Below are positions 1 through 42,868 of a stretch of 42,868 nucleotides of DNA, piece by piece. Both the position numbers and the translations under genes were made by a program. This DNA comes from Bacteroidota bacterium. Its GTDB lineage: Bacteria; Bacteroidota; Rhodothermia; Rhodothermales; UBA10348. Positions within the stretch are counted from its first letter, which is position 1. Each line of letters begins with the position of its first letter. Under the pieces are notes generated by a model. That model had not been told where the DNA came from, ran no database searches, and saw nothing but the letters and a program-made list of their open reading frames with translations. The stretch lies in contig JACZYD010000009.1 of the NCBI GenBank assembly GCA_022571255.1, positions 1 to 42,868 on the forward strand, written 5' to 3'.

Positions 1-188
1 GATTCTGCTTCCTGATCCGCTCGATTCGCGTTTTTCTGTTTTATGCTGATTACCGCACCCATTCTCTGAAAGCTGGTTCGTCGTTATTTTTTCCTCTACA
101 GCCGGCGCACTTCGTAGTGCCTTGGCAGTATAATACGTAAGCCGATACATTCAGAATGTATTTTACTTCAGGATGATACCCGATACGA
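1..188. other. 5' leader region, no gene supported
   Basis: No convincing coding region is seen here. A 65-codon minus-strand frame overlaps the start of the outer-membrane protein gene and has no recognisable features. The stretch probably holds the promoter of the gene that starts at 189. No strong Shine-Dalgarno is seen in the usual place; an AGGATGA sits about 12 bases before that ATG. Confidence 0.5.
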
Positions 189-848
189 ATGAACAAACGA
201 CTGTTATCCAACTTCGCACAAACCGTTTTATTTTCCCTGCTGATCACTCCCGTGAGTACCGCCCAGATGAAAACGCAGATTCACCTGGGACTGAATCAAA
301 CCACATTCTCTGGAGAGTCCAATTCAGATTTTTCTGCTGCGACTCGTTTCTCCGGGGGCGCAGGCGTCGCATTCACGGTTTCCGGAGGGCTCTTTATTCA
401 ACCTGAAGTCGTGTACACGGTGCAAGGAGCCTCGGCAAAAGGGTCAATCAGTGTCGTCGGCGTCGAAGCAGATGTGCCGGTACTCGCCAGATTCACGATC
501 ACCTATGTAGAGTTTCCGTTGCTTCTCGGCTATCGGTTTGGAGGAGTATCGATGAGACCGCGGATCTACGCGGGTCCGTATTTAGCCTACAAACTGAAAG
601 CCAGAATTACATTTGAGGCGCAGGCCGGAGGCCCGATGTTTACGGAAACCGACGATTCCGTTGTCGACTGGGATAGCGGAATTATTCTGGGCGCAGCGAT
701 GCACTTTCCCTTCGGTGATGAAGAATTTGCGATCGGCGCCCGTGCTTCTTTCGGACTGGCTGAAGTAACGCAGTCTACCAACGGGGAGGAACTGGAACAA
801 TCGTTGTCTAACCGATCCGCAGGAATCTACGCCGCGATTCTGTTTTAA
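189..848 (+). CDS. Outer-membrane beta-barrel protein, porin/PorT-like family
   Basis: 219 aa. Residues 1-25 form a signal peptide (hydrophobic LFSLLITPVS, then an Ala-Gln boundary). The mature part has alternating hydrophobic and aromatic strands rich in Gly and Tyr (LLGYRFGG, RIYAGPYLAYKL, GIILGAAMHFPFG) and ends in a strand closing with Phe (GIYAAILF), as expected for an eight-stranded barrel recognised by BamA. This matches the outer-membrane beta-barrel/PorT-like proteins common in Bacteroidota. The function is unknown; a small structural or adhesion barrel is most likely. The gene stands alone, convergent with the secretin gene. The ATG at 189 is chosen because the signal peptide follows at once. 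Confidence 0.8.
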   Translation: MNKRLLSNFAQTVLFSLLITPVSTAQMKTQIHLGLNQTTFSGESNSDFSAATRFSGGAGVAFTVSGGLFIQPEVVYTVQGASAKGSISVVGVEADVPVLARFTITYVEFPLLLGYRFGGVSMRPRIYAGPYLAYKLKARITFEAQAGGPMFTETDDSVVDWDSGIILGAAMHFPFGDEEFAIGARASFGLAEVTQSTNGEELEQSLSNRSAGIYAAILF

Positions 849-918
849 GACCGGTTTAAGCGTTTCTGCAGATCGATTTCGGAACGCGATCACGGACACC
901 GGCAAAGTTGATCAAACA

Positions 919-956
919 AATAAGCGGACAGCTTCCGAAAAAGTTGCCCGCTTATT
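919..956 (-). terminator. Likely terminator between convergent genes
   Basis: A perfect 9-bp inverted repeat (AATAAGCGG / CCGCTTATT) encloses a 20-base loop between the end of the barrel gene (848) and the end of the secretin gene (976). Read on the minus strand, the stem is followed by TGTTTGATC, which is moderately T-rich, so it suits termination of the secretin transcript. It may also stop plus-strand transcription. The long loop lowers confidence. Confidence 0.5.
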
Positions 957-975
957 ACCGACAGGATCACTCGAT

Positions 976-2340
976 TTATTTTGAGCCCTTGAATCGCTTC
1001 GGGTCAGCAATATTCTTGGCGACTTCGGCATCGAATCTGTGGATCAAAGCCTGTATCGCACTTTGGTGTGTTTTAAGAAGGTTGTCGTTTGATCGGCCCC
1101 GACGAGCCAGGATCGGATCTATCAGATCTGCCTGCAATACGATGACAAGCTCTTTCTGGGTTTTCTGTTTCTGTTCGCGTCCGAATATATAGCGCAGACC
1201 AAAGAACCATCCCGGTAAGTCCTTCAATATCGGAATGCCGGTGCGCGACACTGATTCATCCGTGGAATAAAGACCGCCGATGATCGTCTGCTCTCCCGGA
1301 AGAAGAAGAACCTGTGTCGAGGCCGTACTCCTGTCAATAATCAGCCCCGCCGGGGACGGACGACTGCCGGATTTCTCGACCTTTATGCTGAGATGAATGA
1401 ATTCTACTACAGGCGCGCCCAGCGTATCGTTCACAGCCTCAGAAATCAACGTCGGCGTTACGTCGATGATAATTCCTGTTTTAAAGAACTGGGTTACCGC
1501 ATTCCCTGCAAAATCCCGAACCTGAACGGGTACGTCTGAGCCGATCTGGATACTTCCTTCGACGCCGCTCTGAACCGTAATGTTTGGCGTGGCAATCGCC
1601 TCGCCTGCTCCATTAACCTCTGCAAAGCGGAAAAACTGGTTTACGTCCGAGAAACTGATCGTTTTCGGGAGTATTAACGGAGAGGTATCACCAAACGCAT
1701 CTTTGGTGTCCAACTGGATATCGAGGTTTGCGCCTCCGCTTGAACCGCCACCGCCGCCACCACCACCACCGCCGCCACCACCACCGCCGCCAACAATAAC
1801 GCTCCAATCGATGCCAATATCTTTCGATACGGTGTGATTGATTTCGAACAGAATGGCATTGATACGAATCTGACGTGTAAACAGATTTGCCGGAGCAACC
1901 GGTACAGTTGTTCTCGCTCCACCCGCAGTGTTGGCCGCCTCATCACTGTCCAGAATCAGCCCATCTGCCCGTTTGGGCTCGATCATGAAATATCTTTCCG
2001 TTTCACGATAAATAAGCTTGTTGTAATTCAGAACCTGTTCCAGTGCATCGAGAAAATGCATCCCTGAAATGCCAATGCCGATAGGGTGAGTCCGGGATTC
2101 GGGGTCAATAACCGTTTTTGCCGTAACCCGATTGAATATCGGATTCACAAAATCCAGAAAACGGTCAAACGGAGTCGACGGAAGAAACGAAACCAACTGT
2201 TCCGGTGGAATATAGGCTCGGATCTGTCGACCAAGGGCCGGATCCTGTGCGTTGGCCGAGCCTGGCATCCCACCCCAGAGTCCTGCGAGCAGGAGCATGC
2301 CGGGTACAAGCCGTTTGTAATTCATGTACATGATTCTCAT
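976..2340 (-). CDS. Secretin-type outer-membrane channel (GspD/PilQ/MshL family)
   Basis: 454 aa, short for a secretin. A signal peptide covers about residues 1-31 (LLLAGLWGGMPGSANA). An N-terminal domain follows (about 35-125), with a secretin/TonB short N-terminal-like stretch ending YFMIEPKR. The secretin core includes QIRINAILFEI and the late signature RTGIPILKDLPGWFFGLRYI, then KELVIVLQADLID. This matches the small MshL-like secretins of type IV pili and type II systems, which form the ring through which a pilus or substrate leaves. It is the last gene of a minus-strand set with the PilO/P-, PilM/N- and PilT-like genes. Residues 184-199 are 16 consecutive glycines, unusual inside a secretin core. 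Confidence 0.85.
   Translation of the reverse strand: MRIMYMNYKRLVPGMLLLAGLWGGMPGSANAQDPALGRQIRAYIPPEQLVSFLPSTPFDRFLDFVNPIFNRVTAKTVIDPESRTHPIGIGISGMHFLDALEQVLNYNKLIYRETERYFMIEPKRADGLILDSDEAANTAGGARTTVPVAPANLFTRQIRINAILFEINHTVSKDIGIDWSVIVGGGGGGGGGGGGGGGGSSGGANLDIQLDTKDAFGDTSPLILPKTISFSDVNQFFRFAEVNGAGEAIATPNITVQSGVEGSIQIGSDVPVQVRDFAGNAVTQFFKTGIIIDVTPTLISEAVNDTLGAPVVEFIHLSIKVEKSGSRPSPAGLIIDRSTASTQVLLLPGEQTIIGGLYSTDESVSRTGIPILKDLPGWFFGLRYIFGREQKQKTQKELVIVLQADLIDPILARRGRSNDNLLKTHQSAIQALIHRFDAEVAKNIADPKRFKGSK
1744..1791 (-). repeat. Gly16-coding triplet tract in the secretin
   Basis: Sixteen consecutive GGT/GGC codons (seen on the plus strand as acc/gcc triplets) encode Gly16 between the strand ending DWSVIVG and SSGGANLD. 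The mixed synonymous codons show it is not a simple unbroken microsatellite. Length variation would stay in frame. Confidence 0.9.
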
Positions 2341-2365
2341 GATGTTTTAGCCTTCGAATGTTCGG

Positions 2366-3370
2366 TCAGTATGGATTTGCCGGCATCAGGCGAGAGGCTC
2401 CAACTGCATGACGGTATCGGTCTCCGGTATCGAGATAAAATTCAACGTCATCAATGATACCTCCTTTGTTCAGACGAGCCCGGACAAAGCCGAGTCGAGG
2501 GTCGATCTCTGTGATGGTGCCGAGATAGATTTCATCTCCGCGCTCAACAGTTGCAAAATTCCCACCCCCAATATCGAATACCGCCTGGGCACCCACGATT
2601 GAAACAAGAACAGCCTTATCAACATCCATCAGGTCGTTCGTATTCGGCGGAATTTTATCCATGATCAGAGGCAAAAACGGGTTTTCCGCAAGCTGTCGGG
2701 GCGGCAATATTCCGGGCGGGACCTGCGAGATGTCACGCATGGGCAGTGGAACGTTCAAACCGGATCCATCAAGTTCCATATCTACTACGTCGGACGCGCT
2801 CAGCCCTTCGGCTCCACCGTAATAGGCATCCAATTGAAACCTGAAATTGACCATTACCTGGAGCTTCTCCCGGGACGTTTCCCGATCCGTTGTAATAAGA
2901 TCGAAATGATCCAGTTCGAGGTTCGCGATGCGATAGAATTGCCTGTTGTTTTCAATGCTCCATATGAGGTTATACAGCGCACGCATTTTCCCGCGTCCAG
3001 AAATCCGGAATACATACTTGCTGAACGATTCACTCTGAATATGATCTGAAAACGCAATATTGAATGGCTGAAACCCGGTCTTTGTGGTTTTATTCAAAAA
3101 AGAAATGACCGATTCGGAAACAAGAATCTGAGGTATTTCTTTGTACCGGGATTTCCACTTGCGCTCGATCTGTTCGGCCTGCTCCTGGGACTGAGCCGCA
3201 GAGGCTATCAGACTTGTCAGTTCAACCTGTTTGCTCTTGGCAACCTGTTCGGCTCTCTCCAGCCGTTCTTTCTCCCCCGGCTGCTCAAAAAACGTCACAT
3301 ACACACCTCCTCCGATGACAAGGGTGACACAGAATCCAATAACCAGGAGATTTTGATAGAGGTTTACCAT
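2366..3370 (-). CDS. PilO/PilP-like inner-membrane pilus alignment protein (fusion)
   Basis: 334 aa. One transmembrane helix at about residues 8-28 (LLVIGFCVTLVIGGGVYVTF) is followed by a charged coiled coil (about 32-72) and an alpha/beta domain to about 190 of PilO/GspM type. The C-terminal part (about 245-320: VLVSIVGAQAVFDIGGG, VERGDEIYLGTITEID) resembles the PilP/GspC beta domain, which docks on the secretin. In other bacteria PilO and PilP are separate genes, so this looks like a fusion. The gene lies 25 bp upstream of the secretin gene and 38 bp downstream of the PilM/N-like gene, the usual pilMNOPQ order. Assignment rests on topology, context and weak sequence resemblance. Confidence 0.65.
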   Translation of the reverse strand: MVNLYQNLLVIGFCVTLVIGGGVYVTFFEQPGEKERLERAEQVAKSKQVELTSLIASAAQSQEQAEQIERKWKSRYKEIPQILVSESVISFLNKTTKTGFQPFNIAFSDHIQSESFSKYVFRISGRGKMRALYNLIWSIENNRQFYRIANLELDHFDLITTDRETSREKLQVMVNFRFQLDAYYGGAEGLSASDVVDMELDGSGLNVPLPMRDISQVPPGILPPRQLAENPFLPLIMDKIPPNTNDLMDVDKAVLVSIVGAQAVFDIGGGNFATVERGDEIYLGTITEIDPRLGFVRARLNKGGIIDDVEFYLDTGDRYRHAVGASRLMPANPY

Positions 3371-3408
3371 TGCTTAGGGCGCTGCGTGCGCGGGCGGATT
3401 GTCTGAAT

Positions 3409-5214
3409 TCAGTCTGAAGAGTTCGTAACTGGTATGTCCAGTTCTACATTGTCTCGGAAATATCGGGCCACGTTGGGTAACTCCAGCGGTGTTCTCATAT
3501 GCATCGTAAAGGTGTACACTTGAAATCCTCGGATGTCAGAAAATTCGAGTGTTTCGATAGTCGCGTTTGCCTGTGTAGCAAAAGAAACCACGCTGATACG
3601 GTCCGTTGCAGTTCCGGAAAGCTTCAGACCATCTCCATCTTCACGCCAGGTTTCTATCCAGATTCCCTGTACTTCAGCCGTTATGGCGGCCGTCGTTGAA
3701 AGTGCACGACTCCATCGATCACTTCCAATAAGGAGTGAATCGAGAATGTCGAGAGCGCCCACATAGCCTGTTGTCTTTCGCTGTAGACTGTCGATTTTTG
3801 TCTGCAGGTCCGAAGCGTTCAACATGATCAATTCTTCCGGATACTGAGCTAACTCGTATTTATACAACTCGATCTCGTGCTTCTGGGAATAGAATCGATA
3901 CATGAAAAACAGCGACGTGACAAAAAGCAGCACGTACATCGCGGCAAGTGGCCAGGCGAAAGGCAACTTGAACTGTGCCCGAACAAGCTTTCTTGGCAGG
4001 AAATTGATTTTGAGAAATTTATCCTTTGCTGCAGAGTCGCTGATGACCCTGAGCGTTACGGCAGCGGCGAGTACAGCGTCGCCCCGTACAATATTGCCAT
4101 CGTCTGAACGTAATTCAGGCAAGTAATCACGTAGAAGCTCAACGCGCGTGTCCGGGAAAAATGTTCTGAAGCTATCAGCGAGAGATTCTTCTCGTTCTTC
4201 TCCAAGCAGAACTACCGTACCGGCATCCCCGAGTCCGAATTCATCCTGCAAGAGTAATACGCGACTGCATATTGTCTCCGGTGGATCGAATGCGGTTATC
4301 GAGCGAAGGCTTTCGAAACGAACCAGTTTGTCGCCGTCGAGAAACATGACGATGGTGTCTTCGGTACCTGCCCTTACGAGGAGCGTGGGACCGTGCTCTG
4401 TATCGCTGTTCCCAAGTTCGGCCGATCGATTTTGCGCGGCCTTTGCCAGACCCAGAAAGAGCGTGATTTCCGTATCCAGCAGATCGATTCCCGGGAGAGT
4501 ACGTTTGCGATCACGGATGGTCTGAAGTGTCGGCTCAACAGGCTCGTTCTTGGTTGCAAATACGGCGAGCGCCTTCAGAATTTCCGGATCATCAGATTTC
4601 ATCGGAAGAAAGACTACTTTCCCTGGATCAAACTCACCGTCATGTTTCTCCGCGAAAGCCCCTTCAATGGAGTTTTTTCCGGGCTTTCCATTTCCGAAGT
4701 TCAGCACACCCGGTTTTTTCTCTCCGCTCTCCGTACGTGAGCGACGTCGGCCATGAACTCTGACCTTTATTTCCGAGGTCCTCAGGAATCCTGTACCTAT
4801 GGCAAAAGAAATCCGGAAGTTTTCGAACCCCGCATCCTGGCATTCCGAAATTATGTCCAGTAATTCCAGGTCAAATTTTGTCGTGGCCTGAAAAGACGAG
4901 GCTGGAGTTCCACCACCATCACCACGAGCGTCAAATGAGCCCCGCGAATCCATCTGTCCGAACTCACCGGCCAGAAATAACGAACCGCCCGCATCCGATT
5001 CCCCTCCCACATTGAACGTTATATCCGTCGAACCGGATTCATTCATCTCCGGGGTAACGGGCGCATAGAATTGCGATCCGGATTCGCCTATCGTTCTGTG
5101 AAATTGTCGAACGATGACAGGACCCGAGTCGGTGTCCTGGACGAGCACGGCATGTACGTCGCGAGACGTAGCGGTTACTCCAAGGATATATTCTTCTATT
5201 GCGTAGCGCTTCAT
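3409..5214 (-). CDS. PilM/PilN-like fusion protein of the pilus assembly platform
   Basis: 601 aa. The first roughly 400 residues look like the actin-fold PilM/GspL cytoplasmic domain (YILGVTATSRDVHAVLV at the start, a divergent nucleotide-binding fold later). The segment INFLPRKL then leads into one transmembrane helix (about 418-441, AAMYVLLFVTSLFFMYRF), a coiled coil and a periplasmic ferredoxin-like domain (about 500-575, TAEVQGIWIETWRED). NFLP followed by a membrane helix is the standard PilN start, so PilM and PilN seem joined in one chain. The family links the cytoplasmic motor to the PilO/P and secretin parts. A variable insert between about 45 and 95 is Gly/Ser-rich. Confidence 0.7.
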   Translation of the reverse strand: MKRYAIEEYILGVTATSRDVHAVLVQDTDSGPVIVRQFHRTIGESGSQFYAPVTPEMNESGSTDITFNVGGESDAGGSLFLAGEFGQMDSRGSFDARGDGGGTPASSFQATTKFDLELLDIISECQDAGFENFRISFAIGTGFLRTSEIKVRVHGRRRSRTESGEKKPGVLNFGNGKPGKNSIEGAFAEKHDGEFDPGKVVFLPMKSDDPEILKALAVFATKNEPVEPTLQTIRDRKRTLPGIDLLDTEITLFLGLAKAAQNRSAELGNSDTEHGPTLLVRAGTEDTIVMFLDGDKLVRFESLRSITAFDPPETICSRVLLLQDEFGLGDAGTVVLLGEEREESLADSFRTFFPDTRVELLRDYLPELRSDDGNIVRGDAVLAAAVTLRVISDSAAKDKFLKINFLPRKLVRAQFKLPFAWPLAAMYVLLFVTSLFFMYRFYSQKHEIELYKYELAQYPEELIMLNASDLQTKIDSLQRKTTGYVGALDILDSLLIGSDRWSRALSTTAAITAEVQGIWIETWREDGDGLKLSGTATDRISVVSFATQANATIETLEFSDIRGFQVYTFTMHMRTPLELPNVARYFRDNVELDIPVTNSSD

Positions 5215-5237
5215 GAAAACGTTAACTCTGATATTGC

Positions 5238-6707
5238 CTAATTGACAAGCTGCGAGAATCGACGCTTGTTGTTTGAATAATTCCGGGCTGTCTCATGTGT
5301 TATCATACCCTGACGGTAAAGCTTAAATAATTCCTGCTCGAGGGTGATTTGACCTTGCGCCCATCCCTCCCACATCATCTGGTAAATCTCATTTGAATGG
5401 TTATTTTTTATGGCCGCGCGGGCACTGGAAGTCATCCATAACACTTCTTTTGCCAGAATTCGGCCGCCGCCGACCCGAGGACACAGTTTCTGGGACACGA
5501 TGCACCGCAAGACGTCTGCCAGGCGGCTGCGAACGCGATTCTGTTCTCCCGGAGGATATTCAGCGATAATTCTGTCGATACTTTCCACGGCTGATGAGGT
5601 ATGGAGCGTTGAGAATACCTTGTGGCCAGAGTCCGTAATTTCGAGACTGGCCGAAATTGTCTCCGGGTCACGCATCTCACCAATCACCACGATGTCAGGA
5701 TCCTGGCGAAGTGCCTGGACAATGCCATCTTTAAAACTCGGTACGTCACGCCCGACTTCCCTGTGGCGCACTATACACTTCTTGGAATCATGCAGATACT
5801 CGATCGGACTGCCGACGATCACGATGTGTCCGTTGAAGTCCTTGTTATTGGCATCAATGATGGCATCCATGGTCGTTGATTTACCAGAACCTGTAACGCC
5901 CGTAATCAAGGTCAGTCCATCGCGAACATAGCGAAACATCAACCCACGCTGGATACTCGGGTGGAACGCCAACTCATCGATACCTCGAAGCTCCTGGGCG
6001 ATGGCTCTCATGTTGAGAGCGATGTATTCCATATCCAGGTATGCCGATGCGCGAAATCTCTGCGGACGATCCTGCCCTTCCTTCTTCACGGAATAAGAAA
6101 AATCGGCCGCCCGCCATTCTATCAGTTTCTTTCTCCCGGGAGCATCAAGAAGATTCAGTATGAGAACGTTTGCCTCGTCCGGTGAATAACGTCCTACCGA
6201 TCCGTCCGGACTTTTATTTCCGTCAATTCTGTACCAGACATGGCCGTTGGATGACGTTCCTCCAAGATCTATATCGCTGGCATTGATTTCGGGCATTCTG
6301 CGAATAAGCGAATCCATATGAACGGTCAATGCAGCCCGATCCCGACCATCCAGCCTTGCAAGTTGCTCCATCTGATGCAGAATCCGGCTGTTCCCCGTCA
6401 GAGAACGCGGAGTATGCGCGGCAATTTCTTTCACGACCCTGGGCAGAGGCGATACGGACGGAGCTACAGATGCGCGAATTTCCGATGCACCCGAATCTCC
6501 AGGAGAAGGCCCTCCAACTTTGGCTGCCGGTGGTCTTTCTCCGGCCGGAATTCCAGGCTTCCTCGCGTCCTGCGTTCGCGAGGAAAGCGTCCGAGCTGGT
6601 TCGGCGTCACTCTTTGGGGCAGTATGCCCATTCGTCTCGCCGGAAGCTGGCCGACGCCTGGGCGGACCATGAACTGAATGAGGTGAATCTGGGGTCTGCT
6701 CGCTCAT
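5238..6707 (-). CDS. PilT/PilU-like secretion ATPase
   Basis: 489 aa from the ATG at 6707; an upstream frame extension looks non-coding. Residues 1-90 are Pro/Ser/Arg-rich and probably disordered. The PilT-type N-terminal domain follows (ASDIDLGG, WYRIDGNKS), then Walker A GVTGSGKST (270-278), Walker B DPDIVVIGEMRDPET (336-350) and the His box STLHTSSAVESIDRI (about 366-380). The family is the hexameric motor that retracts or powers type IV pili. The Asp box reads IVIVGSPIEYLH where PilT usually has IEDPIE, so the acidic pair is replaced by Gly-Ser. No platform protein (PilC) or prepilin peptidase is encoded in the window. It starts the set ATPase, PilM/N, PilO/P, secretin. Confidence 0.88.
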   Translation of the reverse strand: MSEQTPDSPHSVHGPPRRRPASGETNGHTAPKSDAEPARTLSSRTQDARKPGIPAGERPPAAKVGGPSPGDSGASEIRASVAPSVSPLPRVVKEIAAHTPRSLTGNSRILHQMEQLARLDGRDRAALTVHMDSLIRRMPEINASDIDLGGTSSNGHVWYRIDGNKSPDGSVGRYSPDEANVLILNLLDAPGRKKLIEWRAADFSYSVKKEGQDRPQRFRASAYLDMEYIALNMRAIAQELRGIDELAFHPSIQRGLMFRYVRDGLTLITGVTGSGKSTTMDAIIDANNKDFNGHIVIVGSPIEYLHDSKKCIVRHREVGRDVPSFKDGIVQALRQDPDIVVIGEMRDPETISASLEITDSGHKVFSTLHTSSAVESIDRIIAEYPPGEQNRVRSRLADVLRCIVSQKLCPRVGGGRILAKEVLWMTSSARAAIKNNHSNEIYQMMWEGWAQGQITLEQELFKLYRQGMITHETARNYSNNKRRFSQLVN

Positions 6708-6811
6708 TGTAAAGATTTTCAGATTTTGGTGGCCCGCACGCCCGTTCCGGATCATGTGCCCGGATACTGGAATCGGGGGCTCCTATTCCAAGATCGTATC
6801 GGCCATGCACC

Positions 6812-6868
6812 CCACTACTTAAACGCGATAACGAAGACCCCGCTACTGGAACAGGATAACGGCTCGAA
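6812..6868. repeat. Degenerate 28-bp direct repeat, 2 copies
   Basis: Two diverged copies share CCCACTACT / CCCGCTACT, then a purine-rich middle, then GATAACG. They lie about 100 bp upstream of the ATPase start on the minus strand. Weaker than the other arrays in the window. Confidence 0.4.
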
Positions 6869-6902
6869 GGCAGTCAGATCAACCGAATTCCGTGTACCAT
6901 GA

Positions 6903-6933
6903 AGGGCAGCGACCATGAATGATTCGCTGCCCT
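6903..6933. other. 10-bp inverted repeat, possible regulatory hairpin
   Basis: AGGGCAGCGA and TCGCTGCCCT are perfectly complementary across an 11-base loop. No T-rich tail follows on either strand, so this is not a standard intrinsic terminator. It lies in the leader or promoter region of the ATPase gene. Confidence 0.5.
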
Positions 6934-7010
6934 CAATGATGCATGATTATCAGCGAACAGAGCGTCCTGATACTCGAGCGCATTGGAGAATCGTATGCCG
7001 GAATAGCGAT

Positions 7011-7032
7011 AAAATCAAAGGCCGAATCGGCC
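7011..7032 (-). terminator. Intrinsic terminator after the pilin-like gene pair
   Basis: On the minus strand GGCCG-ATT-CGGCC is followed directly by TTTGATTTT, starting 10 bases after the stop codon at 7042. A GC-rich stem with a T-rich tail is the classic pattern. It would separate the pilin-like genes from the downstream ATPase unit. Confidence 0.6.
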
Positions 7033-7041
7033 GACAAGGGC

Positions 7042-7605
7042 TCAGAGATTGACGGGGAGCAGTGTCATTCCCCAAAAGGTGCGACCCAGGTACATGTTGT
7101 CGATGTCTCCAATCGGATACATATTCACCACCTGCGCACGAACCATAACGGCCGATGCGAACCCCGTTACATTGCCGCTTGCGTCCAGTGGCTCTACCCT
7201 GAAATCTTGGAGCGTAGATGGACTGCCTCCTTCCAGAACTCCGTTTACGTATCGGTCCACTCGGTACCTCGGTACGGGATCTCCATTCACCGTAACGGTA
7301 TCGACGGTAACAAGCTGGTACTGCACTTCGAAATCAGTAACTCCGTCGTTCCACCAGAAAGTGAAATTCGTGGTCTGCCCGTCACCATTTGTTGTGACAT
7401 TTGTGATTTTCTGTGCCGTACTGGTTCCGATCAACTTGATTTCCTGCTCCAGTAAATCTGCAAACTCCAGGGTCTGCTTCTTGGAAACGTAGGCGATCGT
7501 CATCTCGGCTGTGGACTGCATCGAGCGCAGTTGCAGGGTCGCAATTGCAGTGGCAACGGCGGTGAATACCAGAATCGCTGATATGTTGTCAAGAATGAGC
7601 TGCAT
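7042..7605 (-). CDS. Pilin-like membrane-anchored protein, minor pseudopilin type
   Basis: 187 aa. An N-terminal hydrophobic helix (about 4-27, AILVFTAVATAIATLQL) is followed by an amphipathic helix and a beta-rich C-terminal domain (DFEVQYQLVTVDTV, RVDRYVNGVLEGGSPST, LQDFRVEPLDASG). The wording of the C-terminal half resembles PilW-like minor pilins, where a phrase like GGSP..LQDF is common. The usual prepilin peptidase site (Gly-Phe/Met-x3-Glu) is absent; the helix starts almost at the N-terminus. It lies 3 bp after the next pilin-like gene and upstream of the ATPase set, supporting a role in the same machine. No specific function can be assigned. Confidence 0.6.
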   Translation of the reverse strand: MQLILDNISAILVFTAVATAIATLQLRSMQSTAEMTIAYVSKKQTLEFADLLEQEIKLIGTSTAQKITNVTTNGDGQTTNFTFWWNDGVTDFEVQYQLVTVDTVTVNGDPVPRYRVDRYVNGVLEGGSPSTLQDFRVEPLDASGNVTGFASAVMVRAQVVNMYPIGDIDNMYLGRTFWGMTLLPVNL

Positions 7606-7608
7606 GGA

Positions 7609-7998
7609 CTATTCAGCAAAAATGCGTGCGTGAGTGACCAGAGCAACTGCAAACCTGGTATTGGATGAGGTAAGCGCGACTTCTTTGTATGCGGTTGGTG
7701 TGGCGGAGGGAGTACCGTCAGCGTTTACATATTGAACGGCCGTTTCCATCGAAAACGGAACGGAAAACGCGCCTACGGTATAGCTGACCGAAGTCGAGTC
7801 ACCATCCAACTCATCCAGATCATCCCAGTCGGTTCCCTGACCGATGATTTCCATTGCTTCGATCGTCGCAGCATTGGCCATGATCTCATATTCGCTCCGG
7901 ATCATATTGTCGTGCGTGCGCTGCTGCCCCTCAAAATAATTCAAGGAAGAAACTGTAATCATCATCAGGGCAAGAAAGGCAAGCATTGTCTGTGGCAT
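7609..7998 (-). CDS. Small pilin-like membrane protein
   Basis: 129 aa. Residues 3-20 form a hydrophobic helix (QTMLAFLALMMITVSSL), followed by NYFEGQQRTHDN, an amphipathic helix rich in Ala and Met, and a small beta-rich domain. This is the architecture of a pseudopilin that lacks the standard leader and Glu5. It is separated by 3 bp from the second pilin-like gene and lies 52 bp downstream of the subtilase stop, so the three may share a transcript. An in-frame TGA lies 9 bases before the ATG at 7998, so the protein cannot extend upstream to gain a leader. The function is inferred from context only. Confidence 0.55.
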   Translation of the reverse strand: MPQTMLAFLALMMITVSSLNYFEGQQRTHDNMIRSEYEIMANAATIEAMEIIGQGTDWDDLDELDGDSTSVSYTVGAFSVPFSMETAVQYVNADGTPSATPTAYKEVALTSSNTRFAVALVTHARIFAE

Positions 7999-8050
7999 GG
8001 TACTGCATCAGTGGTTGTATTTCTGAAATCTACTGTCGTTGTGTGCCGGC

Positions 8051-9355
8051 TCAATCATTGCTCACGTCCAGAAGCGCATTTGTCGTGCCGCTCGGCACAG
8101 ATCGTGTGCGCTTGCTCGCATCTTCGTTCAACGCCCTCGCTGTCTGCGGTGCGCTCGCATTCGGATGACGGGCCAGATAAAGTGCTGCTGCTCCACTGAC
8201 GTGGGCTGCAGACATGGAGGTACCAGACATCAGGTCAACACCAAACCGATCCGGCGATGTGGAAATCACGTTCTGACCTGGCGCAAGAATATCCAAGCCG
8301 CTTCCAAAGTTGGAGAACCAGGAAAACTTTCGCTTCTCATCTACGCTGCCTACAGTAATTACCCCCGGAACATGGGCCGGAGAAATGGTCGCCACATCGT
8401 GACCTTCATTACCCGCTGACACTACAACCGTAATTCCAGAGTCGATCACTTTTTGAACGGCCTCGTCGAGCAGAGTATATCCGTCTGTCTCCACATCTTC
8501 GCCGAGACTCAGATTGACGACCGCTGGGAGTTCCGGATTATTTGACTTCCAAACAAGAACGTGTTCCAGAGCCTGGATCACTATTCCATCGTCTGTGGTA
8601 CCGTTAGAACCGAATACTTTAAGATTGTGGATTCGAGCACCAGGCGCTAATCCGACAATTCCTCGATCATCGTCATATGCACCGATGATCCCTGCAATAT
8701 GAGTACCATGACCGTCACTGTCCGAAGCGCCTGGATCCGAACCTGAGAAATCCACATTTTCAATCACGTTGAGATCAGAGGAACTTACTCCGGTGTCGAT
8801 CACAAAAACATCAACGTCTACGGTACCTTCTCCATCGCCGGAATGTGCCCAACTTTCGGTCCCGCCAACCATTTCTATGCTCCAGGGTACCGTATCGTAT
8901 TTTTTAGACCGCTTTCTTTTTCCAATCGGCCCGTTCATATTGAATGCTGTCTCGATCCACTGAATATCAGGGTCGCTTTCCATAAGCGCCAGCATTTCTT
9001 CGAGATGACCACTTGCGGCCCAGATCGCAAAACCTGCGAACACTTCAGAATATTCGTATCGGTCGACAATTTTGTAACGATCGACAATTTTGTAGCGATC
9101 AACGATTTTGTAACGATCGACGATTTTATTCGGTTGGATGGAAAAGACAATACCTGTGTAATTTTCACCCTTTGAGATCATTTGTGCAGCCTTGTTCAGG
9201 AGTTGTGGATTTCTGAACTTCCCGCTGCGAATCACATCTTTTTCAGAATCAGGGTTCGAATCGAACACCTGATCGACACAACCCGTCCCTGTCATCGCGA
9301 CTGCAATGAGGAAAACGGCGCTGAAGGAGAGACGAGCTGCATTATGCTTTGTCAT
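8051..9355 (-). CDS. Exported S8 family (subtilisin-like) serine protease lipoprotein
   Basis: 434 aa from the ATG at 9355. A lipoprotein signal peptide ends at a Cys (AVAMTGTGC, Cys26). An I9-like propeptide spans about 40-140. The catalytic triad is visible: Asp187 in FVIDTG, His216 in DGHGTH, Ser380 in SGTSMSA, with the oxyanion Asn316 in SAGNEG. Length and motifs fit proteinase K/subtilisin-type endopeptidases, so this is a surface or periplasmic protein-degrading enzyme. Residues 77-101 hold four tandem KIVDRY units where the family usually has a single beta strand of the propeptide. The longer frame reaching 9436 adds a hydrophilic stretch before the signal peptide and is rejected. Confidence 0.9.
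   Translation of the reverse strand: MTKHNAARLSFSAVFLIAVAMTGTGCVDQVFDSNPDSEKDVIRSGKFRNPQLLNKAAQMISKGENYTGIVFSIQPNKIVDRYKIVDRYKIVDRYKIVDRYEYSEVFAGFAIWAASGHLEEMLALMESDPDIQWIETAFNMNGPIGKRKRSKKYDTVPWSIEMVGGTESWAHSGDGEGTVDVDVFVIDTGVSSSDLNVIENVDFSGSDPGASDSDGHGTHIAGIIGAYDDDRGIVGLAPGARIHNLKVFGSNGTTDDGIVIQALEHVLVWKSNNPELPAVVNLSLGEDVETDGYTLLDEAVQKVIDSGITVVVSAGNEGHDVATISPAHVPGVITVGSVDEKRKFSWFSNFGSGLDILAPGQNVISTSPDRFGVDLMSGTSMSAAHVSGAAALYLARHPNASAPQTARALNEDASKRTRSVPSGTTNALLDVSND
9060..9131 (-). repeat. 18-bp in-frame tandem repeat (KIVDRY x4)
   Basis: Four 18-bp copies at 9060-9077, 9078-9095, 9096-9113 and 9114-9131 differ by only a few bases. Each encodes Lys-Ile-Val-Asp-Arg-Tyr in the protease propeptide. 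Copy number can change without breaking the frame. Confidence 0.92.
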
Positions 9356-9905
9356 GTTTGGGGTCCGTGATTCTTGATTGGAATTACCAGCGGCATGACC
9401 TTCAGCGATTGGGTTCGCATGAGGAGGGAGCCACAATGAACAACGTGGGTATCGGCCGTCGGTGATGACACTTCAAGTGCTCGACCACTTTTCGTGGCCT
9501 CGTTTCCTGTTCCAGAGAGCGCAGTGGTGGGCAGCACCGGATGGATAGAGACATCACAGCCTGGTGCGTAACAGCCTGGAGAAGAATTATTGCGCCCGTT
9601 CGACCAGATATTCCGACCGGAGCAGAAATCGATATATCTGCTTTTTCAGGGCGATTTTTCTTGGTTCCGGGCTTTAATCCGAACGCAGGCTGACGATACT
9701 GCGTGGGTACAAGATCTGTACCCCAATTTGACTCTGAGCGTGAGCCAACAAGGGGCCGAGCGTGTATTTGAGGGGGTATACGTTTCGGCTCCGGCTCACC
9801 CGGGTTCTTTTTCGAGCTTTGGACGGGACCTGCCTCGAGTGCCCCGCACGTGTTTGCCGTTCGTTACGGTCGGCTGTATCATTCAGCTTCCATGTCCCAC
9901 TGTCC
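9356..9905. other. Divergent intergenic region between two peptidase genes
   Basis: About 550 bases separate the start of the S8 protease (minus) from the start of the M28 peptidase (plus). Open frames on both strands here have no signal peptide, domain or ribosome-binding site and overlap each other, so none is called. The region probably carries both promoters. Confidence 0.55.
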
Positions 9906-11375
9906 ATGTGTACCGTGAAGCTTTCTCTGCCCTCCTCCAAGGTGATCGTTGTCTGCGTTTCCGTAGCCATTGCTGCATTGTGGCTTCCCGACACCACCAC
10001 GGCGGTCGCCCGGCGTAACACCCGGATCCAGGACTCGGGCGGGACTCCGGACCAGACTCAAACCCGTACTCGAAGCCAGGCACCGCCATCGCTGGACCTT
10101 CGACTCTTCCGCATCGCAGATTCGAGTTCTTCGGATCGAATCGGAAATGATATTCGCTCGCTGGTGGGATTCGGAACCCGGCACACGCTTTCGGATACCC
10201 TTTCGCCTGCACGTGGAATCGGGGCGGCAAGGCGCTGGATCAAAACTGAATTTGATACCATTTCCAGGGCGTGTGATGATTGCCTTGAGGTTTCATTTCA
10301 GCGCTCGCTCGTAGAAGGCAGAGAAGGAAGCAGAATTCCGCGAGATACATGGATCGTGAACGTCGTCGCCATTCTGCGGGGAACTCGATTTCCGGATCGA
10401 TACATCATCATGTCCGGTGACATAGATTCGAGGATATCGAGCGCATTGAACGATTCGTCCGATTCACCGGGAGCGAACGACAATGCCTCCGGAATGGCCG
10501 GCGTAATCGAAGCCGCGCGGTTGCTGTCTCCTTATTCTTTCCCGACCAGCCTGGTTTTCGTGGGTCTGTCCGGAGAAGAGCAGGGACTCTTCGGAGGTAA
10601 AGCCATGGCTGAAAAGGCCGTGGCGGAGGGATGGAATATCGTCGGTGTACTCAACAACGATATGATCGGCAATATCAGCGGCATAGACGGTGTGATCGAC
10701 AACGCTGCATTCAGGATATTTTCTGAACCCACACCCGCGACAGAAGACGAGCGCAGTCGCCAGAGGCGGCGTTTTACAGGCGGTGAGGTTGACGGACCGT
10801 CCCGGCAGTTGGCACGATATGTAGAACGGACCACCCGACAGATTCTTCCGGAAATGAATCCCATGTTGATCTATCGATTGGATCGATTCGGTCGAGGTGG
10901 GCATCATCGACCCTTCAACGATGTCGGATTTTCAGGAATTCGAATCATGGAAGCGCACGAAAATTATACGCGTCAGCACCAGGATCTGCGCGTCGAAAAC
11001 GGAATTGCGTACGGCGACGTGATCGAAGGGGTTGATTTCACGTACGCCGCAAAGCTGACTGCCGTGAACGCCATCAATCTGGCCAGTCTGGCATGGGCAC
11101 CCCCGGAACCGGAAAACGTACGGATCGGCGGGGCTGTCAGCCCGTCCACGACACTCATTTGGGACGAAGTAGATGATCCGAATCTTGCCGGATATTTTGT
11201 GTACTGGCGAGAAACTACGGCCCCTCAGTGGACCAACTCCCGATTCGTCGGAATTACCTCGCGGTACACTCTGGAGAGTATCGTGATCGACAATTATCTG
11301 TTCGGAGTTGCATCCGTCGGGATGAACGGCAATCAGAGTGTCGTTTCGTTTCCTTCCGGTTCGATCCGCCGTTAG
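9906..11375 (+). CDS. Secreted M28 family zinc aminopeptidase with C-terminal fibronectin-like domain
   Basis: 489 aa from the ATG at 9906, chosen because a signal peptide follows (VIVVCVSVAIAALWLPDTTTAVA). The M28 core has the zinc-ligand motifs SPGANDNASGMAGV (Asp at about 192), LSGEEQGLFGG (paired Glu at about 224) and NNDMIGN. A late GGHHRPFNDVGFSGIRIME segment supplies the last His. Residues about 405-489 (PPEPENVRIGG through IDNYLFGVASVG) look like a fibronectin type III domain. The family removes N-terminal residues from peptides outside the cell. Its stop overlaps the convergent SpoIIE phosphatase gene by 4 bp, so no spacer separates the two. Confidence 0.87.
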   Translation: MCTVKLSLPSSKVIVVCVSVAIAALWLPDTTTAVARRNTRIQDSGGTPDQTQTRTRSQAPPSLDLRLFRIADSSSSDRIGNDIRSLVGFGTRHTLSDTLSPARGIGAARRWIKTEFDTISRACDDCLEVSFQRSLVEGREGSRIPRDTWIVNVVAILRGTRFPDRYIIMSGDIDSRISSALNDSSDSPGANDNASGMAGVIEAARLLSPYSFPTSLVFVGLSGEEQGLFGGKAMAEKAVAEGWNIVGVLNNDMIGNISGIDGVIDNAAFRIFSEPTPATEDERSRQRRRFTGGEVDGPSRQLARYVERTTRQILPEMNPMLIYRLDRFGRGGHHRPFNDVGFSGIRIMEAHENYTRQHQDLRVENGIAYGDVIEGVDFTYAAKLTAVNAINLASLAWAPPEPENVRIGGAVSPSTTLIWDEVDDPNLAGYFVYWRETTAPQWTNSRFVGITSRYTLESIVIDNYLFGVASVGMNGNQSVVSFPSGSIRR

Positions 11376-13180
11376 GTGGACGGGATGCGTTCGCCCTCTG
11401 CGGCGGCACACTTGTCAGGACGCGTGTCAACGCCCGGGTCAACGACCTTTATGATAAGCATCGTGAGATCATCTGAGAGGACTGGCGCGTTACAGGTAAA
11501 GTCACGAATGTCTTCACGGATCACGTCCAGAATCTCCTGAGCCGACCGTTTTCTCGTTTTTTTTAAAAGCGCTTCAAGTCGTTCCTCTCCGTATTCCTCC
11601 TCTTCCGGACTCATGGCCTCGGTCACTCCATCGGTAAAGAGGGCCAGCACGTCTCCCTTCTCCAAGGGCGTTGATCCACGGACATACTCAGCATCCTTGA
11701 TCACGCCCAGCAGCAATCCTCCCTCATCCAGCAATTCGATATCACCGTTCGCGCGAACAAGTGTTGGAGGATTGTGGCCCGCATTCACGTACTCAAACGT
11801 ACGCGCATCCCCGTCATAGATACCATGAAAGTATGTGATGAATTTGTCGAATCCTGTATTCTGTGTAATGACCTTGTTAATTTGAGCCACGGCTCCTTCC
11901 AGTGTGACATCCATGGGTACAAGAACGTGCAAACACGCCTGAAGGTTTGACATCAAAAGAGCAGCCGGTACCCCTTTTCCAGTGACATCCGCAATAGCGA
12001 TCAGAATTTTTCTGGGGCCAAGTTTAATTCCATCGAAATAGTCTCCGGCCACGTGTCGACTCGGAAGCGCGAGACATGCGGATTCCAGGCCTTCTATTTC
12101 CGGAAGTTTTTCAGGTTGCAATCGCTCCTGAATCTCCCTTGCGAGTCGCATCTCCTCTTCAAGCTTTTGCTTTTCAAGTTGCTGTGCAACAAGATACGAA
12201 TTTTGGAGGGACACGAATGCCAGGTTTCCCAGCGAATACAGAAATTCAATATCATCCGGCTGATAAGCCTTACCGGTCATCTTTGCACCCAGGCAAAGCG
12301 CAGCAACGGTCTCCCCTTTTTGCCGGATAGGAAGTACGAGCGATATCCCGAGACCCTTGAGTTGTTTCGAAAACTTGCCTTTGTTCTCGTCAACGAGATG
12401 AAGTTCGCCGAGCGAACAGATCTTTTTCACAAGACTGGCAGAAAACGCTTCTTTGTCTACTCCTTTGGCCGCGACGACGCGTACCTCAAGTTCGCCCGCC
12501 TGATCATCCCCATCTTCACTTTTCAGAAGAAATACGTGTTTCTGGACCAGCATCTGGCCCATCAAAGCGAACGTCAACAATTTTACCAGTCGCTCACGTT
12601 CATGTGTTGCATTGAACTCCTGCGACAGATCAAAAAGCGTATTGAGCTGCTGAACTTTACCATCCAGGTCCATATTGGCCTGACGCAGCTCTTCTACCAG
12701 GAGTGAATTGTGAACCGCCGCTGATGAAATATTTACGAGCGACGACATGAATTCCAGCTCGTGTGAGGCGAACGCCTTTCCAGTATATTTGGCACCGAGT
12801 CCGATCAACCCGATCTGTCGATCACCGAATACAACGGGGAAAACCAGTCTTACTCCGTAGTCTGCAAGAGCACCCGGAACCTGTTTGTCAGACAGGTGCC
12901 CTTCAAGTGCAAGTCCCTTGATTTTGAGAACGGTGTCTCTCTTGAGTCCCGGAATTCCTTTAACCACCGCTGCCCGGAAGGCATCCTGCACAGGGTCATA
13001 TAATAACGCAACACCTCGCGTAACGAGCATTTTACTCATGGCCGTAAGCAGCAGATTGCCGAGTACAAACTCAATGTCAAGAGAAGCACTGAGCAGCTGA
13101 CTCGTTTCGTAGAGTGCCCTGAGATCAAAACGATCTGTTCTACGCTCTTCAGTAGGCACTTGCTTGAAGGTTTCAGTCAT
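11372..13180 (-). CDS. GAF-GAF-SpoIIE protein phosphatase (RsbU-like)
   Basis: 602 aa. Two GAF sensor domains (about 25-165 and 190-330) precede a linker helix (EKQKLEEEMRLAREIQERLQP) and a PP2C/SpoIIE phosphatase domain from about 365: AGDYFDGIKL, IAIADVTGKGVPAALLMS and LALFTDGVTEAMS carry the metal-binding Asp residues. Such proteins dephosphorylate anti-sigma antagonists in partner-switching stress or growth control. GAF ligands are unknown and no partner (STAS or kinase) gene is nearby. The start codon overlaps the upstream phosphoesterase stop as ATGA, so the two are translationally coupled. It ends a tight minus-strand gene set. Confidence 0.9.
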   Translation of the reverse strand: MTETFKQVPTEERRTDRFDLRALYETSQLLSASLDIEFVLGNLLLTAMSKMLVTRGVALLYDPVQDAFRAAVVKGIPGLKRDTVLKIKGLALEGHLSDKQVPGALADYGVRLVFPVVFGDRQIGLIGLGAKYTGKAFASHELEFMSSLVNISSAAVHNSLLVEELRQANMDLDGKVQQLNTLFDLSQEFNATHERERLVKLLTFALMGQMLVQKHVFLLKSEDGDDQAGELEVRVVAAKGVDKEAFSASLVKKICSLGELHLVDENKGKFSKQLKGLGISLVLPIRQKGETVAALCLGAKMTGKAYQPDDIEFLYSLGNLAFVSLQNSYLVAQQLEKQKLEEEMRLAREIQERLQPEKLPEIEGLESACLALPSRHVAGDYFDGIKLGPRKILIAIADVTGKGVPAALLMSNLQACLHVLVPMDVTLEGAVAQINKVITQNTGFDKFITYFHGIYDGDARTFEYVNAGHNPPTLVRANGDIELLDEGGLLLGVIKDAEYVRGSTPLEKGDVLALFTDGVTEAMSPEEEEYGEERLEALLKKTRKRSAQEILDVIREDIRDFTCNAPVLSDDLTMLIIKVVDPGVDTRPDKCAAAEGERIPST

Positions 13181-13689
13181 GGTTTCCCTGCTGTGCTTTT
13201 TGCATCCAGATGAATAACATCGGCCTGTTCCGGTTTGCCGTCTCTGATTATAAGACGCACGACCGTCTTTTCCAGATGGAATCCCTGCCGCCCGGCCGCT
13301 CCAGGATTGATATACAACATGTTCTGCAATTCCGGAACCCTTTCAATCCGAAGTATATGACTGTGTCCACAAATAAAAATGTCAGGCAGAGATTCTGCCA
13401 GTTTTTTGCCCATTCCCAACTGCCATCGTCCGGGATGCCCGGCTATGTGCGTAACCCAGAATTTCAGACCTTGCTCTTCGAACCGTTGATGTTCCGGCGC
13501 GGTGTGGCGCAATTTCCATCCATCCACGTTTCCGAAGACAGCCCGGACAGGCGCGATGGTCTGCAGTGCCAGAAGTGTCTCTTCGTTGCCAATATCTCCG
13601 GCATGGATAATCAGGTCCACAGAGGCAAAATATTCGACCAGCGATGGATGGAAAAAACCGTGCGTGTCGGATACGATACCAATCAGCAT
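13177..13689 (-). CDS. YfcE/MJ0936-like metallophosphoesterase
   Basis: 170 aa, the normal length for this calcineurin-like family. Motifs in order: GIVSDTHG (Asp, His), DLIIHAGDIGN (Asp), VFGNVDGW (Asn), WVTHIAGHPG (His), FICGHSHI (GHSH box) and YINPGAAG. These are the metal ligands of phosphodiesterases such as YfcE, which hydrolyse phosphodiesters; the physiological substrate is not known. It overlaps the SpoIIE phosphatase gene (ATGA) and starts 11 bp after the stop of the outer-membrane protein gene, so it belongs to one operon. Confidence 0.92.
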   Translation of the reverse strand: MLIGIVSDTHGFFHPSLVEYFASVDLIIHAGDIGNEETLLALQTIAPVRAVFGNVDGWKLRHTAPEHQRFEEQGLKFWVTHIAGHPGRWQLGMGKKLAESLPDIFICGHSHILRIERVPELQNMLYINPGAAGRQGFHLEKTVVRLIIRDGKPEQADVIHLDAKSTAGKP

Positions 13690-13700
13690 GTTACGATGGC

Positions 13701-14732
13701 CTATCTGATCGTCAATCGCAGTCCGAGGTAGGCGGTGGAACGCGGCCAGTCATCCCCGGCGGACGTGGCCCATTGCTTGAACGGAATACTGATATGGGGT
13801 GATATCAGGTAAGATGGCCTGTTCAGCTCGATACCGGATCTGAGCCAGATCACACCGCCTGAAAAATTGCGTGAGATCCGTGCACCGCCGCCAGGATCGA
13901 GATCATCAACGACCCACTCTACCAGATCGTAGCTGCCTCCCTCACCCATCACGGACACATACAATTTGCTTCCGGCGGGATCAAATATAAAGTTGTACCC
14001 GCCCATGAGATGAACCTCCCATCCGAGAGCCTGAGATCTCAGAAGTTGACGTTCCGGGTCCGGTTTAGCAATGATCGCGTCGTCCTCGTCCAGGAGCTGC
14101 GGCGTCGTCTTGATCAGCTGCTGAAAACCCATTTGAACACGACGAATCCCTATGGCATAATCAGACGAAACGGTTGGTGAGTGAAATGTATGATACAGAA
14201 AGCCCAGGTCCATCTGGGGAAACCCGGCGCCACCGTTTGAAGCAGGATCAACGGCCAATCGGATTGCATAATTGACATTTTCATAGCGCTGAAAATATTT
14301 CAGCGTAATCCAGCTCAGATCGAGTGACCGACCTGCCGTATTGCCCACGGCATCGACATATATGCCCATATCCAACTGTCGCGACAGATGATATTCGACA
14401 CGGAAATTCAGTCCGAGCGGATCTGATGCAGAGGAAAGTCCTGTATCGGCGATTTCATCGGATGTCAGAAACGAGTTCAGACGATAAGATGCTTCCGCCG
14501 TAATCGAGTACGTGTCAAAAAATATTCGATTTGCAGATTCTCCGAGATAAAACGGGTCAAATGTCCGGATGGGACGCTGTGCGAGAATTTCTGCAACCCC
14601 GAACAAGATCAGGATCAAAAAAGACAGCAAAAACCGCCCTGCTAACGCTCTGAATCGAGCTTTTTCTGGTCTGTCACAAACCGATATGTGGAGAGGAGTT
14701 CTGAAAGCTTTTTTTATTTGTGGCCTGTTCAC
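13701..14732 (-). CDS. Predicted outer-membrane protein, unknown function
   Basis: 343 aa from a GTG start at 14732, preceded by GGAG with 5-base spacing. A signal peptide (about 33-51, LLSFLILILFGVAEILA) ends before QRPIRTFDPF. The mature protein alternates polar and hydrophobic residues with many aromatic ones (FRVEYHLSRQLDMGIYVD, NYAIRLAVDP, WEVHLMGGYNFIFD) and ends AYLGLRLTIR, as in outer-membrane beta barrels. No family is recognised. A longer form starts with GTG at 14813 and overlaps the upstream gene as GTGA, but would put about 60 residues before the hydrophobic segment. It sits in an operon with the MBL hydrolase and the phosphoesterase. Confidence 0.7.
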   Translation of the reverse strand: MNRPQIKKAFRTPLHISVCDRPEKARFRALAGRFLLSFLILILFGVAEILAQRPIRTFDPFYLGESANRIFFDTYSITAEASYRLNSFLTSDEIADTGLSSASDPLGLNFRVEYHLSRQLDMGIYVDAVGNTAGRSLDLSWITLKYFQRYENVNYAIRLAVDPASNGGAGFPQMDLGFLYHTFHSPTVSSDYAIGIRRVQMGFQQLIKTTPQLLDEDDAIIAKPDPERQLLRSQALGWEVHLMGGYNFIFDPAGSKLYVSVMGEGGSYDLVEWVVDDLDPGGGARISRNFSGGVIWLRSGIELNRPSYLISPHISIPFKQWATSAGDDWPRSTAYLGLRLTIR

Positions 14733-14737
14733 TCGTT

Positions 14738-14741
14738 CTCC
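14738..14741 (-). promoter_or_regulatory. Ribosome-binding site deciding the start at 14732
   Basis: GGAG on the minus strand, 5 bases before the GTG. It supports the shorter start over the GTGA-overlap start at 14813. Confidence 0.5.
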
Positions 14742-14809
14742 ATATTGCACGCATCGCCTCCCCATTGGTTCGCGATCCTGAGGGCAGCATCTCCCGGAGA
14801 TCACATCCG

Positions 14810-15496
14810 TCACACGTCTGTTTCACCACCCGGTTGTACTACGAGCGTCTTATGACCGGCCTTCTCCATCAACTTCTCCCAGGCGTCTACATCCACGTTT
14901 ATCGCCGGAAACGTATTAAAATGGATCGGGACGAAACACGAGGCTTTTGTCAGGCCGGCCGCTCGAACAGACATTTCCGGTCCCATCGTGAAACAATCAC
15001 CGATCGGAATCAAAGCAAGATCAATCTCGAAATCTTCCGCAAGCCAGGCCATTTCGGCAAAAGGACTTGTGTCGCCCATCGCATACACGGTTCGGTCCTC
15101 CGCCTGGACTACAAAACCATGGGGATTACCTCCGTACGTGCCATCAGGAAAAGACGAAGAATGGCGGGCATCGGTCATCGTGACCCTGCCCCAGTCGAAA
15201 GTGCAAGAGCCCCCGGTGTTCATGCCTTTGACGTTTTCGTGCCCGTGGCGCTCCGACATATATTGGGCAATTTCCGCGTTCGCAATCACGAGCGCTCCGC
15301 TTCTCCGGGCGATGTCAACGGTATCCCCGAAGTGATCACCGTGCGCGTGGGTCAGTAAAATGACGTCAGGATTCAGCTGATCCGCAGTGATTACCCCTTC
15401 TGCATGGGGGTTTCCCGAAATGAACGGGTCAAACAGAAGTTTGACGCTCGCCGTCTGCAACATGAATGCAGAATGTCCGAAATAAGTCAGCTTCAT
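14810..15496 (-). CDS. UlaG/YtkL-like metal-dependent hydrolase, MBL fold
   Basis: 228 aa, the usual length for the UPF0173 family of metallo-beta-lactamase-fold hydrolases. It begins MKLTYFGHSAF, characteristic of the family. The zinc motif LLTHAHGDHFGD is complete, followed by the later ligands DARHSSS, YAMGDTSPF and CFVPIHFNTFPAI. Family members hydrolyse lactones, phosphodiesters or similar substrates; none can be deduced here. It starts 25 bp after the OPT transporter stop. Confidence 0.9.
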   Translation of the reverse strand: MKLTYFGHSAFMLQTASVKLLFDPFISGNPHAEGVITADQLNPDVILLTHAHGDHFGDTVDIARRSGALVIANAEIAQYMSERHGHENVKGMNTGGSCTFDWGRVTMTDARHSSSFPDGTYGGNPHGFVVQAEDRTVYAMGDTSPFAEMAWLAEDFEIDLALIPIGDCFTMGPEMSVRAAGLTKASCFVPIHFNTFPAINVDVDAWEKLMEKAGHKTLVVQPGGETDV

Positions 15497-15520
15497 TTCT
15501 TACCCGGGATTGTCCCCTGT

Positions 15521-17598
15521 TTATGCCCTGCTCCCGCGGGCCGTTCTGAATAACCAAAAACAGAACAGAGCAAACCCGATGATACCCAGAATGTTTGCCA
15601 CGGCCTCGAACCCTTCGGGTGCAAGGGCCAGCACATCGGTACTCTGACTCGCCGCAAAAGGAATCGCCAACAGAATTCCCACCAGTGCTTCCCCCGTAAT
15701 CAATCCGGAAGCAAACAGCAGTCCGCGGGTCTGCCCTTTCTTTGTTTCTTCATCAACACGTTCCGGGGCGACACTCCATTTCGCGGCAATCGATCGTCCC
15801 ACGGCCCATGAGATTACGCCACCTACAAAAATCGGTACGGATAATTCGATCGGGAGATAAATACCCACGGCTACAGCCAGAACGGGCGCCCGAAATGTAC
15901 TTTTTCGCGATTCCAGATATTTATCAATCGCAATAATCAGAACGGCGATACCCACCCCCGTCCAGATCATTTCCCAAGGCAGGTTACGCGTGAATACGCC
16001 CTTTGCAACCGAACTCATGAGCGTAGCCTGGGGCGCTTTCAATGCCTCGGAAACGTCCATGCCGGCCCGTGGGAATACATCTCCCATTCCGTAAGCGGAA
16101 AACAAAAGCTGGAGCACCGGAGCAATGACAAGAGCGGCTGCCACGACACCGACTATCTGCATGATCTGCTGCTTCGCGGGCGTTGCGCCGACCAGTTGTC
16201 CGGCCTTCAGGTCCTGCAGGTTATCGCCTGCAAGCGCTGCCGCACACGCCACAACGGCGCCGACAAGAATCGCGGTTGCCGCTGCCGCTGTTGCCTGATC
16301 CGAATCAACAGCAAAATTTATCTGCCCTCCGAGAAACGCCAGAAGAATGAGTGATATTGTAAGAATCGTTGCAATCGTTACGCCCGATATCGGATTGTTT
16401 GAGGATCCTACAAGCCCGGCCATATATCCGGCAACGGATGAAAAACGAACCCGGCGATGAGCGAAAACAGAACGGAAAACGCGATAATCCCTGCGTATTG
16501 TCCCCCGGAAACAAGAAGCGCATCCTGATCGATCACAGCCAGAAAAACGATCAGAATGGGCACACTCATCGCGAGTGTGCCGATCAGAACTATATTTATC
16601 GGAGTGTCCCGCTCCGTTCTCGGAATGGTATCACCTTCTCCGGATCGGATTTTTCTCATGGCTTCCATCGATGACGTGAAACCATCTCTGATGGGTTTAC
16701 CGAGTGATAACAGGGCGTATATGCCGCCCGCAGCCATAGCCCCGACGCCCAGGTATCGAATTCGCGCACTCCATATTTCTTCGGCGGCGGTGTAACCGGA
16801 CGCCCCGTCGGTAATGGCCAGAATCTCGGCCGGATCAGCAAAAGCCGTGAAAAGCGGAATACCGATGAACCATGAAATTACTCCACCGGCAAATACAAGT
16901 ATTGCAATGTTGAGGCCTACAATGAAGCCAACACCAAGGAGGGCAACACCCAGATCGGATCCTATTCCAAAAAGAGCTCCGCCGACAGTAAAAGACCCTC
17001 CTGTCTTTGCGGCAATCAGTTTCAATCCGGTCTGGCCCAGTTTCAACAGCGCTCCTGCAATTCCCGCCATACCGATTATACGAGCCCCTTCGCCTCCTTT
17101 CTCCCCTGCTTTCAGTACTTCTGCCGTAGCGACTCCTTCGGGAAACTGAAGCTTGGCCTCCACAATCAAAGCCCTCCGCAGCGGGATCGTGAACAGAACT
17201 CCCAGAATACCTCCGGCCGCTGCGATGGCGAAGGTCGGAAGAAACTTGAACTCCGTCCAATACTGCAGCATGATCAGCGCGGGAAGCGTAAAGATCACGC
17301 CCGCCGAGAGTGCCTCACCCGCCGATGCTGAAGTCTGAACAATATTGTTCTCAAGAATGTTGTGTTCCCGGAACGCTCGAAGAAGTGCCATGGAGATCAC
17401 CGCCGCCGGAATGGACGCCGATACGGTCATACCCACCTTCAGTCCCAGGTATGCGTTGGCTCCGGCAAGAACAGCGGAAAGGACAAACCCGAGAATCACG
17501 GCTTTTAACGTGATTTCGGGCAGGCTTTGCGATGCCGGAATATACGGAACAACTTCTTGAGCGACCTCTCTGGAATCGAATTCAGAATGGTGACTCAT
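15521..17598 (-). pseudogene. OPT family oligopeptide transporter, split by a one-base frameshift
   Basis: Two overlapping frames (17598-16408 and 16423-15521) together give one OPT transporter of about 690 aa with many membrane helices. The first frame covers PEITLKAVILGFVLSAVLAGANAYLG through SVLFSLIAGFVF and then turns to a short wrong tail ending at a stop. The second resumes VAGYMAGLVGSSNNPIS, the conserved OPT motif. Adding one T to the T5 run at 16441-16445 (minus strand) restores a continuous FVFSSVAGYMAGLVG. The family imports oligopeptides or metal chelates by proton symport. It follows the LamG/T9SS gene by about 45 bp. A homopolymer error in the assembly is as likely as a real mutation. 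Confidence 0.85.
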
Positions 17599-17643
17599 TA
17601 GTGGACTTCGTAAAACATGGACAAGATTCGACCGGAGAAACTA

Positions 17644-19383
17644 TTATTTCATGAGCACAATCTGGCGAGAAGATACTCCTCCGCCGGTCTCGAGGCGAAC
17701 AAAATACGTCCCGCTGATTCGCTCACTTCCCTCGAATGTAACCTCGAATTCACCCACATCACGTACACCATCAAACAGAATGGCAATCAACTGACCCGAA
17801 AGGTCCCAGACGGTAATCTTTACCTTTTCCCGTTCCTTTACCGTGTAGGTGATCGTCGTCACAGGATTGAATGGATTGGGATAATTACCTGTCAGCGTCG
17901 CCGGTAGCGACTCGTCGTGCGAGCCCATCCCCACTTTGACAGCAGCAGTTACCCTTTCCGTCCCATCGGAAAACCGTTGACGAATGCGGTAATACGCTAC
18001 AGAATCGGGAGCATCAATGTCTCTATACCAGTACGAATGCGATTTCCCGGTATGGTTGAAGCCGACGACAACCACAGAGAGGTCTTCAAAATCTGCCCCG
18101 TCGACAGATCGCTCTATCGTAAATCCCATCACCTCAGGATCGGTGGCTTCCCAGGTAAGAAGAACCGTCCCCGCATCAAGTACAAGATTGATATTTTCGA
18201 CCCCTTCATAAAACGACAGATCTGATTTCACTTTATCGAGATGGCGCGTCCGGCGTGCAATCTGAGAATTCGAGTCCTCCTCATCGAACGAGAGTATCAG
18301 AACGCCATCCGTCCTGGTACCCAGAGACTGACGCATGCCCAGCCGGATCAATTCCAGATCTCGGGCTTCCGGCCATATCCGGACCTCATCAACGAAACCC
18401 GTAAGTCGCATGGACCCGGCTCGATTATTGGTCTCGCGTACGGGTCGTCCAGAAACAGAAAGGAATGCGGGGGCTTCGATTATCTGCGCCGAGGCATTGT
18501 ACAGCGAGTCCGACCGCATGCCGTCCAGAAAGAGTCGTGTCCATCCGGTATCGCTATTTTGCGTGACGGCCACATGATGCCAGGTACCGTCCGCGACAGG
18601 ATTCTGACTGTGCATGGTCTGATGTTCACCGCTTACACCCCTGAAGAAAACAAGATGTCCGGCGTCATCAATGGTAAGTTCGACAGGATAGGACGTGTTT
18701 TCATCACCGTCCCATGTCGATAGAACGATGACGTCTGCCGAGGTCGTTTTCAACCATAACTCAGCCGTATATGATGATCTCGACGACAGGTCTGGAAAAG
18801 TACGCGCCGGAAGGACCAGTCCGGGGAGCCCTGCATCCATGGCCAGGACGCGGTTTCTGTTCAAGAATATCTGCTGATCAACCTGGAAATGTTGTTGTAA
18901 CGCTAAATCCTGCTGCATTTCCGGAACTGGCTCGAAGCGACGCATATTCATCTTGAAAGGAACCAGTCGAATTGTACCGGAACTGCTCCTGTACCCCGTA
19001 TCAATTTCCAGAACAATCTGATCGTTGCCGGAGAAGCCATTCTTGGCAAACAGGTAAAAACGATTCTCGAATTGCGACGATTGTTTGTACGAAACTTCCT
19101 GCAACTGACCTCTTCCCGAGAGTAGGATAACATCTTTCAGAGACCACGCTATCGGAAGCGCCAGGTACGCACCGTCAAATTTCTCTACTCCATCATAACC
19201 CAGATATATTTTTGCCGCCTGATTGGTATGCAGGTGCTCGGGTCTGTGGGTAACCCTCATTTGAGCCAGAGACAGGCGTGGCGAGATCACCAGGAAAACA
19301 ACAGCAGCGACAAAAGGCAGTACAAGAAGCGCTCGAAAACGGAACGCGCCTGTAACGTGCAACCAGGAGATGAACATCCTCAT
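17644..19383 (-). CDS. LamG-domain secreted protein with T9SS type A sorting domain
   Basis: 579 aa from the ATG at 19383, where a signal peptide follows (ALLVLPFVAAVVFLVISPRLSLAQ). A LamG/concanavalin-like domain spans about 180-350 (SYTAELWLKTTSADV, WHHVAVTQNSDTGWTRLFLD, GFVDEVRIWPEARD). A fibronectin-like stretch (LTWEATDPEVMGFTIERS) is followed by the C-terminal type IX signal (about 500-579): NYPNPFNPVTTITYTV, VWDLSGQ, SGTYFVRLETGG, IVLMK. The protein should cross the outer membrane by T9SS and be attached or released; LamG domains bind carbohydrate. It heads the minus-strand gene set and is divergent from the epimerase-like gene, with a repeat array between them. Confidence 0.85.
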   Translation of the reverse strand: MRMFISWLHVTGAFRFRALLVLPFVAAVVFLVISPRLSLAQMRVTHRPEHLHTNQAAKIYLGYDGVEKFDGAYLALPIAWSLKDVILLSGRGQLQEVSYKQSSQFENRFYLFAKNGFSGNDQIVLEIDTGYRSSSGTIRLVPFKMNMRRFEPVPEMQQDLALQQHFQVDQQIFLNRNRVLAMDAGLPGLVLPARTFPDLSSRSSYTAELWLKTTSADVIVLSTWDGDENTSYPVELTIDDAGHLVFFRGVSGEHQTMHSQNPVADGTWHHVAVTQNSDTGWTRLFLDGMRSDSLYNASAQIIEAPAFLSVSGRPVRETNNRAGSMRLTGFVDEVRIWPEARDLELIRLGMRQSLGTRTDGVLILSFDEEDSNSQIARRTRHLDKVKSDLSFYEGVENINLVLDAGTVLLTWEATDPEVMGFTIERSVDGADFEDLSVVVVGFNHTGKSHSYWYRDIDAPDSVAYYRIRQRFSDGTERVTAAVKVGMGSHDESLPATLTGNYPNPFNPVTTITYTVKEREKVKITVWDLSGQLIAILFDGVRDVGEFEVTFEGSERISGTYFVRLETGGGVSSRQIVLMK

Positions 19384-19517
19384 GAAAAATACGGTTCGAT
19401 CGTGGGACCGTCCAAAGCGCTTCGGGGTAACAGTGGGGCTCAAAAGTCGCTTCGTTATCTGTAATAATACTTGTCCGCTGCTCGCTAGTCAAATCAGAGT
19501 TTCGGAGGCTGTTCGTA

Positions 19518-19655
19518 TTGAACCACCGCGCACGAGTATATTGAACCACCGCGCAGGGGTATATGGTACCGCCGCGCACGAGTATATGGTACCACCGCGC
19601 AGGGGTATATGGTACCGCCGCGCACGAGTATATGGTACCGCCACGCACGGGTATA
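19518..19655. repeat. 23-bp tandem repeat, 6 copies (array A)
   Basis: Six 23-bp units start at 19518, 19541, 19564, 19587, 19610 and 19633, and a seventh decays after 19656. Each reads TTGAACC or TGGTACC, then CGCCGCGCACGAGTATA-like bases. Copies alternate between CACGAG and CAGGGG. A 23-bp period is not a multiple of three, so it has no consistent coding frame. It ends about 40 bp before the ATG at 19699 in a divergent promoter region. Confidence 0.93.
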
Positions 19656-19698
19656 TGGTACCGCCGATGAGTGGCAGGGACCCTCTTCAATTGCACCG

Positions 19699-20625
19699 AT
19701 GAAACCACTTATTCTTGTTACGGGTGGAACGGGATTCGTTGGCCGATATGTGGTTCGCGAGATGTTGAACTATCCGGTCGATGTGCGTATTTACGCGCGC
19801 TCTTCCCATGGATTCAACGCCGCCCGTTTCGAACGTCAAATTGAATTTGCGGACGGAGACGTCACAAACAAAGATCAATTACGCGGCGCGATGAGAGACT
19901 GCCAGGCCGTAATCCACCTCGTCGGAATTATCGAGGAAAATCGAAAGGAAAATATCACATTCGAATCGGTGCACACGCTGGGCACGGAAAACGTGGTGAA
20001 CGTCGCTCTCGAAACCGGTGTCGAGACCTTCGTTCATATGAGTGCAAATGGAGCTCGCTTTGATGGAGTATCGCGATATCAATCGACAAAGTGGGCAGCC
20101 GAGGAGACTGTTCGCGCGGCAGGATTCAGGTCCTGGTCCATTTTTCGGCCGTCGCTGATCTTTGGCAGACCCGGTCCGGGGCAGCCTGAGTTTTGTACAC
20201 AACTGTTTCAAACGCTGATCAGACCGTTTCCGGTGTGGCCGGTTTTCGGCACAGGAGAATACACATTCAGCCCGGTCTGTGTAACAGATGTGGCACGCGC
20301 CATGGCCTCGGCCGCAATTGCGCCCCCCGCGTCCAATCGATCTTATTGCGCCGCAGGTCCGCAGACCATCCCGTATTCAGAAATGCTGGATATTCTCGGG
20401 CGAGCGACAGGTATCAATCCACGCCTGAAAGTCCGCCAGCCACTCTGGTTTTCTCGGGCTCTGGTGGCCGCGATTTCACGTACGGGTTTACTTCCGATAT
20501 CTTCCGATCAGTTGGAGATGCTCATAGAAGGAAACTGTTGTGACCCTTCCGCATTTGTCTCGGAATTCAGCATCCAGCCGACACCTTTTACGGAAGAGAC
20601 ACTTCAGTATCTGAATGACGTTTAA
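19699..20625 (+). CDS. Atypical SDR NAD(P)-dependent epimerase/NDUFA9-like protein
   Basis: 308 aa from the ATG at 19699; the upstream frame extension reads through repeat array A and is rejected. The N-terminal Rossmann motif ILVTGGTGFVGRYVV (TGGxGFxG) is followed by DGDVTN, IHLVGIIEENRK and a YQSTKWAAEE active-site-like segment (Tyr-x3-Lys). Residues after about 150 (IFRPSLIFG, VTDVARAMASA) match extended short-chain proteins similar to complex I NDUFA9 and sugar-nucleotide epimerases. The substrate is unknown. Its stop lies inside a hairpin shared with the convergent gene. Confidence 0.88.
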   Translation: MKPLILVTGGTGFVGRYVVREMLNYPVDVRIYARSSHGFNAARFERQIEFADGDVTNKDQLRGAMRDCQAVIHLVGIIEENRKENITFESVHTLGTENVVNVALETGVETFVHMSANGARFDGVSRYQSTKWAAEETVRAAGFRSWSIFRPSLIFGRPGPGQPEFCTQLFQTLIRPFPVWPVFGTGEYTFSPVCVTDVARAMASAAIAPPASNRSYCAAGPQTIPYSEMLDILGRATGINPRLKVRQPLWFSRALVAAISRTGLLPISSDQLEMLIEGNCCDPSAFVSEFSIQPTPFTEETLQYLNDV

Positions 20626-20645
20626 TTCAAATCGGATTAAACGTC
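20617..20645. terminator. Bidirectional hairpin containing both stop codons
   Basis: GACGTTTAAT (20617-20626) and ATTAAACGTC (20636-20645) form a perfect 10-bp stem with a 9-base loop. The TAA of the epimerase-like gene (20623-20625) and the TAA of the convergent nitronate monooxygenase gene (20637-20639, minus strand) both lie in the stem. Only 11 bases separate the two coding regions, so this is the likely shared terminator. Confidence 0.65.
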
Positions 20646-22109
20646 CACCGGTTCCGGAATTGGTACCGGTGCGACCTTGACTCCTGACATCAGGTATTCA
20701 ACTACATCAACTGCCGAATAGTGGGCACTTTTGCCGTCCGTCATACGATCCAGAAATGTAAAGTCGTCTCCGGAGGTGATTACAGGGGGTTCTTCACCAT
20801 TTTCGCGCAACTGAGCCAACCCGATTGTAGCCATGAGTCCATTGCACAGGCAGTGCCTCCCCTCTGTCGCCTCTACTTTGCCGCCTTTATTTACATATTG
20901 GTCGATGGGTTCGCTGGCACATCGGTAACCTACTTTTTCGCCCTTTACCACGTACATCTGTCGTAAATAGCCCAGATCGCAAATTCTTTTTCGTTTCTTT
21001 GCTATATCCGGGTGAGTGACAGACGTTTTTGTGGTAATCACCTTGAACGGAAAACCCGTCGGAGAAGCCCTGAAATCTGTCTTGACCTCAAGCGTCCCAT
21101 CAAAGTATTTTCTTACGACGTCCGCCTTGATCTCTGACGTGATTCCGGATTCCTCGCTGTAGGCGAAAATGGTGCCGAGTTGAACGCCCGCAGCACCCTC
21201 ATCAATCGCCTCCTGGACCTTCTCGGGAGTCGAAAAACCACCTGCAAGCCAGAACGGACGGCCGATCTCCCTCATTTTCTCAAGGTCGGCATCGTCTTTT
21301 TCACTGTAAACCTCGGGTGGAGGTGCCTTGCGGTCGACCCTTCTGGGAGGGGCATTATGACCGCCGGCTGTCCAGTTTTCAACCACAAACCCGTCGGTAT
21401 ATCCCGACGCACGACGAACAAATGTTTTCGCCAGAATATCGGAAGAGATAATCGCGAGGAATTTTGGTCGTTTAAGTTCCGGGGGATCAACCGGACAATA
21501 TTCCTTGGGGTCGAACTTCTGCACAAAAGTATGTTTTTCCGTGTTTTCGTCTACCGATACTCGCATCTGGACATCGTCCCAACGGGCCAGACCATCCAGA
21601 ATACCCGGAATCTGCAACGGGATTCCAGCGCCCATCAAGACGAAATCAACTCCGGCCAGCATGGCACCCAGGAACGATGGCATGTTTGGAAGCTGAATTT
21701 TCTCGAGAAAGTTTATGCCGACCCAACCGTCATGGCCTTCTCTCGCCAGAAATACTTCGATAAAATTGGAAACAATCAAGAGTTCAATGGCTGCACTTTT
21801 CATGCGCAGGTTTGCCATCGAAATCGCCCTGTGCTTTTTCTCTGGCGATTTGCCTCCCGAAATAAAGAAGCGATCAAGAACCCGCTGCGCCATCTCCGGC
21901 CACGGAAAGTGTGCCAGTGCACGGCGCTGACTTCCGTCAGGATCACCTAACTGAAGCCGACGTGCAACCACTGCATCGATAGCGGTTCCTGAAACCACAC
22001 CCATCTGACCGCATTTCGCGACCGCGTTGGCAAGACGCCAGTTCGAGACACCTACCCCCATTCCGCCCTGAATTAACGTCGGAAGTGACTTTGCAGCCAT
22101 ATACTCCAT
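20637..22109 (-). CDS. Nitronate monooxygenase / 2-nitropropane dioxygenase family protein
   Basis: 490 aa, longer than the usual 310-360 aa. It opens LPTLIQGGMGVGVSNWRLAN, the FMN-binding IQGGMG pattern of the NMO/enoyl-reductase family. Later motifs are VLMGAGIPLQIPGI, VENWTAGGHNAPPR (Ala-Gly-Gly-His), PFWLAGGFSTPEKVQEAI, and EGAAGVQLGTIFAYSEES. The C-terminal part contains a Cys-rich stretch (RICDLGYLRQMY to RHCLCNGLM). The FMN enzymes of this fold oxidise nitronates or reduce enoyl thioesters; the substrate here is not clear. The longer form with a C-terminal Cys segment resembles FabK/PfaD-like relatives only in fold. Confidence 0.85.
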   Translation of the reverse strand: MEYMAAKSLPTLIQGGMGVGVSNWRLANAVAKCGQMGVVSGTAIDAVVARRLQLGDPDGSQRRALAHFPWPEMAQRVLDRFFISGGKSPEKKHRAISMANLRMKSAAIELLIVSNFIEVFLAREGHDGWVGINFLEKIQLPNMPSFLGAMLAGVDFVLMGAGIPLQIPGILDGLARWDDVQMRVSVDENTEKHTFVQKFDPKEYCPVDPPELKRPKFLAIISSDILAKTFVRRASGYTDGFVVENWTAGGHNAPPRRVDRKAPPPEVYSEKDDADLEKMREIGRPFWLAGGFSTPEKVQEAIDEGAAGVQLGTIFAYSEESGITSEIKADVVRKYFDGTLEVKTDFRASPTGFPFKVITTKTSVTHPDIAKKRKRICDLGYLRQMYVVKGEKVGYRCASEPIDQYVNKGGKVEATEGRHCLCNGLMATIGLAQLRENGEEPPVITSGDDFTFLDRMTDGKSAHYSAVDVVEYLMSGVKVAPVPIPEPVDV

Positions 22110-22261
22110 AATTGATTCGTTTTGTAAACGCGGTGAAGATACGAACGGATTTTATCGTTCGTGATCGAAGAATTAGACAAGACGCGAATTACTACTGCGC
22201 TACAGGATTTTACGCCTTGTATCTCTCGAACAAAAAACTTTGCGTGTCGCAACAACAGGCC

Positions 22262-22606
22262 TTAATTCATTGCCGCTGCCGGTACACGAACGATACGCTT
22301 GAGAATCGACGTCAGAACACGATTACCGAATTCAATCCGCATCCCGCAGCTTGCCACAAAATCCCGATGAATACTGGAGCCACCCCACGTACAACCAACG
22401 ATTGTCGTTATGAGCCCATGTGAGTCGTTCTGGTCAAACCAGCCGCCGGAAACCGAAAATCGATCCTGAGCTACGACCCGTACTGTATAGACAGAGTTCT
22501 GAGTATAGAGAAGAAGAACGTCACCGAGATTCAACTCACAGCGGCGAACTCCGCGGGCATCGGAGGCGTTTTTTACAAGAGCGCTTAATTCGTGTGCCAG
22601 CCTCAT
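22262..22606 (-). CDS. Conserved hypothetical protein, small beta-rich domain
   Basis: 114 aa. A short N-terminal helix (LAHELSALVKNAS) is followed by beta strands GDVLLLYTQNSVYTVRVV and RFSVSGGW, then ITTIVGCTWGGSSI and GMRIEFGNRVLTSILKRI. The pattern of a GSTWGGS-like loop followed by MRIEF and TS-x-I/V looks conserved, so the frame is probably a real gene. I do not recognise a function. It is co-directional with, and 152 bp upstream of, the NMO-like gene, but coupling is not evident. Confidence 0.6.
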   Translation of the reverse strand: MRLAHELSALVKNASDARGVRRCELNLGDVLLLYTQNSVYTVRVVAQDRFSVSGGWFDQNDSHGLITTIVGCTWGGSSIHRDFVASCGMRIEFGNRVLTSILKRIVRVPAAAMN

Positions 22607-22951
22607 GAGATCAATTTATTTCGTGCATCGTTAATCAGGAGTCTCTACTCTTTATACTCCTTTACCCGAGTGTCGTTTCCTTTTCAGTAAACCAGAAAAA
22701 ACGCTATATACGTACTGTATTGGTTCGAAGGTTTCACTTTCCGCCCTGTCAATGACAATCGCTTACCGAATTCGATTGGCGCGGCGCAGGCGGGCGAGCC
22801 GCTCGAAGGCAATCGTTGCCCTGTCGGGTTCTTTCAAAAGATGCTTTTTCACGGCAGGTTTGAAAACTCTGAAGAAGTAGAGTGCACCCAGGACGCTGGT
22901 CATGAGAGCCAGCCCTACTCCAACAGGATGCGAAGAGATTGATTTCGTTTT
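22607..22951. other. Intergenic region with a small membrane protein gene inside
   Basis: About 345 bases between the 114-aa gene and the start of the small membrane protein gene; the latter occupies 22763-22954 on the minus strand. In the remaining 150 bases I see nothing else. Confidence 0.4.
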
Positions 22952-22954
22952 CAT
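22763..22954 (-). CDS. Small single-helix membrane protein
   Basis: 63 aa from the ATG at 22954; a frame reaching 22987 starts with MVYIFHQ but has a weaker site. Residues about 9-28 (HPVGVGLALMTSVLGALYFFRVF) form one membrane helix, followed by a very basic tail (KPAVKKHLLKEPDRAT, FERLARLRRANRIR). Lys and Arg on the downstream side suggest an N-out, C-in orientation. No family recognised. Confidence 0.45.
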   Translation of the reverse strand: MKTKSISSHPVGVGLALMTSVLGALYFFRVFKPAVKKHLLKEPDRATIAFERLARLRRANRIR

Positions 22955-23088
22955 GGGATCACTTACCTGATGGAAAATATATACCATCAGTATCGCGGTT
23001 CCGCTTCCGTTTCTTTAGCCGATTTCAACTCGAAAACAAATTTCTTACGTGTTCTTCGCACCGCTCGATACCGGTCTGCCGATCAATA

Positions 23089-23988
23089 TCAGCAGGCCAC
23101 AGGATCGCTGATGACGAAATATGATCTGTAACGAGGAGATTTCTGATTCATACAGCCCCTCAAATTCAATAACTCAACCGATCTGAACTCCACAGGGTGA
23201 CTTTCGCTCTGAAGACTGATGTATCCGCCGGATAACAACTGACCGTCAACAACCAGCGAAGAGTCATGCCCTGAAACAGAGCCCCCTCCGATCTGCACCT
23301 GCTCGTATTCAAGTACCGTTATTCCATCGATCCGGTGGGTAATCTTACCGGCACCGAGCACCTCGATTTCAATTCTGACCCACCCGTCACCGTGATAAGT
23401 CTGCGAAACAGAGTTGATACAATGGCGGGTCTCGAGATTATCCTCCATCACTACATTTGTGCCAGGTGTGCACAGATTTGCCGTCGTTCGTTCTTCCTGG
23501 CCATTTCCGCCCAGCAATTGCACTTCAATGGATATCGGAAAGTCCTGATCACGCAACATGGATTCTGCCGACTGAGAGTGAATCATGACTCCGCTGTTCC
23601 GGTATGCCCATTCAGGTCCATCCGGGAGTTGTTCTCCGGTAAAACGGTATTCTACAGCCAGTTTGTAATACGAGTATGGATCCGGATACACCAGAACCCC
23701 GAATCGTTCTCCAAACTCATCGTATTCAGCGTAGTCAACGACGATCAGTCCGTCGCGAACACGGAAGGTGTTCGCATAATTTATTCCTGGTTCATATCCC
23801 GCAATTTTCACTTTCCATGCGTCTATATCCCTGCCATTGAACAACGAGACCCACTCCTCGCTGTTGGAGGTCGGATTCGGGGGCGTTGTGCATGCGACCG
23901 AAACTGTCAGCATCAATATTCCGGCCGCAGTGAGAGCGGGAATTCCCGCCATGGATACAATCCTGGTCGCGAAGATTTGCGTGATCAC
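23089..23988 (-). CDS. DUF1080 (3-keto-disaccharide hydrolase-like) lipoprotein
   Basis: 299 aa. Lipoprotein signal ending in Cys33 (GILMLTVSVAC). The DUF1080 domain begins WVSLFNGRDIDAWKV and continues FRVRDGLIVVDY, YYKLAVEYRFTGEQ and AYRNSGVMIHSQS, with WVRIEIEVLGAGKITHRIDG near the end. The domain has a concanavalin-like fold and is placed with 3-keto-glycoside hydrolysis or carbohydrate binding at the cell surface. The start at 23988 is GTG with an AGGA about 9 bases before it; an ATG at 23952 would also leave a workable signal peptide. It is downstream of the parvulin gene by 73 bp on the same strand. Confidence 0.85.
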   Translation of the reverse strand: MITQIFATRIVSMAGIPALTAAGILMLTVSVACTTPPNPTSNSEEWVSLFNGRDIDAWKVKIAGYEPGINYANTFRVRDGLIVVDYAEYDEFGERFGVLVYPDPYSYYKLAVEYRFTGEQLPDGPEWAYRNSGVMIHSQSAESMLRDQDFPISIEVQLLGGNGQEERTTANLCTPGTNVVMEDNLETRHCINSVSQTYHGDGWVRIEIEVLGAGKITHRIDGITVLEYEQVQIGGGSVSGHDSSLVVDGQLLSGGYISLQSESHPVEFRSVELLNLRGCMNQKSPRYRSYFVISDPVAC

Positions 23989-24061
23989 GGGTAACGGTCC
24001 TCGAGTAAGCGAACATGAAGAATGGCGTGGCCTTCAACAATACACATCAGTCGACGCCGGG

Positions 24062-24343
24062 CTATGCGGTTCGGTAGGTAACCTCTATCAGATGAAATCC
24101 AAACTCAGTCTTGACCGGTCCCTGCACCTCGCCGACCGGAGCGCTGAAAGCCACTTCGTCAAACTCCTTGACCATCTGTCCTGGTCCAAAATCGCCGAGA
24201 TCTCCCCCTTTCTTTCCTGACGGGCAGCTTGAGTACTCGCCGGCGAGTGCCGCAAAATCAGCTCCGTCATCGATCCGGGTCTTCAGGTCGTCTGCTATTT
24301 CGTGTGTGCCTACGAGAATCTGTCGGGCTCGGGCGCTGGGCAT
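24062..24343 (-). CDS. Parvulin-type peptidyl-prolyl isomerase (PpiC-like)
   Basis: 93 aa from the ATG at 24343, the same length as single-domain PpiC. It reads ARQILVGTHEIADDL, GADFAALAGEYSSCPS, KKGGDLGDFGPGQMVKEF and PVKTEFGFHLIEVTYR, so both catalytic-core His/Cys positions and the GGDLG-FGPGQM signature are present. The enzyme isomerises proline peptide bonds and is cytoplasmic here because no signal peptide is visible. Longer frames reaching 24547 would add a Thr-Asp repeat encoded by a 6-bp repeat, and are rejected. No clear Shine-Dalgarno precedes 24343. Confidence 0.85.
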   Translation of the reverse strand: MPSARARQILVGTHEIADDLKTRIDDGADFAALAGEYSSCPSGKKGGDLGDFGPGQMVKEFDEVAFSAPVGEVQGPVKTEFGFHLIEVTYRTA

Positions 24344-24468
24344 ATCGGGTTGTGTGGTTTGCTGATGCAATATCAGATTCAGCAGCCAACGGATCCGAGC
24401 CATCCCGGTGCCCGGCCAATCGCGAATTTGTTGAGAACCTTTTGCGGGATCGGACTCGCGCGCCTGAA

Positions 24469-24499
24469 TGGTATCGGTATCGGTATCGGTGTCGGTGCC
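24469..24499. repeat. 6-bp microsatellite (GGTATC-like, about 5 copies)
   Basis: A run of GGTATC repeats decaying to GGTGTCGGTGCC. It lies about 130 bp upstream (minus strand) of the parvulin start. Confidence 0.7.
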
Positions 24500-24562
24500 G
24501 AGCGGCAAATGAAAGTTACTCGCCTCTGTTGCCCACCACGAGAGCACGGCGATATCATCCCG

Positions 24563-24682
24563 CGCTGAGGGGTTTCCAGCGGGTCTCGCTGAGGGGTTTC
24601 CAGCGGGTCTCGCTGAGGGGTTTCCAGCGGGTCTCGCTGACGGGTTTCCAGCGGGTCTCGCTGACGGGTTTCCAGTTGGTTT
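24563..24682. repeat. 24-bp tandem repeat, 5 copies (array B)
   Basis: Units at 24563, 24587, 24611, 24635 and 24659 read CGCTGA[G/C]GGGTTTCCAGCGG... and are nearly identical; copies 4 and 5 carry C in place of G, and copy 5 drifts at its end. It lies 31 bp past the stop of the ThuA fusion gene and upstream of the parvulin gene on the minus strand. Confidence 0.93.
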
Positions 24683-24712
24683 CGCCCAGGATAAAAGGTC
24701 TTCCGGCCGTGA

Positions 24713-26911
24713 TTATTGCCGGATGAATTCAATATGGACCAGGCGAGCATCTTCGTTGCGCGCATTCCACGCCGTGCCGTATTCCAGTAGATACATGGAT
24801 CCGTCAGGCGCAAAAATCATGTCGATCGGCCGCGCCAGCGTTGTACCCGGAAGGAAAGACTCCATATATCGATAGGACCCGTTGTCGTCCATGCTTACGA
24901 CCTTGATGAAGTGGCGCATCCACTCATAAATGAACAATTTCCCATGGTAGTAGGGTGGGAATGCACCCCGGTTCTCGGAGGATACAGCTCGTGGCACTGG
25001 CGAAGCGCCGTAATAAACGGGCCCGGCCATCGCCGTTCGGCCACCATCACCCAACATCGGGAATTCGACCGAGGTATCGTAGGGATACCAGATAAACGCA
25101 GGCTGCGCGGCAGGAAGAGCCCGCGTACCCCGGTTGTTGGGGGAGTTGTTCTGCGGGGCAGCCGCTTGAAACGCGGGACCGGACGTGGATGTTGAAAAAT
25201 TGTAGTCGTAGTACGCTTTGTTGTCGCCCACGAAATAAGGCCATCCGTAAAACCCTGCCCCGGTCGCCCTGTTGATTTCGTCGTGACCTCTGGGTCCTCT
25301 TCCCGTCGAGTCACGAGCAGCATCAGGGCCTACTTCACCCCAGTAAAGGGTGCTTGTTTTTTGATCAATAGAGATTCGAAACGGATTTCGATTTCCCATG
25401 ATATAAATTTCGGGGCGGCCATCTTGCGTATCGGCAGCGCCAATACCGCCATGCGGCCCTTTCGCAACTCCGCCGCCGCCATCCGGCGTATCGGCAGCGC
25501 CAATACCGCCATGCGGCTCATCCGAGTCTCCGACACCGCCATGCGGGAACAGGTTTCCTTTGGGAATGCTGTATGAACCGTCGGCCTCCGGCTTGATTCT
25601 CAGGATTTTTCCCCTCAGGTCCTGCGAATTGGCGGCAGTGCGCTGAGCATCCCACTGCGATCGACCAGTGCGCTCGTCGATGGGTGTGAATCCGTCCGAT
25701 GCGAACGGGTTGGTATCGTCGCCGACGGACAGGTATAACAATCCGTTCGGACCAAATTCTACCGATCCACCGCTGTGACAACACTCGAGACGTTGATTCT
25801 GAACCATGAGAATAACCTGCTCGGTGTCCAGATCCAGAAAGTCGCCCTCGAACTGGAAGCGGGATAGATATTGGACCTCGGCGTCGATGTCGGGCGAGTA
25901 ATAAAGATAAATCCAGGAATCAGAGGCAAAGTCAGGATCCACAGCGAGGCCGAGAAGGCCATTTTCAAGTTCTGAAAATACATCCAGGGAGGCGGCTATC
26001 GTGCTTTGCCCGGTTTTCGGATCGAAAAGCCTTACGTCGCCTCGTCGTTCGGCATATAAGATCCGTCCGTCAGGTAGAATATCCAGCTCCATCGGCTCAT
26101 TCAGATTTTCCTCCAGGGTTGTAAATCGGAATTCGTCTGCGTTGGGCACCACACCTTCCAGCGTATAGTCGAGCCCCTCCACCTCGCCCACGGCCCAGGA
26201 AATGCCGCCCCAGACATGGGCGAGGAAAAGAGGGTCGGCGTAAGATTCCTCCGTGTGACCGAGTTCCGTATAAAATGCACGCCCACCGTCAAATTCATGG
26301 TACCAGGCCACAGGATGAGGCTCGGGGTCGCCTTCTTTTCCCGTATTGTACGTGGATTCGTCGATCGACAAGACCACATGAATATCGTCGTTGACGTACC
26401 GGATATTGTACCATTCGTCACTCCGGATCCAATCCGCTGGAAGGGACTTTGTCGATGGATGATCCGCGTCTTCGACGTGCAGCGTGGCCTCCTGGATGGC
26501 CGGATGGCTTACGAAATATCCCCCGACGAGCTGCCCGTACCACGGCCAGTCGTATTCTGTGTCTGACGCCGCGTGAATACCAACATACCCTCCGCCCGCC
26601 TCGATAAAGCGCTGCATGGCAATCTGTTCGAATTCATCCAGTACGTCGAGTGTAGTGTTCAAGAAGATGATCGCGTGGTAGGATGATAAGACCTCGTCCC
26701 GGAACAGCCGGTTGTCCGTCGTGGTGTCGGCTTCGAATCCCTTCTCTGAGGCAAGTTTGAGAAGAGCCGTCTGGCCTGCGGCAATGGCGCTGTGATGATA
26801 TCCAGTTGTTTTACTGAATATCAGAATGCGAGGGGTCGGCCGCCTGCTATTAATCAGGATTACCGCAAGCACGAGAGCTGTAAATAACACGGCTGAAACA
26901 AACTTTTTCAT
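24713..26911 (-). CDS. ThuA-domain / PQQ-type sugar dehydrogenase fusion, exported
   Basis: 732 aa. A signal anchor or signal peptide (KKFVSAVLFTALVLAVILIN) is followed by a ThuA trehalose-utilisation/glutamine-amidotransferase-like domain (about 27-235: RILIFSKTTGYHHSAI, FIEAGGGYVGIHAASDTEY, WYHEFDGGRAFYTELGHTEE). The C-terminal 480 residues are a beta-propeller glucose/sorbosone dehydrogenase-like domain (LPDGRILYAERRGDVRLFDP, LLGLAVDPDF, YIMGNRNPFRISID). Such fusions are common in Bacteroidota and act on extracellular sugars. A Gly-rich loop at about 452-497 carries 20-residue repeats and lengthens the usual turn between GNLFP and RPEIY. No obvious Shine-Dalgarno. Confidence 0.87.
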   Translation of the reverse strand: MKKFVSAVLFTALVLAVILINSRRPTPRILIFSKTTGYHHSAIAAGQTALLKLASEKGFEADTTTDNRLFRDEVLSSYHAIIFLNTTLDVLDEFEQIAMQRFIEAGGGYVGIHAASDTEYDWPWYGQLVGGYFVSHPAIQEATLHVEDADHPSTKSLPADWIRSDEWYNIRYVNDDIHVVLSIDESTYNTGKEGDPEPHPVAWYHEFDGGRAFYTELGHTEESYADPLFLAHVWGGISWAVGEVEGLDYTLEGVVPNADEFRFTTLEENLNEPMELDILPDGRILYAERRGDVRLFDPKTGQSTIAASLDVFSELENGLLGLAVDPDFASDSWIYLYYSPDIDAEVQYLSRFQFEGDFLDLDTEQVILMVQNQRLECCHSGGSVEFGPNGLLYLSVGDDTNPFASDGFTPIDERTGRSQWDAQRTAANSQDLRGKILRIKPEADGSYSIPKGNLFPHGGVGDSDEPHGGIGAADTPDGGGGVAKGPHGGIGAADTQDGRPEIYIMGNRNPFRISIDQKTSTLYWGEVGPDAARDSTGRGPRGHDEINRATGAGFYGWPYFVGDNKAYYDYNFSTSTSGPAFQAAAPQNNSPNNRGTRALPAAQPAFIWYPYDTSVEFPMLGDGGRTAMAGPVYYGASPVPRAVSSENRGAFPPYYHGKLFIYEWMRHFIKVVSMDDNGSYRYMESFLPGTTLARPIDMIFAPDGSMYLLEYGTAWNARNEDARLVHIEFIRQ
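25417..25560 (-). repeat. 60-bp in-frame repeat in the dehydrogenase loop, about 2.5 copies
   Basis: A segment including GCGTATCGGCAGCGCCAATA begins at 25426 and again at 25486, a period of exactly 60 bp (20 residues, PHGGIGAADTPDG then a Gly/Val spacer). A third, diverged part follows toward 25560. The number of copies is a multiple of three bases and keeps the frame. Confidence 0.85.
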
Positions 26912-26978
26912 CGATCACGGGGTTTTCGGGGCGAGAAGGGTCGTTGGTCAGTGGACAATTATAACGATTCTCAGTTTA

Positions 26979-27800
26979 TCAGGGCCTGTTAACATTTCCT
27001 GACATCCGGTCGACGATTTCCTTCAAGAATTTTGCCGCCGCCGCGGCGGTAATTCCGACCGGATCCCGTTCAGGATTCAGCTCCACGATATCAGCACCGA
27101 TGACAGGATTATGTATGGACTGGATGAGCGAGATGATGTCGCGAGTCGATAATCCTCCGGGCTCATGATGCGAAACACCGGGCGCAAAAGCCGGGTCGAG
27201 CACATCCATGTCGAGCGAAATGTACACGGGCCCGTCGAGATCGGGTAACACGTCCGGATGCGGCTTTCGCGCCCACTCTGACGCCGTAATCGTTTCCACT
27301 CCGAATCGTTCGGCCTGATCTCGTTGGTGCGTGTTCAGCGAGCGAATGCCGATTTGTACAAGTCGCACGTTCGAGTGGGATTCCATGATTCGAGCAGCCG
27401 GGCAGGCATGGGATTGCCGGTTGCCATCAAATTCATCGTAGAGATCCGGGTGCGCATCGAGCTGCAGGATTGTGAGCCTTTCGTATGCCGGTGCGGTGGC
27501 ATTGATGATTGGAAAGAGGATGGAATGATCACCGCCGAGCGCAAGCACGCGAATACCATTCTGGACAAGGCTCGAGACGGTGGATTCTATCTCGCCAAAA
27601 CCAATGTCGCCAAGGTCTTTCCAGCGCCCGGACTCAGCGAGGTCAAAACCCGACTCGGCGCTCAGATTCGAAGAGCCGCTGAATAACACTTCTCGAATCG
27701 CCGCGGGCCCTTTTGCCGGTCCCCTCCTGTAAGAGGAGTTCTCGTCGAACGGAATGCCGAGAACCGCGACTTCGCCGGACCGGAGTCTGTGTTTTTTCAA
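26979..27800 (-). CDS. speB: Agmatinase/arginase family ureohydrolase
   Basis: 273 aa. All dimanganese motifs are present: [22 protein letters not shown] (DAHxD) and [14 protein letters not shown] (DxDxxDP), with a nearby HHEPGGL. The likely reaction is hydrolysis of a guanidino compound to urea plus an amine (agmatine to putrescine); formiminoglutamate is an alternative substrate. Start codon is TTG at 27800, overlapping the glpK stop by 4 bases (TTGA), so translation is probably coupled. It lies 67 bp upstream of the ThuA fusion gene on the same strand. Confidence 0.85.
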
Positions 27801-29293
27801 GATGATCTGTGTTCCCAGTTTCGCGAACGTTTTACGGCCTCGCGCCAGCGTTCCAGCAGCTCGCCGGCTACGCCCGGAGGCATTTCTGGCTCGAAGTATC
27901 GATCGACCGAATGTTTTGAGACCAGCTCTTCGATGTTTTCCCAGAAATTGACAGCCAGTCCGGCCAGATATGCTGCGCCGAGCGCCGTCGTTTCAAGGAT
28001 CGCAGGCCTTTCGATCCTCGCCTGCAGGATGTCCGCCTGAAATTGCATAAGGGTGTTATTGGCGCTGGCTCCCCCGTCGACTTTCAGCGTCTCTACGGCT
28101 TTGTCCGCATCTTTCTGCATGCAGTCGAGCAACTCGGCCGTCTGAAAAGCAATGCTTTCAAGAGCGGCACGGGCGATGTGGGCTTTTGTGGTGCCCCGCG
28201 AAATTCCAACGATCGTTCCGCGAGCGTACGGATCCCAGTACGGAGCGCCAAGCCCTGTAAACGCAGGTACGAGGTAGACGCCCCCGGTGTCCGGAACGGC
28301 GAGGGCGAGCTCTTCCACCTCGGCGGCCGTTTCAATAAAGCCGAGCCCATCACGCAACCACTGCACCACAGCCCCTCCAACAAATACGCTGCCTTCCAGG
28401 GCATACGTGATCTCGTCGTCCAATTGCCAGGCAACGGTCGTGAGGAGATTGTGCTCGGACATGACCGGGCTTGACCCGATATTCATCAACGAAAAACAAC
28501 CGGTACCGTACGTGTTTTTTGCACTTCCGGGCGAAGTGCAGAGTTGTCCGAATAACGCGGCCTGCTGATCTCCTGCGATCCCGGCGATCGGTACAGGTGT
28601 ACCGGTAAGTGCCTGTGTTGTATACCCTGCAATTCCGGAAGACGGGAAAACTTGCGGCAGAATTACCCGCGGAATGGTGAACAGGTCCAGCAGCTCTTCA
28701 TCCCAGGTGGCGGAATGAATATTGTAAAGAAGTGTGCGGGATGCGTTTCCGGGATCAGTGGCGTGTACAGCCCCGTCGGTAAGATTCCAGATCAACCAGG
28801 CGTCGACGGTTCCGAATGCGAGGTGGCCTTTTTCGGCATTTGCCCTGATATCCGAATCAGAATCCAGAATCCATTTGAGTTTGGTCGCCGAAAAATAAGG
28901 GTCGAGTAACAACCCGGTCTTCCGGCGAACCATCGGTTCATGACCCAGGCGCTTGAGATGTGAACAATAGTCTGCGGTCCGGCGGTCCTGCCAGACAATG
29001 GCATTGCACACCGGTCGTCCGGTTCTGCGATCCCACAAAACTGTCGTTTCGCGCTGGTTTGTGATGGCTATCGCAGAAATGTCCGTTGCCGAAATCCCTT
29101 TCCTTCGCATAACGCGTTCGGCCGTTTCCCACTGTGAGTTCCACAGATCCACAGGGTCGTGTTCGACCCACCCCGAACGCGGAAAGTGTTGCGAAAATTC
29201 CTTTCCAGCAACTGCAACCACCGATCCCGCGCGATCAAATAAGATCGCCCTCGAACTCGACGTCCCCTGATCAAGAGCCAGAATGTATTTCAT
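27797..29293 (-). CDS. glpK: Glycerol kinase
   Basis: 498 aa, full length for the family. FGGY-kinase motifs: [16 protein letters not shown] at the start (phosphate 1), [39 protein letters not shown] and [13 protein letters not shown], then [24 protein letters not shown] and [18 protein letters not shown]. It phosphorylates glycerol to sn-glycerol 3-phosphate with ATP. A degenerate 19-bp repeat lies just upstream (29316-29353). It forms a pair with the agmatinase gene by a TTGA overlap; no glpF or glpD is in the window. Confidence 0.97.
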
Positions 29294-29315
29294 AGGATAT
29301 CCAGGCAGATAAACC

Positions 29316-29353
29316 AGAATAGGAATGGACCGTCAGGATAGGAACGGACCGCC
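29316..29353. repeat. 19-bp degenerate tandem repeat, 2 copies
   Basis: Copies at 29316-29334 and 29335-29353 (AGRATAGGAAYGGACCGYC) differ at four positions. They lie 23 bp upstream of the glpK start on its transcribed strand. Confidence 0.6.
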
Positions 29354-29429
29354 GTGGAGTCAAAAAAATCCGATCAATCTTCGCCCGCCGGGCTGAACTG
29401 GATCGTTCCAGACCCGCGGACAACCATTA

Positions 29430-30293
29430 TTATTCAGCTGGATTTGCCGATCCTGAACGCAAAGTTTCAGAGAGGCTCAGATACTGATTCTCTATCCAGC
29501 AAGTCACCCTGTCGTCGGGCAAAAAGGCCATCCCGTCTGAGCGGTAATCAAGACCCTCAAAGACTTCCGAGTAAGGACCAAAACCATACAGTCGAAACGG
29601 AATCACGAGTACCGTTCTTCCGTGGGCCGCCTCGGTTTTTATCAGATCTCGAAGTTCAAGCTCTGCCAGTTTGCGTTTTCCCGTCCAGTCCTCTCTGAGT
29701 GTTCTGACCAGAACCGAGTGAAAAGGAGTAAGTGCCCGAACAGAATCCGCCAGACTGTTCATCTTGCGGAGCCATTTCCGGTTTTCCACATCACTTGCCG
29801 GACCGTGGCCTATGATAAGTACGGTTTCCCGGCCGGGATCCGTACTGAGAGCGACGCTCCGGTCTGCCAACACAGCCCCCAATGCCGAAGCATCCAATAG
29901 TCCCATGGAGTTCAGTATGACCGGTATCTCGACGCCCAATATTTCAGGCTCATTCATGAACTGTCCCGAAGGTTTTTCTGTACGCAACCCGAAGGCGTAC
30001 TCGGTTTCCGGCAGAAACGACGTTGCGGAAACGAACAGTCGAACCACCGCGATGGAAGACACTCCCTTTTTTTTCAGGTCGTTCACGGCACTGCGAAGCG
30101 TCTCCGGGTTGGCCATTCCAAATGCAATTGCCACCGGATATTTTTCGGCCAATGGCCGCACCGCCTCTCTGACTGCCTCATTCCAGTTGTCATTACCACC
30201 ATGCGCCATCACCAGCAGTCCAACCTGACTTTGGGAGGCCAGACTGCTTGAGGGAATCAGCAAGAGAAGTAACCCGAATAGAAAAGATCTCAT
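29430..30293 (-). CDS. Exported CbiX/SirB-like protein with two chelatase-like domains
   Basis: 287 aa from the ATG at 30293, where a signal peptide follows (LLLLLIPSSSLAS). The two-domain layout is seen: GLLVMAHGGNDNWNEAV starts the first, with VSATSFLPETEYAFG; TVLIIGHGPASDV starts the second, with VLVIPFRLYGFGPYSEVF. Each start has a His-Gly pair, as in sirohydrochlorin/cobalt chelatases. A periplasmic location is odd for siroheme synthesis and no tetrapyrrole genes are nearby, so the real role may be another metal-handling or binding function. Confidence 0.78.
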   Translation of the reverse strand: MRSFLFGLLLLLIPSSSLASQSQVGLLVMAHGGNDNWNEAVREAVRPLAEKYPVAIAFGMANPETLRSAVNDLKKKGVSSIAVVRLFVSATSFLPETEYAFGLRTEKPSGQFMNEPEILGVEIPVILNSMGLLDASALGAVLADRSVALSTDPGRETVLIIGHGPASDVENRKWLRKMNSLADSVRALTPFHSVLVRTLREDWTGKRKLAELELRDLIKTEAAHGRTVLVIPFRLYGFGPYSEVFEGLDYRSDGMAFLPDDRVTCWIENQYLSLSETLRSGSANPAE

Positions 30294-30463
30294 TGTGAGT
30301 AAAAGGCCTGTGTTCACAGTACTTATATAGAATCAATCGAAATAAGAAATGTCTGAGTATCTGTGCATTTTTGTGGAAGTAGATCGAGTCCGAACACGGA
30401 ACAGAAGTATTTTACGGATTCGCACTCGCAGTTGCATCCTCAGGTCTGTATTGTTCCCGGCAC

Positions 30464-30468
30464 AGGAG
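30464..30468 (+). promoter_or_regulatory. Ribosome-binding site deciding the start at 30472
   Basis: AGGAG three bases before the ATG at 30472. It favours this start over the later ATG at 30586, which has no such site. Confidence 0.55.
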
Positions 30469-30471
30469 CGA

Positions 30472-31425
30472 ATGAGTGAAGCAGATCCACCGGCCGACCA
30501 TGGCCATGGTAACGCCGCTGACATTCCCGTCCGGAACACGGAATTGCTGAAGGACTCAGGAAATGAAATCAAAAAAGTGTCCGTTATGAATCAGGATCGT
30601 GTGGCGAATCAGAAGTACAACGAAAAGCAGGTCGGCAAACTCATTCAGCGTGCGACAGAGTTACATGAGCAATTCGTAGGGGAATCCGAACAAAGTCTTT
30701 CGCTTAAAGAAATCGAGGAGATTGCCAGCGAACTCGGCCTTCCTTCTCGATTCATACAGGAAGCTGCCCTGGAATTGAAAGAAGGAAACGATTCAGATAA
30801 CTCTTTCAGTCTCTGGGGGGCTCCGTTTGTAGTCCATCAGACCCGGGTTGCAGAAGGAATCATGACCGAGCGCGAATGGGAAGAGATACAACTGGAACTT
30901 CAAAACTTCAGTGGGAAGACCGGAACCACCCGTCAGACAGGGTCAACATATCAGTGGTCCCATGCGGTTGGTGAGGGTGAGGAGGGTTTTAATTTCGAAA
31001 AAACGCAGGTGACCGTTCTACCCGTAGATGGACGTACCTCTATTCGGATTCGAAAATACTATGATGGCGCGGTAGCGATGTATGTGCTGGCCTTCGGACT
31101 CACTTCCTTTCTGACATTGATGGTTGCCCATTCGCTTCCCGACGTGGCCAAACTTGCGGAACTACTTTATGCCGGCTTCGCCGGTATGACGTCGCTGGGC
31201 GTCGTGCGAGCGCTGATCTCAAAATCAGCGAGGAATTACCGGACGAAGCTTTCTCAGCTGGCCGATCGATTGCTCCAGATTGTCGATAAATCGGCATCTC
31301 TTGATTCCGAAGTAAAAATCAGAGGTGGGAAGCTTGAAATGCCCGATCACGACGAGTTTTTACAGGAAAAAGATGAAATTGGGGAATCCAGGTTGCCCGC
31401 TGAGAGAACCGGACGAGAACAGTGA
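30472..31425 (+). CDS. Membrane protein with N-terminal conserved helical domain
   Basis: 317 aa from the ATG at 30472, preceded by AGGAG at 30464-30468 with 3-base spacing. After a short acidic start, residues about 45-95 (YNEKQVGKLIQRATELHEQ, SLKEIEEIASELGLPSRF) match a helical module often placed before membrane helices in Bacteroidota proteins. Two close membrane helices occur at about 205-255 (AMYVLAFGLTSFLTLMVA, LLYAGFAGMTSLGVVRAL). The C-terminal end is a coiled coil and acidic tail. An alternative ATG lies at 30586. Function unknown; a sensor or membrane-associated regulator is one option. Its partner gene on the opposite strand is the CbiX-like gene. Confidence 0.7.
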   Translation: MSEADPPADHGHGNAADIPVRNTELLKDSGNEIKKVSVMNQDRVANQKYNEKQVGKLIQRATELHEQFVGESEQSLSLKEIEEIASELGLPSRFIQEAALELKEGNDSDNSFSLWGAPFVVHQTRVAEGIMTEREWEEIQLELQNFSGKTGTTRQTGSTYQWSHAVGEGEEGFNFEKTQVTVLPVDGRTSIRIRKYYDGAVAMYVLAFGLTSFLTLMVAHSLPDVAKLAELLYAGFAGMTSLGVVRALISKSARNYRTKLSQLADRLLQIVDKSASLDSEVKIRGGKLEMPDHDEFLQEKDEIGESRLPAERTGREQ

Positions 31426-31816
31426 GAGAAATCGCTCTCTATGGTTCTTCTCGATATCTGCATCAGGATTTCTGCTCGTGAAGGAGGCGCCAGCTAAAAA
31501 TGCAACCGATTCGAGAATAGGTGCTGCCCCGGTGTAACCTCTTCGGGAGTCGTTGCTCTAAGTGTTCTGTGTTTCGGCTTGGTGAACGGCTGCAGATATC
31601 ATATGCTCCTTAATCAGGTTGTGCCACATCATATTATGGCGTTTGCACTTTGCAGCGACAGAATCGTTCGATCCGATACCATGACTTCCTCAGTATTCGT
31701 ACGGATACCATGAATTCTTTACTACTCGACCAGATACCATGATTTCTTTACTATTCGACCAGATACCATGATTTCTTTACTATTCGGATCAATCATCCCA
31801 AAAACCAATTCCATAG
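31426..31816. other. Intergenic region upstream of the AhpD-like gene
   Basis: About 390 bases without a credible gene; short frames around 31480-31540 end quickly. Its downstream third is repeat array C. Confidence 0.55.
31675..31790. repeat. 29-bp tandem repeat, 4 copies (array C)
   Basis: Units at 31675, 31704, 31733 and 31762 follow GATACCATGA[A/T]TTCTTTACTA-like bases. Copies 2-4 are nearly identical and copy 1 is diverged. The array ends 26 bp before the ATG at 31817 and so covers the promoter or leader of that gene. Confidence 0.92.
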
Positions 31817-32365
31817 ATGAATTTCAAACTGCACACCGTTGAATCCGCTCCCGAGGCTGTAAAACCTGAGCTCGAAGCTGCCCAAAAAGCTTTCGGCAGT
31901 ATCCCGAATTTGTATCGCGGCTTGGCCACCAACCCGGCGACCCTGAAAATGTATCTCAAATTCAGCGAGGTACTCAAAGAATATGGCTGTCTGTCTCCGA
32001 TTGCGCAGCAGGTGGTTTATCTGACTGTCAGTGCAGAAAACGGGTGTACGTATTGCGTAGCTGCCCACTCGGTACTTGCCCAGATGATCAAGATTCCGGA
32101 GCAGACGCTGACGGAGCTGCGGGATGAAAAAGAGCTCTCTGATCCCAAATTGAACGCATTGAGACGTTTCACATTGTCAGTCATGGAACACCGCGGCCGG
32201 GTTCCCGAGAGTGACATGGCGGATTTCGAGGCTGCCGGCTACAACGAATGCCACGTACTGGAAGTGCTGACCATTCTGGCCCAGAAAACCATCAGCAACT
32301 ATTTCAATCACAACGCCGCTACACCGCTTGACGCGATGTTTGAGGGTCAAGTCTGGCAGAAGTAA
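31817..32365 (+). CDS. Carboxymuconolactone decarboxylase / AhpD-like protein
   Basis: 182 aa, the size of peroxidase-related CMD-family proteins. An AhpD-like core reads AQQVVYLTVSAENGCTYCVAAHSVLA (shown in part): the Cys-Thr-Tyr-Cys pair with a following His is the redox site. The start PNLYRGLATNPATLKMYL and the later ISNYFNHNAATPLDA match the family. Such proteins reduce peroxiredoxins or act as general thiol oxidoreductases. It is convergent, with only 2 bases between the stops, with the DCC thiol oxidoreductase gene, and is preceded by repeat array C. Confidence 0.9.
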   Translation: MNFKLHTVESAPEAVKPELEAAQKAFGSIPNLYRGLATNPATLKMYLKFSEVLKEYGCLSPIAQQVVYLTVSAENGCTYCVAAHSVLAQMIKIPEQTLTELRDEKELSDPKLNALRRFTLSVMEHRGRVPESDMADFEAAGYNECHVLEVLTILAQKTISNYFNHNAATPLDAMFEGQVWQK

Positions 32366-32367
32366 TT

Positions 32368-32928
32368 TCAGAATGCCGGCGGGCGAGCCTCTCCGGAGTC
32401 GAGAAAACGTGACTCAAGATCCGGCGTTGGTACCATGCATGTATCGCGTCGGCCAAACCATCGGTAACGGTTGCGGGCAACGAGGCGGTACACCGCGTCT
32501 CGGATCGGTCGCGGTACTGCCATGAACACTCCGAGCAACGCATATGGAAACCCCATCTGCCGGGCGATTCGAATGGCTGCCGCCGAGCGGATGTAGATCC
32601 TGCCTGCATCGAGAAGCACGATGGAGTCTGGAAGCGCTTCGATTGTCACACCTTCGTCCGCGCTCCGGAGTTCGCGCCTGGCGGCTTCCGACTGCAGCGA
32701 AGCGAAGAGGAATCTGCCCTGCGTGTCGCGTTCGATGACCCACTGCACGGCAGCGTTACACAGATTGCAGACGCCATCGAAGAGGATAATCGGGTGGGAA
32801 TCATGGGAACTGGATTCCATGGGTGAAACCGCTTTGCTGGATCCGGATTCGACGGGTGAAACCGCTTTACTGGATCCGGATGCGATGGGTGACACCGCTT
32901 TGCTCGTATCAGTTTCGTTGTCGACCAT
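32368..32928 (-). CDS. DCC family thiol-disulfide oxidoreductase with N-terminal repeat
   Basis: 186 aa from the ATG at 32928; a TTG start at 32964 is rejected. The DCC motif ILFDGVCNLCNAAVQWV gives the family its name (Asp, Cys-x2-Cys). It continues FLFASLQSEAARRELR and ends GRRDTCMVP. The catalytic thioredoxin-like domain begins only at about residue 45. Residues about 8-40 are three 11-residue units (SKAVSPIASGS type) that precede it and are not part of known family members that I recall. Function is disulfide exchange in the cytoplasm or at the membrane. Ends 2 bases from the convergent AhpD-like gene. Confidence 0.85.
   Translation of the reverse strand: MVDNETDTSKAVSPIASGSSKAVSPVESGSSKAVSPMESSSHDSHPIILFDGVCNLCNAAVQWVIERDTQGRFLFASLQSEAARRELRSADEGVTIEALPDSIVLLDAGRIYIRSAAAIRIARQMGFPYALLGVFMAVPRPIRDAVYRLVARNRYRWFGRRDTCMVPTPDLESRFLDSGEARPPAF
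32811..32907 (-). repeat. 33-bp in-frame repeat at the DCC N-terminus
   Basis: Two complete 33-bp copies (32821-32853, 32854-32886) are flanked by partial copies. They encode SKAVSPxxSGS units right after the start codon. The period is a multiple of three. Confidence 0.88.
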
Positions 32929-33116
32929 CTTGTATATATAGTAACATGTTGTGCAGCAATTCAATTAACCGTCAACGCGTAACGGCAATTTACTCTCCAT
33001 ATTTACGGAAATGAAATCGGATCCTCCGTGATTCTATCTTTACCAATTGTGCTTTCCCACGGTGGCACCGATCTTTTGCTACGTAAATCCATGAAAATAT
33101 CAGTGGGCCGCATGCC

Positions 33117-33338
33117 ATGCCGATGATGATTTTAGACGATATCTGCTTCCAGTGCAATGCATGCATATATGTATGTCCGAGGGAGGCCATCTCCGAAGAA
33201 AAAAACACATCAGCACTGATACGTGTGTTGATCGATCCGGCCATATGCACGGAATGCGAGGGGGAGGGGGATCCGAAGTGCAGAAACGAGTGTCCGGTTC
33301 CTGAGTGTATAGTACACACAGAGTACTATGCCGGTTAA
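33117..33338 (+). CDS. 2[4Fe-4S] ferredoxin, FdxN/Alvin type
   Basis: 73 aa. The first cluster motif is CFQCNACIYVCP (Cx2Cx2Cx3CP). The second has CTEC, then a seven-residue insertion, then CRNECP and C (Cx2Cx7Cx3C), the longer loop seen in FdxN and Allochromatium-type ferredoxins. It transfers electrons at low potential; the partner is not identified. Nearby radical SAM and thiol genes are candidates only by location. Several Met residues close to the N-terminus make the exact start (33117, 33123 or 33126) uncertain. Confidence 0.9.
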   Translation: MPMMILDDICFQCNACIYVCPREAISEEKNTSALIRVLIDPAICTECEGEGDPKCRNECPVPECIVHTEYYAG

Positions 33339-33430
33339 ACAGGTTGTAGCTGACCCGCGTCAGACCGGCGTCATTGCATCGGATACAAGCTACAACTCTT
33401 GCACTCGACTGCTGCGGATCTCCAGACGAG

Positions 33431-34567
33431 TCAGCGGTCGTCGCACACGGTCCGCAACCCCAACAACTCTGCATATTGTGCACCGCTCGCATGGAGGCTG
33501 TACGTCGCGGCGACTTTCCCACTGATGGCTCCGGTCTCACAATCCCACGCAAGCAATTCTTCTATTGCCCGGAGAAAAGCCGCCGAATCAGAGTCCTTCA
33601 CCAACCGCCCGGTTTCCCCATCGATAATTGCATCACGGATACCCTCAATACCACTGGCAACCACCGGTAAATCGTGCATGCCAGCCTCGATGTTTACGAT
33701 CCCAAATCCTTCACGATCGCCGATTGTGGAGACATTCGGCATCACAAAGAGATCAGCGGAGTCATAAATGAGGTCCCGCAGGGAATCGTCGGCCTGCTGA
33801 AGAATCCAGATCCTCTCGGACCATCCGTTTTTCTCGATCAAGTCCTCGATTCTCTGAAGCTCTACTCCTTTCCCGACAACAAGGTATATCGTGTCTCGTG
33901 GTAATCCCGGGAAAACATTTTCGATAAACCAGGCAACCCCTTTCCGTTTCACCAGGCGACCGACGGTTACCAGGACAACGTGACCTTTCAGCGGCAGATG
34001 GTGTTGCTCTATCAGTCGGATCCGCGCCTCCGACTTGGAGAGCGCACGTCTGTTTATCGTCGTATCGACTCCCGGATAAACGATAGCACACTGTGATTCC
34101 AGAACCCCCAGTTCCAGGCAATACTCCATCGTTGCCTGGCTGTTACAGATAATCCGATCGTATCGGCGCAGAGCAAAAGGGACGAGCACCTTGTACAGAT
34201 AAGTCTTTCGTCTGAGCGTGATGTCCAGCCCATGGACCGATACTGTCAATACTGCCCCGAGGAGTCGGGACAGCACATAGCCCAGAAAGGCGATCCGTGC
34301 TGAACTTACGTGAATGTGGGTCGGACGATGCCGGTAACTGCGTATCAACCCGACGATGAGAACGTAAGGACCGAACCAGAGCTTCTGCAGGTTAAACTTG
34401 ATGTAGACGCCGGGCGTCAGCAGATGGGCTCGAACGCGCCTTCTGAGCTGCGAGTAAATACCATAGTTCAGCCGTTGCTGGCCGCCAACGGATGGGGGGT
34501 ATCTCTCGGCTATGAAAAGGAGCCGATGTCTGTCATCGAAGATTCCGACTTCTCCCTTGGCCTGCAT
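33431..34567 (-). CDS. GT4 family glycosyltransferase
   Basis: 378 aa. The N-terminal domain has LLFIAERYPPSVGGQQRL, where GGQQR is the sugar-nucleotide glycine-rich loop. The C-terminal domain has VTVGRLVKRKGVAWFIE, an activation-loop-like KGVELQRI and the E-x7-E signature EGFGIVNIEAGMHDLPVVAS. It makes a glycosidic bond with a nucleotide sugar, in exopolysaccharide, lipopolysaccharide or glycan synthesis; the acceptor is not known. No signal peptide; cytoplasmic and peripheral. The divergent neighbour is a radical SAM gene, so it may be part of a small surface-modification locus. Confidence 0.9.
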   Translation of the reverse strand: MQAKGEVGIFDDRHRLLFIAERYPPSVGGQQRLNYGIYSQLRRRVRAHLLTPGVYIKFNLQKLWFGPYVLIVGLIRSYRHRPTHIHVSSARIAFLGYVLSRLLGAVLTVSVHGLDITLRRKTYLYKVLVPFALRRYDRIICNSQATMEYCLELGVLESQCAIVYPGVDTTINRRALSKSEARIRLIEQHHLPLKGHVVLVTVGRLVKRKGVAWFIENVFPGLPRDTIYLVVGKGVELQRIEDLIEKNGWSERIWILQQADDSLRDLIYDSADLFVMPNVSTIGDREGFGIVNIEAGMHDLPVVASGIEGIRDAIIDGETGRLVKDSDSAAFLRAIEELLAWDCETGAISGKVAATYSLHASGAQYAELLGLRTVCDDR

Positions 34568-34788
34568 CTCATTATCGATTACGTTTCAACGTGCGTCGAT
34601 CCAACCCGAAACGATCTTCGAGTCCAGCGGACACAGTAAGGAACAATTCGCTCGATCGCACCGGAAGAAGTCTGATTTCTGTATTATTTTTGTGCCGAAC
34701 AGGCCATAAATTCAGGGTTTCCCTGCTTGATAGGAAGTGTACTCGTGCGTATGATCACAGTGTTTCTGAACCTATGATCACCATGTAC

Positions 34789-34793
34789 GGAGG
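34789..34793 (+). promoter_or_regulatory. Strong ribosome-binding site for the radical SAM gene
   Basis: GGAGG followed by a 6-base spacer before the ATG at 34800. It is one of the strongest Shine-Dalgarno sites in the window. Confidence 0.75.
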
Positions 34794-34799
34794 CAAGCA

Positions 34800-35669
34800 A
34801 TGCTGATGGCGAGTCGAACGAGGGCGTACTGGCAGCTCCTGGCGGCGGAGATCCAGAATCGCGCACCTGTTATCAAGATCAAGATTAACGGTCTGTGTAC
34901 AAATCGGTGCGTATTCTGCCCGTTTCACAGTGATCCGGAAAAGCTGGAAGTGAAAGACCTGACGCGATTCTTCGATATGATTGAGAATCCGAAATACCGC
35001 AGGATCGATATCAACGGTGGCGAGCCCACACTTCATCCACGCTTTCTGGAGATTTGTACGTTTCTGAAGGATCGATTCAAAGGCCGTGTCGCACTTCATC
35101 TGGGAACCAATCTGATTCCCATTGCACGAAATGACGCACGTTGGTCCAGGATCCGCGAAGAGGTATTCAGCACTTTCGATATGATCTCGGTAGGCTGTGA
35201 TGATGAACACAAGAATATTCAGCACTTGGAAGAATTCGCTCCAATCATCGTGGGTAAAGGCATCCGGCTGTCTGTAAATGTGATGACTGCTTACTGCAGC
35301 CAAGATATCAAGGATCGGATAATTGCGCTGAAAAAGGCGGTCGGTTTTCGCGTCAGCTACTCCGATGTACACCACTATTACGAGGATCGTCCCGTCGTCA
35401 ATGAGGCCATGATTCCGTGTCGTCGACAGGTTCACGAATTGATGCTGAACTGCAACGGGGAGGGTTTTTTCTGTTTCCATCAGGAATTCGAGGAACCCGT
35501 TTTCAATCTGCACACGGTTGAAAAGGATGCGTTGAACTATTTTCTTTCGGAATACGTGCCCGATCCGTATCGATTCTGCGGTGTTTGCACGCTCTACAAG
35601 CCGAAACGCGGGCTGGCTTTTCGGGCTCGTATCCAGCGTGGACTGTCGAGGATCGGCGCCTCGGCGTAG
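34800..35669 (+). CDS. Radical SAM protein with extra C-terminal cysteines
   Basis: 289 aa. The [4Fe-4S]-SAM motif is CTNRCVFC (Cx3Cx2C) at about residues 38-45, followed by the glycine-rich INGGEPTLHPRFLEI. The rest has the partial TIM barrel. The C-terminal third carries five more cysteines (IPCRR, LNCNG, FFCFHQ, RFCGVC), a layout like a SPASM or twitch auxiliary-cluster domain. Such enzymes modify peptides or other substrates. No peptide precursor is seen nearby. The start at 34800 is supported by a strong GGAGG. Upstream neighbour (minus) is the GT4 gene; downstream is repeat array D. Confidence 0.88.
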   Translation: MLMASRTRAYWQLLAAEIQNRAPVIKIKINGLCTNRCVFCPFHSDPEKLEVKDLTRFFDMIENPKYRRIDINGGEPTLHPRFLEICTFLKDRFKGRVALHLGTNLIPIARNDARWSRIREEVFSTFDMISVGCDDEHKNIQHLEEFAPIIVGKGIRLSVNVMTAYCSQDIKDRIIALKKAVGFRVSYSDVHHYYEDRPVVNEAMIPCRRQVHELMLNCNGEGFFCFHQEFEEPVFNLHTVEKDALNYFLSEYVPDPYRFCGVCTLYKPKRGLAFRARIQRGLSRIGASA

Positions 35670-35672
35670 ACT

Positions 35673-35799
35673 GGTGTCTCGGGGTCGCGCCATAGCCCGG
35701 TGTCTCGGGGTCGCGCCATAGCCCGGTGTATCGGGGTCGCGCCATAGCCCGGTGTCTCGGGGTCGCGCCATAGCCCGGTGTATCGGGGTCGCATAGCCC
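35673..35799. repeat. 26-bp tandem repeat, 5 copies (array D)
   Basis: Copies begin at 35673, 35699, 35725, 35751 and 35777; the last lacks three bases. Each reads GGTGT[C/A]TCGGGGTCGCGCC... and ends ATAGCCC. The array lies between the radical SAM stop and the M20 peptidase start, ending about 54 bp before that ATG. Long minus-strand frames that run across it are translations of the repeat. Confidence 0.94.
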
Positions 35800-35853
35800 A
35801 CTCGCATCACTATCTTGGCTTTTCTTTTTTGAATTCTGAACACTCAGGTGAAA

Positions 35854-37284
35854 ATGCGACACGGATCCCTCTTTCTTGCTTGCTCTGTCACTCTGTTGCT
35901 CGTCTCCGGCCCGGCCGACGCGCAGGATTCCAGTACCGACTACACGGAGCCTTACCAGCAGAAGGCGCTGGAAATATTCCGCACATCCATAAGTTATCGA
36001 ACCGCAGAAGGCCACGGCCAGGTACCTGAATTGGCTGCCTATCTGGCGAATCAATTTCGCTCCGGTGGTTTTCCTGAAGAGGATATCCACGTTCTCCCGC
36101 TTATTCTGGAGAGCGGCGAGGAGACGGCAAGTCTTGTCGTTCGATACCGCGGAGATGGCTCCTCGGGCAAGAAGCCCATCTTGCTTGTGGCACACATGGA
36201 TGTGGTTAATGCCCTGCCACAGGACTGGGATCGAGATCCGTTTACACTCGTCGAAGAGAACGGCTTTTTTTTCGGCCGGGGCACGCTGGACGACAAAATG
36301 GGCGTCGTAATACTGACAACGACGTTTCTTCGCCTCAAGAAAGCAGCGTTTGTACCCACGCGAGACCTGATCATCGCCTTCACGGGTGACGAGGAGACCG
36401 GTATGATCACCGCGGACAGTCTGGTAACCGAACACCGCGAACTTACCGATGCAGAATTTGCATTGAACGCGGACGCGGGTGGTGGCGATTTAAGCGCCGA
36501 AGGAGATGCCGTCGCGTACACGATCCAGACGGCGGAAAAAACGTACGCTACGTTCGAGCTGACTATCCGAAACCCGGGCGGGCACAGCTCCGCGCCAAGG
36601 TCCGACAACGCCATTTACGAGTTGGCGACTGTGTTGAAAAACATGGAGTCCTACCGCTTTCCAGTTCGATTCAATGAAACCACGCAGCAGTACTTTGAGG
36701 CATACGGAGCATTGACAGAAGGAGAAATCGGGGAAGCAATGAGGCGTTTTGCCGCGAATCCAGACGATGAGGGTGCAACCGATGTGCTTGCCCGCCAACC
36801 ATGGACCGTGGGCATCACGCGCACCACGTGTATCGCAACGATGCTCAAGGCGGGGCACGCAGAGAACGCGCTGCCGCAATCCGCAACAGCGACCGTCAAT
36901 TGCCGCATTTTTCCGGGTGTTGACATCTCGGCGGTGCAGACAACCCTGATGCGGGTGGCGGAAAACAATGCACTGGAGATCAGTCTGCTGGGAAAACCAA
37001 CGTCCAGCCCGCCGTCACCGATACGAGAAGATGTAACAGAAGCGGTTACGGCGGCCGTCGAATCTCGCTTTCCTGGTACGAAGGTCATACCGTACATGGC
37101 GCCCTACGCCACCGATGGGAAGAAATTCCGTGCGGCAGGAATTCCGACCTATGGTGTATCGGGCTTGTTTATCCGTGAGGAAGATATATTTGCCCACGGT
37201 CTGAACGAGCGAGTTCCGGTGAGTTCGTTCTTCGGTTCGCTGGAGCATTGGTACATCCTTCTTACAGAGCTTTCAGGTCGCTGA
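35854..37284 (+). CDS. Exported M20 family zinc peptidase
   Basis: 476 aa from the ATG at 35854, preceded by an AGGTG three bases away; a GTG at 35848 would add two residues. A signal peptide (SLFLACSVTLLLVSGPADA) is followed by the M20 zinc motifs: LLVAHMDVVNA (His, Asp), GRGTLDDKMGV (Asp) and FTGDEETGM (Glu pair), and a late AHGLNERVP His. The inserted dimerisation-like domain (about 190-340) begins near AEKTYATFELTIRNPGGHSS. The family includes dipeptidases and aminoacylases. It fits the other secreted peptidases in the window. Repeat array D is directly upstream. Confidence 0.9.
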   Translation: MRHGSLFLACSVTLLLVSGPADAQDSSTDYTEPYQQKALEIFRTSISYRTAEGHGQVPELAAYLANQFRSGGFPEEDIHVLPLILESGEETASLVVRYRGDGSSGKKPILLVAHMDVVNALPQDWDRDPFTLVEENGFFFGRGTLDDKMGVVILTTTFLRLKKAAFVPTRDLIIAFTGDEETGMITADSLVTEHRELTDAEFALNADAGGGDLSAEGDAVAYTIQTAEKTYATFELTIRNPGGHSSAPRSDNAIYELATVLKNMESYRFPVRFNETTQQYFEAYGALTEGEIGEAMRRFAANPDDEGATDVLARQPWTVGITRTTCIATMLKAGHAENALPQSATATVNCRIFPGVDISAVQTTLMRVAENNALEISLLGKPTSSPPSPIREDVTEAVTAAVESRFPGTKVIPYMAPYATDGKKFRAAGIPTYGVSGLFIREEDIFAHGLNERVPVSSFFGSLEHWYILLTELSGR

Positions 37285-37663
37285 AGAACAGAAAACGGTT
37301 GCCCTCGAACAGTTCGGCCTGCGACCGTGTGGTCAAGGATCGGTAACTTCATCGACGGACTTCTGTCGCGGTGAACCCTGCCAACAAATCACACACTATC
37401 CCTGCACTATCGTCATACTCCTGTGACAACTCGCCCGTGAGCACGCTGTCGGGAGCGGGTTTTAAAAACCAGGCTGCTGAGTGGGGCGGATAGCGATGAT
37501 ATTTCGATTGCGCTGACCGGCAGGTCGCGGACGGGTTTTTTATATTATGGGAGGGGCAGCGCCTCCCCGTCGGTCGATGTCCGGAAGAATGCAGACGACG
37601 CATGGAATATTGGTTTCATCCAGATGAAAAAACATTATTCGCACCAGGGCCTCGATAGGATAT
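37285..37663. other. Intergenic region, no gene supported
   Basis: About 380 bases between the M20 peptidase and GNAT genes. Frames on the opposite strand have no start context or motif. It contains A/T-rich and short low-complexity stretches (near 37540) that may hold a promoter. Confidence 0.5.
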
Positions 37664-38167
37664 ATGCTCGTTCGCGCTGAAAAAGAGAGTGATCGGGAGG
37701 CCGTCTTTACACTCCATGCATCGGCCTTTGAAACCTCTGCCGAGGCGCGCCTTGTTGACGCTTTACGGGAACAGGCGCAGCCAATCGTTTCTCTCGTTGC
37801 TGAGGATAAGGGTATTGTGCACGGTCACATCATGTTTTCGCCGGTCTCCTTGTCGGGGAATACGGATTCGAAAATGATGGGACTGGCTCCCATGGCAGTA
37901 GCACTTGAGTCTCAACGAAAAGGTATCGGCTCGGCACTTGTTCGGGCCGGTCTTGATGAGTGCAGGCAACCGGGCATTGCCGCCGTTGTTGTGCTGGGAT
38001 ACCCCGATTATTACGTGCGATTCGGCTTCGTTTCTTCTCGCCGATTCGGGATTGAATCAGAATACGACGTGCCTGAGGATGTATTCATGGCATTGGAATT
38101 ACGACCGGGTTCGCTTACCGGGAAAGCCGGCACCATTGCATACCACGGTGCGTTCAGCGACTTGTAA
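37664..38167 (+). CDS. GNAT family N-acetyltransferase (YhbS-like)
   Basis: 167 aa. ATG is preceded by AGGA. The acetyl-CoA loop appears as AVALESQRKGIGSALVRAGLDE (R/Q-x-x-G-x-G/A), and the final strand as AAVVVLGYPDYYVRFGF. Residues 1-12 (MLVRAEKESDRE) are typical of this group. It transfers an acetyl group from acetyl-CoA to an amine; the acceptor is unknown. It is convergent with the glycogen synthase gene. Confidence 0.9.
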   Translation: MLVRAEKESDREAVFTLHASAFETSAEARLVDALREQAQPIVSLVAEDKGIVHGHIMFSPVSLSGNTDSKMMGLAPMAVALESQRKGIGSALVRAGLDECRQPGIAAVVVLGYPDYYVRFGFVSSRRFGIESEYDVPEDVFMALELRPGSLTGKAGTIAYHGAFSDL

Positions 38168-38171
38168 CAAC

Positions 38172-38187
38172 GCCATACCCTTATGGC
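38172..38187. terminator. Weak hairpin between convergent genes
   Basis: GCCATA-CCCT-TATGGC forms a 6-bp stem with a 4-base loop between the GNAT and glycogen synthase stops. It is short and lacks a T-rich tail. Confidence 0.3.
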
Positions 38188-38232
38188 AACGGCCCGAAAA
38201 TATCAGACGAGGTGTCCAGCGAATTCTTCAGC

Positions 38233-40047
38233 TCAATCCCGGGCAGCAGAAACGTGGACCGCATGATAATGATGTATCAATTGGCTCCAGTCAAAATGCT
38301 GGGCAAATGCTTCGGCCCGATTACGCTGAGCGATTCGACGCCGTCGATTCTGTTGACAGAACCGCATCATGATATTCGTGAGCTGTTCTGCCGTCGAATC
38401 GTCTGAGCGGCCTCTTCGGTGAACAATATAGAGGCCCGCTTTTTCGTGATTCTCTCTCAGTTTTGCCGCGTAGGCGCCGAATCCGGCCAGGTCGGAACTG
38501 ACCGCGGGCACACCCATTGCGAGCGTTTCCAGAGGAGTGTATCCCCACGGTTCGTAGGCGCTCGGAAATATTCCGAGGTGACAGGCACGGATCAGATCCT
38601 CATAATCCATCCCGAACAAGGGACTTGTAGAGTTCACGAAATCAGGGTGGTAGACCACCTTTACGGGGTCGTGCGCATTATTGAAAAGACCAATCTCGCG
38701 AATTTTCATGAGCACGGGATCGTTATGATCATCGATCAGGTCGTGGGTGACAACCGGAGGGAGCCAGTCCCGACGCCAGGCGTGTTGGGCGCGACGTACA
38801 CGCAGCCACCAGTTTTCAGGAATCATCGCATTCAGGTCCGGTTTTCGCCCGGCCGCCAGTTCTTCGATGAGGTGCTTCCGGATTTCCTCGGTTACGCTGC
38901 GGGCGATTTCCTTGAATTCGCGGAGCATGGTGGCGTACTGAAGACTGCCCACAGAGAGGCTTTTTACAGGCTGCCTCGTGATCAGTAAAAATATCACCGT
39001 TACCGGTGACCCGGCCTTGCGCAGACGATCGTTCAACCGGGCGAGCGCCTCCAGCGTGATATCCATTCCCTTATTGCTGTATTCAAATCGGCCTGAAGAA
39101 AAAAAGTAGAGCGTGTTTTCAAGCTCAAAATTGTAGCTGGGGAAAAAATACCCCATCGTGAACTCGTGCAGTCTCTCCTTCAGACTGGCGTGTAAGGTCT
39201 GAAATTCATGCAGCGCCGCAAAACGTTTGATATTGAGCCCGTTGGGGACGAGAGCGTCTACTTTTCGTCCGAGCAGGTGCTCACACTCCTGGCCGGTTAT
39301 TTCCGATACCGTAGTAAATACGTCAGCTCCATGAGCAGCTGCGCGCTCCAGAAGGTACTGGGCCGTAATGTGATACTTTGCAGCTTCTTTCTCTGGATTG
39401 AACGCCGGAAGAAGATCATAAAAATCGGTCGTGTTCATGGCCAGATACCTTCCCAGAATAGTCGCATGGGTTGTAAAAACGATACGACCACTCCATTTTT
39501 CTGCGCGAAGCGAGGACACGGCAGACGCAGCCATCCATTCGTGAAAATGAGCGATGAGTTGCTTCCCGGGACTCGTCTCGGCCAGCATGGAAAGAAACAG
39601 GCGTGTCCCCTCCCCGAAAGCGACAACGTCGTTTACGAGTTCGTCACCCTCCGGAATCGAAATACCGAATTCATCCTGCAATCGAGCTCTGATATCCGGC
39701 AAGCGTGATCGCAGCGTTTTTAAATCCAGCAGAACAGCCCGGGGCCTGCCGGCGACCTGCCAGCGACCGGCGCGCAGCTCCAGGCCCAAATTACGCAGCT
39801 TTTTTACCACCACACCTAGTTCATCATCGAATTCCTCGTCTTCGAATTCAATCTGAACCTGATCGTGATTCAGAGGGCCCAGAAGGCAATAAGAGTCTCC
39901 CCAGCGCTTCACCATTTCTACCGCCTTGGAACGAAGTACCGTATAGATTCCTCCGACCTGATTGCAGACCTCCCAACCGACCTCAATCAGGAGATGGTTG
40001 TGAGGAAGCGCAGCGCCAACCTGTGTACGCGAATCTGAGAGTGCCAT
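38233..40047 (-). CDS. GT3-type glycogen (starch) synthase
   Basis: 604 aa. It starts LLIEVGWEVCNQVGGIYTVL, the nucleotide-sugar binding start of the GT3 family (eukaryotic glycogen synthase type), not the KTGGLGDV-type start of ADP-glucose GT5 enzymes. Other motifs are AHFHEWMA, ATILGRYLAM, VPNGLNIKRFA, YFFSSGRFEYSNKGMDI and the late SAYEPWGYTPLETLAMGVPAVSSDL, which contains the E-x7-E signature. GT3 enzymes add glucose from UDP-glucose to glycogen. The usual regulatory N- and C-terminal extensions of eukaryotic enzymes are absent. It is divergent from the coiled-coil gene. Confidence 0.93.
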   Translation of the reverse strand: MALSDSRTQVGAALPHNHLLIEVGWEVCNQVGGIYTVLRSKAVEMVKRWGDSYCLLGPLNHDQVQIEFEDEEFDDELGVVVKKLRNLGLELRAGRWQVAGRPRAVLLDLKTLRSRLPDIRARLQDEFGISIPEGDELVNDVVAFGEGTRLFLSMLAETSPGKQLIAHFHEWMAASAVSSLRAEKWSGRIVFTTHATILGRYLAMNTTDFYDLLPAFNPEKEAAKYHITAQYLLERAAAHGADVFTTVSEITGQECEHLLGRKVDALVPNGLNIKRFAALHEFQTLHASLKERLHEFTMGYFFPSYNFELENTLYFFSSGRFEYSNKGMDITLEALARLNDRLRKAGSPVTVIFLLITRQPVKSLSVGSLQYATMLREFKEIARSVTEEIRKHLIEELAAGRKPDLNAMIPENWWLRVRRAQHAWRRDWLPPVVTHDLIDDHNDPVLMKIREIGLFNNAHDPVKVVYHPDFVNSTSPLFGMDYEDLIRACHLGIFPSAYEPWGYTPLETLAMGVPAVSSDLAGFGAYAAKLRENHEKAGLYIVHRRGRSDDSTAEQLTNIMMRFCQQNRRRRIAQRNRAEAFAQHFDWSQLIHHYHAVHVSAARD

Positions 40048-40171
40048 ATCTGAAATCAGTTATTGATATTTTGTTTGCCCATTATGCCGCCGGCTCGATA
40101 TGGAGACCAGCAACAGGTGGTCGTACCTTCATGGTACACCCCGTTTCGGTAACGCAGAAAAAAAAGTAGCA

Positions 40172-40880
40172 ATGAAACATAGTATTAAACATTTTTTCCC
40201 GTTGCGATGGCCTGCACGTTTCTCTTCTCGTGGACCATGGCCTCCGGTCAGGATTCGACGGATGTGCTGAATCGAGCAAGCGGATTGATCGCCGCCGACA
40301 AAGTAATGGAAGATGTGCTTGATTTGAATGACCCGGTCCTCTCGATATGGCCGAGTATCAACGATCTTGAAATCGAATCGCTCTCGGCGGCCGTTTTGAA
40401 ACTCCGAGATGCCTACGAATCAGACCGACTGGACGCGGACGACAGAACCCGTAAAATCCTTTCCATGATCAGCGATGCCGAATTTGATGAGGAACTCGTC
40501 AAGGGCATGATAAAAAACGCCAAGGATGCCGATGACGAACCGAGAAAGACCGACTCGAGGACCTGAAAGACGACTATGAACTTCGACGTAAATACCTGAA
40601 ACGAATCGGCAAGGTCCGCGACGGCGAGCGCCGCCTGGCTGAAACGAGGATCGACTATGTCAGCCAGCTCGATAACGTTCTGGTCTTAGCCAGACAGTTG
40701 GTAAGCGCTCGTGCCGCAGGAGGAACTGAAGACCTTCTGGGTACCGAGAGGGAGCTGATCCGTCAGTCGAAGGAACTGGGAGCACGCCTGAGTGCGGTTG
40801 CCGGAAACCTCAAGAAAGTCAACAGCGAACGTGAGAAGGCATTCAAGGACCGCGAGAAGTTGATAGCGGGCTATCACTGA
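40172..40880 (+). pseudogene. Exported coiled-coil protein, two single-base deletions
   Basis: Two in-frame stretches (40207-40566 and 40545-40880) appear to be one gene. Joining them after GAACC, by inserting one G near 40542 (CCG to CCGG), gives a continuous helical, charge-rich protein (DADDEPEKDRLEDLKDDYE). A second missing base is likely in the T6 run at 40192-40197: with T7 the ATG at 40172 reads MKHSIKHFFPVAMACTF, a good signal peptide cut after ASGQ. The repaired protein would be about 236 aa: signal peptide, helical domain and coiled coil ending KDREKLIAGYH. No family recognised. Either a decaying gene or assembly indels. Confidence 0.65.
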
Positions 40881-41168
40881 TCGACCGGACTCTGAGAACG
40901 TGGTTTTTGTCTCGTATGCGGCGTTCGTTTCTGCATCGTCCTGAGAGCCATATTTAAGTATGGCATCTGTAATCAGAACTGCCGCCGCTCCAATCTGTAT
41001 GTTTTTTTGTTTTCATCGGATTATTCCGCGTAGATGTAAGATTCTGAGAGATTTTTGCCATTACATATTTCAAAACTACCTGATCGGAAATATTACAATA
41101 AATTGACCCGCACGACGTTCTCACAATTCATTATATTCGTCTCCCCCAGACCCGACAACGCCAATACG

Positions 41169-41867
41169 ATGAATAGGAGTACACGGCGCTTTTTATGGAA
41201 TGCAGCTGTATTTCTGCTACTGCTTGCCACACCAGCATGCAGCAGCACGGAAGGAATATCCACAAACTCCACGAAAAGCCCTTCAACTTCCCGTGCCGCA
41301 GTCGACCCCACAGAACTGGAAGCACAATACTGGGCACGCCAGGAAAGTGCGCGGACGCGATATACGGACGCCGACATTCAATTTATGACGGGTATGATCA
41401 GTCACCACGCCCAGGCTTTGATCATGGCCGGACTCGTACCCGATAACGGGGAGAGTTCACAGGTAAAGACACTTGCCGCGCGAATCATCAATGCACAGAA
41501 AGACGAAATCGCGACGATGCAGAACTGGCTCGGCGACCGGGGACAGCCGGTACCTGAAGTCAAGATCGAGGAGCTTACCCTGACCATTGACGGCGCTGGC
41601 GATCATGCGATTCACATGCCCGGGATGCTCACCGCCGAGCAGCTCAGCGAACTCCAGGAAACGAGCGGCACGGCATTCGACCAACTTTTTTTGACCTACA
41701 TGATCCAACATCACAGGGGTGCCGTCACCATGGTCGCAGACCTCTTCGCCCATGACGGTGCCGGCCAGGACGAGCTGGCCTTTAAACTGGCTTCTGACAT
41801 CAACGTAGATCAGATCACCGAGATCGCCAGAATGGAAATATTACTCGACACGTTATCCGACTCCTGA
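41169..41867 (+). CDS. DUF305 domain lipoprotein
   Basis: 232 aa from the ATG at 41169. A lipoprotein signal peptide ends in Cys (FLLLLATPACSS). The DUF305 domain spans about 60-225: DIQFMTGMISHHAQALIMA, IHMPGMLTAEQLSEL and LTYMIQHHRGAVTMVADLF, with paired His residues in each half. This family is often found near copper and metal handling genes, and His/Met-rich motifs fit metal binding; the biochemical role is unclear. It lies just upstream of, and co-directional with, the LVIVD protein gene. Confidence 0.9.
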   Translation: MNRSTRRFLWNAAVFLLLLATPACSSTEGISTNSTKSPSTSRAAVDPTELEAQYWARQESARTRYTDADIQFMTGMISHHAQALIMAGLVPDNGESSQVKTLAARIINAQKDEIATMQNWLGDRGQPVPEVKIEELTLTIDGAGDHAIHMPGMLTAEQLSELQETSGTAFDQLFLTYMIQHHRGAVTMVADLFAHDGAGQDELAFKLASDINVDQITEIARMEILLDTLSDS

Positions 41868-41882
41868 AAAACCCGAACATCC

Positions 41883-42868
41883 ATGATAAACTCTTTTCTT
41901 GTCAGACCATCCAGAACGCGGGCAACCACACACTTTTTGTGGTCGCTGATTCTTTTTGTCGGTCTGCTTGGTCTCTCTGCCTGCGCCAACAAACCAGTAA
42001 CACAAAGCGCGGACACCTCCACGGCCAGCGATGCCGCCATGTCCACAACCGCGCCGAACCCCGATCCTCGTGTAGGTCTTGGCGCCGGATTGTTTGACGC
42101 CGAAGAAGCAGCGTGGAATATGCGTCTGCTTTCCTCGACTCCCCCGCCGGAAGCGTTCGTAGGCGTCACAAACTCTGACCTGGCTTTTACAGGCAAATAT
42201 GCCATACAGGGCAACTATAACGGCATTCAAGTCTGGGATATTTCCGACCCGACAAAGCCTGAGCTGGTCACTGAATATGTCTGCCCCGCATCCCAGAGCG
42301 ATGTGTCAGTGTACAAAAATCTGATGTTCGTTTCGGGAGAAGGAATGGGCGGTAGGCTCGACTGCGGCACCGAAGGCGTGGAGGAAGCCGTGAGTCAGGA
42401 TCGTCTGCGTGGAATCAGAATTTTTGACATCAGCGATATCCGTAATCCCGACTACATCGGCAATGTGCAAACGTGCCGCGGCTCCCATACCCATTCGCTG
42501 TTGAAAGATCCGAACGACGACGAAAATGTCTATATCTATGTATCCGGTTCTGCTCCGGTACGCCCTGAAGAAGAAGTCGCAGGATGCTCCGGTGCAGCGC
42601 TTTCAGAGGATCCGAATTCTGCCCTGTTTCGCATCGAAGTCATCAAAGTGCCGCTCGATCACCCCGAACTGGCAGCCATCGTGAGTTCGCCGCGAATTTT
42701 TGAAGATCTTGTCGCCCCACCAACACATGGCCAGTCGCCTGCCGATATCCTTGAAGTCGAGGCGGCGCGTGCACGTGGTGATTTCGTGGTCGAGATCCAG
42801 GGCCGGCAGAGGGTCCTGCCTTCCCGAATCATCACTCCCATGCTCGAAAGCTTCATGAAGGAAAGAGA
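41883..42868 (+). CDS. LVIVD-repeat lipoprotein, 3' end cut by the window
   Basis: At least 328 residues, still open at the window edge. It starts 15 bp after the DUF305 stop. A lipoprotein signal peptide ends in Cys (LFVGLLGLSAC). LVIVD-type beta-propeller repeats follow: AFTGKYAIQGNYNGIQVWDI and LRGIRIFDISDIRNPDYIG, separated by a Cys-containing YVCPASQSD segment. These propellers usually sit at the cell surface and are paired with DUF305 proteins in other genomes, which I believe is a recurrent pair but cannot verify here. Function unknown. Confidence 0.85.
   Translation, partial: MINSFLVRPSRTRATTHFLWSLILFVGLLGLSACANKPVTQSADTSTASDAAMSTTAPNPDPRVGLGAGLFDAEEAAWNMRLLSSTPPPEAFVGVTNSDLAFTGKYAIQGNYNGIQVWDISDPTKPELVTEYVCPASQSDVSVYKNLMFVSGEGMGGRLDCGTEGVEEAVSQDRLRGIRIFDISDIRNPDYIGNVQTCRGSHTHSLLKDPNDDENVYIYVSGSAPVRPEEEVAGCSGAALSEDPNSALFRIEVIKVPLDHPELAAIVSSPRIFEDLVAPPTHGQSPADILEVEAARARGDFVVEIQGRQRVLPSRIITPMLESFMKER

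Follow-up and report, generated by a model that had tools for sequence, protein, structure and literature searches.

The locus examined here raises the question of whether two pilin-like genes, a PilT-type ATPase, two fused alignment proteins and a secretin, with no PilB, PilC or prepilin peptidase gene beside them, form a device of their own or one part of a larger pilus machine, and how the pilins of such a machine could be assembled. The window, i.e., the whole stretch of DNA analyzed, comprises 42,868 nucleotides of contig JACZYD010000009.1 from a Bacteroidota bacterium of the class Rhodothermia (assembly GCA_022571255.1). The six open reading frames of the cluster were confirmed, all on the minus strand, with the same coordinates as in the first-pass annotation (Table 1). 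The type IV pilus-like gene order which that annotation had recognized was found again in the relatives, in dozens of species and well beyond chance.

Table 1. Features of the pilus-like cluster and its neighbor in the window.
Feature	Position	Strand	Length	Remarks
PilQ-like secretin	976..2340	(-)	454 aa	PF00263, E 6.5e-26
PilO-like domain and second, possibly PilP-like, C-terminal domain	2366..3370	(-)	334 aa	
PilM (actin-like) and PilN in one chain	3409..5214	(-)	601 aa	GspL layout
PilT-type ATPase	5238..6755	(-)	505 aa	N-terminal extension of about 140 aa
pin2, leaderless minor pilin-like protein	7042..7605	(-)		starts MQLILDNISAILV
pin1, leaderless minor pilin-like protein	7609..7998	(-)		starts MPQTMLAFLALMM
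Exported subtilase, apparent lipoprotein	8051..9352	(-)		PF00082, E 1.7e-43; just outside 976-7998

Short repeats were seen at several places in the window: a stretch of about 17 Gly residues within the secretin (around 1740-1800), four KIVDRY repeat units in the subtilase (around 9056-9127), and in-frame or adjacent repeats of the PHGG-, SKAVSP- and DTGLWRDP-type at 24713-26911, 32368-32964 and 34755-36435. At 15521-17598, what appears to be a single membrane transporter is divided over two overlapping minus-strand open reading frames (15521-16423 and 16408-17598), perhaps by a frameshift.

The PilMN and PilOP chains are almost invisible to single-sequence searches. A PilMN profile from 16 species matched solved PilN at residues of about 390-540 (E 1.2e-14), and the AlphaFold model of the chain (mean pLDDT 73) matched the PilM-PilN complex 2ych over residues 6-393 (Z 20.6, the PilM part) and PulL/GspL 5hl8 over residues 498-576 (Z 11.4). 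Profile match and fold matches taken together, PilM and PilN are therefore one chain with the layout of GspL, so that the fusion proposed in the first-pass annotation was borne out, also by the structure prediction it had named as a check. The second fusion, of PilO with PilP, held for its first part: the PilOP profile matched solved PilO over the N-terminal half (E 9.3e-5) and the Pfam PilO model matched three of the 16 members, so PilO is fused to a second domain. The C-terminal half, which is placed where PilP would be, gave no significant PilP match in profile searches and aligned weakly, though co-linearly, with HofP (E 0.16); its identity as PilP is not confirmed by profile. In comparisons with E. 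coli proteins, HofN showed weak agreement (E 0.0013), and HofM and HofO gave no match.

The ATPase of the cluster reached 309 bits (E 3.9e-92) against the PilT/PilU model TIGR01420, just missing the curated cut-off of 319, and is classified as PilT-like and not as PilB. The PilT family of this system carries a conserved segment, AIKNxNxxEIYQM, which appears to sit at the place of the known PilT motif AIRNLIRE. The absence of PilB, PilC and a peptidase near the cluster holds for the window, and a search of the rest of the genome (3.29 Mb, 99% complete), the check suggested for pilB, pilC and pilD, recovered the first two elsewhere and an A24 peptidase nowhere. The only T2SSF protein of the genome, PilC (PF00482, matched twice), is encoded on a second contig, C78, where it adjoins a 943-aa PilB (PF00437, E 1.4e-98) and a pilin gene, and the only secretin match of the genome is the secretin of the window. 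Most relatives have a one-piece operon in the order pilin(s)-pilC-pilB-(minor pilins)-pilT-pilMN-pilOP-pilQ. A compact operon of eight genes (e.g., L154) with no extra conserved gene is found in some genomes that do not belong to the class, and those members of the window's family that were examined have the two operon halves on separate contigs. By gene content, the window contains the half for retraction, alignment and outer-membrane passage, and C78 the assembly half with major pilin, pilC and pilB. A second, solitary PilB-like ATPase of 639 aa was seen on contig C68 (L008, 7446-9365) without other pil genes around it. The operons of relatives also contain a recurrent leaderless protein of 350-400 aa (MGKxILL...; L103, oriented positions 1518-2684; L079, 11765-12946), similar in size to GspK/PilX, of which no copy was seen in the window.

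We consider it likely that the window and C78 together encode a type IVa-like pilus machine that is independent of a prepilin peptidase, the assembly and function of which we infer. The main rival, which we regard as unlikely, is a device resembling type II secretion systems, in which the leaderless proteins would assemble into a short pseudopilus within the periplasm and drive exoproteins out by way of the secretin, and no retractile surface pilus would be made. In line with such a device, PilM and PilN are joined as in GspL, the GspF model scores the platform protein equally to the PilC models, and a protease gene lies beside the locus: the exported protease noted at first pass proved to be a subtilase, and its gene adjoins the pil genes in seven of the nine loci of the window's family (L100-L106). 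The subtilase is absent from the loci of other families and is apparently an accessory neighbor limited to the window's family. However, a PilT-type ATPase is present in every complete operon examined, the secretin scores better as PilQ (TIGR02515, 79.7 bits) than as GspD (63.7 bits), and neither GspO nor leader-bearing pseudopilins are found here. Type II systems are not known to contain PilT.

The type IVa-like reading turns on the pilins. Pin1 and pin2 matched no Pfam family; their hydrophobic N-terminal helices and the leaderless homologues at the same place in relatives agree with the description as pilin-like genes given at first pass. The most unusual point of these genes had been overlooked there, namely that the pilins have no leader peptide. 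An in-frame TAG lies two codons 5' of the start of pin2, and an in-frame TGA four codons 5' of that of pin1, with no start in between. The major pilin beside pilC reads MGQQQLLLLVLGIVIVGLAVVVGIQAF; it is preceded by an in-frame TAA seven codons 5', with no start between, and by a ribosome-binding-like GGAGG just 5' of the ATG. Major pilins start MGQQQLLL and have an in-frame stop 5', usually within 10 codons. No upstream in-frame ATG, GTG or TTG was present in 48 of the 51 pilins of the scanned loci (median stop distance four codons), and a scan of named genomes yielded 103 loci with real pilins, fourteen further loci being left out as chance matches, in which 127 of 132 pilins have no upstream start and the stop codon abuts the ATG in six. 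The MGQQQ invariance in the latter scan is imposed by the scan pattern; genes of the relatives' operons and the minor pilins were instead found by neighborhood or homology. In 36 of the 38 minor pilins that could be measured, those of the window among them, the start lies no more than about 8 residues before the helix. None of the three major pilins scanned scored above the cut-off of any Pfam or NCBIfam model. A leader concealed behind an alternative start further upstream is ruled out by the in-frame stops, and a start-calling artefact is argued against by the leader-bearing prepilins in canonical loci of the same class: six of nine such loci carry G-[FY]-[ST]-x-x-E prepilins, in genomes that mostly also have the leaderless system, and the canonical prepilins and peptidase are kept there for the added canonical system. 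Across 66 loci of the fused system, no canonical prepilin was found. As read from the DNA, neither the major nor the minor pilins possess a class III leader, and the helix follows their start within about 8 residues.

With pilins that lack a leader, the missing peptidase becomes meaningful. The A24 peptidase model PF01478 had no match in the genome, with a control search positive in 12 of 14 reference genomes. In a survey of 146 genomes of the class (T2SSF in 106, the PilMN chain in 98, A24 in 13), A24 was absent from 88 of the 98 genomes with PilMN, and the remaining ten also carry a second, canonical system. Among 395 genomes of the phylum (PilOP in 130, A24 in 51, both in 15), 115 of the 130 with PilOP are without A24; in one family that does not belong to the class, many members have A24 but PilOP is absent. 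A profile built from the A24 proteins of the class itself, searched up to E 1, found nothing in the genome or its family and gave no further convincing match, which speaks against a missed divergent A24 peptidase in this genome and family. The subtilase is an unlikely stand-in for the peptidase, as it lies beside the pil genes in no family other than that of the window.

For a major pilin of a close relative, the AlphaFold model (pLDDT 93) consists of one helix (residues 2-55) followed by a four-stranded sheet. Type IV pilins take all of the first 11 places among the structural matches of this model (Z 5.8-8.7, against Z 4.0 in the next row), and its residue 4 falls on residue 1 of PAK pilin and of FimA in their mature forms, its residue 3 on residue 1 of gonococcal pilin. 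The predicted structure of the major pilin is thus a type IV pilin fold in which the first residues take the position of the mature N-terminus. We give this match medium weight because plain Foldseek returned no significant pilin match for the major pilin; the gene context strengthens it.

It is likely that one branch of type IV pili, found in several phyla of the FCB group, does without class III signal peptide and prepilin peptidase, its pilins being made at mature length, losing at most Met1 to methionine aminopeptidase and being directly polymerized. We propose that the subunit has its mature length from translation on and that its N-terminus, after the action of deformylase and methionine aminopeptidase, would be a Gly, as Gly2 permits removal of Met1, with neither leader cleavage nor N-methylation. 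The pilin helix would enter the membrane N-in/C-out. PilMN and PilOP would hold the PilC platform, on which PilB would polymerize the subunits through the PilQ-like secretin, and PilT would depolymerize the filament. It is improbable that leader processing is still needed and that an unrecognized peptidase outside the A24 family cuts within the encoded N-terminus. Such a cut would fit the invariant Gly2, which resembles the Gly before the cut in ordinary prepilins, although the invariance is partly imposed by the scan pattern; but the longest possible leader would be MG, residue 3 or 4 of the model is already at mature residue 1, and the compact eight-gene operons offer no extra conserved gene. 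Moreover, removal of Met before Gly needs methionine aminopeptidase alone. An unconventional start codon is a minor possibility. The idea of the first-pass annotation that the cluster is a minimal device for secretion or motility, complete in itself, came from a window that alone has no PilB, no PilC and no peptidase; it can practically be dismissed, since the cluster is one half of a split operon whose pilB, pilC and major pilin are on C78, and since one-piece operons occur in many relatives and in other classes.

Nor is the system particular to one lineage, a possibility also raised at first pass: it spans Rhodothermia, Ignavibacteria, Kryptonia, Calditrichota/KSB1, Zixibacteria and others. 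Named carriers, in a set of mostly metagenome-assembled genomes, include Rhodothermus, Salinibacter altiplanensis, Fodinibius roseus, Balneola, Ignavibacterium, Melioribacter and Ca. Kryptonium, as well as Calditrichota, KSB1, Zixibacteria, Neomarinimicrobiota and Cloacimonadota. ComEC is present in 105 of the 106 T2SSF-positive genomes of the class as compared to 23 of the 40 without T2SSF, an association that fits DNA uptake and is confounded by kinship. In one family of the order (f7), nearly all sampled members are without both T2SSF and ComEC, as if the loss of pili and that of DNA uptake had gone together. The most likely use of the machine would be as retractile pili for DNA uptake and/or surface attachment.

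With type IVa pili the system shares the extension and retraction ATPases, the platform, PilM, PilN and PilO domains, a PilQ-like secretin, the pilin fold and minor pilins. Unlike them, it has no PilD, no leader on any pilin examined and no Glu5, and joins PilM with PilN and PilO with a second domain in one chain each. The T2SS-like cluster of Cytophaga hutchinsonii is likewise of the type IV filament type and comes from a related phylum, but it carries a Peptidase_A24 gene and recognizable pseudopilins (PMC5553014); some genomes of the class have a second system comparable to it beside the leaderless one. In Melioribacter roseus, pilT, pilQ, pilB and pilC were reported, pilA and pilD were not found, and the set was judged incomplete (PMC3534657). 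The MGQQQ operon is present in a genome assigned to M. roseus (L274), and leaderless pilin genes were not recognized in that report; leaderless pilins would explain its result.

In reviews, the class III signal peptide is the defining feature of a type IV pilin, peptidase processing precedes assembly and the peptidase belongs to the conserved core (PMC10191384; PMC4471445); a study of the superfamily likewise assigns it to the core of the ancestral system (PMC6668835). Here, extension ATPase, platform, pilin fold and PilT are present, whereas leader and A24 peptidase are absent, and we therefore file the system, known here from genes and predicted folds, as a variant working like a type IVa pilus rather than a standard member. 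Neither leaderless pilins nor peptidase-independent type IV pili were found described in the open literature searched, where the partial cases were a survey of Gram-positive pili and Nanohaloarchaeota clusters without an annotated peptidase. Pilin finders based on leader and PilD would miss this whole set of pili. If the proposed assembly is true, leader cleavage is not intrinsic to filament assembly, and the system allows the purposes of leader, cleavage, N-methylation and Glu5 to be tested cleanly.
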